NCBI RefSeq assembly: GCF_004959935.1
Contig: NZ_SMYN01000001.1
Coordinates: 284,280 to 348,279, forward strand
Reading direction: 5' to 3'
DNA from: Falsirhodobacter xinxiangensis
GTDB taxonomy: Bacteria > Pseudomonadota > Alphaproteobacteria > Rhodobacterales > Rhodobacteraceae
Length of the DNA stretch: 64,000 bases
Positions 1-64,000 of this stretch are shown here, piece after piece. Below the pieces are notes generated by a model. The model saw only the letters and a program-made list of their open reading frames with translations. It did not search any database and was not told the origin of the DNA. Both the position numbers and the translations under genes were made by a program. Each line of letters starts with the position of its first letter. Position 1 is the first letter of the stretch.

Positions 1-629
1 ATCCGGTGATGATCGTGACGATGGTGCTGGTGATGATCGTCGTTATGATCGAATCCACCGGGATGTTTCTGGCTTTGGGCGAGTTGACCGAACGCAAGAT
101 CACCCAGCCCGTCCTGTCGGCGGGTCTGCGGACGGATGGTCTGGGCACGCTGATCGGCGGCATCTTCAACACGTTCCCCTATACGTCCTTCAGCCAGAAC
201 GTGGGCCTTGTGGGCGTGACGGGTGTTCGCAGCCGCTTCGTCTGCGTGGCGGGCGGGATCATCCTGATCGTCTTGGGGCTGGTGCCGAAGATGGGTGCGC
301 TGGTGGAATCGCTGCCGACTGCCGTTCTGGGCGGCGCGGGGATCGTGATGTTCGGCATGGTCGCCGCCACCGGCATCCGCATCCTGTCGAACGTGGATTT
401 CGCGACCAACCGCAACAACCTGTTCATCGTCGCTGTCTCGCTCGGCTTCGGGATGATCCCGCTGGTCGCGCCGGACTTCAAGATGTGGATGCCGCATGGG
501 CTGCACCCGCTGATCGAGAGCGGCATCCTGCTGGCGACGATCGCGGCGGTCGGGCTGAACGCCTTCTTCAACGGTGCGCGCGGCACCGCCGCCGAGGCAT
601 CACGCGCCGCGGCGCTCGCCGATCATTGA
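1..629 (+). CDS. NCS2-family nucleobase:cation symporter (uracil/xanthine permease), 3' part
   Basis: The start lies left of the window; about 209 C-terminal residues are present. The segment is strongly hydrophobic with five or six membrane spans. It carries the family signature around QNVGLVGVTGVRSR, which in NCS2 proteins helps form the substrate site, preceded by FPYTSFS. This is an inner-membrane importer of purines or pyrimidines driven by H+ or Na+. The exact substrate cannot be read from this fragment. Its last 30 bp overlap the 3' end of the convergent dehydrogenase gene on the other strand. Confidence 0.9.
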   Translation, partial: PVMIVTMVLVMIVVMIESTGMFLALGELTERKITQPVLSAGLRTDGLGTLIGGIFNTFPYTSFSQNVGLVGVTGVRSRFVCVAGGIILIVLGLVPKMGALVESLPTAVLGGAGIVMFGMVAATGIRILSNVDFATNRNNLFIVAVSLGFGMIPLVAPDFKMWMPHGLHPLIESGILLATIAAVGLNAFFNGARGTAAEASRAAALADH

Positions 630-1577
630 GGCGACATCCAGCATCCGGTTGGAAAAGCCCCATTCGTTGTCATACCAGCCAAAGACGCGGACCATCCCCT
701 GCGCGGTGATCCGCGTCTCGGGGGTGGCCATGACGATGCTTTCGGGGCGCGCCCGCAGGTCGGAACTGACCAGCGGGCGATCGGTCCAGCCGATCACGCC
801 GCCGGCCTTGAATGCCTCGTTCACCGCATCCGCCGTCGGCACCCGGTCCAGCATCACCGCCAGATCCACGGCCGAGACGCTGGCCACCGGCACCCGCACC
901 GCCGATCCCTGCACCCGCCCCGCCAGATCCGGCAGGACCTGATCCAGCAGCCGCTGGGCCGAGGTCGTCGTCGGCACCATCGACAGCGCCGCCGCCCGAC
1001 TGCGCGCGAAATCGGCGGCGGGGGCATCCACGGTCGGCTGGCTGCCGGTATAGCAGTGGATCGTGGTCATCGACCCCGTCACGACCCCCCATTCTCGGTC
1101 CAGCAGCCGCACCAGCGGCGCCAGCGCATTCGTCGTGCAGGACGCGTTGGAGATGATCCGCTGATCCGTGACCGCATCCTCGTTCGCGCCCAATACGACC
1201 GTCACATCCGACGCCTTCGACGGGCCAGAGATCAGAACCCGCCCCGCCCCCGCCCGCAGCCCGCGTTCCGCCACGTCGCGCCCATCGGCCCGGCCCGTGC
1301 ATTCCATCACCACGTCCACGCCCGACAGGTCCAGCGCCGACAGGTCCGCCGCCCGATGCAACGGGATCGCCCGCCCGTCCACGACCAGCGCGCCGTCCCG
1401 CAATTCCACCGTTCCCTGCCACGGCCCGAACACGCTGTCGTATTGGAACAGATAGGCGCACATGTCGGGCGCCGCGATGTCGTTGATGCCGGCGATCTGG
1501 ACCGGCCACGTCCCCCGCGCCCATGCCCGCAGCACCGACCGCCCGATCCGCCCGAATCCGTTGAGGAACACCCGCAT
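600..1577 (-). CDS. gap: Type I glyceraldehyde-3-phosphate dehydrogenase-like enzyme
   Basis: The 325-residue protein starts with a Rossmann NAD-binding motif (NGFGRIGR, residues 6-13). It has the active-site sequence SNASCTTN with the catalytic cysteine at 147 and the partner histidine in TTIHCYTG at 174, and ends with WYDNEWGFSNRM as in the family. It would oxidise glyceraldehyde 3-phosphate, or erythrose 4-phosphate if it is an Epd-type paralogue; sequence inspection does not separate these. The ATG at 1577 was chosen because AGGAGG lies just upstream; the longer frame to 1844 is not needed. An IclR regulator is divergent, so carbon-source control is likely (inference). No glycolytic or Calvin-cycle neighbours are visible, which suggests a specialised paralogue. 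Confidence 0.88.
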   Translation of the reverse strand: MRVFLNGFGRIGRSVLRAWARGTWPVQIAGINDIAAPDMCAYLFQYDSVFGPWQGTVELRDGALVVDGRAIPLHRAADLSALDLSGVDVVMECTGRADGRDVAERGLRAGAGRVLISGPSKASDVTVVLGANEDAVTDQRIISNASCTTNALAPLVRLLDREWGVVTGSMTTIHCYTGSQPTVDAPAADFARSRAAALSMVPTTTSAQRLLDQVLPDLAGRVQGSAVRVPVASVSAVDLAVMLDRVPTADAVNEAFKAGGVIGWTDRPLVSSDLRARPESIVMATPETRITAQGMVRVFGWYDNEWGFSNRMLDVASMIGERRGA

Positions 1578-1733
1578 ATGCCTGCCTCCTGACCTTTGCA
1601 TCGACAAAGCAGAATGGCAGCGCCGCTTCAATGCACACAATAAGGCGATAATGTGCCGATGCGTCATCCGCCCGCGCAGAATCGCTGGACAGGAATCGCG
1701 CCGCGCCCGCTTGATCACGAAAAGGAGAGCGGC

Positions 1734-2516
1734 ATGAGCACGATCCCCGTCCGTCCCCGTGGCCGCCCGCGAACCACGGATGACCCATCCACCGTCGTCG
1801 CCGTCGAACGCGCCATCCGGCTGCTTCGGCTGCTGGCGGCGCATGACGGGCTAACCGTGTCCGAGGCGGCAGAGCTTGGCGGCCAGCCGCTTGCATCGAC
1901 CTTTCGCGCGCTGACCACGCTGGAGGCGGAGGGCATGGTCGAATCCGAAGACATGCGGTTCCGCATCGGCGCAGGGGCGTTCCGACTTGGCAACGCCTTC
2001 CTGCGGCGCGATTCGCTGGTGGCGCGGGCCGCCGCCCCGATGGCCCGCCTGCGCGATGAATTGTCGGAAACCGTGTCGCTGGCCATCGCCTCGGGCGGCG
2101 AGGTGCTGCATCTGGCCGAAGCCGAGGGCCCGCGCCAGCTTCGCGCCAATTTCCCGCCCGGCAGCCGCGCGCCGCTGCATGCCTCGGCCTCGGGCAAGGC
2201 TTTGCTGGCTTGGGGCGCGGTGGAGCCTGGGGCGCTGGTGCGGCACACTTCGCTGACGATCACCGCCGCGGCGGCGCTGGATCGCGAATTGTCCGGCATC
2301 CGCGAACGGGGCCACGCGCTGGACGATCAGGAAAGCATGGAGGGGATGCGCAGCGTCGCCGCGCCGATCTTCGGGCATGACGGGCGGGCACATGCGGCGC
2401 TGGCGCTGTCGGCCCCGGCCTTTCGGCTCAGCCTGTCGGACGCCCAGCGCGCGGGGACCGCGCTGCGTGCGGCGGCGGATCTGCTGACCGCCGCCACCGC
2501 CGGCTCGGGGCCCTAG
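1734..2516 (+). CDS. IclR-family transcriptional regulator
   Basis: 260 residues. An N-terminal winged helix-turn-helix (about residues 22-85, with LTVSEAAELGGQPLAS) is followed by an IclR effector-binding domain containing the typical LHASASGKALLAW and the C-terminal SVAAPIFG. Members act as dimeric regulators of carbon catabolism. The ATG at 1734 has AAAGGAGA upstream. It is divergent from the GAPDH-like gene across about 155 bp, the obvious candidate target (inference). Its stop overlaps the tail of the convergent DUF533 gene by 4 bp. Confidence 0.9.
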   Translation: MSTIPVRPRGRPRTTDDPSTVVAVERAIRLLRLLAAHDGLTVSEAAELGGQPLASTFRALTTLEAEGMVESEDMRFRIGAGAFRLGNAFLRRDSLVARAAAPMARLRDELSETVSLAIASGGEVLHLAEAEGPRQLRANFPPGSRAPLHASASGKALLAWGAVEPGALVRHTSLTITAAAALDRELSGIRERGHALDDQESMEGMRSVAAPIFGHDGRAHAALALSAPAFRLSLSDAQRAGTALRAAADLLTAATAGSGP

Positions 2517-3253
2517 GCGATCGACGCCACCTTGGCGTGCAGATGTTCGACCAGACCCGGATCGAGGTTCAGCCGTGCCGCTAGCATCGCAAGATAGCCC
2601 TTCTCGGCCGGGTTTTCCTCGTCCACCACCAGCAGCGACATCGTATAGATCTCTGCCGCCTCCTCGGGGGTGCGGGCCAGTTCGGCGATGCGGCCCACAT
2701 CCAGCGGCGCGTTCAGTTCCGCCTGGATCAGACGCTCGGCCTCGGCACCCAGCCCCAACTCGCCCAGTTGCGATTCGATGCGCTGAAGCTCGTCCGGGGT
2801 GACGTGGCCGTCAGCCTTGGCAGCGGCAACCATCGTCTGCACCAGCCGCGTCGCCAGATCATCGGCCGCCTCGGGGTCAGTCGGGTTGAAGGGCGTGCCC
2901 TCGGGCGCAGGAAGCGGGGTCGCTGCGGGCTCGGCACCGACCTGCGCCTTCTGGCCCGCCTGCCAATCCTGATACGCCTTGTAGGCAAGGCTGCCGACCA
3001 CGGCCAGCCCGCCCATCTTCATCGCGCCGCCAGCCATCCGGACGCTGTTCTTGCCGCCCAGCAGCAGCGCAAGCAGACCGCCGCCGGCAATCGCGCCCTT
3101 GGTCATGCCCGACTGACGATCCCATGCGCCCTTGGCCTGTTCGGCCATGCCGCCCAGACCACCGCCAAGGCCGCCGCCCAGACCGCCCCCTTGCGAACGG
3201 CCCTGTCCGAAGTTCTGAATCAGGCTGTCCAGGATGTTTTTCGCGTCCTTCAT
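2513..3253 (-). CDS. DUF533 (YebE-type) inner-membrane protein with TerB-like domain
   Basis: 246 residues. An N-terminal amphipathic stretch is followed by a glycine repeat (GGGLGGGLGGGLGG, about residues 22-35), a hydrophobic segment (GAIAGGGLLALLLGG), and a C-terminal helical domain of the tellurite-resistance TerB type that includes AAKADGHVTPDELQRI. Family members are tail-anchored or peripheral membrane proteins of unknown biochemical role. Start at 3253 follows GAGGAC. It stands alone between convergent and divergent neighbours. Confidence 0.85.
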   Translation of the reverse strand: MKDAKNILDSLIQNFGQGRSQGGGLGGGLGGGLGGMAEQAKGAWDRQSGMTKGAIAGGGLLALLLGGKNSVRMAGGAMKMGGLAVVGSLAYKAYQDWQAGQKAQVGAEPAATPLPAPEGTPFNPTDPEAADDLATRLVQTMVAAAKADGHVTPDELQRIESQLGELGLGAEAERLIQAELNAPLDVGRIAELARTPEEAAEIYTMSLLVVDEENPAEKGYLAMLAARLNLDPGLVEHLHAKVASIA

Positions 3254-3443
3254 CGTCCTCACTCCACTGGTTGAACCGACATCGATATGGGCCGCAGGAT
3301 GCGACCGTTCCATGACGGCGGCAAGCTTCCGCTTGCGACCCTATTTCCGACCAAAAAAATCAGTCTTTACAACTCCGACTTTTTCAGTCAATTTTCCTTC
3401 ATCCAAGCCAGCCCTTTCGGGCAGCCGGACCCGGAGAAAACCG

Positions 3444-3575
3444 ATGACGCCCGAAAGAACACCCATCACCCCGGAACCCTGCCTGACCGAGATCCTTCGT
3501 CAGGCGCTGGCGGGCCTTGCCCACGGAACCACGGGTTTCACAGCACTTATCGACCGCATGGAGCGTGCAGCATGA
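3444..3575 (+). CDS. Small protein translationally coupled to hemP
   Basis: A 43-residue ORF (begins MTPERTPITPEP, ends DRMERAA) with a GGAG-type ribosome binding site. Its stop TGA overlaps the ATG of hemP (ATGA), a layout that normally means translational coupling. It has no signal peptide or membrane span, is mildly acidic, and I do not recognise a family. The ~190 bp before it is the most AT-rich stretch of the neighbourhood and probably holds the iron-responsive promoter. Confidence 0.6.
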   Translation: MTPERTPITPEPCLTEILRQALAGLAHGTTGFTALIDRMERAA

Positions 3576-3733
3576 ACGCGATGACCGATCCCCTGAACCT
3601 CATCGAAACCGGCATTCCGGTGCATGACGCCACCCGCCTGACCGACGGCGGAACGCAGGCGCGCATCGTGCTGCATGGTCAGGTCTATAGCCTGCGGATC
3701 ACCCGCGCGGGCAAGCTGATCCTGACGAAATAA
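3572..3733 (+). CDS. hemP: Hemin uptake protein HemP
   Basis: 53 residues ending in VYSLRITRAGKLILTK, the hallmark C-terminus of HemP/HmuP proteins. These small cytoplasmic proteins support expression of haem uptake systems; in rhizobia and Burkholderia HmuP acts as a co-activator of the haem receptor gene. No haem receptor or TonB gene is present in this window. Its placement ahead of imelysin and bacterioferritin genes fits an iron-responsive block. Confidence 0.88.
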   Translation: MNAMTDPLNLIETGIPVHDATRLTDGGTQARIVLHGQVYSLRITRAGKLILTK

Positions 3734-3808
3734 GGCTCCCCGCCCGGTCGCGCCGGCACCCGGCGCGGCCGCAATCCCAGCCCGGCATCCCCAGCCCAGC
3801 GAGCGATC

Positions 3809-5071
3809 ATGACGCATCATCCCCTCCGCGCTTTTCTTGCCGCATCCTTCGCAATGACGGCCATCCCGGCCTTCGCCGTGACGAGCGCCGAGGTCGTGGA
3901 CACCTATGCCGACATCGCCGAGGCGGGCTATGCCGACAGCCTAACCACCGCGCATGCGCTGGACGGTGCCATCGACGCGCTGCTGGCAAGCCCGTCGCAG
4001 GATACGCTGGATGCCGCGCGCGCCGCATGGCTGGCCGCGCGCGTTCCCTATCAGCAGACCGAGGTGTTTCGGTTCGGCAACCCGATCGTGGACGATTGGG
4101 AGGGCCGCGTGAACGCATGGCCGCTGGACGAGGGGCTGATCGATTACGTCGATGCGGGCTATGGCGGGGCCGAGGATAACGACTTCGCCACGCTGAACGT
4201 CATCGCGCATCCCGCCTTCACGCTGTCGGGGGCGGATGTGGATGCAAGCGCGATCACCCCGGCCCTGATCGCCGATACGCTGCACGAGGCGGACGGGATC
4301 GAATCGAACGTCGCCTCCGGCTATCACGCCATCGAGTTTCTGCTTTGGGGTCAGGACCTGCACGGCCTTGAACCCGGCGCGGGAGAGCGTCCCTGGACCG
4401 ACTACGCCACCGATGGCTGCACCAACGGCAACTGCGACCGCCGCGGCCAGTATCTGAAGGCCGCCAGCACCCTTCTGGTGTCGGATCTGGAGGAGATGGC
4501 GGCGAACTGGACCACCGGCGGCGCAGCGCGGACGGCCGTGACGCAGAACCCCGATGCCGGGCTGCGCGCGATGCTGACCGGGATGGGCAGCCTGTCCTAT
4601 GGCGAACAGGCGGGCGAGCGGATGAAGCTGTGCCTGATGCTGAACGACCCCCAGGAGGAGCACGACTGCTTCTCCGACAACACCCATAACAGCCATTACC
4701 ATGACGGTCTGGGCATCCGGAACGTCTATCTGGGCCGCTATACCCGCGTGGACGGGACCGAAGTTTCCGGCCCATCCCTGTCGGAACTGGTCGCAGCAAA
4801 GGCGCCCGAGGTCGACACCGAATTGAAGCTGCGGCTCGATCGCACGATGGACGCGATGACCGCGCTTCGCGATGCGGCGGAGGGCGGCATGGCTTATGAC
4901 CAGATGCTTGCCGCCGACAATGCCGAGGGCGAGGCGCTGATCACCGCCGCCATCGACGGGCTGGTGTCGCAAACCGCATCCATCGAACGCGCGGTCACGG
5001 CCCTGACGCTCGACGCCATCGCCTTCGAAGGCTCCGACAGCCGTGATAACCCCAACGCCGTCTTCCAGTGA
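3809..5071 (+). CDS. Imelysin family (peptidase M75/IrpA-like) periplasmic protein
   Basis: 420 residues with a Sec signal peptide (cleavage near AFA, about residue 23). The imelysin signature GxHxxE appears as SGYHAIEFLLWGQD, together with the DPQEEHDCFSDNTHNS segment typical of IrpA-type members. Imelysins are iron-regulated periplasmic proteins linked to iron uptake; peptidase activity is doubtful for most. It lies about 75 bp after hemP across a GC-rich 7-bp hairpin (3750-3766). It is followed closely by bfd and bfr. Confidence 0.88.
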   Translation: MTHHPLRAFLAASFAMTAIPAFAVTSAEVVDTYADIAEAGYADSLTTAHALDGAIDALLASPSQDTLDAARAAWLAARVPYQQTEVFRFGNPIVDDWEGRVNAWPLDEGLIDYVDAGYGGAEDNDFATLNVIAHPAFTLSGADVDASAITPALIADTLHEADGIESNVASGYHAIEFLLWGQDLHGLEPGAGERPWTDYATDGCTNGNCDRRGQYLKAASTLLVSDLEEMAANWTTGGAARTAVTQNPDAGLRAMLTGMGSLSYGEQAGERMKLCLMLNDPQEEHDCFSDNTHNSHYHDGLGIRNVYLGRYTRVDGTEVSGPSLSELVAAKAPEVDTELKLRLDRTMDAMTALRDAAEGGMAYDQMLAADNAEGEALITAAIDGLVSQTASIERAVTALTLDAIAFEGSDSRDNPNAVFQ

Positions 5072-5075
5072 AATC

Positions 5076-5363
5076 ATGATCGTCTGCCACTGCATGAACA
5101 TCACCGACAACGACATCCGGTCCGCCGTGGACTGGATGCGACATTCGGACCCTGCCACCATCATCACGCCCGGCAAGGTTTACCGCGCGCTGGGAAAACG
5201 CGCCGATTGCGGCGGCTGCATGCCCTTGCTGCTTGACACCATGCGCAGATGCGACAGCTTTGAAGTCCCAAGCAATCTGCGCGGCCTGCGCCGCGTTACA
5301 GCCAAGGACAAAGGCAATGAAGGGCGATCCGAAGGTCATCGAATATCTCAACGCCGGACTTAG
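5076..5363 (+). CDS. bfd: Bacterioferritin-associated ferredoxin
   Basis: 95 residues. The N-terminal BFD-like [2Fe-2S] domain has the ligand pattern MIVCHCMN with a later CGGCMP pair, four cysteines in the expected order. Bfd docks to bacterioferritin and donates electrons to release stored iron. The C-terminal ~30 residues beyond the domain are basic, and their codons overlap the start of bfr by 47 bp. The start ATG at 5076 is just 5 bp after the imelysin stop, so both are probably co-transcribed. Confidence 0.88.
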
Positions 5364-5802
5364 GTCCGAGCTGACGGCCGTCAGCCAATACTGGCTGCAC
5401 TATCGCCTGCAAGAGGATTGGGGCTACGGCAAGATTGCCGACAAGTCGCGCGCGGAAAGCATCGAGGAGATGAACCACGCCGACAATTTCATCAAGCGCA
5501 TCATCTTCCTTGAAGGTCATCCGAACCTTCAGCGCCTTGACCCGCTGCGCATCGGCCAGACCCTGCGCGAGACGCTGGAGGCTGACAAGGCCGCCGAGGA
5601 AGACGCGATCAAGCTCTATACCGAAGCGCGCGATCACTGCGAAAGCGTCAAGGATTACGTGTCCAAGAACCTGTTCGAGGAACTGCTGAAGGACGAGGAA
5701 GGCCACCTCGACTACCTTGAAACCCAGCTGTCGCTGCTGAACGATATCGGCGAGCAGAACTACGGCCTGCTGAACGCGAAGCCTGCTTCCGAGGCGGAAT
5801 GA
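5317..5802 (+). CDS. bfr: Bacterioferritin
   Basis: 161 residues, the normal length. The four-helix ferritin-like fold shows iron-centre residues in [22 protein letters not shown] (the methionine is the expected haem ligand) and [13 protein letters not shown]. It is a cytosolic 24-mer cage that oxidises Fe2+ at a di-iron centre and stores it as mineral. The start at 5317 is preceded by AAGG; the gene overlaps the end of bfd, so expression of cage and partner ferredoxin is linked. Confidence 0.93.
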
Positions 5803-5885
5803 CCTCTTGCCGTCGACACGGGCGGCAAGAATTTCGTTGAATAAGGCGAGCAAAGGCGCGACACCGACAACCAAGAGGTTTGTCC

Positions 5886-7391
5886 ATGTTGCGCCTATTG
5901 CCTGTGTTCCTGTTCTTTGCGCAGCCGCTTGCGGCTTGGACGCCAAACGACGCGCATCTGCCCGCCATTCCCGGCACGGCACCCGAAGCAAAGCGGATCG
6001 CGGCCATCCTTGCCCCGCCCCGTGATTTCACCAAGGCTGAACCCTTCGAACACCTGCCCGCCGGGGCCGCCACCGTGCGCCGCAGAACGACGTCCGACGC
6101 CTTTTCCGACCCGTCCGGCAATATGCCCTTCGCGTCCGAGACGGACTTCAAACTGGGCAACGCGCTGTTTCGCAAGCTTTGGGTCGGTTCGCCCTCGTCC
6201 ACGCTGGCGTCGGACGGGCTGGGCCCGCTCTATAACGCGCGCGCCTGCCAAAGCTGTCATGTCAAGGACGGGCGCGGCCATCCGCCCGAAGGGCCGCAGG
6301 ACGATCGCATCTCGATCTTTCTGCGGCTGTCGATCCCCGGCGGCAGCGCGCCGGAGGAAATCGAGGATTACATCGCCACCAGCCCCGACCCGGCCTATGG
6401 CGAACAGCTTCAGGATCTCGCCCTGCCCGGCCATGCCGCGGAAGGCCGGATGGACACCGAATGGACCGAGATTCCGGTGACACTGGGCGACGGGTCCGCG
6501 GCCAGCCTGCGAAAGCCCAGCTATTCCATCGCGAACCCCGGCTACGGCTCGATGGCGCCGGACGTGATGCTGTCCCCTCGCGTTGCGCCGCAGATGATCG
6601 GTCTGGGCCTGCTGGAGGCGATCCCCGCCGCCGACATCCTTGCCCATGCGGACGAGGATGATGCGGATGGCGACGGCATCTCGGGCCGGGCGAACATCGT
6701 CGGGTCGGTGGAACATGGGATCATGCTGGGCCGCTTTGGGCTGAAGGCTGGCCAGCCGACCATCCGGCAGCAATCGGCCAGCGCCTTCGCGGGCGACATG
6801 GGCCTGTCCACCGTGCTGTTCCCCGCGCCGTGGGGCGAGTGCATGCCCGCCCAGCCCGCCTGCCGCGCCGCCCCCGACGGACAAGAGGACGGCATCCGCG
6901 ACGGGCTGGAGGTGGACGCGCAAAGCCTCGACCTCGTGGCTTTCTATGCCCGCAACCTTGGCGTGCCGGAACGCCCCCGCGCCGGGAATGCGCAGGTGCT
7001 GCTGGGCAAGCGGATGTTCCACGAGGCTGGCTGCCCCGCCTGCCACATCTCCAAATTCGTCACCCACCGGCTGGACGGCCGCCCGGAACAGAGCTTCCAG
7101 TTGATCTGGCCCTATACCGACCTTTTGCTGCACGACATGGGCGACGGGTTGGCCGACAACCGCCCCGAAGCCCGCGCGACGGGGCGCGAATGGCGCACGC
7201 CACCGCTTTGGGGGATCGGGATGACCGAAACTGTCACCGGAACCGCGTCTTATCTGCATGACGGGCGCGCCCGCTCGTTGTGGGAAGCGATCCTGTGGCA
7301 TGATGGCGAAGGGCGCGCGTCCCGCGATGCGGCGGCAAGCCTGGATGCCGAAGACAGGGCCGCGCTTCTGGCCTTTCTGGAGAGCCTTTGA
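5886..7391 (+). CDS. Di-haem oxidoreductase (DUF1111, 'thiol oxidoreductase')
   Basis: 501 residues with a signal peptide (FLFFAQPLAAW). It has two c-type haem motifs, CQSCH (about residue 122) and CPACH (about 382), in the arrangement of the DUF1111 di-haem family related to MauG/cytochrome c peroxidase. These are periplasmic electron-transfer proteins of uncertain substrate. A calcium-loop-like acidic stretch (DEDDADGDGISG) is present. The gene starts after AGAGG and its stop overlaps the next imelysin start (TGATG). In proteobacteria this family recurs beside imelysin and DUF1513 genes, which supports a redox step in metal uptake (inference). Confidence 0.88.
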   Translation: MLRLLPVFLFFAQPLAAWTPNDAHLPAIPGTAPEAKRIAAILAPPRDFTKAEPFEHLPAGAATVRRRTTSDAFSDPSGNMPFASETDFKLGNALFRKLWVGSPSSTLASDGLGPLYNARACQSCHVKDGRGHPPEGPQDDRISIFLRLSIPGGSAPEEIEDYIATSPDPAYGEQLQDLALPGHAAEGRMDTEWTEIPVTLGDGSAASLRKPSYSIANPGYGSMAPDVMLSPRVAPQMIGLGLLEAIPAADILAHADEDDADGDGISGRANIVGSVEHGIMLGRFGLKAGQPTIRQQSASAFAGDMGLSTVLFPAPWGECMPAQPACRAAPDGQEDGIRDGLEVDAQSLDLVAFYARNLGVPERPRAGNAQVLLGKRMFHEAGCPACHISKFVTHRLDGRPEQSFQLIWPYTDLLLHDMGDGLADNRPEARATGREWRTPPLWGIGMTETVTGTASYLHDGRARSLWEAILWHDGEGRASRDAAASLDAEDRAALLAFLESL

Positions 7392-8344
7392 TGAAGACCC
7401 TTCTTGCGCTCGTCCTGATGGCGGCCCCAGCATTCGCCGATACCGCGACGGTCGTGAACGCGCGGATCGGGCCGGGCTACCAACGCTTTGCCGCCACCGC
7501 CGCCGAACTTGCCGATACTGCTGCCGACACCTGCGCACGCGAGGTGCTGATCCCGCTTTTCAACGACACGTTCGATGCGTGGATCGCCGTCGCCCATATC
7601 CGCATCGGCCCGGTCGAGGATGATGGACGCGGCCTTGCCATCGCCTTCTGGCCCGATACGCGCGGCACGGGCAAGCGCGTGCTGGACGAGTTGACCCAAG
7701 GGACCGCGCCGCTGGACGGGTTCGAACGCCAATCCGTCGCCGCGCGCGGTTTGTTTGCGCTGGAGCGCCTGCTTTACGACCCGGCCTATTCCTCGGCCCG
7801 CGGCTGCGAGGTGATCGGCGCCGCCGCCACGGACCTGCAACGCATGTCCGGGGCGATCCTTGAAGAATGGTATCGCTTCGCCGGGCTGATGCTGACCGCA
7901 GGCGCGCCGGGGAATCACCGTTTCCTGACGCGCGAGGAAGCGACGCAGGCCATCTATACCCAGATCATGACCGGGCTGGCCTTCAATGCCGACATGCGGC
8001 TTGGGCGGCCCATGGGATCTTTCGACCATCCCCGCCCCGAGCGGGCCGAGGCGAGGCTGTCGCAGCGCAGCCTGCGCAACCTGCGCCTCTCGCTCGCGGC
8101 GATCGAGGCGGATGCGCTGTCGCTGAAACCCGACATCCCGCGCACCTTTCAGGCGATGGAAAAGGCAAGGCGCTTTGCCGACCGCATGGACGATCCCGAC
8201 TTTGCCGATGCCGCAACGCCCGAGGGGTGGCTGAAGCTGGAAATCCTGCAACAGTTGATCCACGCCGTCATCGAAGCCGCCCAGAACGAGATCGGGGGTG
8301 CGCTTGGCATCGGTGCCGGGTTCAACACCACGGACGGAGACTGA
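7391..8344 (+). CDS. Second imelysin family protein
   Basis: 317 residues, shorter than the imelysin at 3809, with a clear signal peptide (LLALVLMAAPAFA). It has the all-helical imelysin layout: a repeated bundle with FNDTFDAWIAVAHIRIGP near the N-terminus and RRFADRM..LKLEILQQLI near the C-terminus. The GxHxxE motif is not obvious, as in the sub-branch that pairs with DUF1111 proteins. It is coupled to the di-haem gene by a 1-bp stop/start overlap and lies 1 bp before the DUF1513 gene, so the three are one transcription unit. Confidence 0.85.
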   Translation: MKTLLALVLMAAPAFADTATVVNARIGPGYQRFAATAAELADTAADTCAREVLIPLFNDTFDAWIAVAHIRIGPVEDDGRGLAIAFWPDTRGTGKRVLDELTQGTAPLDGFERQSVAARGLFALERLLYDPAYSSARGCEVIGAAATDLQRMSGAILEEWYRFAGLMLTAGAPGNHRFLTREEATQAIYTQIMTGLAFNADMRLGRPMGSFDHPRPERAEARLSQRSLRNLRLSLAAIEADALSLKPDIPRTFQAMEKARRFADRMDDPDFADAATPEGWLKLEILQQLIHAVIEAAQNEIGGALGIGAGFNTTDGD

Positions 8345-8345
8345 G

Positions 8346-9419
8346 ATGGCAACGCGCAGATTGGTCCTTGCCGGATTGCTGGCCAGCGCCGTGCCGCGCG
8401 TCGGCTGGGCGGATGCCGGCAGCCCGGCATGGCTGGCCGCTGCGCGCCTGCCCGATGACAGCCACGCGCTGCACGGGATCGCGTCGGACGGGCAGATCCT
8501 GTTCCGCATCCCACTGCCCGCGCGCGGCCATGCCGCCGCCGCCCATCCGACCCGCCCCGAGGCCGTCGCATTCGCACGCAGCCCCGGCACCTATGCGCTG
8601 GTGATCGACTGCGCGACCGGAACCCTGCGCGCCCGCCTGACCCCACCCGAGGGGCGGCAGTTCAACGGCCACGGCGCCTTTTCGCAGGACGGCACGGTGC
8701 TCTGGACCTCCGAGGTGCTGGCCGAGACGTCGGAGGGGCGCGTGGGCGTATGGGACGCGCGCAGCTATCGCCGAATGGGGGAGTTTCCCTCGGGCGGGAT
8801 CGGCCCGCACGAGATCCGGCGCATTCCCGGCACCGACACGCTGGTGGTCGCCAATGGCGGCATCCGCACCGATCCGCAGGACCGCAGCAAGCTGAACATC
8901 GACGCGATGCGCCCGAACCTGTGCTATCTGACAGACGGCATGGTGCAGGACGTGGTGGAACTGCCGGACTTTGCCCAGTTGTCGATCCGCCATCTTGCGC
9001 TGCGCGGCGATGCCGTCGCCTTCGCCATGCAGTGGGAGGGCGACCCCGCCGAACCCGTGCCGCTGCTGGGCATCCACCGGCGCGGCACCGCCCCGACGCT
9101 GTGCTGGCCGGCCGAGGCCGAGATGTTCGCGATGCGCAGCTATGCCGGGTCCATCGCATGGGCGGATGACGGGCGCATCGGGCTGACCTCGCCCCCCGGC
9201 GGGGTGGTGATGATCCATGCGGCGGACGGCACGCCCGTCGAACGGCACGCTCGCCCGGATGCCAGCGGCATCGCCCCGGCCCCCGGCGGGTTTGCGATCA
9301 CCGATGGCGGCGGTTCGATCTGTGTGCTGCGGGATCGGCTGTCGCCGCTGACGCGCGAGGATGTGGCCTGGGACAATCACCTGGTGGCGATCGACTCCAC
9401 GATCGCCCGAAGCGGCTGA
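8346..9419 (+). CDS. DUF1513 beta-propeller-like periplasmic protein
   Basis: 357 residues. The N-terminus (MATRRLVLAGLLASAVP) resembles a twin-arginine signal. The rest is a repetitive beta-strand protein with blade-like motifs such as FNGHGAFSQDG, GIGPHEIRRIPGTDTLVVANGG and SIRHLALRGDAVAFA. DUF1513 proteins are predicted propellers found next to imelysin/DUF1111 genes; the molecular role is unknown. It ends the operon and its last 43 bp overlap gntK on the other strand. Confidence 0.85.
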   Translation: MATRRLVLAGLLASAVPRVGWADAGSPAWLAAARLPDDSHALHGIASDGQILFRIPLPARGHAAAAHPTRPEAVAFARSPGTYALVIDCATGTLRARLTPPEGRQFNGHGAFSQDGTVLWTSEVLAETSEGRVGVWDARSYRRMGEFPSGGIGPHEIRRIPGTDTLVVANGGIRTDPQDRSKLNIDAMRPNLCYLTDGMVQDVVELPDFAQLSIRHLALRGDAVAFAMQWEGDPAEPVPLLGIHRRGTAPTLCWPAEAEMFAMRSYAGSIAWADDGRIGLTSPPGGVVMIHAADGTPVERHARPDASGIAPAPGGFAITDGGGSICVLRDRLSPLTREDVAWDNHLVAIDSTIARSG

Positions 9420-9859
9420 TCTATGTCCACCGTGATCGCGTCTTCGTCCGGCCCCGGCGGCTCCAGCGCGTCAAGCTGCGATCGCAGCAGCGCGCCCGGC
9501 ATGAAATGCCCGGTCCGGCCCGCCATGCGAGCCGCCAGAACCTCGGGCGCGCCGGTCAGATGCACGAACAGGATCGGCCCCGCCTGCCGCAGCCGATCGC
9601 GGTAGCGCCGTTTAAGCGCCGAACACCCGACGATCACCGGCACCGCCCCCAGCGCCTCGGCCACTTTTTCCAGCCACGGCGCGCGGTCGGCATCGGTCAG
9701 CGGCTGCCCCGCTGCCATCTTGGCGATATTGGCAGGCGGGTGCAGGTCGTCCCCGTCCAGATACGGCACGCCCGTCCGGGCCGACAGCGCGCGCCCGACG
9801 GTGGTTTTTCCCGATCCCGACACGCCCATCAGAACCATCCGCGTCATCGCGCGTTGCAT
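9377..9859 (-). CDS. gntK: Gluconokinase
   Basis: 160 residues, typical of the shikimate-kinase-like GntK family. The Walker A loop is MGVSGSGKTTVG. It is followed by the substrate-binding DGDDLHPPANIAKM, the CSALKRRYRDRLR segment, and the GHFMPGALLRSQLDALE lid region. It phosphorylates D-gluconate to 6-phosphogluconate for the Entner-Doudoroff or pentose-phosphate route. It stands alone, with no gluconate permease nearby, and overlaps the convergent DUF1513 gene by 43 bp. Confidence 0.92.
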   Translation of the reverse strand: MQRAMTRMVLMGVSGSGKTTVGRALSARTGVPYLDGDDLHPPANIAKMAAGQPLTDADRAPWLEKVAEALGAVPVIVGCSALKRRYRDRLRQAGPILFVHLTGAPEVLAARMAGRTGHFMPGALLRSQLDALEPPGPDEDAITVDIDQPLRAIVESIATR

Positions 9860-9890
9860 AGTGCCGCCCCCCTCGTGATAGCCTTGGTGC

Positions 9891-10541
9891 ATGCTGACCC
9901 TGACCGACATCCGCAAAAGCTACGACACTTCCGAAGGTTCCGTAACCGTGCTGGACGGCGTCAGCCTGTCGCTGCCGCCGGGCGGGACGGTGGCCCTGAC
10001 CGGGGAATCGGGCAGCGGCAAAAGCACGCTGCTGCATCTGGCCGCCGGGCTGGACGCCCCCGATGGCGGCAGTGTCGAGGTTGCGGGCCAGCCGATGGGC
10101 CGAACCGATGCCGAACGCGCAAGGATGCGGCGGGAAACGGTGGGACTGGTGTTCCAGCAGTTCAACCTGATCCCGTCTCTGGACGTGGCGGCGAATATGG
10201 CGTTTCAGGCGCGGCTGGCAGGGCGGTTCGATCCTGCGTGGCAGGCGGAACTGGCCGGGGCGCTCGGGCTTTCGGCTCTGCTGCACCGCTACCCCGAACA
10301 GCTTTCGGGCGGGCAGCAGCAACGGGTCGCCATCGGACGCGCGCTTGCCGGGCGCCCAGCGCTGATCCTTGCGGATGAACCCACCGGGAACCTTGACGAA
10401 GCCACGGGCGATCAAGTCATGGCGCTGATGCTGCGGCTGGTGGCCGATACGGGCGCGGCGCTGCTGATGGTCACACATTCGCCGCGCCTTGCCGCGATGC
10501 TGGACCGTCACGCCCATCTGCGTGCCGGGCGGCTGGCATGA
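9891..10541 (+). CDS. ABC transporter ATP-binding protein (LolD/MacB-type)
   Basis: 216 residues with a complete nucleotide-binding domain: Walker [11 protein letters not shown]-loop [11 protein letters not shown], signature [15 protein letters not shown] and Walker [13 protein letters not shown]. The closest family is the LolD/MacB/FtsE exporters that work with FtsX-like permeases, which agrees with the next gene, whose start overlaps this stop by 4 bp. Together they would form a mechanotransmission-type exporter or lipoprotein-handling machine in the inner membrane; the cargo is not known. Confidence 0.9.
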
Positions 10542-12754
10542 ACGCGCTGCTGTCCCATTGGCGGCGGCATCCGGTGCAGGCGCTGATGCTGGTGCTGGGC
10601 CTTGCGCTGGCAACCGCGCTTTGGACCGGGGTGCAGGCCATCAATGCCGAGGCGCGGGCCAGCTATGACCGCGCCGCATCGACGCTGGCGCAGGACCGCC
10701 TGCCGCGTCTTGTTGCGCCGCGCATCACGCTGGCCGATTACGTCGCCCTGCGCCGCGCCGGCTGGCAGGTGTCGCCGGTGATCGAGGGCGACTGGCAATC
10801 CCTGCGCCTTGTCGGGATCGAGCCGCTGACCATGCCCTCCGAAGGCGAAGGTTCGCCCGATTTCCTGACCGATGGGGTGATCCTGTCATCCGAGCCGGTG
10901 GACGATCCGCGCGTGCGGGCGGCGGATCTGCCCCCCGGCCTTGCGCTGACCGATATCGGCGTCGCGGCGGGGATCTTCGGGCAGGACATCTCCTATCTGG
11001 TGCTTGTGTCGGGGGCTGCGCCGCCGGGGTATTCGGTGATCCGCCCGACCGGCGCGGACCTGTCGCAACTGACCGAAAGCTTCCATCTGAACCTGACCGC
11101 CTTTGGCTGGCTGGCCTTCGGCGTCGGGCTGTTCATCGTGCATTCCGCCGTCGGCCTCGCGTTCGAGCAGCGCCGCGCGATGTTCCGCACCCTGCGCGCA
11201 CTGGGCGTGTCGGCCCGTAGGCTGGCTGCGATGCTGCTGGCGGAACTGCTGATCTTTGCGCTGGTGGCCGGGGCGGCGGGGGTGGGCCTTGGCTGGCTGA
11301 TCGCGGCGGCGCTGCTGCCGGATGTGGCGGCGACATTGCGTGGGCTTTATGGCGCAGACGTGGGCGGCACGCTGAACCTGCGGGCGGAATGGTGGCTGGT
11401 CGGGCTGGCCATCGCGGTGCTGGGCACGCTGGTCGCGGCGGGGCAAAGCGTCTGGCGGCTGTGGCGGATGCCGCCGCTGGCCCCGGCGCAGCCGAGGGCA
11501 TGGGCGCGGGAATCGGCACGGGCGATGCGGATGCAGGCGTTGGCGGGGTTCGGTCTGTGGCTGGCGGCGGCGTTGCTGCTGCTGGTGCCGGGGCTGTGGG
11601 CGGGGTTCGGCGTGCTGGCGGGGCTGCTGCTGGGCGGGGCGCTGATCCTGCCCTTTGCGCTGGCCTTGGTGATGCGGCATTTCGGCGGTGGCGCGGTGGC
11701 GCAGTGGTTCTGGGCCGATACGCGACAACAGCTTCCGGGCCTGTCGCTGGCACTGATGGCGCTTTTGCTGGCGCTGGCGGCGAATATCGGCGTCGGCACG
11801 ATGGTCGGCAGCTTTCGCACCACCTTCACCGCGTGGCTGGACCAGCGGCTCGCGGCGGATCTGTATGTGGAGGCGGCGGACGCCGAAACCTCGGCCCGGC
11901 TGCTGGACTGGCTGGGGGATCGCGCGACGGCGCTGCCGATGATCCAGACCGAGGACACTCTGGACGGCCGCCCGGTCGAGGTGGTGGGCATGGTCGATGC
12001 CGCGCTGTTCCGCCGCGCCTGGCCCTTGTTGCAGGCTGTGCCGGACGCGTGGGACCGGCTGGCGGCGGGCGAGGTCTTTGTGAACGAACAGATGGGGCTT
12101 TCCCCCGGCGACGTGACGGGCATGGGCACCGTTGCGGGCGTCTATGCCGATTACGGCAACCCGATGCCGCAGGTGATCCTGTCCATGGACCGCCACCGCG
12201 CCGCCTATCCGCTGCCGATCCTGCGTCATGCGCTGATCACCGACCTGCCTGCATCGGCGATCCGCGAAGCGTTCCCGACCGTCGCCGTGCAGAATCAGGC
12301 CGCGATCCGCGAAGCCTCGGTGCAGGTGTTCGAGCGGACCTTTGCGGTGACCGGCGCGCTGAACGTGCTGACGTTGGGGGTCGCGGCGCTGGCGATCTTT
12401 GCAAGCCTGCTGACGCTGTCGGCACTGCGCCTGCCGCAGCTTGCGCCGGTCTGGGCGGCGGGGATGACGCGCGGGCGGCTGGCGGGGCTGGAGTTTCTGC
12501 GGACGCTGGCGCTAGCGGCGCTGGTCTGGGTGCTGGCGCTGCCGATGGGGCTGGCGCTGGCTTGGGTGTTGCTGGCGGTGGTCAATGTCGAGGCTTTTGG
12601 CTGGCGGCTGCCGATGCGGCTGTTCCCCGGCGACTGGCTGCGGCTGGGCGGGCTGTCGCTGATTGCAGCGGCCTTGGCGGCGGCGCTGCCTGTGCGGCGG
12701 CTGGCGCGGGTGCGCCCAGCGGAACTGCTGAAGGTGTTTGCCCATGAACGGTAA
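10538..12754 (+). CDS. FtsX-like ABC transporter permease (two-domain)
   Basis: 738 residues with an N-terminal membrane anchor (LMLVLGLALATALW), a periplasmic region, and two FtsX-type groups of three to four membrane spans (about residues 185-310 and 600-735), plus a central hydrophobic block near 325-425. This double-FtsX layout is that of large permeases such as those in att/YbbP-type exporters. It partners the preceding ATPase. The next gene, an AttH-like lipocalin, starts inside its last codons, forming an ATPase-permease-lipocalin set. Confidence 0.87.
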   Translation: MNALLSHWRRHPVQALMLVLGLALATALWTGVQAINAEARASYDRAASTLAQDRLPRLVAPRITLADYVALRRAGWQVSPVIEGDWQSLRLVGIEPLTMPSEGEGSPDFLTDGVILSSEPVDDPRVRAADLPPGLALTDIGVAAGIFGQDISYLVLVSGAAPPGYSVIRPTGADLSQLTESFHLNLTAFGWLAFGVGLFIVHSAVGLAFEQRRAMFRTLRALGVSARRLAAMLLAELLIFALVAGAAGVGLGWLIAAALLPDVAATLRGLYGADVGGTLNLRAEWWLVGLAIAVLGTLVAAGQSVWRLWRMPPLAPAQPRAWARESARAMRMQALAGFGLWLAAALLLLVPGLWAGFGVLAGLLLGGALILPFALALVMRHFGGGAVAQWFWADTRQQLPGLSLALMALLLALAANIGVGTMVGSFRTTFTAWLDQRLAADLYVEAADAETSARLLDWLGDRATALPMIQTEDTLDGRPVEVVGMVDAALFRRAWPLLQAVPDAWDRLAAGEVFVNEQMGLSPGDVTGMGTVAGVYADYGNPMPQVILSMDRHRAAYPLPILRHALITDLPASAIREAFPTVAVQNQAAIREASVQVFERTFAVTGALNVLTLGVAALAIFASLLTLSALRLPQLAPVWAAGMTRGRLAGLEFLRTLALAALVWVLALPMGLALAWVLLAVVNVEAFGWRLPMRLFPGDWLRLGGLSLIAAALAAALPVRRLARVRPAELLKVFAHER

Positions 12755-13745
12755 GGTTCTTGCGCTGGTGCTGCTGGCATCCCCGGCCTTCGCACAAGGG
12801 TTCGCGGGGCTGGGCACCGATGCGGGCGGTTTCGCGATCCCGGAACGCGGACCGTTCGACTTTCCTGCCGACCATGCCGCCCACCCGGAGTTTCGCATCG
12901 AATGGTGGTATGTGACCGCCAACCTGACCGACGCGAATGGCACGGAATACGGGGCGCAATGGACACTGTTCCGCAGCGCTCTTGCCCCGTTCGAGGCGGA
13001 GGGATGGGCCAGCCCGCAGGTCTGGCTGGGCCATGCCGCGCTGACGACCGCCACCACCCACCGCGCGGCGGAAAAGCTGGCGCGGGGCGGGATCGGACAG
13101 GCGGGGGCATCGACGACCGAGGCGTGGATCGACGATTGGAGGTTGGCGGACCGGATGGTCGCGCATGGGGACGGCTTCGCCTATGATCTTGCGCTGGAGG
13201 CGACGGGGCCGCTGGTGGCTCAGGGCGACGGCGGCTATTCGGTGAAGTCGGCGGCGGGACAGGCCAGCCGCTATTACTCGCAGCCCTTCTTTCGCGCCTC
13301 GGGCAGTGTGGAGCTGGATGGCAGGACCATCCCCGTCACCGGTACGGCATGGCTGGACCGCGAATGGTCCTCGCAGCCGCTCGCAAGTGATCAGTCGGGC
13401 TGGGACTGGTTCAGCCTGTCCTTCGACGATGGCGCGCGGCTGATGGGCTTCCGCCTGCGCGGGACCGAGGATTACACCAGCGCGACATGGATCGCCCCGG
13501 AGGGGGTGCCCGACCCGCAGCCGCCGGGTGCGCTGCGGCTGACACCCCTGCGAACGGCGCAGGTCGAAGGGCGCGAGGTTCCGGTGGAATGGCGGCTGGA
13601 ACTGCCGGCCAAGGGGCTGGACATCACGACGCGGGCGCTGAACGATCGGGCGTGGAACGTGCTGACCATCCCCTATTGGGAAGGGCCGATCCGCGCCTCG
13701 GGCAGCCATCCGGGGCACGGCTATCTGGAGATGACCGGCTATTGA
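12744..13745 (+). CDS. AttH/CrtC-like lipocalin-domain secreted protein
   Basis: 333 residues with a signal peptide (LALVLLASPAFAQ). The family motifs EFRIEWWYVTANL, WLDREWSSQPL and WDWFSLSFDDG identify it as the tandem-lipocalin family that includes Agrobacterium AttH and the carotenoid hydratase CrtC. In this gene order, after an ABC ATPase and an FtsX-like permease, it is AttH-like rather than a carotenoid enzyme; no crt genes are present. It probably binds or handles a lipophilic molecule delivered by the transporter (inference). Confidence 0.85.
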   Translation: MNGKVLALVLLASPAFAQGFAGLGTDAGGFAIPERGPFDFPADHAAHPEFRIEWWYVTANLTDANGTEYGAQWTLFRSALAPFEAEGWASPQVWLGHAALTTATTHRAAEKLARGGIGQAGASTTEAWIDDWRLADRMVAHGDGFAYDLALEATGPLVAQGDGGYSVKSAAGQASRYYSQPFFRASGSVELDGRTIPVTGTAWLDREWSSQPLASDQSGWDWFSLSFDDGARLMGFRLRGTEDYTSATWIAPEGVPDPQPPGALRLTPLRTAQVEGREVPVEWRLELPAKGLDITTRALNDRAWNVLTIPYWEGPIRASGSHPGHGYLEMTGY

Positions 13746-13833
13746 TGCGGTGGATGCATGGCAAGGTTGCGGCATTGGCGGTGGTTGCGGGGCGCGGCAG
13801 GGATTATCTCGGCCCCGCATGAAGGAGCCGACG

Positions 13834-13956
13834 ATGTCCAAGAAACCCGACGCCGCAACCCAGTCGCTGGAATATTACCGCCGCGAGGCACCGAAGCCCG
13901 CGAACACCCCCGCCTCGTCCGTGCTGGATCAGATGTTCGGCTATTACGCCGCGTGA
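13834..13956 (+). CDS. Small conserved-looking protein of 40 residues
   Basis: It begins MSKKPDAATQSLEYYRR and ends LDQMFGYYAA, with GGAG at good distance before the ATG. The aromatic end (MFGYYAA) looks like small Rhodobacterales proteins I have seen without a known role. Polar, no signal or membrane segment. It lies between the AttH-like gene and a small membrane protein in the same direction, so it may be the tail of that operon. Confidence 0.55.
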   Translation: MSKKPDAATQSLEYYRREAPKPANTPASSVLDQMFGYYAA

Positions 13957-13960
13957 TGCC

Positions 13961-14170
13961 ATGCCGTTGCTGCTGATCATCGTCGCCGCCGTGTTCTTCG
14001 TGACGGCGTGGATCTGGTATCGCAGCAACACGCTGACGCCCAACTGCACATGGCGCGAGGATCGCCGCCGCGCCGGGCCGGACGAGGCGTTCTTCCACTG
14101 CCTCGTCTGCGGCGCCGAGGAGCGGCTGCCGAAAGGCAAGCAGCCGCGCCACTGCCGCCGTCAGCAGTAA
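13961..14170 (+). CDS. Small membrane-anchored protein with cysteine/histidine tail
   Basis: 69 residues: one N-terminal membrane span (LLLIIVAAVFFVTAWIWY), then a basic cytoplasmic part with FHCLVCGAEE and PRHC, a possible single zinc or metal site. No family recognised. It begins 4 bp after the previous small gene and its end overlaps the convergent aldo/keto reductase by 10 bp. Confidence 0.6.
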   Translation: MPLLLIIVAAVFFVTAWIWYRSNTLTPNCTWREDRRRAGPDEAFFHCLVCGAEERLPKGKQPRHCRRQQ

Positions 14171-15120
14171 CGTTCCACGAAAGCCATCTGCTGGTCGCTG
14201 TAACGGTCGCCATGCGCGAATCCAGCGGGCAGGATGCGCCCGATCTCGGCCAGTTCCTCGGGCGTCAGGGGGGCGCTGTCCCAGTCGCCCAGATGATCCG
14301 CCGTGCGTGTGCCGGGAATCGGGATGATGTGATCCCCTTGCGCCAGCACCCATGCCAGCGCCGTCCCGGCAACCGTCCGCCCCCGCGCTGCGCAGAAATC
14401 GCGAAACCGCGCGATGGCCGCGAGGTTCGCGCCGAAGTTCGGCTCGATGAAACGCGGGTTGGTGGCACGGAAATCGACGCCCTGCTTGAAATCGCGCTTC
14501 AGCGGCTCGCGCCCGAACATCCCCCGCCCCAGCGGAGAGAAGGCGACGAAGGCGACGCCCAGATCGGCACAGGCCTCGATCAGACCCAGTTCCGGCTGGC
14601 GCGACCACAGCGAATATTCGTTCTGCACCGCCGTCACCGGGTGGACGGCATGGGCACGGCGCAGCGTGGACGGCGCAATCTCGGACAGGCCATAGCCGCC
14701 GATCTTCCCCTCCTCGATCAGCCGGGACATGGTGCCGGCCAGATCCTCGATGACGATTTCGGGCTGGCGGCGGTGGATATAGTAAAGATCGACATGATCG
14801 CGGTTCAGACGGCGAAGCGAGGCTTCGAGGCTTTCGCGGATATAGGCTTCGTCATTGCGGACCGTGCGCTGTGGCCCGCCGACGATCCCGCATTTGGTGG
14901 CAAGGTGGATGTCGCGGCGCCCCCATTTGCCGATGATCGTCTCGGACAGCCCCGCGCCATAGATGTTGGCGGTGTCGAAATGGGTGATTCCGGCCTCGGC
15001 CGCGGCGTCCAGACAGGCCAGCGAAGTCGCCTCGTCCGTCGCGCCGAACATGCCGCCGAAGCTCATCGCGCCGAAGCCGATCGCGCCGACCTTTCGGCCA
15101 CCAAGTTTGCGCTGTTCCAT
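14161..15120 (-). CDS. Aldo/keto reductase
   Basis: 319 residues forming a TIM-barrel oxidoreductase. The catalytic set is visible: aspartate and tyrosine in FDTANIYGAG, lysine in HLATKCG and histidine in DLYYIHRRQPE. The C-terminal NADPH-binding stretch IIPIPGTRTADHL is present. It belongs to the AKR11/AKR13-like group (YghZ/Tas neighbours) that reduces aldehydes and ketones with NADPH; the natural substrate cannot be read. Start at 15120 has GAGAGC upstream. Confidence 0.9.
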   Translation of the reverse strand: MEQRKLGGRKVGAIGFGAMSFGGMFGATDEATSLACLDAAAEAGITHFDTANIYGAGLSETIIGKWGRRDIHLATKCGIVGGPQRTVRNDEAYIRESLEASLRRLNRDHVDLYYIHRRQPEIVIEDLAGTMSRLIEEGKIGGYGLSEIAPSTLRRAHAVHPVTAVQNEYSLWSRQPELGLIEACADLGVAFVAFSPLGRGMFGREPLKRDFKQGVDFRATNPRFIEPNFGANLAAIARFRDFCAARGRTVAGTALAWVLAQGDHIIPIPGTRTADHLGDWDSAPLTPEELAEIGRILPAGFAHGDRYSDQQMAFVERYC

Positions 15121-15173
15121 GATGCTCTCCTTTTCGCTGCGGCGCAGCAGGAAAGCCCGGCGAATCGGTCCAG

Positions 15174-15860
15174 TCAAGCGAAAGCGGCACCGAGCGCCAC
15201 TTCCACCATCCGCGCAAAGCTGCGCTCGCGATCCTCGGGCGGCAGGGATTCATCCGTCAGCAGATGGTCGGACACGGTCAGCACGGCCAAGGCACGGCAA
15301 CCGTGGCGCGCGGCAAGGGCGTAAAGCTCCGCCGCTTCCATCTCGACCGCCAGAACGCCGTGGCGGCGCATCTGTTCGCCAAGGTCCGCCCGTTCGTCAT
15401 AGAAGGTGTCGGAGGAGTAGATCTGCCCCACATGCGCCTCGGGGGCCAGTGCGGCGGCGGCGCGCAGCAGGCCGAAATCGGCGGTCGGCGCGAAGTGCAA
15501 TTCGCGGAAGATCGTGGCCGAGGGCCAGCCCGCATGGCAGGCCGACATCGCCAGCACCAGATCGCGCACCTTGACATTCGGCTGCATCCCGCCCGCCGAT
15601 CCGATGCGGATCAGCGTCTTCGCCCCCAGACGGATCAGTTCGTTGACGTAGATCGACGTGGAGGGCATCCCCATCCCCGTCCCTTGGATCGTCACCTTTT
15701 GTCCGCGCCACGACCCGGTGAAGCCCAGCATCCCGCGAATGCCGTTCACCTGCACCGCGCCGTCCAGAAACGTCTCGGCCGCCCATTTCGCGCGCAGGGG
15801 ATCGCCGGGCAGCAACACGGTTTCTGCAATGTCGGCGGCGGGGTCGATGTGGTGGGTCAT
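15174..15860 (-). CDS. deoD: Purine-nucleoside phosphorylase, DeoD type
   Basis: 228 residues of the hexameric low-molecular-weight family. Phosphate and substrate motifs [47 protein letters not shown] and [11 protein letters not shown] are intact; the last holds the catalytic aspartate. It splits purine (deoxy)nucleosides with phosphate to base and (deoxy)ribose 1-phosphate. The start at 15860 follows GGAGAGGAC and overlaps the stop of the upstream GntR regulator (ATGA), so it is probably co-transcribed with it. Confidence 0.93.
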
Positions 15861-16513
15861 GTCCTCTCCCATCCGGCAAGGTGGCGCAGACCTTGGGTGA
15901 CATCGGTGCGGATCGCAAGGCGCAGGCCCGGCTCGTCGCCTGCGCGCAGGGCGGCGATGATGTGGCGGTGATGCGCGGGCGGCTCGTTCCGGCGCAGGCG
16001 GCCATAGAGCGCGCGCATCGTCGGCCCCAGTTGCAGCCAGACCGTTTCCGTCAGCGCCAGCATCGCCGGCGCCTGCGCGCGCAGGTAAAGCGTGCGGTGA
16101 AATTCGAGGTTCGTGCGGATATAGGCGACGGCATCGCCCTTGGCGACCGCCTCGCCATTCGCCGCATTGATCGCGGCCAGTCGGTCGATCAGCGCGAAAT
16201 GCGCGCGGGGCAAGGCGCGGGACGCCAGCTCCGGCTCCAAAAGCGCGCGGATGGCGGCCAGTTCCTCGATCCGTTCTGGCGTCAGCTCCGGCGTCGCGAC
16301 CCGCCCGGACGACGACAGCGTCAGCGCCCCTTCGGCCACCAGCCGCCGCACCGCCTCGCGGGCGGGGGTCATCGACACGCCGAATTCGCGCCCCAGCCCG
16401 CGCAAGGTCAGCGCCTGACCCGGCGCCAGTTCGCCATGCATGACCTGCGTTCGCAGCGCGCGATACAGCCGTTCATGCGTGGCGGCGCCCGCCTCGGACC
16501 GGGGTGTCAGCAT
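15857..16513 (-). CDS. GntR-family (FCD) transcriptional regulator
   Basis: About 218 residues. The N-terminal winged helix ([30 protein letters not shown]) is followed by an FCD ligand-binding domain with histidines in NLEFHRTLY and HHRHIIAAL, typical metal/ligand positions. It may regulate the purine-salvage gene it overlaps (inference). The start is uncertain: ATG at 16513 overlaps the upstream stop, and another ATG at 16525 is possible. Confidence 0.85.
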
Positions 16514-17187
16514 GTGAACTGCCATGCGTGCAGGCTGCCGCCCTCGCGCCGCAACCATGCGCGGCGGGGGGCATAGTCTGGCATCAGCTGCGCAACCACG
16601 GCCCAGAAGGCGGGCGAATGGTTCATCTCGGCCAGATGGGCGACCTCGTGCGCGGCGACGTAATCCAGCACCTCGGGCGGGGCGAGGATCAGCCGCCAGT
16701 TATACATCAGCCCGCCATCCGCCGTGCAGCTTCCCCACCGGCTGCGGGTGTCGCGCAGGGTGATGCGGGCATAGCTGCGCCCGATCCGCGCGGCATGGTG
16801 GTCCGATGCCGCCGCCAGCCGGTCGCGCGCCAGCGCCTTGAGCCATGCCTGCACCTTCGGCCCCGGATCTCCGGAGACAAGAAGCGAATCGCCGTCCACG
16901 CGAATCCGCCCCACGCCCTGCCGAATGGTCAGCGCCCGCCCCGCGACGGGCAGGACGGTGCCGAAATCCACCGCCGCCCCCGGCGCGACCCCTTCCAGCG
17001 CGCGGCGTATCCAAGCCTCCTGCCCTGCCGCGAAGGCCAGCGCATCGGCTTCGCGCGCACGCATCGGCAGCGACAGCGTCACCCGCCCGTCAAGCCGCGA
17101 AACGCGCAGGGAAAAGCGCCGCGCACGCGGCGAACGGCGCAGCGTGATCTCCACCTGTGGGGTTCCGGGCAACAGCGGCATGGGCAT
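16507..17187 (-). CDS. YgjP-type zinc metallopeptidase (M48/DUF45 family)
   Basis: 226 residues. The zinc-binding and catalytic motif HEVAHLAEMNHSPAFW (HExxH plus downstream histidine) is intact, preceded by the family's RSRWGSCTADGGLMYNWRLI. Members are cytosolic putative metalloproteases of unknown target. The start at 17187 has AAGGAG directly upstream. The gene heads a three-gene minus-strand set with the GntR regulator and deoD. Confidence 0.88.
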   Translation of the reverse strand: MPMPLLPGTPQVEITLRRSPRARRFSLRVSRLDGRVTLSLPMRAREADALAFAAGQEAWIRRALEGVAPGAAVDFGTVLPVAGRALTIRQGVGRIRVDGDSLLVSGDPGPKVQAWLKALARDRLAAASDHHAARIGRSYARITLRDTRSRWGSCTADGGLMYNWRLILAPPEVLDYVAAHEVAHLAEMNHSPAFWAVVAQLMPDYAPRRAWLRREGGSLHAWQFTC

Positions 17188-17332
17188 TCTCCTTGGCCGG
17201 TGCCAGATTAGCCTTGCATCCGACAAGGGGAACCCCCATCTGTGCGGCTTCGGAAAGCCTTTGACAGACGTGCGCCCGTGTGGCAAGCGACTGCGACTCT
17301 GCAACAGCCAGCCTCTCTTGAAGGAACAGACC

Positions 17333-17665
17333 ATGCCCAAAGAGGAATGGGGCACGAAGCGCCTTTGCCCGACCACCGGCAAACGCTTCTACGACCTGAA
17401 CCGCTCCCCGATCGTCAGCCCCTATACGGGCGAAGTCGTGGATATCGAAAGCGCGCGCCGCAAGGCCGCCGCGGCAGTGATCTCGCGCGTTGCGTCTGAA
17501 AAAGATGACGAATCGCTGGTCGAGGACATCGACGGCGACGATCTGCTGGAAAACAGCACGACCGAAGACAACGATCTGGACGACGATCTGCTGGAAGACG
17601 ACAGCGACGACAACGTCTCGTTGGACGAACTGGCCGACGTTGCCGGCGACGAAGACGAGGGCTGA
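17333..17665 (+). CDS. TIGR02300 (FYDLN acid domain) protein
   Basis: 110 residues. The conserved N-terminus carries WGTKRLCPTTGKRFYDLN and SPYTGEV; the rest is a long acidic tail rich in Asp and Glu from about residue 55. This family is nearly confined to alphaproteobacteria, and its function is unknown. AAGGAA precedes the ATG at 17333. Confidence 0.92.
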   Translation: MPKEEWGTKRLCPTTGKRFYDLNRSPIVSPYTGEVVDIESARRKAAAAVISRVASEKDDESLVEDIDGDDLLENSTTEDNDLDDDLLEDDSDDNVSLDELADVAGDEDEG

Positions 17666-17782
17666 GGCCCTGCGAAAAGTTTTGGCGGGGCGCGCAATTT
17701 TTCCACTTGCACCTCGCCGGGACAAACCATAGAAGGCCCAAGCGAGACGGGAACGGCAACGATAACGGATCGCGAACCCGGT

Positions 17783-17858
<76 letters not shown>

Positions 17859-17883
17859 AATAAAATAAAGACTTGAACGACAA

Positions 17884-17906
17884 AAGCCCCGCCTCGTGCG
17901 GGGCTT
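17884..17906. terminator. Intrinsic terminator, best for the minus strand (dnaE2 operon)
   Basis: An 8-bp stem AGCCCCGC / GCGGGGCT with a 5-nt loop. On the minus strand it is followed by TTTT; on the plus strand only TTCGTCG follows, so it mainly ends the imuB-dnaE2 transcript and may also stop tRNA-Ala read-through. Confidence 0.7.
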
Positions 17907-17953
17907 CGTCGTATTGGATTTGGCATTTCGCCCCCCCCCGGACCCCGTGACGA

Positions 17954-20900
17954 TCAGTGAAAGTCACGGCTGGGAAACAGCCGACCCGCCTGATGCCGCG
18001 GGTGGGTTGCGGGGGTGCGGATGCTGCCCCCTGCCGGGCGGCGGGTTTCGTCCCGGCGGCCATCGCCGGGGTCGATCTCGCCCCGCCCCAACCCGATCAG
18101 CAGATGCGAGCGATCTTCGATCCGGTCGGCAATGATGTGGATCACCGGGCCGTCGCGTTCGATCCGGCCCGTGACACAAACCAGCCGCCCCGCGATCACC
18201 TCGCGCCGAAAGCGTTCATAGACCCTGTTCCAGACGACGATATTGGCGCAGCCCGTCTCGTCTTCCAGCGTCAGGAAGATGACGCCCGATGCGGTGCCGG
18301 GGCGCTGGCGGGTGATGACCAGCCCGGCGACCGTAACGCGCCCCCGGTCCAGCGCGGCATGTTTCGTCAGTCCCGGCATGTGCTGGCGCAAAAGCTGCAT
18401 CGGATGGGCGCGCAGGGACAGGCGGGTCGTCAGGTAATCCTCGATCATCTCCTCGCCCAGACCCATGCGGGGCAGATGCACGGCAGGTTCGGCCCCGCCT
18501 TCGCCATCTGCCCCGAACAGCGGCAAGGGGCGGCTTTGCAGCGCCTTGGCCTGCCAGAGCGCCTCGCGCCGGGTCAGGGACAGGCAGGCGAAGGCATCGG
18601 CCTCGGCCAGCCGCTCCAGCGCGTCGGCCGGCACGCCCGCACGGCGCCACAGGCTTTCCACGTCGGGATAGCCATTGCCGCGGGCAAGGCCGATCCAGAT
18701 GCCATGCTCCTCCTTTACGCCTTTGATCTGCCGGAACCCAAGCCGCAGCGCGCCCTGTTCCAGCGTGCAATCCCATTGCGAATGGTTGACCGACACGCCC
18801 CTCACCTCGACCCCGTGATCGCGGGCGTCGCGCACAAGCTGGGCCGGGGCATAGAATCCCATCGGCTGGCTGTTCAAAAGCGCGCAGGTGAAGGCCGCCT
18901 GATGGTGGCATTTCAACCATGCCGAGATGAAGACCAACCGCGCGAAACTGGCGGCATGGCTTTGCGGGAAACCGTAGGAGCTGAACCCCTCGATCTGGGC
19001 AAAGCAGCGTTCGGCGAATTCTGGATCGTGCTTGTTGGCGATCATGCCGCCGATGAACTTGTCCTTCAGCTGACCGATGGTGCCCATCTTCTTGAACGTG
19101 GCCAGGGCGCGGCGCATCTGGTCGGCTTCGGACGGGGAAAAGCCCGCGCCGTGGATGGCGATCTGCATCGCCTGTTCTTGAAACAGCGGCACGCCATAGG
19201 TGCGCTTCAGGATCGGGTCCAGAACGGGACCGAGCGAGACCCTCGACTCGATATTCTGGCGCCGCTTGATGAACGGATGCACCATGCCGCCCTGAATGGG
19301 GCCGGGGCGGACGATGGCGACCTCGCACACCAGATCGTAAAGGTCGCGTGGCCGCATCTTGGGCAGGAAGTTCATCTGCGCGCGACTTTCGACCTGAAAC
19401 ACGCCCACCGCATCGGCGCGGCACAGCATGTCATAGGTCGGCTCGTCCTTGGGTGGCATCGACAGGTCCGCCTCCACCCCATCGTGATCCTTCAGCAGTT
19501 TGAACGCCTTGCGGATGCAGGTCAGCATCCCAAGACCCAGCACATCCACCTTCAGGATGCCCAGCGCGTCGATGTCGTCCTTGTCCCATTCGATGATGGT
19601 GCGATCCTCCATCGCGGCATTCTCGATCGGGCACAGCTCGTCCAACCGGCCCTGAGTGATGACGAAGCCGCCGACATGCTGGGACAGATGGCGCGGAAAG
19701 CCGATGATCTGCGCGATCAGCGCAAGGGTCAGCCGAACGCGGCGATCTTCCAGCGACAGGCCCGCATTCTTCACCCGTTCGTCGTCCGGCGCGGCGGAGG
19801 ACCAGCCCCAGATCTGCCCCGACAGCCGCGCGACCACGTCCTGCGACAGCCCCATGACCTTGCCCACCTCGCGGATCGCGGCGCGGGACCGGAAGTGGAT
19901 GACCGTCGCCGTCAGGCCCGCGCGTTTGCGGCCATAGGTGTCATAGATGTGCTGGATCACCTCCTCGCGCCGTTCGTGTTCGAAATCGACGTCGATATCG
20001 GGGGGTTCGTCGCGCTCTTCGGAAATGAACCGCTCGAAGATCAGGTCGATGTCCTCGGGAGAGACTTCGGTGATGTGCAGCGCCCAGCAGATCAGCGAAT
20101 TGGCTGCCGATCCGCGCCCCTGGCACAAGATCCCCTTGCTGCGGGCGAAATCCACGATGTCCGCGACGGTCAGGAAATAGGGGGCGTATTTCACCTTGGC
20201 GACCATGTCCAACTCGCGCCGAAGCTGGGCGGTGCGCGCGGGCGGCACCGCACCGTCATAGCGCCGCGCCAGCCCTTCGGCGGCCAGCCTCTCCAGCCGC
20301 TGCTGGGCGGGTTCGTCCTTGTTCTCGTGCGGGTATTGGTATTCCAGCTCCTTCAGATCGAAGGTGCAGCGTTCGGCGATCTCGATGCTGCGGGCGATGG
20401 CGTCGGGCGGGAAAAGGCGGGCCATTTCCTCGGCCGATTTCAGACGGCGTTCGGCGTTGGGCAGACGCGCGCGCCCGATATTGTCGATAGTCACGCCAAG
20501 GCGCATGCAGGTCAGCACGTCGGCCAATGGCCGGCGATGCGCGCGGTGCATCAGAACGTCGCCCACCGCGACCAGGGGGATGCCCAGCGTGACGGCCCGC
20601 GCCGACAGCCGCGCGATCCGCGGCGCGTCCCGCCCGTCGTAACGCGGCGCGGCCCCAAGATAGACCTGCCCCGGAAACGCGCGGATCACCTTGGCCGAAG
20701 GATCGCCCAGCGCAATCAGGATCATCCCCTCGCCCCATTTCAGCACGCTGCCCAGCGTCAGGCGGCACTCGCCCTTGGCGGACCGGCGCTTGCCTTCGGA
20801 CAGCATCCGCGACAGGCGCTGCCAAGCCGCCTTGTCGGTTGGCAGGGCCAGCCATTCCGCGCCGCATTCCAGCACAAGACGGCTGCCGACGATCAGGCGG

Positions 20901-21205
20901 GGCAGATGTTCGAACACCGGCAAAGTTTCCTCGCCGGTCGAATGGGTCAGCACCTGACGGCTGGAATGATCCATCAGCCGGCGCGATCGGATGACGAGGA
21001 CGCCGCCCTCCACCGCCTCCTCCTGCACGCGGGTCAGCTCCTTCAAAGCCTTCCATGCGCGCACCACCCCGGCCACGGAATTGCGATCGGTGATGGCCAC
21101 GGCCTCCAGCCCCAGTTCTGCGGCGCGCAGCACCATCTCCTCGGGGTGGGAGGCCCCGGTCAGGAAGGTGAAATTGGTGGTCGTGCACAGTTCGGCATAT
21201 CTCAT
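17954..21205 (-). CDS. dnaE2: Error-prone DNA polymerase III alpha subunit DnaE2
   Basis: 1083 residues. An N-terminal PHP domain (TTNFTFLTGASHPEE, AITDRNSVAG) is followed by the C-family polymerase palm with catalytic acidic residues in PPDIDVDFEHERRE, then helix-hairpin-helix and OB-fold (VAGLVITRQRPGTASG) regions. It performs SOS-induced translesion synthesis with ImuB. The start at 21205 overlaps the imuB stop (ATGA), and the operon lies behind a LexA box. The length is normal for DnaE2, shorter than replicative DnaE. Confidence 0.95.
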   Translation of the reverse strand: MRYAELCTTTNFTFLTGASHPEEMVLRAAELGLEAVAITDRNSVAGVVRAWKALKELTRVQEEAVEGGVLVIRSRRLMDHSSRQVLTHSTGEETLPVFEHLPRLIVGSRLVLECGAEWLALPTDKAAWQRLSRMLSEGKRRSAKGECRLTLGSVLKWGEGMILIALGDPSAKVIRAFPGQVYLGAAPRYDGRDAPRIARLSARAVTLGIPLVAVGDVLMHRAHRRPLADVLTCMRLGVTIDNIGRARLPNAERRLKSAEEMARLFPPDAIARSIEIAERCTFDLKELEYQYPHENKDEPAQQRLERLAAEGLARRYDGAVPPARTAQLRRELDMVAKVKYAPYFLTVADIVDFARSKGILCQGRGSAANSLICWALHITEVSPEDIDLIFERFISEERDEPPDIDVDFEHERREEVIQHIYDTYGRKRAGLTATVIHFRSRAAIREVGKVMGLSQDVVARLSGQIWGWSSAAPDDERVKNAGLSLEDRRVRLTLALIAQIIGFPRHLSQHVGGFVITQGRLDELCPIENAAMEDRTIIEWDKDDIDALGILKVDVLGLGMLTCIRKAFKLLKDHDGVEADLSMPPKDEPTYDMLCRADAVGVFQVESRAQMNFLPKMRPRDLYDLVCEVAIVRPGPIQGGMVHPFIKRRQNIESRVSLGPVLDPILKRTYGVPLFQEQAMQIAIHGAGFSPSEADQMRRALATFKKMGTIGQLKDKFIGGMIANKHDPEFAERCFAQIEGFSSYGFPQSHAASFARLVFISAWLKCHHQAAFTCALLNSQPMGFYAPAQLVRDARDHGVEVRGVSVNHSQWDCTLEQGALRLGFRQIKGVKEEHGIWIGLARGNGYPDVESLWRRAGVPADALERLAEADAFACLSLTRREALWQAKALQSRPLPLFGADGEGGAEPAVHLPRMGLGEEMIEDYLTTRLSLRAHPMQLLRQHMPGLTKHAALDRGRVTVAGLVITRQRPGTASGVIFLTLEDETGCANIVVWNRVYERFRREVIAGRLVCVTGRIERDGPVIHIIADRIEDRSHLLIGLGRGEIDPGDGRRDETRRPAGGSIRTPATHPRHQAGRLFPSRDFH

Positions 21206-22608
21206 GCGAAGGCTCCCTGGGCGAACCATCTGGGGGCCTCGGGGGTATGGAACAGCCACAGGCGCGGGCCTTGGCAGGTCTGCACACGCCAGTAATCGCG
21301 CAAGCCCGATGCCCATGCCGGATCATCCTCCCACCAATCCGGCGAGATGCGTTCGGGGCCGATGGCGCGCTGGACGTCATAGCGTTGCCCGCGCCAGTGG
21401 AAACTGCCCGGCGGCGCGCCCGTCAGCGGTTCGGGGCGAAAGATCACGGCGGGCAGGCGCGGCATGGGACCGGGCCGCGCCTCGGCGGCGGGGACAAGGC
21501 GAAAGCTGCGCTCGGGGATGAGGCTGTCCGTCGGCTCGACCCGCAGGATGTTCTCGAACCCCAACCGATTGCCAAGGCACGAGATGAGGTCCGAGATGGC
21601 ATCCTCCGTCTTGGGCTTGCCGCCGACCTGCCGGGCCAGCAGCGGCTCGGCAACGGTGGCGACAAGCCGCAGCGCATCGATGCCGAAGCCGGCATCCACC
21701 GTCTCCAGCTTGGGCGCGAACAGGCGGGCGATGCGGGTGGGATCGCGCAGGGGCTGGGCAAGGCCGACCTCGACCTCCACCGTTTCGCGATCCACGCGGC
21801 GCATTTCAAGCCGCAGACGGCGTGCACCCATCGCATGACGCGCCAGCGTCGCGCAAAGCCGGTCCAGCAGTCGCGACAGCCCCGCCATCACGTCCGAATG
21901 CAGCCCGATCGGGTCCGGCAGCGCCATGCGGACGGCAAAATGCGGGGCGGCGGGCGGGGCGGCAACAGGTTCGGGCTGTCGTCCCAGCATCTGATCCAGC
22001 CGCAGGACAAGCTCTGCCCCAAAACGCCGGGCCAGCGGCGCGCGCGGCAAAGGCAGAAGATCGCCCACCTTCCGCAAGCCAAGACGGATCAGCGCCTCGG
22101 CCATGCCCGGATCGATCCGCAGGGCGGCAACGGGCAGATCGGCCAATGCACCCCCATGACGCGCCAGCGCATGAGCCGCGCCGCGCGTATCGGCAATGGC
22201 GCTGCGGGCCGTGAACCCCGCCCGTTCCAGCCGCGCGCGCAGATCGGCCTGCAAGGCCCCCTCTCCGCCGAACAGATGCGCGATTCCGGTCACATCGGCC
22301 ATCAACCCGTCCGGCCCGTCCGGCGCGACATGGGGGGAATAGCGGATGGCCCAGCGGCGCAACGCCTCTTGCACGGGGGCGGTGTTTCCGGCGGGGCGCG
22401 TCAGAAGATCGGGGCAGATCGCGCGGGCATCGGCCAGCGGCATGCCGCGGGACAACCCCGCCCGCTCGGCCTCGGGGTTCAGGCAATGCAGCAGGTCGGT
22501 GTTCCCCGACCGAAGGACCATCGCAAACGCACCCTCGATCGGGCAGGTCCGCAAGGCCGCATCGCTGGCCAGTCGCGGAAACCATATCGAAAGCAGCCGG
22601 CGCGCCAT
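21202..22608 (-). CDS. imuB: ImuB-like Y-family polymerase homologue (mutasome hub)
   Basis: 468 residues with the Y-family fold, but the N-terminal catalytic aspartate region reads LLSIWFPRLASDAALR and the usual acidic metal ligands are lacking, as in ImuB, which is catalytically inactive. It acts as the adaptor linking DnaE2 to the sliding clamp. The gene starts 25 bp from a perfect LexA box. It directly precedes dnaE2; the imuA gene that usually comes first is absent here. Confidence 0.92.
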   Translation of the reverse strand: MARRLLSIWFPRLASDAALRTCPIEGAFAMVLRSGNTDLLHCLNPEAERAGLSRGMPLADARAICPDLLTRPAGNTAPVQEALRRWAIRYSPHVAPDGPDGLMADVTGIAHLFGGEGALQADLRARLERAGFTARSAIADTRGAAHALARHGGALADLPVAALRIDPGMAEALIRLGLRKVGDLLPLPRAPLARRFGAELVLRLDQMLGRQPEPVAAPPAAPHFAVRMALPDPIGLHSDVMAGLSRLLDRLCATLARHAMGARRLRLEMRRVDRETVEVEVGLAQPLRDPTRIARLFAPKLETVDAGFGIDALRLVATVAEPLLARQVGGKPKTEDAISDLISCLGNRLGFENILRVEPTDSLIPERSFRLVPAAEARPGPMPRLPAVIFRPEPLTGAPPGSFHWRGQRYDVQRAIGPERISPDWWEDDPAWASGLRDYWRVQTCQGPRLWLFHTPEAPRWFAQGAFA

Positions 22609-22633
22609 TCCAATCCAAAACCCGAATTTACAT

Positions 22634-22648
22634 GTTCACTTTTTGTTC
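22634..22648 (-). promoter_or_regulatory. LexA (SOS) box of the imuB-dnaE2 operon
   Basis: Exact match to the alphaproteobacterial SOS box GTTC-N7-GTTC (GTTC at 22634-22637 and 22645-22648; spacer ACTTTTT). It lies 25 bp upstream of the imuB start codon, so LexA bound there would block the promoter. Confidence 0.9.
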
Positions 22649-22701
22649 TAATAATGCCTTGCCAATGCAGAGTCGAGTCCCGACCAGCCGCGCCATGGAC
22701 G

Positions 22702-23520
22702 TCACTTCTGGATTACCACCTCCAGATAGGCCCCTCGCGCCACCAGCGTGCCGTCGGTCGCACGGTTGAACCTTTCGGCCAGCGCGATCATATCCGCCTC
22801 CAGCGCGCGCTGCCCGTCGCCATCCAGCGCAGCGAAGGCCTTGTGCATCGGGCCATACCAGCTTCTGAACACCTCAAGCCAATGGCTGGCAGAAAGGTAG
22901 CGGAAGGAAAATTCCCGCTCCGTCGCGCGAATATCCGCGCCGGGGAACAGATCGGCCAGCCGCGCCTCGGTGCCCCAAAGCGACGGCGGCTTTACCCCGG
23001 CAGGGGGCGGGATGTATTTGCCGATGGTCTTGAACAACTGCCCCACGAACCCTTCGGGCGTCCAGTTCGCCAGCCCGATCCTGCCGCCCGGACCGCAGAC
23101 GCGGAACATCTCGCGCGCGGCCGTTTCCTGATCGGGCGTGAACATCACGCCGAAGGTGGACAGCACGACGTCGAATTCGCCCGCCTCGAAGGGAAGCGCC
23201 TCGGCATCGGCCTCGCGGAAGACGACCGATACGCCCTCCGCCTCGGCCCGCGCGCGGCCCATCTCCAAAAGCGCCGGGACATAATCGGTCGATGTGACCT
23301 TGCCCCATCGGCGCGCGGCGGCAAGCGTGGCATTGCCGTTTCCGGCAGCGACATCCAGCACCCGCTCTCCGGCCCGAAGATCGACGGCTTCGCAAAGCAT
23401 CTCGCCCACGATCTGCAAGGTGGTGCCGATAACGGCATAGTTTCCGGAAGACCACGCGCCCTGCTGCTTCGCCTTCAGCGCCGCAAGATCGACCGTTGGA
23501 TTTGTGTCTGAATTGGTCAT
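22702..23520 (-). CDS. Class I SAM-dependent methyltransferase
   Basis: 272 residues. Motif I VLDVAAGNGNATL, motif II near VVFREADAEALPF and FDVVLSTFGVMF, and post-motif RVCGPGGRIGLANW are of the UbiE/Methyltransf_11 type. It methylates a small molecule that cannot be named from sequence. It lies upstream of the LexA box in the same direction as imuB, but about 55 bp and the SOS box separate them, so it is probably a separate unit. Confidence 0.88.
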   Translation of the reverse strand: MTNSDTNPTVDLAALKAKQQGAWSSGNYAVIGTTLQIVGEMLCEAVDLRAGERVLDVAAGNGNATLAAARRWGKVTSTDYVPALLEMGRARAEAEGVSVVFREADAEALPFEAGEFDVVLSTFGVMFTPDQETAAREMFRVCGPGGRIGLANWTPEGFVGQLFKTIGKYIPPPAGVKPPSLWGTEARLADLFPGADIRATEREFSFRYLSASHWLEVFRSWYGPMHKAFAALDGDGQRALEADMIALAERFNRATDGTLVARGAYLEVVIQK

Positions 23521-23579
23521 TCGAACCTCCCCCGGAACGCACGACTCGGGGGATTATAGCACGGTTTGCGCCGCGTGGC

Positions 23580-23852
23580 TCAGCGAAGCTGGCTGTCCTT
23601 TGACCCACGGCGATTGATGCCGCCGCGCGGGTCCTCGGGGCGGGCATCCCTGCCCCGCTGGCAATCGATGCACAGCTTCACGCCCGGAATGGCGATGCGC
23701 CGAGCCTCGGGGATCGGCTCCTCGCATTCGGCGCAAAACGCGAAGCTTTCGCCCGTGGGGCGCCGCAACGCCTTCAGGCGCGAAAGTTCATCCGCGATGG
23801 ATGCGTCGATTTGTTCGTTCACGGCGCCATCCCGCGCCCATCCGCCTGCCAT
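23580..23852 (-). CDS. DksA/TraR-family zinc-finger protein (short form)
   Basis: 90 residues with one C4 zinc finger (FCAECEEPIPEARR and LCIDCQ). It lacks the long coiled-coil of full DksA, resembling the short TraR/YbiI-type proteins that bind the secondary channel of RNA polymerase or have unknown roles. The start at 23852 follows AGGAGG. It sits directly outside the left boundary of the integrated element. Confidence 0.88.
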   Translation of the reverse strand: MAGGWARDGAVNEQIDASIADELSRLKALRRPTGESFAFCAECEEPIPEARRIAIPGVKLCIDCQRGRDARPEDPRGGINRRGSKDSQLR

Positions 23853-23925
23853 GGAAAGATCCTCCTGCACAGGAATATGGTCAGGCACGTCGCGCGTTCA
23901 ATCCGCAGGCTGCTTGCGTGGAAAA

Positions 23926-23943
23926 TGGTGCCCCCAGACGGAC
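23926..23943. repeat. Left attachment repeat (att core copy)
   Basis: TGGTGCCCCCAGACGGAC, identical to 37282-37299 within the tRNA-Thr 3' end. Sequence beyond it (GCAGAC) no longer matches the tRNA, so this is the copy separated from the intact tRNA by insertion. Confidence 0.85.
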
Positions 23944-24010
23944 GCAGACTTAGCAATCAAACCGCTATAATTGCAGCAATATCAAGCCATTGAGAGTCCG
24001 CCCCTCAGGC

Positions 24011-24044
24011 CAAGTGTCCCCAAACTATTACCGCAAGTGTCCCC
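24011..24044. repeat. CAAGTGTCCCC direct repeat inside the left end
   Basis: Two copies of CAAGTGTCCCC (24011-24021 and 24034-24044) 23 bp apart, in an otherwise gene-free 227 bp (23944-24170). GTGTCCCC occurs again at 37194-37201 close to the other end. They may be integrase or excisionase arm-type sites; this is inference only. Confidence 0.35.
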
Positions 24045-24170
24045 GCGCAAGGGGGCCTTAGGGTATCGCCAGCGGGCCACACGTCACGGACTTTCTGAAC
24101 CTTAGGGGGATTGATTCCAGTTTCTCGCCGCGCCCTCAGTGGCCGAAGATCAGTAACGCTAGGTGCCAGT

Positions 24171-25028
24171 ATGTCCCCTTATCCCAGCCTCGGCGCAGCT
24201 ACAGACCCGACGACCGGGCACGTTGTTCGGTGGCGCCAAACCAACGATTCCATCTTCGTGGCAGTCCCCGACGCCTACCGATACCTTGGCTTACACACCC
24301 ACGCGCTACCGTCAGGGTCATCTCTATATGCCCGCGTCGGCAATAGGTTCCTCGACACCAAAGAGCATTACCGCGCAACGTGGGACAACGGCATCAGAGA
24401 GCGCGTAGTCTCCATTCCTCTGCCGCACCTTGAACGCCTCTTGTTGCCCCTCCCGCCTCCCCCGTCAGGTGACCTACTGGCTTCCGTCGAACGCCTCCGC
24501 TCACTTGTCCTTCAATCGGTGGAAGCAAGCCACAGCCGCGATGCCTTCCCCGTCATACTGTATCGGTGCCTTCGTATGGACGAGAGACGGCGAGACAAGG
24601 CGGGCCTTTGGTCCCAACAAGCGCGCAACTACAGTTACCTCAACGCGGCCACAGGCGGAGACTTCAGGGTCATCCTAGATGTCGTCGAGAAGGTGGACAC
24701 CGAGACAGACCCTCAGGTGCGCTTTTATGGAGCCGCTAAGGCTGCCTTTGACACGGGCGCTATGTTGCTGGTCTCGGACGTCGGGAAGCTGCCGCACGGG
24801 GTGGCGGAGAGGTTACCACGAGAGGTGAACCTGAAGGTGGCCGATATGTCCGCCGCCAATCAAGAACAGACCCGCTTGGCCGTAGCGTCTCTACGTCCGC
24901 CTGAGGTGTTGTCCCCACGGTCGGAATATTCCGGCATACAAGTGCGAGACGGGGAGATCATACTAGAGGATTGCGCGATACCCCCCCTCCCGGTCCTCGG
25001 TGAACGCGTGGAGGCTCAGGGTAATTAA
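24171..25028 (+). CDS. Unknown element-borne protein, 285 residues
   Basis: Starts MSPYPSLGAATDPTTG with AGGTG before the ATG. It appears soluble and mixed alpha/beta, with a proline-rich bend (LPPPPSG) near residue 100 and the segment FPVILYRCLRMDERRRDKAG. The middle has acidic helices and AAKAAFDTGAMLLVSDVG. No signal peptide or membrane span, and I recognise no family. It is the first gene after the left att site, a position often used by accessory or cargo genes. Confidence 0.65.
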   Translation: MSPYPSLGAATDPTTGHVVRWRQTNDSIFVAVPDAYRYLGLHTHALPSGSSLYARVGNRFLDTKEHYRATWDNGIRERVVSIPLPHLERLLLPLPPPPSGDLLASVERLRSLVLQSVEASHSRDAFPVILYRCLRMDERRRDKAGLWSQQARNYSYLNAATGGDFRVILDVVEKVDTETDPQVRFYGAAKAAFDTGAMLLVSDVGKLPHGVAERLPREVNLKVADMSAANQEQTRLAVASLRPPEVLSPRSEYSGIQVRDGEIILEDCAIPPLPVLGERVEAQGN

Positions 25029-25167
25029 CGGCCCCAAGAAAAATACTTCCACGGATGATTTAGTCCCGTAAGTGGATGTATTTAAAAGAAATAACTGTTG
25101 ACTGCCTGCCAAAGAATGACTCATGGATGCATAGGTGCAGAACGCACCGGGCACTTTGGGGACGACC

Positions 25168-25404
25168 ATGAACAACTCTATCGACATCAATATCTTTGGG
25201 CTTCGCATTTACATCGACATCCACCTGCGGATGACCACGATCTACATTTTCGGCTTCGAGTTCTTCTGGGAATATGATGGCCGTAAGGACCATTCATTCA
25301 CTACCGAACGCTCTGGCGTTGGCGAACTTATGGTCTGGCTTCCTTATGGCAGGGTCGTCCTGCACAACTTCCATAAATCGGGCGGCACGTTCTCTGGCTA
25401 CTAA
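25168..25404 (+). CDS. Unknown small protein, 78 residues
   Basis: Starts MNNSIDINIFGLRIYID after GGGGAC. It is rich in alternating hydrophobic and aromatic residues (IYIFGFEFFWEYDG, VGELMVWLPYGRVV), suggesting a small beta-rich domain. No known family recognised. A GTG at 25135 could extend it by 11 residues. Confidence 0.5.
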   Translation: MNNSIDINIFGLRIYIDIHLRMTTIYIFGFEFFWEYDGRKDHSFTTERSGVGELMVWLPYGRVVLHNFHKSGGTFSGY

Positions 25405-25452
25405 TCGTTACACCCACAACTATCATTGACATTTGCAACAAGGCGATGTTAG

Positions 25453-25483
25453 CCCTGTCCCAGACCATCGGGGCAGGGTTTTT
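25453..25483 (+). terminator. Hairpin plus T-run abutting the recombinase start
   Basis: A 9-bp stem CCCTGTCCC / GGGGCAGGG (one T-G pair) with an 8-nt loop, followed by TTTTT and, 2 bp later, the recombinase ATG. The 3' arm also supplies the only purine-rich Shine-Dalgarno-like sequence, so it could both terminate upstream transcription and mask the ribosome site. Confidence 0.6.
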
Positions 25484-25485
25484 CA

Positions 25486-26142
25486 ATGAAGAAGTATGTC
25501 ATCTACAAGCGCGTCAGCACCGAGGAGCAAGCCCGCTCCGAACTCGGCCTCAAGGCCCAAGAGCGCGACATTCGGCTGTTCCTAAAGAACTACTCCGAGA
25601 CCCCCTTTGAGGTCATCGCTGAGTTCACCGAAAGCGAGACCGGCAAGAACAACGATAGGCCCATCCTTGCTGAAGCCCTTGCCCTCGTCCGCAAGACCGG
25701 CGCGGAACTCCTCGTCTCGAAGCTGGACCGCCTGAGCCGCAAGGTGTCCTTTATCGCCACCCTTATGGATGACCCGAAGGCCAAGTTCCGGGTTGCCTCC
25801 ATGCCCCACGCGGACAAGTTCCAACTGCACATCTATGCCGCCCTAGCCGAACAAGAGCGCGAGTTCATCTCCGCACGGACGAAAGCGGCCCTTGCAGAGG
25901 CCAAGGCCAAAGGGGCGAAGCTAGGGGGCATCCGGCCAAACACCGAAAGGCGCAACGCAGCGGTGCAAGCGGGGGCCAAGGACAGGGCCGACAAGGTGGC
26001 CGCGTTCGTGCTGCCTATGCGGGCACAAGGGGCAAGCCTTAGGGAGATTGCTGAGGCGTTGGATAAGGGGGGCGTAAAGACTGCCCGAGGGGGCACTTGG
26101 CAAGCGTCACAGGTAAAGCGGGTCTTGGAACGTCTGGGTTAG
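25486..26142 (+). CDS. Serine recombinase (resolvase/invertase family)
   Basis: 218 residues. The N-terminal catalytic domain has YKRVSTEEQ with the nucleophile serine at 11, [17 protein letters not shown], and the [16 protein letters not shown] helix. The C-terminal part ([22 protein letters not shown]) is a helix-turn-helix of the resolvase type. It would invert, resolve or switch DNA within the element; no large-serine-integrase domains are present, so it is not the integrase. It follows a hairpin that may hide its ribosome site. Confidence 0.9.
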
Positions 26143-26266
26143 GGCGAATAGCCCACACCTCAGCCATAACCTACCGCGAATAGCCCCCACCCTTGCCTAT
26201 ATAGGTCAGCAATATTGACCTTGCTTGCCTTTGAAGGGGTGATCTGTTGGCGCGCGCGTTCGTTGT

Positions 26267-26303
26267 AGTTGCCCGCCCAAAGGTCCACCACAGGCGGGCA
26301 ACT
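26267..26303. repeat. 11-bp perfect inverted repeat between convergent genes
   Basis: AGTTGCCCGCC (26267-26277) and GGCGGGCAACT (26293-26303) with a 15-nt loop. No T-run follows on either strand. A smaller one, AGGTCA/TGACCT, lies at 26203-26221. They occupy the 244-bp gap between recombinase and lipoprotein and could be a terminator or recombinase target. Confidence 0.5.
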
Positions 26304-26386
26304 TCAGAACCCCTTAGCGTTTGCTGTCAAGTTTCCGTCTACGGGCAGAACGGATACTTACTGACGGTGAAACACCGGCGTCTCAT

Positions 26387-27022
26387 CTAGCACTCCCAAT
26401 CTACTATCTCCGTCACTGTTCCAATCTTTCCAGCAGGAAACTCTGAGAGGATAGCTTCAATCATTACCGGAGCGACGAGTGCGATGTTACCGCAATCGCC
26501 TTGACTGGTGGCCTTCGCTTCGAAAACCGTTTGCCGGGTATTATTATCCTGAATTAAGAGCATGGTGCCGCGTGTGAAAATCGTATCAACACGTGTGCCG
26601 CTGGAATACCCAGTAACGCCGTAGGTAGGCGTATAGGTTGTTGTCGCGCTATAATAATTTCCCACCACCGTTCCAGAAGTGGTGGCACCGCTATATCCCG
26701 TGACCCCGTATTGTGGGATCGAATAAGACGATGCTACACGCTCGCCACCGTCAATCAAGAAGCCAAGGCCCGCAGTGAGACGCGCCTGTTTACGGGACGC
26801 AACGACCGTATATCCCTTTTCCGTTAACGATGTCGCCAGTTTCGATGCGACCGTTTGCCATTCCAGACTTTTTCCGTCTTCGGGCACCAGTGGCACGATC
26901 TGGACCGTTTTTGGCTGTAGATCAGCAGGTATCTTGGAATATGCGCTAACATTCGTATCGAGGGTTGTGCAGCTACAAAGGGTCAAGGTAGCCACAACGG
27001 CGAGTATTTTGCACAGTTGCAT
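26387..27022 (-). CDS. Lipoprotein (DUF4136-like), probable lysogenic-conversion gene
   Basis: 211 residues with a lipoprotein signal (ILAVVATLTLCSC), the lipid-bearing cysteine probably at 18. The mature part has the DUF4136-like feel (DLQPKTVQIVPLVPED, LTEKGYTVVASRKQARL) and an internal repeat YGVTGYSG / YGVTGYSS around residues 105-142. It is transcribed opposite to its phage-like neighbours, as expected of a moron gene. TTGACA at 27075-27080 (minus strand) could be its -35 box. Function unknown. Confidence 0.75.
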   Translation of the reverse strand: MQLCKILAVVATLTLCSCTTLDTNVSAYSKIPADLQPKTVQIVPLVPEDGKSLEWQTVASKLATSLTEKGYTVVASRKQARLTAGLGFLIDGGERVASSYSIPQYGVTGYSGATTSGTVVGNYYSATTTYTPTYGVTGYSSGTRVDTIFTRGTMLLIQDNNTRQTVFEAKATSQGDCGNIALVAPVMIEAILSEFPAGKIGTVTEIVDWEC

Positions 27023-27134
27023 GATGTAACTTCTGGATGAATGGAAAGACCACGGAGAGGACTTATTAATTCTCTGTCAAGGCTTCGGCGTAATTCCTAT
27101 CCTAGTTCAGAACAGGTGAAACTTTCGTGCCACG

Positions 27135-27569
27135 GTGCGGCACACCGCCGCGCCCACCGAGGGTGTCGCTATCGAGACCTTCGAGTTCAACGGGCTGGGC
27201 CTCCGGGCGGTTCGCCTTGAAGGGGAACCTTGGTTTGTCGCTAAGGATGTCTGCGACATGCTGGGATATACCTCAGCCGGGGCTACCGCTATGGCTGTCA
27301 AGTCCCTCCTGCCGGACGAGCGCGCCACACTGTTCAAATCAAACCTCAGAACCTCTGATGTTAGCGGTTTCCCCAATCGAGGTATGAGTATCGTATCGGA
27401 AAGTGGTGTGTATCGCCTCGTGATGCGCGCCCAGACCCACCGAGAAGAAGCTATCGCGTTCCAAGATTGGGTGACCCGCGTTGTCCTCCCGACCATCCGC
27501 AAGACGGGCGGCTACATCATGGGCGAGGAGAAGCTGGGCGCTTCATGCTTTCGGCACGTTGCCGATTAA
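27135..27569 (+). CDS. BRO-N domain antirepressor-like protein, C-terminally truncated
   Basis: 144 residues from a GTG start. The BRO-N DNA-binding domain is clear: LRAVRLEGEPWFVAKDVCDMLGY, SIVSESGVYRLVMRA and FQDWVTRVVLPTIRKTGG. Related phage antirepressors continue after GGYIMGEEKL with a second domain, but here only ten residues follow (ending FRHVAD). The reading frame stops within a 19-bp sequence repeated 100 bp downstream, so a deletion or rearrangement probably removed the C-terminal domain. Confidence 0.8.
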   Translation: MRHTAAPTEGVAIETFEFNGLGLRAVRLEGEPWFVAKDVCDMLGYTSAGATAMAVKSLLPDERATLFKSNLRTSDVSGFPNRGMSIVSESGVYRLVMRAQTHREEAIAFQDWVTRVVLPTIRKTGGYIMGEEKLGASCFRHVAD

Positions 27570-27681
27570 CCCCACCCCTAGATGACAGCACATTACATCA
27601 CTCTCGGCACCATTAAGGCCGCACCGCAACGGCATCCCCGAAGCGCCCTATGGCAGCTTGCCCGATTAACCCCGCCCCTAG
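27563..27681 (+). repeat. Two 19-bp repeats exactly 100 bp apart
   Basis: CGATTAACCCCACCCCTAG at 27563-27581 and CGATTAACCCCGCCCCTAG at 27663-27681, one mismatch, with weaker similarity extending a few bases upstream. Each contains a GAT-TAA that ends an open frame, which suggests duplication of a gene end or a repeated phage intergenic signal. Confidence 0.65.
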
Positions 27682-27723
27682 CCGTAAGCAATTCGCCGCG
27701 ACCCATCTCAGGGACCATTCAAC

Positions 27724-27993
27724 ATGCCCACTCGCCAGACACCGCAACCCGCCCCATTCACCTATGCCGACGCCCGCGCCGATGCCGCTTGGGCAATGGT
27801 TCGAGACCGCCAGAACACCGGCCTTACACTCGACCTTATCGCCCTTTCCGTGCCCGTGTCGCTCCGCACTCTCGGCACCATGAACCGCCGCTTCGCTGCC
27901 ATGCAGGAAGCCGGAACGGAGATCACGGGGCGGTGGAGGTTCGACCGCACAGATGCCCGCTCAGTCCCCGCAGGAACCCTCCTCGAAGACTAA
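27724..27993 (+). CDS. Small phage-type protein, 89 residues
   Basis: Starts MPTRQTPQPAPFTYADARAD. The segment LDLIALSVPVSLRTLGTMNRRFAAM resembles a helix-turn-helix, so a DNA-binding role is possible. AGGGA lies upstream of the ATG. No family recognised; it follows the BRO-N fragment in the early part of the element. Confidence 0.5.
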   Translation: MPTRQTPQPAPFTYADARADAAWAMVRDRQNTGLTLDLIALSVPVSLRTLGTMNRRFAAMQEAGTEITGRWRFDRTDARSVPAGTLLED

Positions 27994-28206
27994 AGGCCAC
28001 CCTTTCAAGAAACCCCACGGCCCCCGGCTGTGAACCCTCAAGAGACCTCATGGAAAACCTAAAGATCGCCCTTAAAGAATACATGGACCCGCCGCTGGCC
28101 GTTATCACCATCGCCACCCACGCGACCCGCGCCCCCCAGTCAACGCGGCGGCCCTGTCGGTGCAGCTACCTTCACCCATCACCTCTCACCGGACGGTGGC
28201 CTGAAA

Positions 28207-28623
28207 ATGACGCGCGCGGCCATCAGTGGGTTCCTTCGCGGACATGCCGAACGGGAGGCCCTGCTAACCTCTTTGCGCGCACTCCAAGCATATCTGCGCG
28301 CAACTCCCGAATGTCATCGCGTTGGGGTGATCGTGTGCGTCAACTCGCTGGCCTTCATGGATAGCTTGGAAGCGACCCGCGCGCATCTCGACGCGGAGAA
28401 GGCGGGTGAGGCCCCGGTCCAACTCCGCAATAGGGCGCTGTGGAAGTCCCTGTTCGCCCTGATGCAGGAAGCATCCGCCAACTTTGTCAATGTCCCTAGC
28501 CGGGGCGAAGCGTCCACCCCCACGATGAGGAAAGCCTACGCGCTTGCCGTCACCGAGGCAGAACGGCGCGGCGCTATCGCACAATCTCTCAGCCCCCTCC
28601 ACTCGCAGCCCGACGCTGCCTGA
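28207..28623 (+). CDS. Unknown helical phage-type protein, 138 residues
   Basis: Starts MTRAAISGFLRGHAEREAL. It is almost wholly helical, with LTSLRALQAYL and RALWKSLFALMQEASANF, and an alanine-rich C-terminal helix. No signal or membrane span and no recognised family. A DksA-like or scaffold role cannot be claimed. It ends 22 bp before the next gene. Confidence 0.55.
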   Translation: MTRAAISGFLRGHAEREALLTSLRALQAYLRATPECHRVGVIVCVNSLAFMDSLEATRAHLDAEKAGEAPVQLRNRALWKSLFALMQEASANFVNVPSRGEASTPTMRKAYALAVTEAERRGAIAQSLSPLHSQPDAA

Positions 28624-28645
28624 AACCAATTCAAGGAAACCGAAC

Positions 28646-29608
28646 ATGGAATACACAACCGGCCAAGGCATCACCGATAACGGCGGTGGCGAAGTAACCA
28701 TTCGCAATGGCGTAGGCGAGAGCCGCCGTGATAGTTCGTCTGTCGTGACCTCCGCAGATGCTTTCGCCCGTGACGGACTCATGGGCACCGCGAAGTCCCC
28801 TTCTGGCGGCCACGTTATCGGGCGGGAAGTCCACACCAGTGACACCATCCAAGTCGCAGGGCAGCGTTGCACCATCGCCCTCGCCCTCTCGATGGGTCTC
28901 ATCCGGCGTGACGCGGCCACGGGAGACTACATCGACGCGTCTGCCCCGTCCGGTCTCGGCATCCCCTACGCGCACCCAAAGGTTGACCCCCAGATGCAGC
29001 AAGCGGGGGCCGGTGTCGGCCTCGCTTCTGGGGGCACCGCTGAGGAGGCGCTGGGAGGGGCCTTCCAAGCCGATGCCGACACGGAAGGGGCACTGGCCGA
29101 AGTCCTCAAGAGGACGACTCAGGGGGGCGCTGTGGTGGCCCTAGAGTCCATCATCCGGGAGGGCGAGTTGAACATGCTTGCGCTGGACCAACTGGCCTCG
29201 CAATCGGGCCTTGAGCCTGCCGAGATGGCTGCCCTCGTGAACAACGCTCGGGATGGGATGGAGGATGCCGTCTATCAGCATCTCGAACAATCCTTCCCGG
29301 TTCACGACCGCGACATGTTCACCCAATACATCCACAGCAGCCCCGACACGAAAGCGCAGTTTCAGGCCAGTGTCCGCGACCTCATGCACACGAGTTCCGT
29401 GGCAGGGTTTGCCAAGCTGGCCCAAGGGTTCACCGAGAGGCTGGACGTTATCGACCCCGACGCGGTGGCCGACGCGCTGGACCTCGAAGGTATCACCTAT
29501 AAGCGCACCCGTGAGGGCATCCTCTTGGACCTGTCGAAGCAGGGCTTGGGACAGATGATGTATCGGCAGGCAGTGCAGGCCGGTCTCATCAAGCCCCAGC
29601 GCGCCTAG
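28646..29608 (+). CDS. Probable phage structural or scaffold-type protein, 320 residues
   Basis: The ATG at 28646 has AAGGAAA upstream. The N-terminal 110 residues are glycine/serine/threonine rich (TGQGITDNGGGEVTIRNG); the C-terminal 180 are acidic and helical (EVLKRTTQGGAVVALESI, ARDGMEDAVYQHLEQSF). A strong terminator follows, as often seen after highly expressed virion genes in T7-like phages. I do not recognise the family, so 'structural' is inference from neighbours and layout. Confidence 0.55.
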   Translation: MEYTTGQGITDNGGGEVTIRNGVGESRRDSSSVVTSADAFARDGLMGTAKSPSGGHVIGREVHTSDTIQVAGQRCTIALALSMGLIRRDAATGDYIDASAPSGLGIPYAHPKVDPQMQQAGAGVGLASGGTAEEALGGAFQADADTEGALAEVLKRTTQGGAVVALESIIREGELNMLALDQLASQSGLEPAEMAALVNNARDGMEDAVYQHLEQSFPVHDRDMFTQYIHSSPDTKAQFQASVRDLMHTSSVAGFAKLAQGFTERLDVIDPDAVADALDLEGITYKRTREGILLDLSKQGLGQMMYRQAVQAGLIKPQRA

Positions 29609-29634
29609 GCACCACTCGGCCACGCACCGTTCGC

Positions 29635-29664
29635 GGCCCTCGGGGGAAACCTCGGGGGCCTTTT
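29635..29664 (+). terminator. Intrinsic terminator after the 28646 gene
   Basis: Stem of about 11 bp (GGCCCTCGGGG with CCTCGGGGGCC, two wobble pairs), GAAA-type loop, then TTTT. Located 26 bp after the stop codon. Confidence 0.75.
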
Positions 29665-29688
29665 GCATTTCACCGGAGAGTCGCGGCG

Positions 29689-30204
29689 ATGCCGGAATAT
29701 TCAGACGTAAAAAATGGGGGTGCTGTCGCCTGTCCGGGATGCGCCGCGACGTTTACCCCAGCGCGTAGCAACCAACGATACTGCACCCCGAAGTGCCAGA
29801 AAGCCACCACTCGGAACACCGCAAGGGGGCTGCGAAATGTGACCAACAGCAGCGCCGAACGCACACGCGCGCGGTCTCATAACGCCCGCGCTAGGGAACT
29901 CGCTGAGGCGCTTTATAGCCTGCCGCCCTTTGAACGGCTCGGCTTCATGCGCGACTTGATCGAGGCGGCACGGACCCATGACGCCCACCTCCGGGGCATC
30001 CTGACAGACCCTCGCCTCTTATCGGCACCACCAGAGAAGGCGCATCTTTTCTTTCGCAGATGCCCCGCCTCATACCGGACTATCTCACAAGCCGCCGACG
30101 CCTACTGCCGACGCTTCTGGGGATACGGTGCCCCGGACGTGGTTCATTCTCGCTGTCCTGAGCCGCCTACCGGAGAAGTCATTCAGGCATCGGCGGCGGC
30201 ATAA
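29689..30204 (+). CDS. Zinc-ribbon phage-type protein, 171 residues
   Basis: The N-terminal zinc site is ACPGCAATFTPARS followed by RYCTPKCQKA (C-x2-C ... C-x3-C). The remainder is basic and helical (ARARELAEALYSLPPFERLGFMRDLIEA) with a C-terminal AYCRRFWGYGAPDVV. Short zinc-ribbon proteins like this occur in many alphaproteobacterial prophages without assigned function. A nucleic-acid-binding role is likely (inference). Confidence 0.7.
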   Translation: MPEYSDVKNGGAVACPGCAATFTPARSNQRYCTPKCQKATTRNTARGLRNVTNSSAERTRARSHNARARELAEALYSLPPFERLGFMRDLIEAARTHDAHLRGILTDPRLLSAPPEKAHLFFRRCPASYRTISQAADAYCRRFWGYGAPDVVHSRCPEPPTGEVIQASAAA

Positions 30205-30392
30205 TCCGCCCTCCACATCTATAAGAGGGGACCAAAAGTTGGCCTTTAGGGGGCAACTCAAGGTGCATCTCCATCTTGGCCATGCCGAGGAGACCCAGCC
30301 TCTTAGAGGCACCTTCAGTTGCATCTATAGGGCATGACGCCTTCAGGGTCTCAGCGCACAAGCGCCACCCCCACATCACCCCAAGGAAAAAC

Positions 30393-30914
30393 ATGAACAC
30401 CGAAACACCAGCCGCTCAGGCGGCCCGAACGCGCATCGTCATTTATACCGATGGGTCTGCCTCAGGTAACCCCGGCCCCGGTGGCTGGGCTGCCATCCTT
30501 CTCCGCCTCGACGCAGAGAATAACGTCATCAAGAAGGTGCCACTCTCAGGCCCCGGCAAGTCTATCACAACGAATATCAAGATGGAGATGACCGCCCCCG
30601 CTGAAGCCCTCAAAGCGCTGGGGTCTCCCACCGACGAACACATCACCATCTACTCGGACCTTCAGATGATCTCGAAGGGAATGAACGAATGGCTGCTTAG
30701 ATGGAAAGCACGAGGCTGGCTCAATGCCTCTAAGAAGCCTGTCGAAAACGCCGATCTCTGGCAGAACATCGAAGCCGCTGCCGCAGGGCGCAACATCTCA
30801 TGGGAATGGGTGCGCGCTCATGCAGGCCATGAGTTTAACGAAGAAGCAGACACCTTGGCGAAAGAGGCAGCACAACTGGCGGCCCGCCGGGGCGTCACCT
30901 TCGCGGATACCTGA
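30393..30914 (+). CDS. Ribonuclease HI, first tandem copy
   Basis: 173 residues. The RNase HI core is complete: aspartate in IVIYTDGSASGNPGPGGW, glutamate in NIKMEMTAPAEAL, aspartate in ITIYSDLQMISKG, and histidine/aspartate in VRAHAGHEFNEEADTLAK. It degrades RNA in RNA-DNA hybrids, for a phage probably primer removal. The ATG at 30393 follows AAGGAAA. The next gene is a diverged duplicate, about three-quarters identical by hand alignment. Confidence 0.92.
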   Translation: MNTETPAAQAARTRIVIYTDGSASGNPGPGGWAAILLRLDAENNVIKKVPLSGPGKSITTNIKMEMTAPAEALKALGSPTDEHITIYSDLQMISKGMNEWLLRWKARGWLNASKKPVENADLWQNIEAAAAGRNISWEWVRAHAGHEFNEEADTLAKEAAQLAARRGVTFADT

Positions 30915-30988
30915 CCCCGCCCCAGCGCCACACCTTTCAGAGAAACCCTCATAGGCTGCCCTTGCGCGGCCTGAATGGATGCACCCAC

Positions 30989-31618
30989 ATGCAAGACACC
31001 AGCACCACCCAGAAACCCACGGCCCTCCTCTCGTTCATCAGGGGGGCCGAGACTTCGCGCGGCTACGACGACAACTCACCGGACACTGCAATCACTGCAA
31101 TCAACGTGTCAGAACACACCGAAGCGAGCGCCACGCGCATCGCCATTTACACCGATGGGTCTGCCTTAGGTAACCCCGGTCCCGGTGGTTGGGCTGCCCT
31201 CCTTCTCCGCCTCGACGCAGACGATAAAGTCATCAAAAAGGTCGCGATCTCTGGCTCCGGCAAATTCATCACGACCAACATCAAGATGGAAATGACCGCT
31301 GTAGCCGAAGCCCTCAAAGCGCTGGGACCGCCGACCGCTGAGCGCGTCGCCGTCTATGCAGACCTTGAGATGATCTCCAAGGGCGTGAACGAATGGCTGC
31401 CTGGATGGAAAGCCCGAGGCTGGCGTAACTCCGCGAAGAAGCCCGTCGAGAACACTGATTTGTGGAAGGACATCGAGGCCGCCGCCGCAGGATGGAATGT
31501 CTCGTGGCGCTGGGTGCGCTCTCATGTCGGGCATCAATTCAACGAGGAAGCGGATGCCTTGGCGAAGCAAGCGGCGGCGCTCGCTGCCAGTAGTGGCGTC
31601 ACCTTCGCGGATACCTGA
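30989..31618 (+). CDS. Ribonuclease HI, second tandem copy with N-terminal extension
   Basis: 209 residues; the last ~160 align with the copy just upstream and keep all catalytic residues (IYTDGSALGNPGPGGW, NIKMEMTAVAEAL, VYADLEMISKG, VRSHVGHQFNEEADALAK). The extra ~45 N-terminal residues (TTQKPTALLSFIRGAETS) are polar and of unknown role. The identical ends (GVTFADT) and flanking bases show a tandem duplication. A TTG at 30962 is an alternative start. Confidence 0.9.
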   Translation: MQDTSTTQKPTALLSFIRGAETSRGYDDNSPDTAITAINVSEHTEASATRIAIYTDGSALGNPGPGGWAALLLRLDADDKVIKKVAISGSGKFITTNIKMEMTAVAEALKALGPPTAERVAVYADLEMISKGVNEWLPGWKARGWRNSAKKPVENTDLWKDIEAAAAGWNVSWRWVRSHVGHQFNEEADALAKQAAALAASSGVTFADT

Positions 31619-31700
31619 CGCCGCTTCCCCGACTCCCCTGTGCCGCTCCCTGTCCCAACATCAGCGCGTTCGACGACACACATCTTGAAGGAATCAAAGA

Positions 31701-33812
31701 ATGGCTAGAATGCCCGTAAACACCGACCTTGGCGCTATGCCCCAAGTTCAGGCAATCGCCCGCCCTCTCGGCATCGCGGCCCCCGTGGCCCAAGTCGCAG
31801 AGTCCCCTCTGCTGTCCCTTGCGAACTCCCTTTCGGCCATCCGACCGGAAATCCAAGGGTTCATCCAAGGGGCGCAGGACGACTACCGCGCCGCCGAGGA
31901 AACGCGCGCCTACGATACCATCCAAGGCATGACCTACGACCAAGCCCGTGGGGCTGTCTCGAAGGGCACCATGCGCAAGACCGAAAGCCCTTGGTATCGG
32001 GCAGCCTTCCAGAAGCAATTCGGGATGGCCCACGCGGCGAACCGTAAGCGGGAGATCATCACCGCCTACAACAACGAGTTCGACAAGGAAGGCGGCAACC
32101 TCGACGAGTTCTTGGCGGGCTATGCCCAGCAGGACTACGAGGCATACGGCGAGAGCGAGTTCATCGCTTCCGGCGTCCGCGAAGGCATGGCCGGGGTGTT
32201 CAACGACATCCGCAACCAACACGCGGAATACCGGGACACCCAGCTTCAGGCCCGCTCGGTTGACCAGTTCTACACCCTCGCAGGCGCGGCGGTGGACAAT
32301 GCGGTCACCTCCGGGGCCGACATCGGGGCAACCCTGACGCGGCTTTACACGGACCACGAGAGCGCCTTGGGGATGACCCCCGGCCAACTCGACGCGGAAG
32401 CCCTGAAGCTGGCCGACAGGTATGCCGATGAGGGGAACCTCGCGGCTGTTGAGGCTATCCTCGCGGCTGACCCTGTGGGCCGTGGGTCTTTCGCCTCTCG
32501 CTCCGGTTATGTCGCCGATGTTGCCCGTATGAGGGAAACCGTAAAGGCGAACCAAGGGAAGGCCGACCGGGCGGGCAACGTCATGTCCGTGGTCGAACTC
32601 CGAAACAGGGCCGCTAACGGCACACTCGATGAACGAGACGTTCAACAGATGGACACCTTCGTTGGCGCGCATTCCATGACGGCAGCGGAGAAGGAGAGCC
32701 TGCTGTATCAAAACGCCAATGTCCAAGAGGCGCGGGTCGGACGGGCCTTCGAAGCTAACCTGCGATCAAACGCGATGGACACCGCTACCGCTTTGGTAAC
32801 TAGCGGCGCGGCGCACACTGTTGCCTCTCAGACCGTCATCAACCCCCACACAGGCGGGGCGGTTACTCTCGACGCGGAGGAGATGGTGCAGGCAGTTGTC
32901 GATGAACAACTAACCGCGATGGCGGCGCAATCAGCAACTCCGCAGGTAATGGCTTCGCAGCTAGCTTCATGGGGTGTGGGCGCGACCTATGAGCCTTGGG
33001 AAAAAGTCATGTCGGATGGCTATCTGTCTCTTGGCCCTGCGCGTATTCGAGCGGGCGAGAATGGCAATATTACGATCCCAGCACCCGCCCAGACAGCCTT
33101 TCAGCTTTGGAAGGCCATGGCGCACGAACCCCGCCTCAGAGACCGTCACGTCAAAGATGCAACGGCCGCCGCGATCTACAGAGATGCGGAGGTGTTGGAA
33201 AAGACAGGCGGGCACACGACCGAGGAAGCCCTAAGCGCGGCGGCGGGCATCGACCGGAAAAACTCACGCAGCAACCTCGCGACGCAGCTTGACAGAAACA
33301 AGTTTCACGAGGCCGTGAGGCGGGCCTCTGGTAGTCTCGACTGGCTAGGGGGGCGGCAGGAATATAACAACGCCGGTTTCGTCTCATATGCAATCGAAGA
33401 ACACGCGCGAATCTTAATGGACTTGGGGCTTCCAATGGAAAACACGATACGTGAGGCAGCCGAGGCGTTTTCTGACTCGCATTCAGAAGTTATGGGTGTC
33501 GTCTACAACAATCGAGACGTCTTTGTGCCTACCGACTTCGACAAAATAGCGTCTGCAACAGTTCAAGCCTTTGCTGAGTCGAACGACCTAGATGCGGACG
33601 ATCTGACACTTATTCCTGCACCGGGAACCCAGAACTACTGGACGATAGTCGACGAGCTCCTGCAACCTGTAGCGAACTCTCTGCCCATCCATATATCTCG
33701 ACTTCAGATTGACCCGAACGCATTTTCCATGGGGGATGCAAATGAGGAGATAGAGGCATGGCAGACTATCCCGGATAGTCGGAATGACGACGAGCGCCCT
33801 GTCGCGCAGTGA
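31701..33812 (+). CDS. Large probable internal virion protein (podovirus-like), 703 residues
   Basis: AAGGA precedes the ATG. It is a long soluble helical protein with TESPWYRAAFQKQFGMAHAA, EFDKEGGNLDEFLAGYAQQD and FNDIRNQHAEYRDTQLQA. In style this resembles the internal or ejection proteins of T7-like podoviruses of marine alphaproteobacteria. It has no signal peptide, no membrane span, no lysozyme motif that I can see. Base composition changes at about 32.7-33.0 kb: the first half is GC-rich with strong codon bias, the second more AT-rich, which suggests a mosaic gene. No other virion gene of that class accompanies it. Confidence 0.6.
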   Translation: MARMPVNTDLGAMPQVQAIARPLGIAAPVAQVAESPLLSLANSLSAIRPEIQGFIQGAQDDYRAAEETRAYDTIQGMTYDQARGAVSKGTMRKTESPWYRAAFQKQFGMAHAANRKREIITAYNNEFDKEGGNLDEFLAGYAQQDYEAYGESEFIASGVREGMAGVFNDIRNQHAEYRDTQLQARSVDQFYTLAGAAVDNAVTSGADIGATLTRLYTDHESALGMTPGQLDAEALKLADRYADEGNLAAVEAILAADPVGRGSFASRSGYVADVARMRETVKANQGKADRAGNVMSVVELRNRAANGTLDERDVQQMDTFVGAHSMTAAEKESLLYQNANVQEARVGRAFEANLRSNAMDTATALVTSGAAHTVASQTVINPHTGGAVTLDAEEMVQAVVDEQLTAMAAQSATPQVMASQLASWGVGATYEPWEKVMSDGYLSLGPARIRAGENGNITIPAPAQTAFQLWKAMAHEPRLRDRHVKDATAAAIYRDAEVLEKTGGHTTEEALSAAAGIDRKNSRSNLATQLDRNKFHEAVRRASGSLDWLGGRQEYNNAGFVSYAIEEHARILMDLGLPMENTIREAAEAFSDSHSEVMGVVYNNRDVFVPTDFDKIASATVQAFAESNDLDADDLTLIPAPGTQNYWTIVDELLQPVANSLPIHISRLQIDPNAFSMGDANEEIEAWQTIPDSRNDDERPVAQ

Positions 33813-34040
33813 AGATCGACGCTCAGTTCCCCCTATGGCTGACGCCAGAGACCATGCGGCAGCCCTGCGCTCGGACTGCGACTAAATTCACCTAGACCTA
33901 CGGAATTTCTTCAGCCTGTTTCCGCTGCAAAAAACCTTCGTCATCCACAACATCCTCGCGTCTGTTGGCGAAGGACTCCCCAAATACTCCAACCTCTAAA
34001 TGAAAAGTGTGCGGCCCTGCGAAATGCGGGGTCGCAAACT
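33813..34040. other. Gene-free gap between convergent genes, with decayed coding traces
   Basis: 228 bp of lower GC. A 28-codon frame directly after the upstream stop (33810-33893, GTG start) and a 37-codon frame without start (33886-33999, ending GEGLPKYSNL) read like protein remnants but neither is a convincing gene. No terminator with a T-run is visible. Confidence 0.4.
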
Positions 34041-35687
34041 CTACATTCCTTTCCTACCGGGGTCCGCAATCCAATCAATTACGATGTTCATGAATTTCCA
34101 AACATCTGTTCCATCTGGGACCAATGGCTCTCGGTTTGTGGAATGCTCAAGCCTATTTAAAGCGGAGACAGCCCAATCAGTCTTTTTTCCTTCGATTCCC
34201 TTTTTAGGCAGCCAACTTTCGAGTTCCCCGCCGCGAACTGGAAAAACACCCCACCGATTGAGTCCATCAAAGAATTCATTTGCCGCATCCTTATCGCCAT
34301 CAGGAAGGAATTCCACACCACCGTTTGCCTTCATATCCTTGCCGATCACATCGAAAGCCTTACAGAGGGCCGACCTCTGCTGACCCAGCCCCAGATGAAG
34401 AGCGTGCGGCACATTCGCGCTTTGCAGCCAACCTGCAAAAACTCCGCCACCATCCTTTAGTATGTCAATATCAGTTATAGCAGCCGCAGGAACGCCAAAC
34501 TTTCGAAGCGGGCCAATTATATCCCGTATCGTTTGTTTATTTTGAGCATTGATAAAGAGTATAGAAGGTGCATCCTGTCTACCATCGGCTATCAAACGAT
34601 AAATTTCCTGATAGAAGGCGCGGTCGTTGTCTGACTCAGAAACTACGACACCGTCGTAAAACAGCGCGCTCAGCACATTCGAACTTCGAATTAAAGGACG
34701 CTGAAAAAATGCTCTCAGGTCATTTGACTCTATTAGGATTCCTCGGGATTTTTTATTTCGATACTCCATCCTAACGACGCGCACATTTTGTCCTGACTCG
34801 ATACACCCCATCAAAAAGTCAGAACTGTGGGTAGAAACCATTAAATTGGCATCTCCTGTTTTAGTGTAGTCGCCTAGAACACGCCCTAACCTTCGTGCTA
34901 ACGGAGGATGTAAGAATGCCTCAGGTTCATCAATTAGAATAGTGTGGTAGTGCGCTGACATGATTGAGCAGATAATACCTATGAATGCTTGCACGCCGTC
35001 GCTAGCGTGCTCGACCAGAAGCGCACTTTTGATCTGATCACGGAATTCCTTTCGTAGCGACTGCTCGTCCGCAGGTAACTCCTCCACGGTTATTCGAAGC
35101 CGAAATTGACCTAGTGATGTAGCGTCAACAATAAGATTAACGCCTAGGCAGTCTCTAACAACTTTTTGAACCTCCCTCCTAGCTCCGTCATTTGAGAAGA
35201 GGAACGAAAGCATATTAGTTGGCGGCTTATCAATGTCTCCTGCGTCCCGCGCCACTATAAGAGAAAATCTTGAGCGCCCATCGAGCAGCGAAACGCCCAA
35301 ACTCAAAACTTCTTTGTTGAAATATTCAGCAGAACCATCGCCGTCTGCTACGTTATACAAAGAGTCTCTGTGGACGTTCCGAGTTTGAAGCAATCCGGAT
35401 GAGTCAAAGTTACCCAATCGGATGTGATCATCAGGCAAAAATTCATCTTGGGGAACTTCGATAGTATACTGCGCCAGAGCCCTTTCTATCTCCGTGCGGG
35501 TCACATCGGCATGAACCAACGCAGCGACGAGCGTGTTTGTCTGTTCATAAAAATATTGGCTCTTCATCTCACGGAGTGCGAGACTTTTGCCAGAGTTGTT
35601 TGGCCCGACAAAAATAGTTATTCCCGAGGCATCAACTTGCACATCTTCGGTCTCAGTAAAACGCAAAAGGTAAGAGGTAACTGCCAA
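34041..35687 (-). CDS. OLD-type AAA ATPase/TOPRIM nuclease, probable anti-phage gene
   Basis: 548 residues from a TTG start with an excellent site (GGAGG, 6 bp away). The ATPase part has Walker A GPNNSGKS (28-35), Walker B ILIDEPEAFLHP (about 250-260) and the switch histidine in MVSTHSSDF. The C-terminal TOPRIM part has VVVSESDNDRAFY (glutamate near 352) and TDIDIL (DxD near 406-408). This is the overcoming-lysogenization-defect architecture, ATP-regulated nucleases used by prophages and defence islands. The gene is markedly AT-rich compared with all neighbours. No GajB-like helicase or reverse transcriptase partner is adjacent, so a single-gene OLD system is the best call. Confidence 0.85.
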   Translation of the reverse strand: MAVTSYLLRFTETEDVQVDASGITIFVGPNNSGKSLALREMKSQYFYEQTNTLVAALVHADVTRTEIERALAQYTIEVPQDEFLPDDHIRLGNFDSSGLLQTRNVHRDSLYNVADGDGSAEYFNKEVLSLGVSLLDGRSRFSLIVARDAGDIDKPPTNMLSFLFSNDGARREVQKVVRDCLGVNLIVDATSLGQFRLRITVEELPADEQSLRKEFRDQIKSALLVEHASDGVQAFIGIICSIMSAHYHTILIDEPEAFLHPPLARRLGRVLGDYTKTGDANLMVSTHSSDFLMGCIESGQNVRVVRMEYRNKKSRGILIESNDLRAFFQRPLIRSSNVLSALFYDGVVVSESDNDRAFYQEIYRLIADGRQDAPSILFINAQNKQTIRDIIGPLRKFGVPAAAITDIDILKDGGGVFAGWLQSANVPHALHLGLGQQRSALCKAFDVIGKDMKANGGVEFLPDGDKDAANEFFDGLNRWGVFPVRGGELESWLPKKGIEGKKTDWAVSALNRLEHSTNREPLVPDGTDVWKFMNIVIDWIADPGRKGM

Positions 35688-35722
35688 TCAACACCTCCAA
35701 ATTTGATAGCTATGTATCAACG

Positions 35723-37189
35723 TCACATCCCTAACGCCACGTCAGCGCGGCCAGCGTAGCAGAAAAGCATCGATTTTTTCAATGCGGCACGTAGCCCGCT
35801 CGTAGTTTGCCTAAGTCTTTGGGGGTCAGACCCATAAACCCGATCTCCAATTCCACCGAGCGTATGGCCCAAAAGCAGGTTTTGCGTCTTCTCCTCGACC
35901 CCCGCATCCGCCAGCCAATCCTTCATGTTGTGCCGTAGCGAGTGAACAGTGTGGCGTTTGTCATCGGTGAACTTGCGGAGGTGCTTCATTAAGATCGCAG
36001 AGGCGGCATCCGGCCCTCGGTGCTTGGCGTAACGGGGGAACACCGCGTGCTCCTCTCGAGGCAACTCAAGGGCCTCCTTCGCGGCTGCCAGAGCATCCCC
36101 GCATAGTGGCACCGACCGGATGGACACTTGAGTCTTCAAGCGCCTGTCCTCGTTCCACTGAACGCGAATATGCGGAAACTCCCCATCGGTGACGACATCC
36201 CCCACATGCAGGCCGGTAACCTCTCCAAGGCGGCAACCCGTCCCCGTCAGGATACGCCAGATCAATGCCCCGTCCGGGTTCGTGCTGGTGGCCGTAAGGT
36301 GGGCGCGCATCTTCTCAATGACATCCAGCGGCAAGGGGCGGCGCTTCTCTACCTCAGCTTCTATCGGGCCACCTGAACGAGCCTCCGAAGGTGCCACCCC
36401 CGCGAATGGATTGATCGCCCTTCCCTCAAGGCGGAACTCTTTCAGCGCCATGCCCACGACTGTCCGAAGTAATCCAAGTTCCCGCTTGGCCGTTGCAGGG
36501 GTCAGGGTCTTACCCTTCCCGCCATTCTTCGGAGATGCGAGGAGGTGGTCTCTCAGCGCCCTTCCGTCTGCCCATGTGAACTTGGTCAGGGGCAGCCCAG
36601 CACGGTCCCCCAGCGCCTCCACAGCGCGCCTGTAGACCCGCTCAAGCCTCACGGCCCCTTCCCTATGCTCAGGCTGATCGCCACCCTTGAGGCGTTCCTT
36701 CAGGTAAAACTCCTTGGCATCGTAAAGGGTGGGTTCAGGGGGAGCCGCAGAGGGCACGACAAGGGCGCGGATGGTCATGGCATCCTCAGGGGACAGACCA
36801 ACAACCTCGTCGTCCTCAGGGTCTCGCCGGTAGCGTGAGGCAATGCTGTCAGCTAGCAGCGCCCTGACCTCGTCATCGGCTACACCCGACACACCGCCCT
36901 TGAGCAGTGCGGCAGCCCTGACCTCAGCCGCGCGCCATTGTGCGAGTTCCGACAACGCGGAGGATGAACCAATCGCCGCCAGCGTCTCCGCCTTGGCTAT
37001 CTCGCGCTCAATCTTGGCATGGGCATTCGCGTGTTCATTCACCAACGCGGCCCCTTCTCTGGCCTTCAGGGAGACGAGCCACCAATCCCTACCGACTACC
37101 TCCTTGAGCGAGTCGGGCACCCGTCTGCGGTAGCGAAAGCGGCCATCTCCACGGGCCTGAAGGTGCGGTAATTTCATCGCCAGAAACAT
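35723..37189 (-). CDS. int: Tyrosine-family site-specific integrase
   Basis: 488 residues. The catalytic set is complete: R320 in TGTGCRLGEVTGLH, K352 in RRLKTQVSIRSVPL, H416 and R419 in HSLRHNMKDWL, H442 in LLLGHTLG and the nucleophile Y452 in DRVYGSD. The N-terminal ~150 residues (FRYRRRVPDSLKE) are the arm-binding type seen in alphaproteobacterial prophage integrases. It lies 93 bp from the tRNA-Thr whose 3' end forms the att core, so it is the integrase of this element. ATG at 37177 is an alternative start. Confidence 0.93.
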   Translation of the reverse strand: MFLAMKLPHLQARGDGRFRYRRRVPDSLKEVVGRDWWLVSLKAREGAALVNEHANAHAKIEREIAKAETLAAIGSSSALSELAQWRAAEVRAAALLKGGVSGVADDEVRALLADSIASRYRRDPEDDEVVGLSPEDAMTIRALVVPSAAPPEPTLYDAKEFYLKERLKGGDQPEHREGAVRLERVYRRAVEALGDRAGLPLTKFTWADGRALRDHLLASPKNGGKGKTLTPATAKRELGLLRTVVGMALKEFRLEGRAINPFAGVAPSEARSGGPIEAEVEKRRPLPLDVIEKMRAHLTATSTNPDGALIWRILTGTGCRLGEVTGLHVGDVVTDGEFPHIRVQWNEDRRLKTQVSIRSVPLCGDALAAAKEALELPREEHAVFPRYAKHRGPDAASAILMKHLRKFTDDKRHTVHSLRHNMKDWLADAGVEEKTQNLLLGHTLGGIGDRVYGSDPQRLRQTTSGLRAALKKSMLFCYAGRADVALGM

Positions 37190-37281
37190 CCATGTGTCCC
37201 CATTTGTGAACCCAAAAGTGGACCCGAAGGGACGAATATGGCCTGATATACTTGGAAAATAAGGGCTGATGCAAGCTAAGG

Positions 37282-37299
37282 TGGTGCCCCCAGACGGAC
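37282..37299. repeat. Right attachment repeat within tRNA-Thr 3' end
   Basis: TGGTGCCCCCAGACGGAC, identical to 23926-23943; it corresponds to the CCA end, discriminator, acceptor 3' strand and part of the T-stem of tRNA-Thr. Confidence 0.88.
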
Positions 37300-37357
37300 T
37301 CGAACCGCCGACCCGCTGATTACAAATCAGCCGCTCTACCAGCTGAGCTATAGAGGC
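37282..37357 (-). tRNA. tRNA-Thr (anticodon TGT)
   Basis: A 76-nt cloverleaf with encoded CCA. The acceptor GCCTCTA pairs with TGGGGGC (two T-G pairs), the anticodon loop is TTTGTAA, the T-loop TTCGAGT. Intact despite insertion of the 13.4-kb element at its 3' end. Confidence 0.97.
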
Positions 37358-37472
37358 ATTACGGCGGATTTACCGCGCAGTTCGGGGCAAGACAAGCCCA
37401 ATGCACAGGAAAGCGGTTCACCGGGACGCCCATGCGCGGTATAGAACGGAAAAGACCGGGAAATACCTATAG

Positions 37473-38327
37473 ATGCAGATAGTCTACCATCTTGGCGCCC
37501 ATTGCACGGATGAGGAACGTCTCCTTCGCTGCCTGCTGAAGAACCGCGAGGCGTTGGGGGACGCGGGGGTCATGGTGCCCGGACCGGCCCGCTATCGCAA
37601 CCTGATCCGCGATACCGCGACGGCGCTGCGGCGCATGCCGGCCACCGACGCAACGCAGGAGGAGGTGCTGGACCAGATCATGGATGCCGGCACGGCCGAA
37701 CGGCTGATCCTGTCGTGGGAGAATTTCCTGTCCTTTCCGCAATGGGTGGTGCGGGGGCGGCTCTATCCGGCGGCGGGCGAGCGGGTGCGAAGCTTCACCA
37801 ACATCTTCCCGTCCTTCGGGGCGGAGCTGCATATCGCGATCCGCAACCCCGCGACGTTCCTGCCGGCCCTGTTCCAGCGCCAGCGCGGCAAATCGGCCGA
37901 GGATTTCCTTGGCGGGATCGATCCAATGGGCCTTCGGTGGTCAGAGGTGATCGCGGATCTTCTCGCGCAGGATATGCCGGTGACGGTCTGGTGCGACGAA
38001 GATACGCCGTTGATCTGGCCCGAGGTTCTGCGCGCGGTGGCAGGCGTCGATATCCCGCTGGAGGGCGAAGACGAGCTGCTGGCGACGATCATGGACGAAA
38101 AGGGCATCGGGCGGCTTCGGGCACATATGGTGCAGCCCCTGCCGGTCGAAGAGCGGCGGAACGTGACCGCCGCGCTTCTGGAGGAACATGCAAAGCCCGA
38201 GATGGTCGATATGCAGATCGAAATGCCGGGATGGACCCCCGAACTGGTCGATGCGATGACAGACGCCTATGAGGAGGACATCCTGCGCATCATGGCCATG
38301 CCGGGGGTGCGGTTCCTGTCGGCCTAG
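37473..38327 (+). CDS. Conserved hypothetical protein of Rhodobacterales type, 284 residues
   Basis: Starts MQIVYHLGAHCTDEERLLRC, with WENFLSFPQWVVRG and a C-terminal helical part. The opening strand-loop recalls sulfotransferase-like P-loop folds (YHLGAHCTDEE in place of a true P-loop), and an arginine-containing ELHIAIRNPATFLPALF strand supports that, but PAPS-binding residues are not convincing. Soluble, no signal peptide. I leave the function open. The last 4 bp overlap the convergent DUF2312 gene. Confidence 0.75.
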   Translation: MQIVYHLGAHCTDEERLLRCLLKNREALGDAGVMVPGPARYRNLIRDTATALRRMPATDATQEEVLDQIMDAGTAERLILSWENFLSFPQWVVRGRLYPAAGERVRSFTNIFPSFGAELHIAIRNPATFLPALFQRQRGKSAEDFLGGIDPMGLRWSEVIADLLAQDMPVTVWCDEDTPLIWPEVLRAVAGVDIPLEGEDELLATIMDEKGIGRLRAHMVQPLPVEERRNVTAALLEEHAKPEMVDMQIEMPGWTPELVDAMTDAYEEDILRIMAMPGVRFLSA

Positions 38328-38572
38328 CTCATCCCGAGGGCGGTCTTGTACATGTCCATGATCGCCTCTTCCTCGGCGATGTCGTCGGGCTTGCGCTTGC
38401 GCAGGGCGATGACCTTCTTCATCACCTTGGTGTCATAGCCGCGGCCCTTGGCTTCGGCCATCAGCTCCTTCTGCTGTTCGTTCACGTCCTTCTTCTCGGC
38501 CTCAAGCTGTTCGAACCGTTCGATGAACTGGCGCAGCTCGTCCGCGGTGACGTTGTAATCGATGTCGCTCAT
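38324..38572 (-). CDS. gapR: DUF2312 (GapR-like) protein
   Basis: 82 residues, one helical coiled-coil (DELRQFIERFEQLEAEKKDV) followed by the conserved AEAKGRGYDTKVMKKVIALRKRKPDD. This is the DUF2312 family, whose Caulobacter member GapR is a nucleoid-associated protein binding over-twisted DNA ahead of replication and transcription. The length and basic motif match. Confidence 0.9.
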   Translation of the reverse strand: MSDIDYNVTADELRQFIERFEQLEAEKKDVNEQQKELMAEAKGRGYDTKVMKKVIALRKRKPDDIAEEEAIMDMYKTALGMS

Positions 38573-38579
38573 GTGATCC

Positions 38580-39173
38580 TCAGACGATGCTGGCGGTGAA
38601 TTCGGGGGCGTGACGGGGGCGCTGCGGGCGAAGGGCTTCGGCATTGCCGTGGCCGAGGTTGACGAGCATGTTCACCTCCCACGACGGGTGATCCGTCAGG
38701 AAGGCATCGGCCACCTTCTGCTTGTCGAACCCGCTCATCGGGCCGGTGTCGAGGCCGAGGGCGCGCGCGGCAAGGATGAAATACCCGGCCTGAAGCGAGC
38801 CGTTGCGCTGCGCGCTTTCAAGTGCGGCGGCACGGTTGCCGTCGAACATCGACGCGGCATCGAAACCCGGCGCGGCGGCGTCCAGATGTTTCCAGAAATC
38901 GAGGTCGTAGCACAGGATCGCGACCGCCGGAGCAGCCATCGTCTTTTCCAGGTTGCCGCGCGACAGGGCGGGGGCGAGCCTCGCCTTCTCCTCGTCCGAG
39001 CGGACGAAGATCACGCGGATGGGTTGCTGGTTGAAAGCGGTCGGGCCGGTCGAGGCAAGCTCCACCACCTTCAGCAGCAGATCGTCGGAAACCGGCGCAT
39101 CCTGCCAGCCGTTATGGGTCCGCGCCTTGCGGAACAGAAGGTCCAGCCCCTCAGGGGGAAGCACGTCGGTCAT
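38580..39173 (-). CDS. Nitroreductase-family protein, RutE/malonic semialdehyde reductase-like
   Basis: 197 residues of the small FMN nitroreductase fold. FMN-contacting segments are RKARTHNGWQDAPV, STGPTAFNQQPIRVIFVRS and LAARALGLDTGPMSGFD, the last a hallmark of the RutE/YdfG-like group that reduces malonic semialdehyde or related aldehydes. No other rut pyrimidine-catabolism genes are adjacent. GGAG precedes the start. Confidence 0.87.
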   Translation of the reverse strand: MTDVLPPEGLDLLFRKARTHNGWQDAPVSDDLLLKVVELASTGPTAFNQQPIRVIFVRSDEEKARLAPALSRGNLEKTMAAPAVAILCYDLDFWKHLDAAAPGFDAASMFDGNRAAALESAQRNGSLQAGYFILAARALGLDTGPMSGFDKQKVADAFLTDHPSWEVNMLVNLGHGNAEALRPQRPRHAPEFTASIV

Positions 39174-39241
39174 CGTCTCACTCCTTGCCAGCGGTCACCG
39201 GCTCGGTTACGCCCTCGGGGCAGAAATTGGAAGGGGCTGGC

Positions 39242-39457
39242 ATGGAGTGGTTGATCGTTCTGGGGGCGATCCTGTCGCTGGCAGGTGTTGCCGGGCTGGT
39301 CTGGTGCATCGTGCTTGCCCTGCGCATCCGGCGCGCGAACGCCCCCGAGGAAGTGGTGCGCGGCAAACTGCAACGCATCGTCATGGTGAACCTGATCGCG
39401 CTGGGCGTGTCATCGCTGGGGCTGATGCTGGTGGTGGCGGGCATCCTTCTGGGCTGA
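39242..39457 (+). CDS. Small two-span membrane protein, 71 residues
   Basis: Starts MEWLIVLGAILSLAGVAGLV after AAGGGG. Two hydrophobic helices are separated by a short basic loop (ALRIRRANAPEEVVRGKLQR), so both ends probably face the same side. Function unknown. Confidence 0.75.
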   Translation: MEWLIVLGAILSLAGVAGLVWCIVLALRIRRANAPEEVVRGKLQRIVMVNLIALGVSSLGLMLVVAGILLG

Positions 39458-39590
39458 CGGGGGCGCTCCCGCCACTCGTTGATGCCTTTGGCATCTTCTC
39501 GACGTTGGGCCGGGCGCCGGGGCTGCGCCCCGGCGCGGTTGCTCCTGCGGCGCGGCGGCGCTACTATGCTTCGAAATTGAAGGAGGCATC

Positions 39591-40010
39591 ATGGAAATCC
39601 GCGCGCTGACAGATACTTACGCCGTTTCCCCGCAGATCGAATCCGGCGATCTGGCCGCGATCCGTGCAGCAGGCTACACCACCGTGATCGACAACCGTCC
39701 CGACGGCGAAATCCCGGTGGAGCTTCAGACCGACACGATCCGCGAAGCGGCGCAGGCGGCAGGGCTGACCTTCGTTGCCAACCCCGTGATCGGCGGGCAG
39801 CTGACGCAGGACAACGTGGACGCCCAGCGCGCCGCGATCGAGGCCGCGGAAGGTCCGGTGCTGGCCTATTGCGCGTCGGGCAACCGCAGTTCGGTCGTAT
39901 GGGCGCTGGCACATGCGGGGCAGCTTCCGGTGGACGATCTGATCGGCCTGCCAGCGCGCCACGGTTATCAGCTTGAACACCTGCGCCCGACCCTGGAGCG
40001 TCTGGCCTAA
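39591..40010 (+). CDS. TIGR01244-family phosphatase-like/sulfurtransferase-like protein
   Basis: 139 residues with the fold of dual-specificity phosphatases. The active-site loop is YCASGNRSS (cysteine 94, arginine 99). The family, also fused in Blh beta-lactamase-like hydrolases, has been linked to sulfide metabolism in other bacteria; the substrate here is open. ATG at 39591 follows GGAGG. Confidence 0.85.
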   Translation: MEIRALTDTYAVSPQIESGDLAAIRAAGYTTVIDNRPDGEIPVELQTDTIREAAQAAGLTFVANPVIGGQLTQDNVDAQRAAIEAAEGPVLAYCASGNRSSVVWALAHAGQLPVDDLIGLPARHGYQLEHLRPTLERLA

Positions 40011-40876
40011 CCCACCGCGCGCAGCGGCACGACGTTGACCGGCTCCTGCGCCGCAAGGCGCAGCGCCCGCATCCCCCGGTTCTGGCCCAGCTTCCCCTCG
40101 GCAAGACGCCGCCCCTGCCCTTCCAGCAATATCCGGTCCAAAGCCGCGAGGGGCAGCGGCATCGTATCGCCCTCGGCCCAGTTCAGCACGGCCGACAGCG
40201 GCACGGTCACACGATACAGCACCGCATCCATCACCGCATCGACCGCCATCACCTGTTCGGCCAGACGTTCTGTGAACCCCTCATCCTCCGGCTCGGCCAG
40301 AACGGGCACGTCGCCACGTCCTTCGGCGGGCAGGGCCAGCACCACCTCGCCCCTGCGGATGCCGTCACCCAAGGACACCTGCGCGACCATCAGGCGATAA
40401 CCGAAATCTTCCAGCAGCAGGTCCAGCGGGCGCGGATCGGGCAAGAAGGAATGATAGCGATAGCCCCCCGCCCAGACGAGGTCGTGATCGCTGGCCAGCC
40501 CCTCCTCCAACCCGGTCAGCGCCAGATCGACGACGCCCGACACCATCGCGGCATCGGTGCGGGTGGGGCGGCGCGTCGGGACGGGGCGGTCGGTGACTTT
40601 GCCGATGGTCTGCACCTCGGTCATCGCGGCCAGCACCTCGGGCGACAGCGCGACGAGGCCCATGCCACCCGGCCCTTCCAGCATCCCCAGAAGCGCACGG
40701 TCAGGCAGGCTTTCCAACAATTCGCCCAAGGACACGCGCGATACGGAAAGCCCGATGATCGACAAGGCCAACGACAGGCCATCCCGCGCGGCGCGGGCCA
40801 GCGCCATGCGCCAGATACGGTCCCCGCCCGATTCCGCCGCCGGTTTGGCAAGGGAGAGTTTACGCCTGATCGTCAC
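40007..40876 (-). CDS. FliM/FliN-family (SpoA domain) protein
   Basis: 289 residues. The C-terminal ~80 residues (ALYRVTVPLSAVLNWAEGD, ILLEGQGRRLAEGKLGQNRG) form a SpoA/surface-presentation-of-antigen domain as in FliM, FliN and type III SctQ proteins. The N-terminal part resembles a reduced FliM middle domain. No flagellar genes surround it, so it may be a stray FliM paralogue or a C-ring protein of the secretion system at the right end of the window (inference, not shown). Confidence 0.75.
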   Translation of the reverse strand: MTIRRKLSLAKPAAESGGDRIWRMALARAARDGLSLALSIIGLSVSRVSLGELLESLPDRALLGMLEGPGGMGLVALSPEVLAAMTEVQTIGKVTDRPVPTRRPTRTDAAMVSGVVDLALTGLEEGLASDHDLVWAGGYRYHSFLPDPRPLDLLLEDFGYRLMVAQVSLGDGIRRGEVVLALPAEGRGDVPVLAEPEDEGFTERLAEQVMAVDAVMDAVLYRVTVPLSAVLNWAEGDTMPLPLAALDRILLEGQGRRLAEGKLGQNRGMRALRLAAQEPVNVVPLRAVG

Positions 40877-40928
40877 GGTTGCCCCCTTTCGTCACGCCAT
40901 CCGTCGCACAGGAAAGCTAACGAAGGGT

Positions 40929-43532
40929 TTACAGCGGCAGCCAGACCCGGAAGGCCGCACCGCCCTGCCCCGGCAGGTAGGCGATGGTGCCGCCAAGATT
41001 GGCCATGACCTCGCGGCAGATGGCAAGGCCAAGGCCGGTGCCGGCTTGACCGCTTTCGTCCAGCCGCGCGAACTTTTCAAAGATGGTCGCCTGCGCGGGC
41101 CGCGGGATTCCACGCCCGTTGTCGATGAAATCCACCGTCACGCCCGCATCCTGCGCCCGGACGACGATGCGAAGCTGCGGTTCTGCGGCATCGCAATATT
41201 TCCGCGCATTCGCGATCAGGTTGATGAAAACCTGCGCCAGCCGGTCAGGATCGGTCCGCAGGACCAGCGCCTCGGCCCCGCTGTCGCGAAACACGGTCAG
41301 ATCGTGCCGGGGGCGCACATGTTCGGCGGCCGCCAGCGCCCGGTCCAGCACCGCCCGCAACCGCACGTCCGAGATGTGAAGCTGCACCTGCCCGCTTTCC
41401 AGCACAGACAGGTCCAGAAGATCGTCCAGCAGCCGCGTCAGGCGGATCGCTTCGGCATGGATGATGCCCGCCTGCCGCCGCGCATCCTCGGGCGCGACAT
41501 CGCCCATCAGGATTTCAGAGAACGCCAGAATCGAGGTCATCGGCGTGCGCAGCTCGTGGCTGATCTGGCCAAGGAAGGCGTCCTTCTGCTCGGCCAGCCG
41601 GGTCAGCTTGGCGTTGGCATCGCGAAGGGCGGCGGCGGTTCGGGTCAATTCCTGCCGCTGGCTTTCCAGGCGCGCGGAATATTCCATGATCTGCGCCGCC
41701 TCGTCCGCGACCGCCATCAGGTCGGCAACCGTGACCGCCGCACGGCCCGCGACCTGAAAGATCATCGCATGCGCCGTCGCCGCGCCGACCGCGCCCGCCA
41801 GCCGCCGCTCCAGCCGCTCCAGAAATGCCGGGGTCGGGTCGGGCAGATAGCCCGCGCGGCCCTGCGCCCGCGCTTCGGTCAGGAAAAGGGTCAGCGCCGT
41901 CTCCTCGCCCAGAATGCGCTGGGCCATGACCAGCAGGTCCTCGGCCTCTGGCGCGCCGCCGGACCAGCCGCTCGGCCCCGGCGCGGTGTCGAACACGCCG
42001 ACGAAAGCCGCGCCCTGAAGCCGTTCCATCGGCGAAGGGAAGCTGAGAATCGACCCCACGCAGAACCCCGCGATGTTCAGCAGCAGCGACCAGAACAGCG
42101 CATGCAGCAGCGGGTCCATCCCTTCGGTCCCGAACAGCGCATGCGGGCGCAGCCAGTCGATGCCGAACCCGTCGGGAGAGATCGCACCGAAGGACGGCAG
42201 GAACAGCGTATAGATCCAGACCGCCGTCCCCAGCGCCAACCCCATCGCCGCCCCGATCCGCGTCGCCCCGCGCCAGAACAGCCCGCCCACCAGCGCGGGC
42301 AGCACCTGCGCCACCCCGACAAAGGAAATCAGCCCGATCGACGCCAGCGCCGCCCCGCCCCCCGACAGCCGGAAATAGGCGTAGCCCAGTGCCAAGACCC
42401 CCGCGATCGACAGCCGCCGCGACAGCAGGACCACCCGGCGCACATCGCCCGATACGGCGGGCCGCATCAGCCCCAGCCAGATCGGCATCACGATATGGTT
42501 CGACAGCATCGTGGCCAGTGCGATGGCCGCCACGATCACCATGGATGTTGCGCTGGAAAACCCGCCCAGAAACGCCAGCATCGCCAGATCGCCGCGCCCC
42601 GCCTCCAGCGGAATGGTCAGCACGAACAGGTCTGGGTTGCCGTCCGGCAGCATCTCCAGCCCCACGACGGCGATGGGGATAACGAAGACGCTCATCCCCA
42701 GCAGGTAAAGCGGAAAGGCCCAGCCTGCGGTGGCAAGATGCTTTTCGTCGGAGTTTTCCACCACAAGCACCTGAAACATGCGTGGCAGGCAGATCACCGC
42801 CGCAGCCGAGGCGAAGGTCAGCCCCGCCCAGCGCGCAGGCTCCAACGCCCATTCGGGGCGGTCGGCGGCCTGTATCCGCCCGAGGATATCCGCCGGCCCG
42901 CCCGCGATCCCCCAGACGACGAACACCCCCACGGCCAACGCCGCGACCAGCTTCACCACCGCCTCCACCGCAATGGCGGTCACGACGCCGGTGTGGCGTT
43001 CGTTGGCGTCAAGGTTGCGGGTGCCGAACAGCACGGTGAACAGCGCAAGGCCGATGGCGACCCACAGCGCGGTCCCCTCGCGATCCTCGCTGGCAAAGAC
43101 GCCGAAGCTCAGCACCACCGATTGCAGTTGCAGCGCGATGTAAGGCGTCGCCGCCACGACCGAAATCAGCGTGACCGCCACCCCCAGCAGGTTCGATTTG
43201 CCATAGCGCGACGAGATCAGGTCCGCGATGGAGGTCACCCGCTGCTGCCGCCCGATCCTCACCAGTTTGCGCAGCAGCCCCCACCAGCCGACGAAGACCA
43301 GCGTCGGCCCCATATAGATCGTCATGAACTCCAGCCCCGACGCCGCCGCCGATCCCACCGCGCCATAGAACGTCCATGCGGTGCAATAGATCGACAGCGA
43401 CAGGGTATAGACCAGCGGCGAACGCAGCCAGCGCACCTTTCCCGCCGCCGCCCGCCGCTCTGCGATGAAGGCCACGAGGAACAAGAAGATGACATAGCTG
43501 ACGCAGGACAGGACCAGCAGGTTGAAGGGCAT
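40929..43532 (-). CDS. Sodium:solute symporter-histidine kinase fusion (CbrA-like)
   Basis: 867 residues. The first ~520 form a 13-helix SSS-type transporter domain (SIYCTAWTFYGAVGSAAASG). A short linker leads to a kinase with phospho-acceptor H659 (SHELRTP), N-box NLIANARKY, DNGRGIP and GTGLGLAI. The layout is that of CbrA-type sensors that tie solute transport to signalling. Its start overlaps the stop of the small membrane protein upstream (TAATG), and a receiver protein gene heads the operon. Confidence 0.92.
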   Translation of the reverse strand: MPFNLLVLSCVSYVIFLFLVAFIAERRAAAGKVRWLRSPLVYTLSLSIYCTAWTFYGAVGSAAASGLEFMTIYMGPTLVFVGWWGLLRKLVRIGRQQRVTSIADLISSRYGKSNLLGVAVTLISVVAATPYIALQLQSVVLSFGVFASEDREGTALWVAIGLALFTVLFGTRNLDANERHTGVVTAIAVEAVVKLVAALAVGVFVVWGIAGGPADILGRIQAADRPEWALEPARWAGLTFASAAAVICLPRMFQVLVVENSDEKHLATAGWAFPLYLLGMSVFVIPIAVVGLEMLPDGNPDLFVLTIPLEAGRGDLAMLAFLGGFSSATSMVIVAAIALATMLSNHIVMPIWLGLMRPAVSGDVRRVVLLSRRLSIAGVLALGYAYFRLSGGGAALASIGLISFVGVAQVLPALVGGLFWRGATRIGAAMGLALGTAVWIYTLFLPSFGAISPDGFGIDWLRPHALFGTEGMDPLLHALFWSLLLNIAGFCVGSILSFPSPMERLQGAAFVGVFDTAPGPSGWSGGAPEAEDLLVMAQRILGEETALTLFLTEARAQGRAGYLPDPTPAFLERLERRLAGAVGAATAHAMIFQVAGRAAVTVADLMAVADEAAQIMEYSARLESQRQELTRTAAALRDANAKLTRLAEQKDAFLGQISHELRTPMTSILAFSEILMGDVAPEDARRQAGIIHAEAIRLTRLLDDLLDLSVLESGQVQLHISDVRLRAVLDRALAAAEHVRPRHDLTVFRDSGAEALVLRTDPDRLAQVFINLIANARKYCDAAEPQLRIVVRAQDAGVTVDFIDNGRGIPRPAQATIFEKFARLDESGQAGTGLGLAICREVMANLGGTIAYLPGQGGAAFRVWLPL

Positions 43533-43762
43533 TATTCCTCCGGCCCGCTTTCATCCGCCAGCCACAGACGCAGCACCGCCGCAACCGCCACCAGCCCCAG
43601 CCAGACCGCCAGCATGTAAAGCCCGTTCAGCCCCGTCCCGCGCGAGGGCCACAAGAGCGGCATCAGGAACAGAACCGCCCCGGCGAACGGCAATATCCGC
43701 GCCGCATCGCGCAGCCGCCGGCGCCGATATGGCCCGCGCGCAAGGAACAGCGGACGCTTCAC
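43532..43762 (-). CDS. Small membrane protein of the symporter-kinase operon
   Basis: 76 residues: a basic N-terminus (ARGPYRRRRLRDAA), then two membrane spans (ILPFAGAVLFLMPLLW and YMLAVWLGLVAVAAVLRLWL), with an acidic tail. It sits between the receiver gene and the sensor with overlaps on both sides, like small subunits that accompany symporter-type proteins. Function inferred from position only. Confidence 0.75.
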   Translation of the reverse strand: MKRPLFLARGPYRRRRLRDAARILPFAGAVLFLMPLLWPSRGTGLNGLYMLAVWLGLVAVAAVLRLWLADESGPEE

Positions 43763-44124
43763 TGCGGCACCAGCAGGCGCACCTGTTCAAGGATTTCCGC
43801 GTTGGAGAACGGTTTGGTCATGAACCGGCTGACGCCCGCCTTTTCCGCCGCCTCGCGGTCGCGGTGCTGTCCACGCGCGGTCAGCATCAGGACCGGAAGA
43901 TCCGCCATGTCCGGATCGGCGCGCATACGGGTCAGGATGTCGAACCCGGACTGCCCCGGCAGCATCGCATCCAGGATCACGATGTCGGGCGCAACGCAGC
44001 GCACGGCCTCCAGCGCGCCGGCCCCTTCGGGATAGATGGTGACGTGCCACCCGTCGCGCGACAGGATGAAGCGGATCGCCTCGGCGATGTTCGGCTCGTC
44101 CTCGATCAGAAGCACATGTCCCAT
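43759..44124 (-). CDS. Single-domain response regulator (receiver only)
   Basis: 121 residues, a CheY-like receiver with acidic pair LLIEDEP, phospho-acceptor D52 (IVILDAMLPGQSG), threonine in LMLTARG and K104 in MTKPF. There is no output domain. It is the likely partner of the symporter-kinase encoded downstream in the same operon and must signal through protein contacts (inference). Confidence 0.9.
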   Translation of the reverse strand: MGHVLLIEDEPNIAEAIRFILSRDGWHVTIYPEGAGALEAVRCVAPDIVILDAMLPGQSGFDILTRMRADPDMADLPVLMLTARGQHRDREAAEKAGVSRFMTKPFSNAEILEQVRLLVPQ

Positions 44125-44135
44125 GACGCCCCCCC

Positions 44136-45281
44136 TCATTCCCGCAGTATCGACGGCTCGCGCCGGGCGATGCAAGGATCGCGCGGGCAGATGCGGCAGG
44201 TGGTGCCGACGGCCAGCGCCGGGCCGTCATCGGTGGACGGCTCGATCAGCATCGCCGCCTCGCGCACCTCTGGCCCCGACAACCCCTCGGGCCAGCGGCT
44301 TTCGGCAAAGGCGCGGATGCGGAAGCGCCGTTCGGGCATGGCGACCTGGGCCTCGACCGGGCGGCCATGGGCCAGCGCGGCATAAAGCGGCCAGAGCGGA
44401 CAGGCGGCCCCGAAGCGCGGCAGGTCGAACCCCTCGGCGGGTTTTCGGAATGTCAGCGTGCCCGACGCGTCGCAGATCACCAGCCCCGCCGTCGATCCGG
44501 GCCGCAGCGCGTCCCTGAACGCGGCGATCAGCCCCTCGCCCGCGCGCAAACGCCCCAGCCAGCGCAGCGACAGATCGCGGCCTGCCTCGCTCATGCCCGC
44601 AAGCTCGGCCCCGGTTGCGCCTTCGACGTGCCAGCCGCGACCCGCCAGCCACGCCTCCATCTCCTCCTGCGGCGAGGCTGCGACGGGGTCGGCGGCGGCG
44701 GGGCCGTCCAGATGCGCGGCCAGCGCCTTGGCCCCATCGGCCAGCCTTTCGCTGTCGCCATGCAGGTTGGCCATGAACCGGCCCTGCCATTCGGGCGTCA
44801 GATCATCGGTTTCCGCCAGAATCGCCGCCGTGGCCCGGACCGAGGCGACCGCCGACAGCACCTCGTGCAGGCTGTGGCTCAGATGCGGGTCGTGGGTCAT
44901 CCGGTCATTCAGCGCCGTCACCGCGCGGTCCAGCGCTCCAAGCCTGATATGTTGCGCCGCGACCAGCCCCGCCCAGCCGGGAAAGCGGCCTGCGAAATCC
45001 TCCAGCCGGTCGATCTCGGGCGTGGCCATGCCGGATGCGGCGGCGGCGCGCAGATCGTCCAGCACGCGCCCACCCGCGCCTTCGCCCAAGACCCGCGCAT
45101 CGGTGTCCAGCACCTCGGCCAGCCGCGCCAGCACGTCCGTCGCGACCCGCCGCCGATTATGCTCGATCAGGTTGAGATAGCTGCCCGAGATGCCGACCGC
45201 CCGCGCAAGGTCGGATTGCCGCAGGCCCATGGCCAGCCGCCTTTCGCGCACCCGCGTTCCCGTCAGCGCCGTGATCGCCAT
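44136..45281 (-). CDS. XRE-family regulator with DUF2083 domain (short-chain fatty acyl regulator type)
   Basis: 381 residues. The N-terminal Cro/CI helix-turn-helix (RRLAMGLRQSDLARAVGISGSYLNLIE) is followed by helical regions, and the C-terminal cysteine motif TTCRICPRDPCIARREPS typical of the PccR/RamB/ScfR group that senses acyl-CoA status. Compared with those (~470 residues), the metzincin-like DUF955 segment between the domains appears missing or degenerate. It is divergent from opgG; a TTGC-N7-GCAA palindrome at 45379-45393 in the intergenic region is a possible operator. Confidence 0.85.
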   Translation of the reverse strand: MAITALTGTRVRERRLAMGLRQSDLARAVGISGSYLNLIEHNRRRVATDVLARLAEVLDTDARVLGEGAGGRVLDDLRAAAASGMATPEIDRLEDFAGRFPGWAGLVAAQHIRLGALDRAVTALNDRMTHDPHLSHSLHEVLSAVASVRATAAILAETDDLTPEWQGRFMANLHGDSERLADGAKALAAHLDGPAAADPVAASPQEEMEAWLAGRGWHVEGATGAELAGMSEAGRDLSLRWLGRLRAGEGLIAAFRDALRPGSTAGLVICDASGTLTFRKPAEGFDLPRFGAACPLWPLYAALAHGRPVEAQVAMPERRFRIRAFAESRWPEGLSGPEVREAAMLIEPSTDDGPALAVGTTCRICPRDPCIARREPSILRE

Positions 45282-45424
45282 GGTCTCCCCCCACCGGGCC
45301 ATTTGAAGCCGCATTTCGGGGCGGGGTAAAGTGCTTCGGTGGCAACATCATGCCGGATGCGACACGTCGGCGCTTGATTTGCGCATGCAGCAAGGACACT
45401 TCATCAGGCAAAGAATCCGCACCC

Positions 45425-47020
45425 ATGAGGCCTCACTTGTCCAGAAAACTCCGCCTGTTGGCGGCAACAGCCATGACGTTGCTGGCGACGCCGACATTCG
45501 CCCAGACCGCCGCCCCCACCCAAGCGGTCGAGGCCGAACCCTTCGGCCCAGCCGCCGCGTTCAGCTTCGACGCGCTGGCCGAAAAGGCGGCAGAGCTGGC
45601 CCGCGCGCCCTATGCCGCAACCCCCGCCACCTATGACAAGGTGCTGGAGGATGTGACCTATACCGAACATTGGAAGATCATGTTCAAACAGGCCAAAAGC
45701 CTGATGGTGAACGACTCTCCGGTGCAGTTCTTCCACCTTGGCACCTATTTCCGCCAACCGGTGAAGATTTACGACGTGCAGGACGGACAGGCGCGCGAAG
45801 TCGTCTATCACCGCGACTATTTCGACATGCCCGAAGACAGCCCCGCCATGGCGATGGGCGACGACGCGGGCTTTGCCGGGTTCCGCGTGATGCGCCCCGA
45901 CTTCAAGACCGACTGGATCAGCTTCCTTGGCGGCTCGTATTTCCGCACCGATGGCGCGTTGCACCAATACGGCCAGTCGGCCCGCGCGCTGGCGCTGGAT
46001 ACCGGGCTGGCAACGCCAGAGGAGTTCCCGCGCTTCACCGAATTCTACATCGAACATCCCAAGGAGGGCAGCGAGAGCCTGATCGTCAACGCCCTTCTGG
46101 ACAGCCCTAGCGTTTCGGGCGCGTATCGCATCGCGATGACGAACGAGGATGGCAAGGGTCAGGTCATGGACGTCCAGTCGCGTCTGTTCTTCCGCGACGG
46201 CGTGGAACGTCTGGGCGTCGCGCCGCTGACCTCGATGTTCTGGTATTCCGAAAGCAACCGTTTCGCTTCTGCCGACTGGCGTCCCGAGGTGCATGACACC
46301 GACGGCCTGATGATGATCTCGGGCACGGGGGAACAGATCTGGCGTCCGCTGAACAACCCCGACCGCGTCATGGCCTCCAGCTTCGCCGACCAGAACCCGC
46401 AGGGCTTCGGGTTGATGCAGCGCGACCGCAACTTCGAAAACTATCAGGATGACGGCGTGCAGTTCCACAAGCGCCCGTCCGTCTGGATCGAGCCGACCTC
46501 GGACTGGGGCAACGGCGCGGTGCAGCTGGTCGAACTGCCGACCAATGACGAGGTGTTCGACAACATCGTCGCCTTCTGGAACCCCGAGCAGAAGCCCGAG
46601 GCCGGCACCGAGATGCGCTTCGATTACCGCATGCACTGGGGCGTCGATGCGCCGGTCGAAATGCCGCTGGCCCGCACCACGGCCACCCGCATCGGCGAAG
46701 GCGGCCACCCGGGCAACCCACGCCCGCTGGATCAGCACAAGCTGCTGGTCGAGTTCACCGGCGAGCCGCTGGAAGGCCTGGGTCTGGACGAAGGCGTCGA
46801 GGCCCACATCACCCTGCCCAAAGGCGCGGAACTGGTCGAGGAATACACGACCCCCGTCCAAGGCAAGGACGACACCTGGCGCGTGCAGTTCGACATCAAG
46901 ACGACCCTGCCCACCGCCGACCTGCGCGTCTATCTGTCGGATGCGGACGGAACCCCGCTGACGGAAACGTGGATGGGCCAGATCCATCCGCAGCAGATCG
47001 CCTATTGGCGGCAGCACTGA
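45425..47020 (+). CDS. opgG: Periplasmic glucan biosynthesis protein G/D
   Basis: 531 residues with a Sec signal (LLAATAMTLLATPTFAQ). The OpgG/MdoG fold is evident from FSFDALAEKAAELARAPY at the N-terminus, FRVMRPDFKTDWISFLGGSYFR, SMFWYSESNRF and RDRNFENYQDD. It shapes osmoregulated periplasmic glucans in the periplasm. The glucosyltransferase gene opgH, which usually follows, is not here; a hairpin ends the gene instead. Confidence 0.93.
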   Translation: MRPHLSRKLRLLAATAMTLLATPTFAQTAAPTQAVEAEPFGPAAAFSFDALAEKAAELARAPYAATPATYDKVLEDVTYTEHWKIMFKQAKSLMVNDSPVQFFHLGTYFRQPVKIYDVQDGQAREVVYHRDYFDMPEDSPAMAMGDDAGFAGFRVMRPDFKTDWISFLGGSYFRTDGALHQYGQSARALALDTGLATPEEFPRFTEFYIEHPKEGSESLIVNALLDSPSVSGAYRIAMTNEDGKGQVMDVQSRLFFRDGVERLGVAPLTSMFWYSESNRFASADWRPEVHDTDGLMMISGTGEQIWRPLNNPDRVMASSFADQNPQGFGLMQRDRNFENYQDDGVQFHKRPSVWIEPTSDWGNGAVQLVELPTNDEVFDNIVAFWNPEQKPEAGTEMRFDYRMHWGVDAPVEMPLARTTATRIGEGGHPGNPRPLDQHKLLVEFTGEPLEGLGLDEGVEAHITLPKGAELVEEYTTPVQGKDDTWRVQFDIKTTLPTADLRVYLSDADGTPLTETWMGQIHPQQIAYWRQH

Positions 47021-47026
47021 CGCAGC

Positions 47027-47052
47027 GCCCGGAAGCATGCGTGCTTCCGGGC
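47027..47052 (+). terminator. Perfect 11-bp hairpin after opgG
   Basis: GCCCGGAAGCA / TGCTTCCGGGC with a TGCG loop, 7 bp after the opgG stop. No T-run follows (CATCCACC), so it is a strong RNA hairpin that may protect the 3' end rather than a classic terminator. The rest of the gap to 47318 has no supported gene. Confidence 0.55.
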
Positions 47053-47318
47053 CATCCACCGTCCGTCATGGCGCGAAGCTGGAAATCCGCCTTTGGCTCC
47101 GCCATCCGGTCAGGATCAACTGCGACGCCGTCTTCGGACCGAACTTCCAGATCATATGGTTTGCCCAGATGGGCGGTTTCGAAATCCACGCCGCTTGATC
47201 GGCCGTGCAGAAAGATGATCCGGGCCATGCGGGTCTGCTCCCGCATCTCCCCCGATGGTGTCGGAGTTTTTGTGACAGCCGGCGGCACCCCGCCTTGGGG
47301 CGCGCCGGTCTTGGCAAC

Positions 47319-48311
47319 CTAGGCTGGCACGGCCTCGGCCAGAACTTCGGCCGCGATGGCGAAACTGCGCTTGCGGGCCTGATGGTCGTGGATCATCCCG
47401 GTGATCATCAGCTCGTCCGGGCGATAGCGGTCCAGCAGCGCGCCGATCTCGCGGCGGACCGTGGCGGGCGATCCGGTGGCAGAGACGGACAGCGCCTCCT
47501 CGGCTCCGGCAAGGAAGGGGGCGGCGACCACCTCCTCGATGTTCTTCACCGGGCGCGGCAAGCGGCCCGGACGGCCCGAGCGCAGGTTGGCAAACGCCTG
47601 CTGCTGCGAGGTGCGCAGGAACCTTGCCTCGTCATCCGTATCGGCGGCAAAGACGTTGGCCGCCAGCATGAAGTAAGGCGCATCGAGGAATTGCGACGGG
47701 CGGAAGGTGGAGCGGTAGGTCTCGATCGCCGCCTCCAGCGCCGCGGGCGCGAAATGCGAGGCGAAGCTGTAGGGCAGGCCCAGATAGGCCGCAAGCTGCG
47801 CGCCGAACAGGCTGGAGCCAAGAATCCAGACCGGAACCTTGGTCCCCACCCCCGGCACGGCCTGGATGCGCGCATCCAGCGCGGGGTCCTGAAAATACTC
47901 GATCAGTTCCACAACATCCTGCGGGAAGGTGTCCGACGCTTCCATATGGCGGCGCAGGGCGCGGGCGGTGCCCATGTCGGTGCCCGGCGCGCGGCCAAGC
48001 CCAAGGTCGATGCGTCCCGGATAGAGCGTTGCCAGCGTGCCGAACTGTTCCGCGATCACCAGCGGCGCGTGGTTCGGCAGCATGATGCCCCCTGCGCCCA
48101 CGCGGATGCGGCTGGTCCCACCCGCCACATGCCCGATCACGACCGAAGTGGCCGCCGACGCGATCCCCGGCATGTTGTGATGTTCGGCCAGCCAATAGCG
48201 GTGATAGCCCAGCGCCTCGGCATGGCGGGCAAGGTCCAGCGTATTGGCCAAGGCCTGGGCGGTCGTCTCGCCCTCGGGAACGGGCGACAGGTCGAGCAAC
48301 GAATATTTCAT
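47319..48311 (-). CDS. LLM-class flavin-dependent oxidoreductase (YhbW/MsnO8-like)
   Basis: 330 residues, a luciferase-like TIM barrel starting with [14 protein letters not shown]. Family segments are [50 protein letters not shown] and [15 protein letters not shown]. It probably oxidises a small substrate with FMNH2 and O2; the substrate cannot be read. Transcribed alone. Confidence 0.9.
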
Positions 48312-48354
48312 GGGGAACCCCTTTCCCGCCCGATATATGCGTCCGATCGTTCGG

Positions 48355-50214
48355 TTAAAGGGTCATCTGCTGACCAAGTGCGATCACCCGGTTCGACGGC
48401 ATCTTGTAGAAGTCCGTCGCATCCGACGCGGATTTCGTCATTGCGATGAACAGACGCTCGCGCCAGCCCCCGCTTGGCGCCCGGAAAGAGCGGCGGTTGA
48501 CGAAGAAGGACGTGCTCATGATGTCGAACTTCTCGCCCTCTTTGCGCGCCAGCATCAGCGCCTTGGGCACGTTCGGCGTTTCCATGTAACCGAAGCGGAT
48601 GCCGATTTTCACGAACCGATCCGACAGCCGTTCGATCTGCACCCGGTTCTGATCGCGCACCCAAGGCGTGTCGGCCACGCGCACCGTCACGATGAAATTC
48701 TGCTGATGCAGGACGTGGTTGTGCTTCAGGTTGTGCATCAAGGCAGGCGGCGCGACATCGGGATCCGAGGTCAGGAACACCGCCGTTCCGGGCGCCTCCA
48801 GCGGGTGGGATTTCTCCAGCATCCCGATCAGGCTGGTCAGCCGCAGCGATCCGGTCCGGGCCTTTTCCATCACATGGGCCGTGCCGCGCACCCAGACCCA
48901 CATCAGCAGGCAGACGATCGCCGCGATCAGGATCGGGACATAGCCGCCGTCATGGATCTTGGCGGCGTTGGCGGTCAGGAACAAAAGCTCCACGATCAGG
49001 ATCGGGACCATGACCCCGATGACCGCCGCCAGCGGCCATTTCCAGCCCAGCCGGAACAGCACGATCGACAGGATCGAGGTGATGACCATGTCGCCCGTCA
49101 CCGCGATCCCATAGGCGCTGGCAAGGTTGGACGAGCTGCCGAAGACCAGCACCAGCACCATCACCCCTGCCGCCAGCACCATGTTGACCTTGGGCACATA
49201 GATCTGCCCGACCTGCGTTTCCGAGGTGTGCTGAATCTCCAACCGGGGCAGCAGACCCATCTGCACTGCCTGCTGCACCATGGAGAACGCCCCCGAGATC
49301 ACGGCTTGCGAGGCGATGACCGTGGCGCAGGTGGCCAGCACGACCAAGGGCGCCAACGCCCAGGGCGGGGCCATCAGAAAGAACGGGTTCGCCGCCATTT
49401 CGGGATGGGCCAGCACCGCCGCACCCTGCCCCAGATAGGACAGCGCCAGCGCCGGGAAGACGAAACAGACCCATGCGATGCGGATCGGACGGCGGCCGAA
49501 ATGGCCCATATCGGCATAAAGCGCCTCGCCCCCGGTCACGGCCAGAAACACCAGCCCCATGACCGACAGGGCGCCCGTCCCGTTTTCCCACAGATACAGC
49601 AGCGCGTGCCACGGATTGAGCGCGGTCAGGATCGCCGGATCGTCGCCGATATGTAGCAGCCCGTTGATCGCCATTACCCCGAACCAGACCATCATGATCG
49701 GCCCGAAGAAGATCGACACCCGCCCCGTGCCCTTGTTCTGCACGAAGAACAGCCCCGCGATGATCGCCAGCGTCAGCGGGATGACATAGCGCGAGAAGTC
49801 GGGCGAGATCAGCGCCATCCCCTCGACCGCCGACAGAACCGACATGGCCGGGGTGATCATCGCATCGCCGAAGAACAGCGATATGCCGACGACGCCCAGC
49901 GCCAGAACCCAGCCCGGACGGCGGCCCAGCGCGCGTTGGACCAAGGCCACCAGCGACAGCGTCCCGCCCTCGCCCCGGTTGTCGGCGCGCATGACCAGCA
50001 GCACGTATTTCAGCGACACGATCAGCACGATCGTCCACAGCAGGAGCGAGATGATGCCGATCACGTCCGACCGGACTAGCCCGTCCTTGCTGGCGGCATG
50101 AAGCGATTCCCGAAGCGCATAAAGCGGGCTGGTGCCGATGTCGCCATAGACGACGCCCAGCGATCCAAGGATCAGCTTCCAGCCCGGCGCGTGCGTTCCC
50201 TGCTCGCTTTGCAT
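48355..50214 (-). CDS. kup: Low-affinity potassium uptake protein Kup
   Basis: 619 residues. It starts with the Kup signature [21 protein letters not shown] and [17 protein letters not shown], with about twelve membrane spans and a cytoplasmic C-terminal domain ([20 protein letters not shown]). It is an H+/K+ symporter of the inner membrane. The start lies 1 bp after the dedA stop, so the two are co-transcribed. Confidence 0.95.
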
Positions 50215-50215
50215 G

Positions 50216-50752
50216 TCACCCTGCGATCATGTTCCACAGCCAGCTTACGACATTCCCGCCAATCTCGCCCGATTTCGGCACTGCGAAGGCCCATGCGATC
50301 GCGCCGATTATGTTCCAGCCGATGAATCGGCGGAACGGCATTCGCGCGATCCCGGCCAGAAGGAAGACGACGGCACGCAGGGGGCCGAAGAAATGCCCGA
50401 TCAAAAGCGCGGCCCCGCCCCATTTGGCAAAGGCACCGCGGCCCTTTTCGGCCAGCTCGGGCTCTTTGTTCATGGGCCATTGGCGCAGAATCCAGTCGCC
50501 GTAATGCCGCCCCAGCCACCAGCTGGTGCAGGACCCGATGATCGCGCCGGTGGAGGCACCCTGCCAGATCGGCATGAACTCCACCTCTCCGGTCGCGACC
50601 AGCGCACCGACGCCCACGAGGATCGCGGTCGAGGGGATCAGGATCGAGATGATCGGCATCGTTTCCGCCAGCGCGAAGAACAGTGCGATCCAGAAGGCCC
50701 ATTCGCGGTTCGCCTCGACGAAATCGAGGATGCTGTCGATCAGGTTTTCCAC
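50216..50752 (-). CDS. DedA-family membrane protein
   Basis: 178 residues with a GTG start (AAGGAG 6 bp upstream; the only in-frame start that gives the family N-terminus). Motifs ETMPIISILIPSTAILV, GASTGAIIGSCTSWWLGR and GHFFGPLRAVVFLLAGIARM are typical of DedA/SNARE-associated proteins, now seen as undecaprenyl-phosphate or lipid flippases. Four to five hydrophobic segments are present. Confidence 0.88.
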   Translation of the reverse strand: MENLIDSILDFVEANREWAFWIALFFALAETMPIISILIPSTAILVGVGALVATGEVEFMPIWQGASTGAIIGSCTSWWLGRHYGDWILRQWPMNKEPELAEKGRGAFAKWGGAALLIGHFFGPLRAVVFLLAGIARMPFRRFIGWNIIGAIAWAFAVPKSGEIGGNVVSWLWNMIAG

Positions 50753-50921
50753 GCAGGCTCCTTCATGCGGCTGAGGGTTTTGGTAGCCGCGCCGCGCCGG
50801 TCGCGCAAGCGGCTGATTTGAACGCTTTCCCTTGCTGGACCTGTGGCGTATAAACCCGGGCAATCGCGCAAGGGCGCAAACCGTGATCAACAGGCCGAAT
50901 GGCCGGACCCTCGAGGATGGC

Positions 50922-51407
50922 ATGAGCAAACAATCTTCCGACACCGACGTCGCCTTCATCCAGGCGCTGGCTGAACTTCTGAACGCCAACGACCTGACGG
51001 AACTGTCGGTGAAACGCGAATATGCCGAGGATGACAGCCTCGAAGTGCGCGTGGTCAAACAGGCCAACATCGTCACGACGCAGATCGCGGCAGCGCCGGT
51101 CGCCGTGGCCGCAGCGCCCACGGCAGCCGCAGCGGCAGCCGCCCCCGCCGCGATCGAAGACCCGGCCCAGCATCCGGGCGCGGTCACGTCGCCCATGGTC
51201 GGGACCGCCTATCTTGCGCCCGAACCCGGCGCTGCGACCTTCGTTTCGGTCGGTCAGGCCGTGACCGAAGGCCAGACCCTGATGATCATCGAAGCGATGA
51301 AGACGATGAACCACATCCCCGCGCCCCGCGCCGGGACGGTGAAGCGCATCCTGATCGCCGACGGCACCCCGGTGGAATACGGCGCACCCCTGATGATCGT
51401 GGAGTGA
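50922..51407 (+). CDS. accB: Biotin carboxyl carrier protein of acetyl-CoA carboxylase
   Basis: 161 residues. An N-terminal interaction region, an alanine/proline linker (about residues 57-80), and a C-terminal biotinyl domain with EAMKTMN, biotin on K127. It carries CO2 from biotin carboxylase to the carboxyltransferase in fatty-acid synthesis. accC follows after 7 bp. Confidence 0.95.
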
Positions 51408-51414
51408 TCCCGCG

Positions 51415-52761
51415 ATGTTCACAAAGATCCTGATCGCGAACCGGGGCGAGATCGCCCTTCGCGTCATCCGCGCCTGCCGCGAGATGGGCATCACCTCGGT
51501 CGCGGTGCATTCCACCGCCGACAGCGATGCGATGCATGTCCGCATGGCCGACGAATCCGTCTGCATCGGCCCGGCGTCATCGTCGGAAAGCTATCTCAAG
51601 AAATCGGCAATCATTTCCGCCTGCGAGATCACGGGGGCCGAAGCGGTCCATCCGGGCTATGGCTTCCTGTCGGAAAACGCCGGTTTCGCACAGGCGCTGG
51701 CCGATCACGACATCACCTTCATCGGCCCGACTGCGGAACATATCCGCATCATGGGCGACAAGATCACCGCCAAGGAAACCGCCAAGGCGCTGGGCATCCC
51801 GGTCGTTCCGGGATCGGATGGTGGCGTTCCGGATTACGAGACGGCACTGAAGGTCGCGACCGAGATCGGCTTTCCGGTCATCATCAAGGCGACCGCCGGT
51901 GGTGGCGGGCGCGGGATGAAGACCGCGCTGACCCCGGCCGATCTGGAGGTTGCCTTCCGCACCGCGCGGTCCGAGGCGAAGGCCGCTTTCGGCAATGACG
52001 AAGTCTATATGGAGAAATACCTCCAACGGCCGCGTCACATCGAGATTCAGGTCTTCGGCGATGGCAAGGGCAACGCGGTCCATCTGGGCGAGCGGGACTG
52101 CTCGCTTCAACGCCGCCACCAGAAGGTGTTCGAAGAAGCGCCCGGCCCGGTCATCACCCCGGCCCTGCGCGCGGAAATCGGCAAGATCTGCGCCGACGCC
52201 GTGGCCAAGATCAACTACATCGGCGCCGGGACCATCGAGTTCCTGTATGAAGACGGCAAGTTCTATTTCATCGAAATGAACACCCGTCTTCAGGTCGAAC
52301 ATCCGGTGACCGAGGCGATCTATGGCGTGGACCTCGTCCGCGAACAAATCCGCGTCGCGGCGGGTCTGCCGATGAGCTTCACGCAGGACGAGCTGGAACT
52401 GAACGGCCACGCGATCGAGGTTCGGATCAACGCCGAACGTCTGCCGAATTTCGCCCCCTGCCCCGGCAAGGTGAAGGTGTTCCACGCCCCCGGCGGTCTG
52501 GGCGTGCGGATGGATTCGGCGCTGTATGGCGGCTATTCGATCCCGCCCTATTACGACAGCCTGATCGGCAAGCTGATCGTCCACGGGCGCGACCGGCCCG
52601 AGGCGTTGGCCCGCCTGCACCGCGCGCTGGGCGAGTTGATCGTGGATGGTGTCGACACCACCGTGCCGCTGTTCCACGCCCTTCTGGCCGAGCCGGACAT
52701 CCAGAACGGTGAATACAACATTCACTGGCTGGAAAAATGGCTGGCGGCGCAGTTCGGCTGA
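51415..52761 (+). CDS. accC: Biotin carboxylase of acetyl-CoA carboxylase
   Basis: 448 residues, full length. The N-terminal [16 protein letters not shown], the ATP-grasp core with [28 protein letters not shown] and [16 protein letters not shown], and the C-terminal [16 protein letters not shown] are all intact. It carboxylates biotin on AccB using ATP and bicarbonate. Confidence 0.97.
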
Positions 52762-53375
52762 CACCGGAGCTGCTGCTGCGCGCCTATGCCGCCGGGATAT
52801 TCCCGATGGGCGAAGGCCGCGACTCCCCCCGCATCGACTGGATCGATCCCGTCATGCGGGGGATCATGCCGCTGGACGGATTGCGGCTGTCTCGGTCGCT
52901 CCGGGCCAGCATTCGGCGCAAGGATTATGAAATCCGCATCAACCATGATTTCGTCGGCACCGTGCAGAATTGCGCCGCGCGGGACGAGACGTGGATCAAC
53001 GACCAGATCATCTCTCTTTATGCCGCGCTGCACCGGGCCGGTCACGCCCATTCGGTCGAGGTTTGGGACGGAGAGATGATCGGCGGGCTTTACGGCGTTT
53101 CGCTGGGTGGCGCGTTCTTTGGCGAAAGCATGTTTTCGCGCCGAACGGATGCGTCGAAGATCGCGCTGGCATGGCAGGTGCATCGGCTGCGCGCGGGGGG
53201 ATTCACCCTGCTGGACACGCAATTCCTGACGCCGCATCTGCAATCACTGGGCGGGGTCGAGGTCACGCGGGCGGAATATCACGCAATGCTGGCGCTGGCG
53301 CTGGAGGTTCGCGCAGATTTCCTACCCGAAGGCTATGCGCCGGACCCGCTTGCCGTCAGCCAGCAGCGCAGCTGA
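52737..53375 (+). CDS. aat: Leucyl/phenylalanyl-tRNA-protein transferase
   Basis: 212 residues. Motifs [51 protein letters not shown] and [16 protein letters not shown] define the Aat family. It adds Leu or Phe to N-terminal Lys/Arg of proteins in the N-degron pathway upstream of ClpS/ClpAP. The start overlaps accC by 25 bp; a start a few codons later is possible. The 3' end overlaps the convergent DUF2155 gene by 20 bp. Confidence 0.93.
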
Positions 53376-53709
53376 GCACCCAGACATCGTAACGCGGGTG
53401 GTCCAGCGCCGAGATCGCCGGGCTGGAGGCGATCATCCAGCCGGAAAAGTTCGGCGCATTCGCCCGGCTGTCCTGAATGGTGACATGGGCAAACGCGTCC
53501 GAAGCGGGATCTGCCACCGGATAGCGGCATTCGTCCAACCGGATCGTCAGAAAGCCCTGGGTCAGCGACTGGCCGTTGGAAAGCTCCAGATCGCCCGTCG
53601 CGCCGGTGACCTTATCCAGCCAGCGCAGGGTGCCGCCCGGTGCGACAGCGGCCTCCTGTGCGAAGACAGGCGCCGCCGAGAGCAGCAGGGCGATCAGCGC
53701 CGCCTTCAT
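53356..53709 (-). CDS. DUF2155 secreted protein
   Basis: 117 residues with a signal peptide (ALIALLLSAAPVFAQ). The domain has LRWLDKVTGATGDLEL, LTIRLDECRYP and the conserved ending [30 protein letters not shown]2155 is alphaproteobacterial and of unknown function, typically next to aat and complex I accessory genes, as here. The stop/start overlap with mlaD shows co-transcription. Confidence 0.9.
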   Translation of the reverse strand: MKAALIALLLSAAPVFAQEAAVAPGGTLRWLDKVTGATGDLELSNGQSLTQGFLTIRLDECRYPVADPASDAFAHVTIQDSRANAPNFSGWMIASSPAISALDHPRYDVWVLSCAAG

Positions 53710-54182
53710 GGCGCGGGTGCGGATGCGGGTTCGTCACTGCCGGACTGCCCGCCGACGAAGGCCATCAGCAGTGAAATCAGGCTGACCGAACCCTGCGTAT
53801 CCTCGATCTCCTGCCCCGGTTCGAGGTTTTCAAGCGCCCCGCCCGGTTGGATTTCGACGAAATTGCCGCCAAGCAACCCCTCGGACGAAATCAGCAGCGA
53901 GGAATCGGTCGGGATCAGGATGCCGTCACGAACCGAAACGGTCGCATCGGCCATATAGGTTTCCGGGTTCAGCGCGAGGCTGGTGACAGTGCCGACCTTG
54001 ACGCCCGCCAGCCGCACATCGGTGCCGACGCTGATGCCATCCGCAGTGCGGAAGCTGCCGGTCAAGGGGTAGCTGCCGCCGCCCGCGCCGAAGCCCGCCG
54101 AATGACCGGCATAGAGCAGAAAGCCGACCGCTGCGGCCAGCACCGCGGCGCCGGCAAGAACTTCTGTGCTGTTTTCAGACAT
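53706..54182 (-). CDS. mlaD: MlaD-family outer-membrane lipid asymmetry protein
   Basis: 158 residues: one N-terminal membrane anchor (VLAGAAVLAAAVGFLLYAG) and an MCE domain with GTDVRLAGVKVGTV and LLISSEGLLGGNFVEIQPGG. It is the periplasmic substrate-binding part of the Mla phospholipid transporter; mlaE/mlaF are not in the window. Start overlaps the preceding stop (TAATG). Confidence 0.92.
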   Translation of the reverse strand: MSENSTEVLAGAAVLAAAVGFLLYAGHSAGFGAGGGSYPLTGSFRTADGISVGTDVRLAGVKVGTVTSLALNPETYMADATVSVRDGILIPTDSSLLISSEGLLGGNFVEIQPGGALENLEPGQEIEDTQGSVSLISLLMAFVGGQSGSDEPASAPAP

Positions 54183-54559
54183 TATTCCGGCTGCCATGCC
54201 TCGTAATCCCGACGAGCCGGGGGCGCTGCCCGCAGCAGCGATCCTGCGGGGACATAGGCCGCGGGGGTGCCGGTCAGGTTTTCCTGATGCGGTTTCTCCC
54301 ACGGCTTGTGAACCAGCGGCTTCACGGTCGGTGGCTCGTCCCAAGTGTGGTGCAACCAGCCGTGCCAGCTGGGGTCGATCCGGCTTGCCTCGGATTCGCC
54401 ATTGAAGATGACCCAGCGGCGTTTCTTGTCCGCCGTCTGATAGAAGACGTTGCCTTGGTCATCCTCGCCAACCTTCTGGCCGTGGCGCCAGGTGAAGACC
54501 TGCGTGTTGATCGTCTGGCTGTTCCACCAGGTCGCCATGCGTTTGAGGAAATAGATCAA
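54182..54559 (-). CDS. NADH:ubiquinone oxidoreductase 17.2 kDa accessory subunit (NDUFA12 family)
   Basis: 125 residues from a TTG start with GGAGG 7 bp upstream, giving the usual N-terminus ([20 protein letters not shown]). Conserved [34 protein letters not shown] and [13 protein letters not shown] are present. It is a supernumerary complex I subunit shared by mitochondria and alphaproteobacteria, at the matrix/cytoplasmic arm. Confidence 0.93.
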
Positions 54560-54635
54560 GACACGTCCTCCGAGGGGTTCCGGCACCCCGTATCGCAAAT
54601 GAAACGCCCGAGGTCCAGCCCCGGGCGATCACGTA

Positions 54636-55898
54636 TCAGCTTGCCGAAGCGGGCTCTTTCTTCTTTTCTGCATGGACCAGAAGCGGCTTGGTGCCCTTGG
54701 TCACGGCTTCTTCGTTCACCACGACCTCCTCGATCCCGTCGAGGCCGGGAAGTTCGAACATGGTGTCCAGAAGGATGTCTTCCATGATCGACCGCAGCCC
54801 GCGCGCGCCGGTCTTGCGTTTGATCGCGCGCTTGGCGATCGCAGACAGCGCATCGTCGGTGAAGGTCAGGTTCACGCCTTCGATGTCGAACAGACGCTGG
54901 TATTGCTTGACCAGAGCGTTCTTCGGCTCGGTCAGGATGGTCACCAGCGCAGATTCGTCCAGATCGGTCAGGGTCGCGATCACCGGCAGACGGCCGACGA
55001 ATTCCGGGATCAGGCCGAATTTCAGCAGGTCTTCCGGCTCCAGTTCCGAGAACAGCTCGCCCACGCCGCGGCCGTCCGGGTCCTTGACGTCGGCACCGAA
55101 GCCGATTCCCGACCCTTTGCCGCGCTGCGCGATGATCTTCTCAAGACCGGCGAAGGCGCCGCCGCAGATGAACAGGATGTTCGTCGTATCCACCTGCAGG
55201 AATTCCTGCTGCGGATGCTTGCGCCCGCCCTGCGGCGGAACCGAAGCGACGGTGCCTTCCATGATCTTCAGCAGCGCCTGTTGCACCCCCTCGCCCGACA
55301 CGTCGCGGGTGATCGAGGGATTGTCGGACTTGCGCGTGATCTTGTCCACCTCGTCGATATAGACGATGCCGCGCTGGGCGCGTTCGACGTTGTATTCCGA
55401 CGCCTGAAGCAGTTTCAGGATGATGTTTTCCACATCCTCGCCCACGTAGCCGGCTTCGGTCAGCGTGGTCGCATCAGCCATCGTGAAGGGCACATCCAGA
55501 ATCCGTGCCAGCGTCTGGGCGAGCAGCGTCTTGCCGCAGCCGGTCGGGCCGATCAGCAGGATGTTCGACTTCGAAAGCTCGATATCCGTCTTGGATGAAT
55601 GGTTCAGCCGTTTGTAGTGGTTGTGAACCGCGACCGACAGAACCCGTTTCGCATGGATCTGGCCGATGACGTAATCGTCCAGCACCTTGCAGATTTCCTT
55701 CGGCGTCGGAACGCCATCGGTGGATTTCAGCCCGGTCGTCTTGGTTTCTTCACGGATGATGTCCATGCAGAGTTCGACGCATTCGTCGCAGATGAACACC
55801 GTGGGGCCAGCGATCAGCTTGCGCACCTCGTGCTGGCTCTTGCCACAGAACGAGCAGTAGAGCGTGTTCTTGCTGTCGGAGCCTGAATTGTTCGCCAT
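54636..55898 (-). CDS. clpX: ATP-dependent Clp protease ATP-binding subunit ClpX
   Basis: 420 residues: N-terminal C4 zinc finger ([20 protein letters not shown]), Walker [11 protein letters not shown], Walker [11 protein letters not shown], pore loop GYVGEDVE and IGF loop region [11 protein letters not shown]. It unfolds and feeds substrates to ClpP. It follows clpP after a terminator-like hairpin, so it probably has its own promoter plus read-through. Confidence 0.97.
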
Positions 55899-55983
55899 CG
55901 TCGTCCTCTGGGAAGCACCCGGCCCGGAGGCCGGAACATTAAGAGTCAAGTCTAGGCCAAGCACCCGGCCATCACAATCGCAA

Positions 55984-56012
55984 AACGCCCCGGCGGCATC
56001 GGGCCGCCGGGG
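55984..56012 (-). terminator. Hairpin with T-run between clpP and clpX
   Basis: On the minus strand a 10-bp GC stem (CCCCGGCGGC / GCCGCCGGGG) with a short loop is followed by TTTT, directly after the clpP stop. It would partly separate clpP and clpX transcription. Confidence 0.7.
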
Positions 56013-56020
56013 GCCGCCTT

Positions 56021-56653
56021 TTATTTCGTCGTGTCTTCGGCCTTGCCGCGGCTTTCGACGATCTCGTCGATCAGGCCCCAGGCCTTGGCATCTTCTGCCG
56101 ACATGAAATTGTCACGCTCAAGCGCGGCTTCAACCGTCTCATAGTCATTGCCGGTATGACGGACATAGATTTCGTTCAGGCGGCGCTTCAGCTTTTCCGT
56201 CTCGCGCGCGTGGATCATGATGTCCGTCGCCTGACCCTGATACCCGCCCGACGGCTGGTGGACCATGACGCGGCTGTTCGGAAGCGAGAAGCGCATCCCC
56301 TTCTCGCCCGCCGTCAGCAGCAGGGAACCCATCGAGGCTGCCTGACCGATGACCAGCGTCGAAACCTTCGGCTTGATGTATTGCATCGTGTCATAGATCG
56401 ACAGGCCCGAGGTCACGACGCCGCCGGGGCTGTTGATATACATGCTGATCTCCTTGGACGGGTTTTCCGCCTCCAGGAACAGCAGCTGCGCGCAGATCAG
56501 CGACGACATTCCGTCATGCACCGGGCCGGACAGGAAGATGATCCGCTCCTTCAGCATGCGCGAGAAGATGTCATAGGCGCGTTCGCCCCGGCTGGTCTGC
56601 TCGACCACCATCGGGACCAGGGTGTTCATGTAGGTATCGATCGGGTCTTTCAT
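56021..56653 (-). CDS. clpP: ATP-dependent Clp protease proteolytic subunit ClpP
   Basis: 210 residues. The catalytic serine is in [11 protein letters not shown] and the histidine in [15 protein letters not shown]. Signature segments [17 protein letters not shown] and [13 protein letters not shown] are normal. It forms the tetradecameric serine protease chamber with ClpX/ClpA. Confidence 0.97.
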
Positions 56654-56735
56654 CTGCGCCTGCCTGTTGCTGTGCGAACTTCGTAACGACGAGGGATTGC
56701 CAGAGTCTTAGTCATGCGTTCCGCCAGCCGCAAGG

Positions 56736-58049
56736 TCACCGGGCCAAGACGATTTCCGCCTTCAGCCCGCCAAGCGTCTCGCTTTCGCCCAGACGAAGCT
56801 GTCCGCCATGGCTGCGGGCGATGTCGGCGGCGATGGAAAGGCCAAGACCGACCCCCCCGCCCTTGTTCGGATTGCGTTCCGATTCCAGCCGGGTGAACGG
56901 GCGCATCGCCTCCTCGCGCCGCTCCTTGGGGATGCCGGGGCCGTCATCCTCGACGGTGAAGCGGATGTTGCGCTCGGTCAGGGCAAGGCTCACCTCGGCC
57001 CGTTTGCCATAGCGGACGGCGTTGCCGATCAGGTTGTCCAGCGCCCGCGCCACGGCCTGCGGGCGCAGCGGCACCTCGCCCGGATCGGCCAATTCGCCAA
57101 GGGTCACATCCTGCCCCATCCGCTGCGCATTCTCGACCGCGCGGCGGACGATGGCGACGGGATCGACCGGCTCCACCGCCTCCATCGCATCGCCGCGGGA
57201 AAACGACAGAAACTCGTCCACCAGCCGCTCCATGTCCTGCACGTCGCGCAGAAGATCGCGCGCGTCGTCCTCGTCCATCATCGCCAGTTCCAGCTTCATC
57301 CGGGTCAGGGGTGTCCGCAGATCGTGGCTGACGCCCGACAGCATCAGCGTGCGCTGTTCGATCTGCCGCTCGATCCGGTTCCGCATTTCGAGGAAAGCCG
57401 CCCCCGCCGCCCGCACCTCCAGCGCGCCGCGCGGGCGATAGGTGACGTGGCGGCCCTTGCCGAAGGCATCGGCGGCCTCGGCCAGCTTGGCGATCGGGCG
57501 CAACTGATTCGACAGGAACAGATAGGCGATCACTGTCATCAGAAGCGAGGTCACGATCATCAGCACCAGAAGCTGATGCGGGTTTGACGCCGACATGCGC
57601 CGCCGGTCCACATCGACCTCCATCGGCCCGTGCGCCGTCTGCAGCCCGATGATGACCGCGCGACGGTCGGCCTGAAGGTCGATGCCGCCGATCTCGGGCA
57701 GCCCCTCGCGCAACGCGGAAATCAGCGCCCGGCCAGACAGGTCCCAGAAATCGCGGTGATCCCCCTCCACCGGCACCGGGGCGGGAAAGATGATGTCCAG
57801 ATCCAGCCCCTGCCCGATCTCGATGGCGCGGTCGCTGGCGTCGGTGGCGTCTTGGGCACGGGCGATCTCGTCCAGAAGATAGCTCAGCTCGATCTCCACC
57901 CCGCCGGCCATCTGGCGCGTGACGCCTTCGTAATGGCGCTGGATGAACTGAAGCGCGAAAACCAGCTGGATCGTCAGGATCGGAACGATCAGGATCAGCG
58001 CGGCGCGGCCATAGAGGCTTCGGGGAAGGACGGTGCGGGAATGTGCCAT
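56736..58049 (-). CDS. EnvZ-like sensor histidine kinase
   Basis: 437 residues. Two membrane spans (LILIVPILTIQLVFALQF near 17-34; LLVLMIVTSLLMTVIAYLFL near 160-179) flank a periplasmic sensor, then a HAMP domain (LRPIAKLAEAADAFGKG), phospho-acceptor H242 in SHDLRTPLTRMKLEL, N-box ALDNLIGNAVRYG, DDGPGIP and GGGVGLGLSIA. EnvZ-type kinases respond to osmotic stress. No response regulator gene lies next to it in the window. Confidence 0.92.
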   Translation of the reverse strand: MAHSRTVLPRSLYGRAALILIVPILTIQLVFALQFIQRHYEGVTRQMAGGVEIELSYLLDEIARAQDATDASDRAIEIGQGLDLDIIFPAPVPVEGDHRDFWDLSGRALISALREGLPEIGGIDLQADRRAVIIGLQTAHGPMEVDVDRRRMSASNPHQLLVLMIVTSLLMTVIAYLFLSNQLRPIAKLAEAADAFGKGRHVTYRPRGALEVRAAGAAFLEMRNRIERQIEQRTLMLSGVSHDLRTPLTRMKLELAMMDEDDARDLLRDVQDMERLVDEFLSFSRGDAMEAVEPVDPVAIVRRAVENAQRMGQDVTLGELADPGEVPLRPQAVARALDNLIGNAVRYGKRAEVSLALTERNIRFTVEDDGPGIPKERREEAMRPFTRLESERNPNKGGGVGLGLSIAADIARSHGGQLRLGESETLGGLKAEIVLAR

Positions 58050-58126
58050 GAGGCGACCTTAGCCGCCTGCCGCCCATGTAAAAACCCCCATCGACACGGG
58101 CCCGCCCCGGCGCGATAGTCGCGGGC

Positions 58127-58984
58127 ATGAAGACGCTCCCTCCCCCCTCCTTCGCACCGGGCGTGGCCATCGAGGTCGAACCCGGTCTTCGCCGAATCCT
58201 CGCCCCCAATCCCGGCCCGATGACCCTGTGGGGCACCAACACCTACCTCGTCGGCAACAAAGAGGTCGCGCTGGTCGATCCCGGCCCGGATATGGAGGAG
58301 CATCTGACAGCGATTCTGGCGGCGCTCGGCCCGGACGAGAGGATCGCGCAGATCATCGTCAGCCACGCGCACAAGGACCACCTTGGCCTTGCCGAACGGC
58401 TGAAGGAAGCCACCCGGGCGCCGATCCTCGGCTGGCAAGCGGTGGACGCGCCGTTCCGCCCCGACATCGCGCTGGTGGACGGCCAGATCCTGCAAGGCCC
58501 CGACTGGCAGTTGGAAGTGATTCACACCCCCGGCCACACCGACGACCAAGTGTGCCTCGGCTTCCGCGACACCTGCCTGACCGCCGATCACGTGATGGGG
58601 TGGTCGAGTTCCGTCATCATCCCTCCGCGCGGCGACGTGGCCGACTACATCACCTCGCTTGAAAAGCTGGCGGCCCGCCCCTGGCGCCGCCTGCATTCCG
58701 CCCATGGCGATCCGATGGAGGACCCGGCCGAACGGCTCGCCTATCTCATCCGCCATCGCATCGCGCGCGAAGAATCGATCGTCAAAGCCCTGCGCCGCCG
58801 CCCGATGACGCTGGAGGCCCTTGTCTCGCAACTTTACGCAACCACCCCCCGCACCCTGCACGGAGCCGCCACCCGCAACGTCGAGGCCCACCTCATCCAC
58901 CTCCTCCGCACCCGTCGGGTGTCATTGGACGAGGCATCTTCCTGCTACGAAACCATCCATGACGAACTTTCTTCATCCGGATGA
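58127..58984 (+). CDS. MBL-fold hydrolase (LACTB2/RNase-like)
   Basis: 285 residues. Zinc motif SHAHKDHLG (H80, H82, D84, H85), later HTPGHTDDQ and LTADHVMGW give the remaining ligands, and the C-terminal ~70 residues form the winged-helix extension of LACTB2-type enzymes. Family members cleave RNA or thioesters; the substrate here is not known. Its stop is about 60 bp before tRNA-Asn. Confidence 0.9.
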   Translation: MKTLPPPSFAPGVAIEVEPGLRRILAPNPGPMTLWGTNTYLVGNKEVALVDPGPDMEEHLTAILAALGPDERIAQIIVSHAHKDHLGLAERLKEATRAPILGWQAVDAPFRPDIALVDGQILQGPDWQLEVIHTPGHTDDQVCLGFRDTCLTADHVMGWSSSVIIPPRGDVADYITSLEKLAARPWRRLHSAHGDPMEDPAERLAYLIRHRIAREESIVKALRRRPMTLEALVSQLYATTPRTLHGAATRNVEAHLIHLLRTRRVSLDEASSCYETIHDELSSSG

Positions 58985-59043
58985 AAAAATCGCAACAACC
59001 CCTCTGGACACCCCCAGCGAGCATGGCTAATAAGCCCCTGTGT

Positions 59044-59118
59044 TCCGGCGTAGCTCAGCGGTAGAGCAGTTGACTGTTAATCAATTGGTCGTAGGTTCGA
59101 TCCCTACCGCCGGAGCCA
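59044..59118 (+). tRNA. tRNA-Asn (anticodon GTT)
   Basis: A 75-nt cloverleaf with encoded CCA. Acceptor TCCGGCG pairs fully with CGCCGGA, the anticodon loop is CTGTTAA, the T-loop TTCGATC. Confidence 0.97.
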
Positions 59119-59145
59119 GAGATCTTCCAAATCTCTGAGAATAAA

Positions 59146-59175
59146 CGAAAAAGCGGCCCCGCAAGGGCCGCTTTT
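59146..59175. terminator. Bidirectional intrinsic terminator after tRNA-Asn
   Basis: A 9-bp perfect stem AAGCGGCCC / GGGCCGCTT with loop CGCAA, T-run TTTT on plus and TTTTT on minus. It ends tRNA-Asn and probably the minus-strand secretion operon. The 217 bp from here to 59392 hold nothing I can call. Confidence 0.85.
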
Positions 59176-59392
59176 CGCATTTGGGCACAGACACAAAACT
59201 GGGCACATTGCCGCGCGGAGTCGCACTCTTCTATCGTCCGCCGCCGACGGCATCCCTACTATTTTCAAGATCGGCTCGAATCCCGAAATCCGAGCCTTCA
59301 ACTCTCGAAAGCCTCATCCACGCGCCCGAAGATCGCTGACGCCTGCGGCGCGGCATCATCAGGATGCGCGCCGCCGACAGGTCGTGTTCGGA

Positions 59393-62300
59393 TCAGGACG
59401 TTCCGCCCTGCCCTTCCATGTCGGTGTTCAGGTTATCGCCGTCGCCTGCGTAGTCTTCGTGGTTGTCCTCGTCCAGCCCGAAGCCCGAGCTGAACTGGCC
59501 GCGTTCCTCCGCCTTCTGCCCCTGATCGCCGTTCCAGTAGTTGATGAAGTGATCCACCTCATCGGCACGATATTCGAAGACGCTGATGCCGTCCGGCGCG
59601 TCGCGCTGGCCATAGCTTTCCATATAGGCGTCGAGGAAGCGGAAGTTGTCCAGACCGTTCTCCGTCAGCAGGCCTTGGGTTTCAAGCTGCTTGAAGAAGT
59701 CCTGCATATCGTCGCGATAGGTGTTGATCTGGTTGGTTTTCTTGACGTCGTTGATGATGTCCGGGATCAGCGTTGCGATCGACAGCACGGCCGAGATCAG
59801 GAAGGACGGTGCAGCCGCCGCCTTGACGAATTGCAACCCCTTCAGCAGCCCGAGGCCCGAGGCCGCGCCGCCCACGACGCCGAAGCCCCCCGCCGCGACC
59901 TGAATCGCGCCCTTGGCCGTCGTCGTGTCGTCGCCCGAGGCGAGGCCCTTCTTGATGGTCAGCGCGCCGATCGCGATGTCGGCGGCACCGGCGAAGGTGT
60001 CTGCCCCCGCGCTGGCGATCAATAGGGCAGCGGAAGCCCCCTTGTGCCATTTGCTGGCCTGGTTGCCGTCGGCATCCACGATGCCCGGACGGGTGTTGTA
60101 GCCATCCTGGACCGAGTTGATCAGCTTTTCGGGGTCCTCGACCTCGAACTTGCTGAGCTTTTCCTTGTAGCTGTCGCTTTTGGACGACGCATCGAGCGCC
60201 TCGCTGAAGGCGTTGCGGAAGCCTTCGTAGCTGTTGTTCGGGCCGGCGGGTGTCGGCGCCTGCGGCTTGCCCAGCAGATCGTTCAGCGTCGCATCCAGCC
60301 CCAGAAGCGACGAGGACGCTTTCTTCTGCGCCTTCATCTCGTCGATTTCGGCTTGCGTCCTGATCTCACGGTTCTCGTTTTCCCGCTCGCTGGCGGGGGC
60401 GTCTTCCGAGACGTATTTCTTGTCGATCTCGGCGTGGTGGTCGATGACGCTCTTGTTGTGCTCGCCGATGATGTAGTTGCCCAGATCGGCGAAATGCTTG
60501 CCCGCGCCGACGAAGCTGACGAAGTCCTTGGCGATGGCCAGACGTTCCTCGGTCGTGTCGGCCAGCGTGCCGCCCTTGCCCGCAAGCTGATAGATGCCCG
60601 AGGCCAACGACACGACACCGCCCAGCGAGCCGATCACGCCCGCCTTTGTCATCTCCTCGAAGAAGCCGCGGATCGTGCCGCTTTGCAGGCCCTCGTATTT
60701 GCCGTTGCCGATGATCTTTTCGACATCCTTGGTGGTGACGGTGCCGGTTTGCGAATATTTCGCGCCGATCTCCTGCAGGGCCTTGCTGAATTCGGCATTG
60801 GTCTTCTTGTCGCCAAGGATGCCTTCCAGCGCCTTTTGCATTTCCGCCGCGCGACGGCCCAGATCCAGACCGCCCTTCTTGATCAGCGTCAGCAGAATCT
60901 TTCCCGCATCGGAACCGGCAAGGGTCAGGTTCTCCTCGCTGATCTTCGACGGATCGGCCATGAGCTCGTTGAGCTCCATCGTCATGGTGTCGATCTGCAT
61001 GTTCTGTGCGAACTTGGCGGCGGCTTCGGGATCGGCGGCCAGAAGCGAGGTATAGGTCGCGGCGATGTCGTCCTCGGCCACCTGCTTCTTCTCGGGGTCG
61101 AGCGAGAGTTCCTGGATGTATTTGGCGTATTCAGGGCTTTCGGCCATCTTCTTCAGGTCTTCGACGATCTTGTCGCCCCCCTCGACCTTGCCAAGCGCAG
61201 TCTTGCGGGCGGCGGCGATATCCTTGCCGACGGCCTCGGAGTTCATCAGCGCGGCGATCTGCTCGTCTACCTTGGCGCCGTCGATGACGCCTTCCATGTC
61301 CTTGCCGGTGACCGCGCCGGTCGTCACGCCCTGGCTGATGCTGAGCGTGTACATCTGTGCGCCATTGTCGATGAAGGCCCCTGCCTTCATCGCGTTATAC
61401 AGCTTCGCCCGGTCGTCATCGGCCTTGATGGACCCGTCATCCATCCCCTTCTTCCAGTCGGCCATCACCTGCTGCCAGGCGGCCTCGGTCACGGTCAGGT
61501 TCTTGCCGTCGGTGCCTTTTTCGGTGGTGGTCAGGTTGGCGATGTCCTGTTCCGTCATCGGCGGCAGGCCTGCTTCCTCGCGCGCGGCATTGACGGCATC
61601 GGCGCGGGCCTTTTCTGCCTTGGCGTCCATCTCGGGGGTGATGGTGTCGGCCATCTCGCCCTTCAGCGCCTTGAAGCCGTATTTGCCAAAGTCCTGAAGC
61701 CGCCCGGCTTCGGTGTTGTTCTCGGCCTCGCCGCTTTTGGTGAAACCGTTGATCTTGCCGTCGCTGGTGTTGCCGGTGGAATTGCCGGTCGCGTCATAGG
61801 TCTCGATATGTTTCAGAACCTGCGAGGCGCGGAAGGCGGCATCGGCGTCGGTCTCGAAATCGCCGACCTGTTCCTTCAGCATGTCCTTGACGTCCGACTG
61901 GTTGCCAAGGTTCTTCAGCAGCGGATCGCCGTTGATGATCTCCTCGGCGCTGCGGGTGTCGCCTTCGGGGCGGACCCAGTGGATGCCCAGCGCCTCGGCC
62001 CTGGCCTTGGCGTCCTTGTCGTCGCCCGCGCCCTCGGCGCTGCCGATCTCGCCTTTCAGATGGCTGAAGCCGTATTTCCCGAAATCCTGAAGCCGCCCGG
62101 CCTCGGTGCCGTTGTCCGCCTCGCCGCTTTTGCGGAAGCCGTTGATCTCGCCGTTGCCGATGTCGTTGCCGGCGATGCGCTTGCCGTCGCTGTCGTAATT
62201 CTCGACGTGATACAGAACCTGCGCGGCGCGGTGGGCGGCGTTGGGATCATTCTCGAAATCGCCGACGCGCTCTTTCAGCATCTCCTTGACGTTGCTTTGA

Positions 62301-62887
62301 TTGCCAAGGTTCTTCAGCAGCGGGTTCTTGTCGATGATCTCCTGCGCCGTGCTCTTGTCGCCTTCGGGCAGTTCCCATTCGATGCCCAGCGCCTCGGCCT
62401 CCTTGCGGGCTTCCGGGTCTTCGGCGGCGGTTTCGATATGCTGCAATTCGCCGTTCAGATGGCCGAAACCGTATTTGCCGAAATCCTGAAGCCGCCCGGC
62501 CTCGGTGCCATGATCGGCCTGCCCGCTCTTGCGGAAGCCGTTCACCTCGCCGTTGCCCATGTCACCGCCGAGGATGGTCTTGCCGTCCTGCTCGAACCGT
62601 TCGATGTGCTCCAGCACCTGCACCGCGCGGAAGGTGGCATCGGCATCCTCGCCGATCTTGCCGCCGACGCGCTTTTCAAGCGAATCCCGCACGCCCGACT
62701 GGTTGCCAAGGTTCTTCAGAAGATCGCTTTCCTCCAATATCGTCTTGGCGTCGCGCGTATCACCCTCGGGGCGTTCCCACAGAATTCCCGCCTCTTTCGC
62801 ATCCGCCTTGGCCTGTTCCCATGCGGCAGTGTTGTCCAGATCGACGGATTTGGGATCGACGGGGGACGAGGGCGTGACGTTGGACAT
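59393..62887 (-). CDS. HrpF/NolX-like type III secretion translocon-type protein with three repeats
   Basis: 1164 residues. No Sec signal, as expected of a type III substrate. Three tandem ~115-residue repeats lie at residues 34-149, 168-282 and 301-412, each with LLKNLGNQS, then an FRAxQVLxHIE-type helix and ending TEAGRLQDFGKYGF. A long helical middle (about 430-780) follows. The C-terminal third has hydrophobic segments (VIGSLGGVVSLASGIY, SALLIASAGADTFAGAAD, FLISAVLSIATLIPDI) able to enter membranes. This order, repeats then putative pore, is that of HrpF/NopX translocon proteins of plant-associated bacteria. The family call is from remembered motifs, not a search. It is the last gene of the minus-strand cluster with the L,D-transpeptidase and SctU. 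Confidence 0.75.
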   Translation of the reverse strand: MSNVTPSSPVDPKSVDLDNTAAWEQAKADAKEAGILWERPEGDTRDAKTILEESDLLKNLGNQSGVRDSLEKRVGGKIGEDADATFRAVQVLEHIERFEQDGKTILGGDMGNGEVNGFRKSGQADHGTEAGRLQDFGKYGFGHLNGELQHIETAAEDPEARKEAEALGIEWELPEGDKSTAQEIIDKNPLLKNLGNQSNVKEMLKERVGDFENDPNAAHRAAQVLYHVENYDSDGKRIAGNDIGNGEINGFRKSGEADNGTEAGRLQDFGKYGFSHLKGEIGSAEGAGDDKDAKARAEALGIHWVRPEGDTRSAEEIINGDPLLKNLGNQSDVKDMLKEQVGDFETDADAAFRASQVLKHIETYDATGNSTGNTSDGKINGFTKSGEAENNTEAGRLQDFGKYGFKALKGEMADTITPEMDAKAEKARADAVNAAREEAGLPPMTEQDIANLTTTEKGTDGKNLTVTEAAWQQVMADWKKGMDDGSIKADDDRAKLYNAMKAGAFIDNGAQMYTLSISQGVTTGAVTGKDMEGVIDGAKVDEQIAALMNSEAVGKDIAAARKTALGKVEGGDKIVEDLKKMAESPEYAKYIQELSLDPEKKQVAEDDIAATYTSLLAADPEAAAKFAQNMQIDTMTMELNELMADPSKISEENLTLAGSDAGKILLTLIKKGGLDLGRRAAEMQKALEGILGDKKTNAEFSKALQEIGAKYSQTGTVTTKDVEKIIGNGKYEGLQSGTIRGFFEEMTKAGVIGSLGGVVSLASGIYQLAGKGGTLADTTEERLAIAKDFVSFVGAGKHFADLGNYIIGEHNKSVIDHHAEIDKKYVSEDAPASERENENREIRTQAEIDEMKAQKKASSSLLGLDATLNDLLGKPQAPTPAGPNNSYEGFRNAFSEALDASSKSDSYKEKLSKFEVEDPEKLINSVQDGYNTRPGIVDADGNQASKWHKGASAALLIASAGADTFAGAADIAIGALTIKKGLASGDDTTTAKGAIQVAAGGFGVVGGAASGLGLLKGLQFVKAAAAPSFLISAVLSIATLIPDIINDVKKTNQINTYRDDMQDFFKQLETQGLLTENGLDNFRFLDAYMESYGQRDAPDGISVFEYRADEVDHFINYWNGDQGQKAEERGQFSSGFGLDEDNHEDYAGDGDNLNTDMEGQGGTS
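61652..62788 (-). repeat. Three coding repeats of the HrpF-like gene
   Basis: Repeat units at 62441-62788, 62042-62386 and 61652-61987, period 133-134 codons. Each unit opens with a GI-x-W segment and PEGD and closes with GRLQDFGKYGF. The first unit differs most at the middle (VGGKIGEDADA against VGDFE...). Confidence 0.85.
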
Positions 62888-63002
62888 GAGAACGAACCTT
62901 TCGGGATTTCAGTCGCAGGGTTAGCGAAGGGTTAACGGTCGCAGTGTGACCTGCGTATGACGCTTTGGGCTTGATAAGGCGGGGATTTCCGCCGACCTGC
63001 GA

Positions 63003-63554
63003 TCAGAACACCCGAACGCGCGCCCCGATCCGCACGCGCGGATAAAGGTCGATCACATCGGTATTCGTCATGCGGAAACAGCCCGAAGATGCCGCATCGC
63101 CCACCGTCTCCGGCTCGTTCGAGCCGTGGATGCGGTAAAGCGTCTGCCCCAGATACAGCGCGCGCGCCCCCATCGGATTGCCCGGCCCGCCCGGCACAAA
63201 GGCGGGCAGATCGGGACGGCGGGCGCGCATGTCGGCGGGCGGGCGCCAGTCGGGCCATTCACGTTTCGCGCTGACCGTCTCGGTTCCGAACCAGCCGAAG
63301 CCCTCGGCCCCCACGCCGACCTGATAGCTTCGGGCGACGCCTTCCGGCTCGATCAGGTAAAGGCGGCGGGCCTGCGTATCGATCAGGATGGTCCCGGGCG
63401 CCTCGGTGGTATGCAGCGCGATGCGCGCCTGAGTGCTCCGGTCGCCCTGCCCCGGCGCGCGGCCCATCGGGCCCAGCAGGAAATCGACATATTCGTCGGC
63501 CCGCAACGGCAGGGGCGCAAGGATCAGACCGGCCAGAAATCCGCGACGCAACAT
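63003..63554 (-). CDS. L,D-transpeptidase (YkuD) with Tat-like signal, in the secretion operon
   Basis: 183 residues. The signal region MLRRGFLAGLILAPLPLRA has an RR-x-F-L twin-arginine-like start. The YkuD domain has IHGSNEP (histidine 143) and SSGCFRMTN with catalytic cysteine 159. Such enzymes make 3-3 peptidoglycan cross-links or attach proteins to the wall. It starts 9 bp after the sctU-like stop with GAGGAA, so it belongs to that operon; local wall remodelling for the secretion channel is an attractive role (inference). Confidence 0.88.
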   Translation of the reverse strand: MLRRGFLAGLILAPLPLRADEYVDFLLGPMGRAPGQGDRSTQARIALHTTEAPGTILIDTQARRLYLIEPEGVARSYQVGVGAEGFGWFGTETVSAKREWPDWRPPADMRARRPDLPAFVPGGPGNPMGARALYLGQTLYRIHGSNEPETVGDAASSGCFRMTNTDVIDLYPRVRIGARVRVF

Positions 63555-63563
63555 GGGGCTTCC

Positions 63564-64000
63564 TCAGATCAGCTTGGCGGCGACAAGGATGTCGGCCACG
63601 GGTTGGAAATGGGCGGCGGGCACCGGCTCGCCGTTGCGGGCGGCGCGGGCGATGGCACCGGCCAGCGCCGCATTGGCGACGACGGGAATGCGCATCCCCC
63701 GCGCCTGCTGGATCAGCCCCGCCGAGGTCTCCGGCCCCGCGCGGCACACGATCACCGGCACCGACGTCTCGCCACGGATGTAGCGGATGCCGATCGCCCA
63801 CCCATCCGCCGTGCCGACCAGCATCGAGGCGCGGTCGATCCCCGTCTTCGTCCCGTGCGCCTGCAATTCGCGGCGCTGCTGACGGCGCTGCTGCTGGATG
63901 GCCGGGTCGCCCTCGGCATCCTTGCGTTCGCGTTTCAACTCGCTCCGGCTCATCTTCATGTCGCGCTTGAACAGCCATTGCTGGACCAGCACGTCGACGC
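63564..64000 (-). CDS. Type III secretion export-gate protein (SctU/FlhB family), C-terminal part, NPTH missing
   Basis: About 145 C-terminal residues; the membrane part lies outside the window. KMSRSELKRERKDAEGDP is the cytoplasmic linker typical of SctU/FlhB. The following domain (AIGIRYIRGETSVPVIVCRA, LIQQARGMRIPVVANAALA, VPAAHFQPVADILVA) matches the SctU-C fold. The self-cleavage motif NPTH expected after MLV is replaced by GTAD (MLVGTADGWAIGIRY). That loop normally cleaves to switch substrate class, so this protein is either non-cleaving or divergent. The neighbouring HrpF-like gene favours a virulence-type rather than flagellar system. Confidence 0.8.
   Translation of the reverse strand, partial: VDVLVQQWLFKRDMKMSRSELKRERKDAEGDPAIQQQRRQQRRELQAHGTKTGIDRASMLVGTADGWAIGIRYIRGETSVPVIVCRAGPETSAGLIQQARGMRIPVVANAALAGAIARAARNGEPVPAAHFQPVADILVAAKLI

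Follow-up and report, generated by a model that had tools for sequence, protein, structure and literature searches.

The closest described counterpart of the locus analysed here is T3SS-II of Sinorhizobium fredii NGR234, encoded on pNGR234b. It has the same two gene blocks, a split secretin, CpaD- and TadD-like genes, an L,D-transpeptidase gene and an SctU protein without the N-P motif, and its core proteins are 25-71% identical to those of the present locus. The small protein p148 (see below) was not found there, where only its tail is represented, as p74, and the excerpted account of NGR234b in PMC3574062 reports no HrpK-like gene. T3SS-2 of Pseudomonas syringae, which we liken to the locus from its description, likewise has a split secretin, an HrpK-like protein (1106 aa) and a TPR gene in reverse orientation that separates the two secretin genes; by the same account (PMC3574062), one of its blocks is inverted compared with NGR234b. 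Rhc subgroup I (NGR234 pNGR234a) shares the split secretin, a TPR lipoprotein (Y4yS) and an SctU without N-P, and its y4xK product belongs to the CpaD family (PF09476, 64.5 bits). It differs in having the NolX translocator and a secretin that groups with Azospirillaceae Tad secretins, and Y4yS barely matches the subgroup II TadD-like proteins (E 1e-3 or worse). Rhc subgroup III (Rhizobium phaseoli, Rhizobium sp. C104) falls in the same Rhc branch in both SctU and SctV trees, but its SctU has only 265 aa, stopping before the cleavage site, and its SctV sits on a very long branch. The outer-membrane complex of the Tad pilus (RcpA/CpaC, CpaD, TadD) has relatives of the secretin, of the CpaD- and TadD-like proteins and of the C-terminal peptide; here, however, these are encoded in an injectisome locus, in which no pilus motor or pilin gene was recognised. 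New in the present analysis are the TADG sequence of SctU with the Rhc-wide loss of N-P, the secretin accompanied by CpaD/TadD-like lipoproteins and a tail peptide, the L,D-transpeptidase beside SctU, and p148 ending in a needle-like copy.

Extent, gene content and phylogenetic placement of the locus

The window is the whole 64,000-nucleotide stretch of Falsirhodobacter xinxiangensis DNA that was analysed. The initial annotation had recognised the edge of a type III secretion locus at its right end, and this was borne out: the extended contig holds a complete injectisome set of about 19.7 kb, from window position 59393 to approximately 79073. The proposed compact cluster ending at a terminator beside tRNA-Asn was right as to the left end, where both the tRNA-Asn gene (59044-59118) and a terminator-like hairpin are present, but the right edge of the window is no end, since the locus runs on for about 15 kb. 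The hairpin lies 3' of the gene for a 1164-residue protein (59148..59176, minus strand; 13-pair stem, T-rich tail) and is the strongest stem listed among the sites of the region. Six terminator-like sites were observed in the scanned region versus 5.3 expected from shuffles, so the site count is uninformative and only the strength and place of this hairpin count. The tRNA-Asn gene was rejected as an integration site, as no repeat of at least 12 bases of its 3' end was found in C1:343401-380999.

The search for further sct genes to the right, suggested earlier, yielded profile matches for sctU, sctV, sctJ, sctD, sctR and sctT and for both secretin parts. SctV (TIGR01399, 814.6 bits) and SctJ (TIGR02544, 225.5 bits) exceeded their cut-offs of 692.25 and 161.95, respectively, and SctU scored under the cut-off of its own SctU model (282 versus 358). 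The sctN, sctQ and sctS genes, as well as those at the K, L, O and I positions, were assigned by matches to annotated loci and gene order; the profile match of sctQ was sub-threshold only, and the SctO-position gene, which overlaps sctQ, was identified by place and weak similarity. No SctP gene was found between SctO and SctQ in the locus. Represented in the sequence are an export gate made up of SctR, S, T, U and V, the ATPase SctN, SctL- and SctO-position genes, SctQ and the SctD/SctJ rings; no effectors were recognised in the locus. The target of the injectisome is probably a eukaryotic cell. The expectation that type III systems are scarce, voiced for the order, agreed with the finding for the family, in which 8 of the 295 genomes sampled had an SctV above the curated cut-off; this is a minimum, since SctV proteins of other types may fall short of that value.

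In the SctV trees the locus lies in one clade (SH-aLRT 97-99) with those of NGR234b, Rhizobium johnstonii, Phyllobacterium, Halomonas and Pseudomonas, and the SctU tree agreed with a placement in Rhc subgroup II beside NGR234b T3SS-II. In the second SctV tree, two Rhc-III rows fell outside the subgroup II clade. The trees were built without P. syringae T3SS-2, and no SctV ORF was obtained from locus L036 or from Paracoccus kondratievae. Two Phyllobacterium records, NGR234b and R. johnstonii have the same gene order within both blocks; the blocks are divergent, as here, except in R. johnstonii, where they are tandem. By these sequence comparisons, the locus is a member of Rhc subgroup II, together with NGR234 pNGR234b T3SS-II. 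Taking the parts found and the roles proposed for them jointly, we consider it very probable that the locus encodes an Rhc subgroup II injectisome.

SctU, the missing cleavage motif and the adjoining L,D-transpeptidase

The C-terminal part of sctU occupies 63564..64000 (minus strand) and the gene extends to approximately 64613, outside the window. The whole gene encodes 349 aa (PF01312, E 1.5e-79), and residues 268-271 (63801-63812) read TADG where NPTH autocleavage occurs. Among 77 SctU/FlhB proteins, N-P at the cleavage site was absent in all 26 of the Rhc branch and kept in all 51 others, in a comparison framed after the sequences had been looked at. The aligned letters at the Rhc-branch site vary freely (TADG, VPDG, DPGT, EEGA, SRDR). 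In the 72-row tree, the loss of the motif was a single change with a support of 100, which became 64 after a long-branched Leisingera row was added. The duplicate contig L044, the same as G054, is present in the 72-row tree and was taken out of the 77-protein set; the Halomonas row represents one of the two pieces into which its gene was read, and PsMWU16 and PsURMO17, with no SctU in the stretch examined, are absent from the comparison. The rows added later (Rhc-III, two further Rhc-I, Leisingera and a B. japonicum locus) agreed with the earlier reading. The motif loss concerns the whole Rhc branch as sampled, not this locus alone.

In current models, SctU autocleavage and the SctP ruler switch the injectisome from needle to effectors. 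Working Rhc-I systems are also without the N-P motif, and because of this the loss was left out of the assignment to a subgroup. To our knowledge, no SctP has been reported for Rhc systems. Judging from the aligned proteins, the Rhc branch seems to have lost the self-cleaving switch thought to time the end of needle building. Given an SctU without the normally cleaved bond and no SctP found, the order of substrates is probably determined independently of a switch based on SctP and SctU cleavage. It may instead depend on SctV together with the products of two small neighbouring genes, one of which would stand in place of a VscY-like protein. Alternatively, Rhc-branch SctU could still be cleaved at another bond, the switch working as usual. 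The comparison covered the usual site alone, which leaves room for this explanation; we nevertheless regard it as unlikely, considering that the NP.H string was absent throughout 21 Rhc-branch SctU proteins, that the letters at the site are free to vary and that two Rhc-III SctU proteins end upstream of it.

Next to sctU lies a gene (63003..63554, minus strand) for an L,D-transpeptidase with a YkuD domain (PF03734) and a signal-peptide-like start. Its HG..SSGCFR motif, which we take to be the catalytic Cys motif of YkuD, is intact, and Cys159 is encoded at 63078-63080. Such a gene adjoins SctU in 8 of 12 assessable subgroup II loci and is absent from the remaining four. The enzyme may remodel the peptidoglycan locally, at the site where the machine passes through.

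The 1164-residue protein and the small proteins p74, p70 and p148

The gene at the left edge of the locus (59393..62887, minus strand) encodes a 1164-aa protein with three N-terminal repeats of about 110 aa and a 735-aa core, without cysteine. The repeats (residues 38-147, 172-280 and 305-411; 61655..62776, minus strand) are pairwise 57-66% identical, far above chance. A hydropathy scan located hydrophobic stretches in the C-terminal part of the core, at residues 955-976 and 994-1049 (59741..60025, minus strand), which are a candidate membrane-inserting part. The HrpF/NolX label first given to this protein had to be abandoned, as PF05819 did not match it at E<=1, while the control, NGR234 NopX, scored 723.8 bits. 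The core resembles HrpK weakly (BLAST E 4.5e-4; hhalign 88% over 72 columns), and the protein is like the putative HrpK/PF16937 translocators in size and in its C-terminal hydrophobic stretch; unlike them, it gave no match to the PF16937 (HrpK1) profile, and its core is a separate family, which also occurs in Halomonas, P. kondratievae and Pseudomonas MWU16. A Phyllobacterium HrpK-domain protein has the same repeat module (61% identical). A search for solved-structure relatives of the core gave none useful, the one pentatricopeptide chain (E 0.0026) not being credible.

On sequence grounds, we describe the protein as a putative HrpK-like translocator; an HrpK-like gene is a trait of some Rhc subgroup II members. 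It could also be an injected effector or a surface protein: the repeat module recurs in an ankyrin-repeat protein of genome G286 (43% identical) and in a Pantoea protein adjoining an hrp locus, and the plasmid that encodes the P. kondratievae relative of the core also bears sctU, about 18 kb away. This is rather improbable in view of the hydrophobic C-terminus and of the position of the gene, at the block edge here and in three congeners (G295, 86.5% identical; G150, 70.6%; G298, first 470 residues, where the stretch stops), within the Halomonas gene set and adjoining that of Pseudomonas MWU16. The layout also resembles that of PSPPH_2540 as described in the excerpt of PMC3574062. As a translocator, the 1164-aa protein would be exported last, and its hydrophobic C-terminus would build the pore for translocation.

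Among the small proteins, p148 (148 aa) combines a domain of about 95 aa with a p74-like tail that nearly duplicates a small needle-like protein. No match was found for p74, p70 or p148 to needle and tip families; hhalign of p148 with HrpK or NopX was not significant, and no useful solved-structure relatives of p148 were obtained. The needle might be formed by p74 and/or p70, with p148 capping or adapting it.

Conservation of the locus among congeners

The block is kept in four of seven congeners, with differing surroundings where these were seen. Such different places, a G150 copy that spans both ends of a 272,717-bp contig, genes in pieces in the Halomonas PA16-9 and R. johnstonii copies and the lack of a recognised effector would fit an island that is a non-functional remnant on mobile replicons. 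We judge this to be quite improbable, because no frame break was seen in the present genome and the proteins match their G150 counterparts over most of their length with 36-90% identity; the set has therefore long been kept.

The split secretin and its lipoproteins

The outer-membrane channel is divided between two proteins, an SctC N-terminal protein of the RhcC1/NolW type and a Tad-pilus-type secretin, corresponding to RhcC2, with pilus N-terminal and secretin domains. The latter branches inside the Tad secretins and falls in the Rhc-II clade (support 99/98). It is encoded with CpaD-like and TadD-like lipoproteins, of which the former scored below its Pfam cut-off (24.2 versus 31.1) and the latter, whose gene is near that of the secretin, has a lipobox and TPR repeats. 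A minus-strand ORF at C1:348889-349689 was taken as antisense of the plus-strand TadD-like gene and rejected. The locus scan covered at least 80 loci. Among Rhc-II loci with the secretin, the CpaD-like gene accompanied it in 14 of 14 and the TadD-like gene in 13 of 14. Of the secretins compared, 12 of the 13 from Rhc-II, all three from Rhc-I and 27 of the 30 in the Tad/other group carry the Tad-like C-terminal peptide, the peptide pattern and the grouping of loci having been defined after the sequences were viewed. Left out of the secretin set were two duplicates, one partial sequence, the fragmented or interrupted secretins of Halomonas and G003, and further loci from the secretin search. With all rows, a single Tad origin of both Rhc secretins was not rejected (AU p 0.133 with G023 free, 0.104 with G023 included); it was rejected (p 0.003) only after removal of seven long-branch or oddly composed rows, picked after the tree had been seen.

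In Pseudomonas, the C-terminal end of the secretin binds TadD, according to the excerpted text of PMC10499894, and subgroup II is without the y4yS pilotin gene (PMC4500985). By sequence, the TadD-like lipoprotein is a candidate pilotin of the secretin: it may bind the conserved C-terminal tail and pilot the secretin to the outer membrane, where RhcC1 would bridge the borrowed Tad-type pore to SctD, as proposed previously (PMC3459982). That the CpaD- and TadD-like genes instead serve a Tad pilus sharing the secretin is very improbable: all three proteins are of Tad-type families, but the secretin search of the genome left one match of 12 candidates, the locus itself, an Azospirillum Tad secretin used as query pointed, at E<=1e-30, to this one place as well, and the three genes stay together next to sctV in 13 of 14 subgroup II loci. 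A flagellar or relict flagellar export gate, which the SctU/FlhB, SctV/FlhA and SctR-T families common to flagella might suggest, can be dismissed given SctV and SctJ above injectisome cut-offs, the presence of SctC1, SctD and the secretin, and a separate FlhB and FlhA-like pair on contig C34 with neighbours that look flagellar by eye.

Implications

One joint reading can be put forward tentatively, although we think it a little more likely to fail than to stand as a whole. The Rhc branch would have lost the SctU switch and the SctP ruler once (in Rhc-III also the whole SctU C-terminal domain) and would order needle, translocator and effector export otherwise; the p148 tip would be a domain fused onto a needle-like copy, and the Tad pore with its pilotin would have been taken at least twice, separately in Rhc-I and Rhc-II.

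The locus represents a rhizobia-type injector found in a different bacterial group. Its secretin module illustrates how an injectisome came to use the outer-membrane complex of a pilus, and the TadD-like gene bears on the published puzzle of the subgroup II pilotin (PMC4500985). With working rhizobial systems but neither SctP nor the SctU cleavage motif, the Rhc branch may serve as a natural experiment on the need for the switch.

Gene content of the extended locus

The initial annotation had described three same-strand genes at the window edge, encoding an SctU/FlhB-type export protein, an L,D-transpeptidase and a 1164-residue repeat protein, and all three were present as described. Extension of the contig to the right, the check it proposed, revealed further sct genes, from sctV to sctT, in a block that reached approximately position 79073 (window position = C1 position − 284279; the window corresponds to C1 284280-348279 and contig C1 comprises 414,324 bases). 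The sctU gene (63564-64613, minus strand) was followed by a plus-strand gene for a TadD-like TPR lipoprotein, located between sctU and the gene for a CpaD-like lipoprotein (65407-65820, minus; PF09476, sub-threshold at 24.2 bits, cut-off 31.1), and by a Tad-type secretin gene (65792-67084, minus; PF00263 and PF13629). Past the secretin, the minus strand carried, in order, sctV, genes for a small TPR protein and a 128-aa protein, sctD, whose product matched the Y4YQ C-terminal domain profile, and the gene for the small protein p74. The plus-strand block started with the SctC N-terminal protein (TIGR02516, positions 2-152), followed by p70, SctI and SctJ and then the SctK, L, N, O, Q, R, S and T places; p148, on the minus strand, was the last gene, ending at about 79073. 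SctJ, SctR and SctT were identified by profile matches, SctN and SctS by matches to annotated genes in other loci and SctQ by a sub-threshold profile match, while SctI, SctK, SctL and SctO were assigned by position and similarity. A second FlhB/FlhA-like pair was located on contig C34, amid flagellar-looking genes.

Affiliation and distribution of the injectisome

In SctV/FlhA trees of 40 and 44 proteins, the locus grouped with those of R. johnstonii, Phyllobacterium, NGR234 pNGR234b, Halomonas and Pseudomonas (SH-aLRT 97-99), and two Rhc-III rows fell outside that clade. Judged by its sequences, the locus is assigned to subgroup II of the rhizobial-type (Rhc) family, as defined in the available text of PMC3574062 and PMC3973906, where the features given for the subgroup are a split secretin, no SctP and an HrpK-like gene. 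SctV scored above the cut-off in four of the seven genomes of the genus, the same four that carried the secretin, and in at least 8 of 295 genomes in the family sample; only Falsirhodobacter xinxiangensis and its congener G150 belonged to subgroup II among these eight, in a tree of seven of them (G142 left out). An extra SctV/FlhA-like gene was also observed in several family genomes (G286 C22:5372-7390, G147 C270:1152-3149, G126 C57 and others), scoring 530-670 bits, which is below the SctV cut-off and above the usual flagellar score; these genes may represent other injectisome or flagellar types.

The gene order of the block was identical in congeners, and its neighbours differed wherever seen. 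In G150 the block was split, with one part at either end of a 272,717-bp contig, which would fit a circular replicon, and the adjoining 13 kb matched a Ketogulonicigenium vulgare plasmid (89.6% over 87%). Subgroup-II type injectisome genes were also observed on Klebsiella pneumoniae pAP855 (L145) and on two more Klebsiella plasmids among the matches listed. An unannotated subgroup-II injectisome was located on a plasmid of the gammaproteobacterium Halomonas PA16-9 (825000-865000, L028), with several genes in pieces, reflecting either sequencing errors or decay. Plasmids of two further Rhodobacterales, Paracoccus kondratievae pKON1 (L031) and Leisingera sp. S132 (L194), carried injectisome genes; pKON1 was IS-rich and encoded a relative of the core of the 1164-aa protein.

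Absence of the SctU switch motif

The SctU protein of the locus carried TADG at the FlhB/SctU NPTH site (residues 268-271). Among the 72 SctU/FlhB proteins compared first, with one contig counted twice, N-P was kept in 50 of 50 proteins outside the Rhc branch (42 with NPTH) and in none of the 22 inside it. In the widened set of 77, with the duplicate removed, N-P was found in 51/51 outside and was missing in 26/26 inside, namely 13 Rhc-II, five Rhc-I, two Rhc-III and six further proteins (G286, G221, G054, G023, P. kondratievae and Leisingera). The site read AAPH in Paracoccus kondratievae and G-EQ in Leisingera sp. S132, and both Rhc-III proteins (L192:11983-12780, L193:9983-10780; 265 aa each) stopped before the site, lacking the whole C-terminal domain that lies past it. 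The trees required a single change at the site, with support of 100 for the 72-protein set and 64 when the long-branched Leisingera row was added. The host is not the reason for the missing motif, since two rhizobial injectisomes of another type, of R. gallicum M101 and B. japonicum p2S06B, kept NPTH.

In the systems that have been studied, the switch involves cutting of the bond that joins N and P (PMC3040844, available text), and SctP is not known from Rhc systems according to the available text of PMC3574062 and PMC3973906. In the locus, the SctO-position gene overlapped sctQ, which leaves no room for an SctP gene. No published statement on the missing SctU motif was found in searches of the open literature; subscription papers may contain one.

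Accessory proteins and the putative translocator

The p74 protein, with approximately 52 conserved residues, was encoded beside sctD, which is the nopA position in Rhc-I (PMC3973906, available text). The p148 protein combined a ~95-aa domain with a close copy of the last ~45 residues of p74, and its gene bounded the block at the far end in Falsirhodobacter xinxiangensis, G150 and G298. We infer that p148 is a putative tip or adaptor built on a needle subunit; profile searches gave no match to such a role.

The HrpF/NolX label given initially to the 1164-aa protein did not hold, as the profile search returned no NolX domain match; it returned no HrpK1 domain match either. PF16937 was found in the P. 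zundukense and R. johnstonii proteins and not in the 1164-aa protein, the first 430 residues of which shared 61% identity (412 columns) with the P. zundukense HrpK-domain protein. The core (430-1164) was 36-37% identical to Halomonas PA16-9 and Paracoccus kondratievae proteins and 30-36% identical to Pseudomonas MWU16, and showed only a weak likeness to HrpK (E 4.5e-4). The N-terminal part comprised three repeats of ~110 residues, 57-66% mutually identical. The same module was present in a Pantoea protein adjoining an hrp locus and, in two copies together with ankyrin repeats, in a 786-aa protein of G286 (C18, L013:915-3275); sequence similarity thus indicates a module that moves among type-III-associated proteins. 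The G286 gene was located on a different contig, in an injectisome-bearing genome.

The L,D-transpeptidase gene adjoined sctU in eight of the 14 secretin-bearing subgroup-II loci and was absent from four; PsMWU16 and PsURMO17, without the sctU side, were not assessable. The catalytic motif of the enzyme of the locus was intact, and the eight locus enzymes grouped apart from the four other such enzymes found in the Falsirhodobacter xinxiangensis genome with moderate support (80/86).

Secretin and its partner genes

The secretin of the locus is of the Tad type, like the RhcC2 secretin (PMC3459982, available text). A CpaD-like gene adjoined the secretin in all 14 secretin-bearing subgroup-II loci and a TadD-like gene was present in 13 of them, the exception being the Klebsiella plasmid locus; within its 22 kb, a further subgroup-II locus, L035, matched neither the secretin nor CpaD nor TadD. 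CpaD-like and TPR proteins are already known from Rhc-I (PMC4311626, available text), subgroup II is described as being without the y4yS gene (PMC4500985), and a TPR gene between both secretin genes was noted in the available text of PMC3574062, with no pilotin role assigned, the role for which the TadD-like protein is a candidate. Two further injectisomes of the family, in G221 (C1:68427-68807, L023:8427-8807) and G286 (C16, L014:2383-2748), had RhcC1, and the Tad-type secretin was represented there by a stub of 121-126 aa that matched its N-terminal domain alone; no pore domain was recognised within the stretches examined.

A C-terminal pattern, G-[FY]-x-[VILMT]-x(1-2), picked after inspection of the ends, was present in 12/13 Rhc-II, 3/3 Rhc-I, 1/1 G023 and 27/30 Tad or other secretins, compared with 21 of 19,600 internal positions for its first four letters. 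In the secretin tree, Rhc-I joined the Azospirillaceae Tad secretins (96/95), and Rhc-II formed its own clade (99/98). This tree hints that the Tad-type secretin may have been recruited twice, in Rhc-I and in Rhc-II. Tests of a single secretin origin gave p values of 0.133 and 0.104 on the full set of rows; leaving out seven rows lowered p to 0.003.
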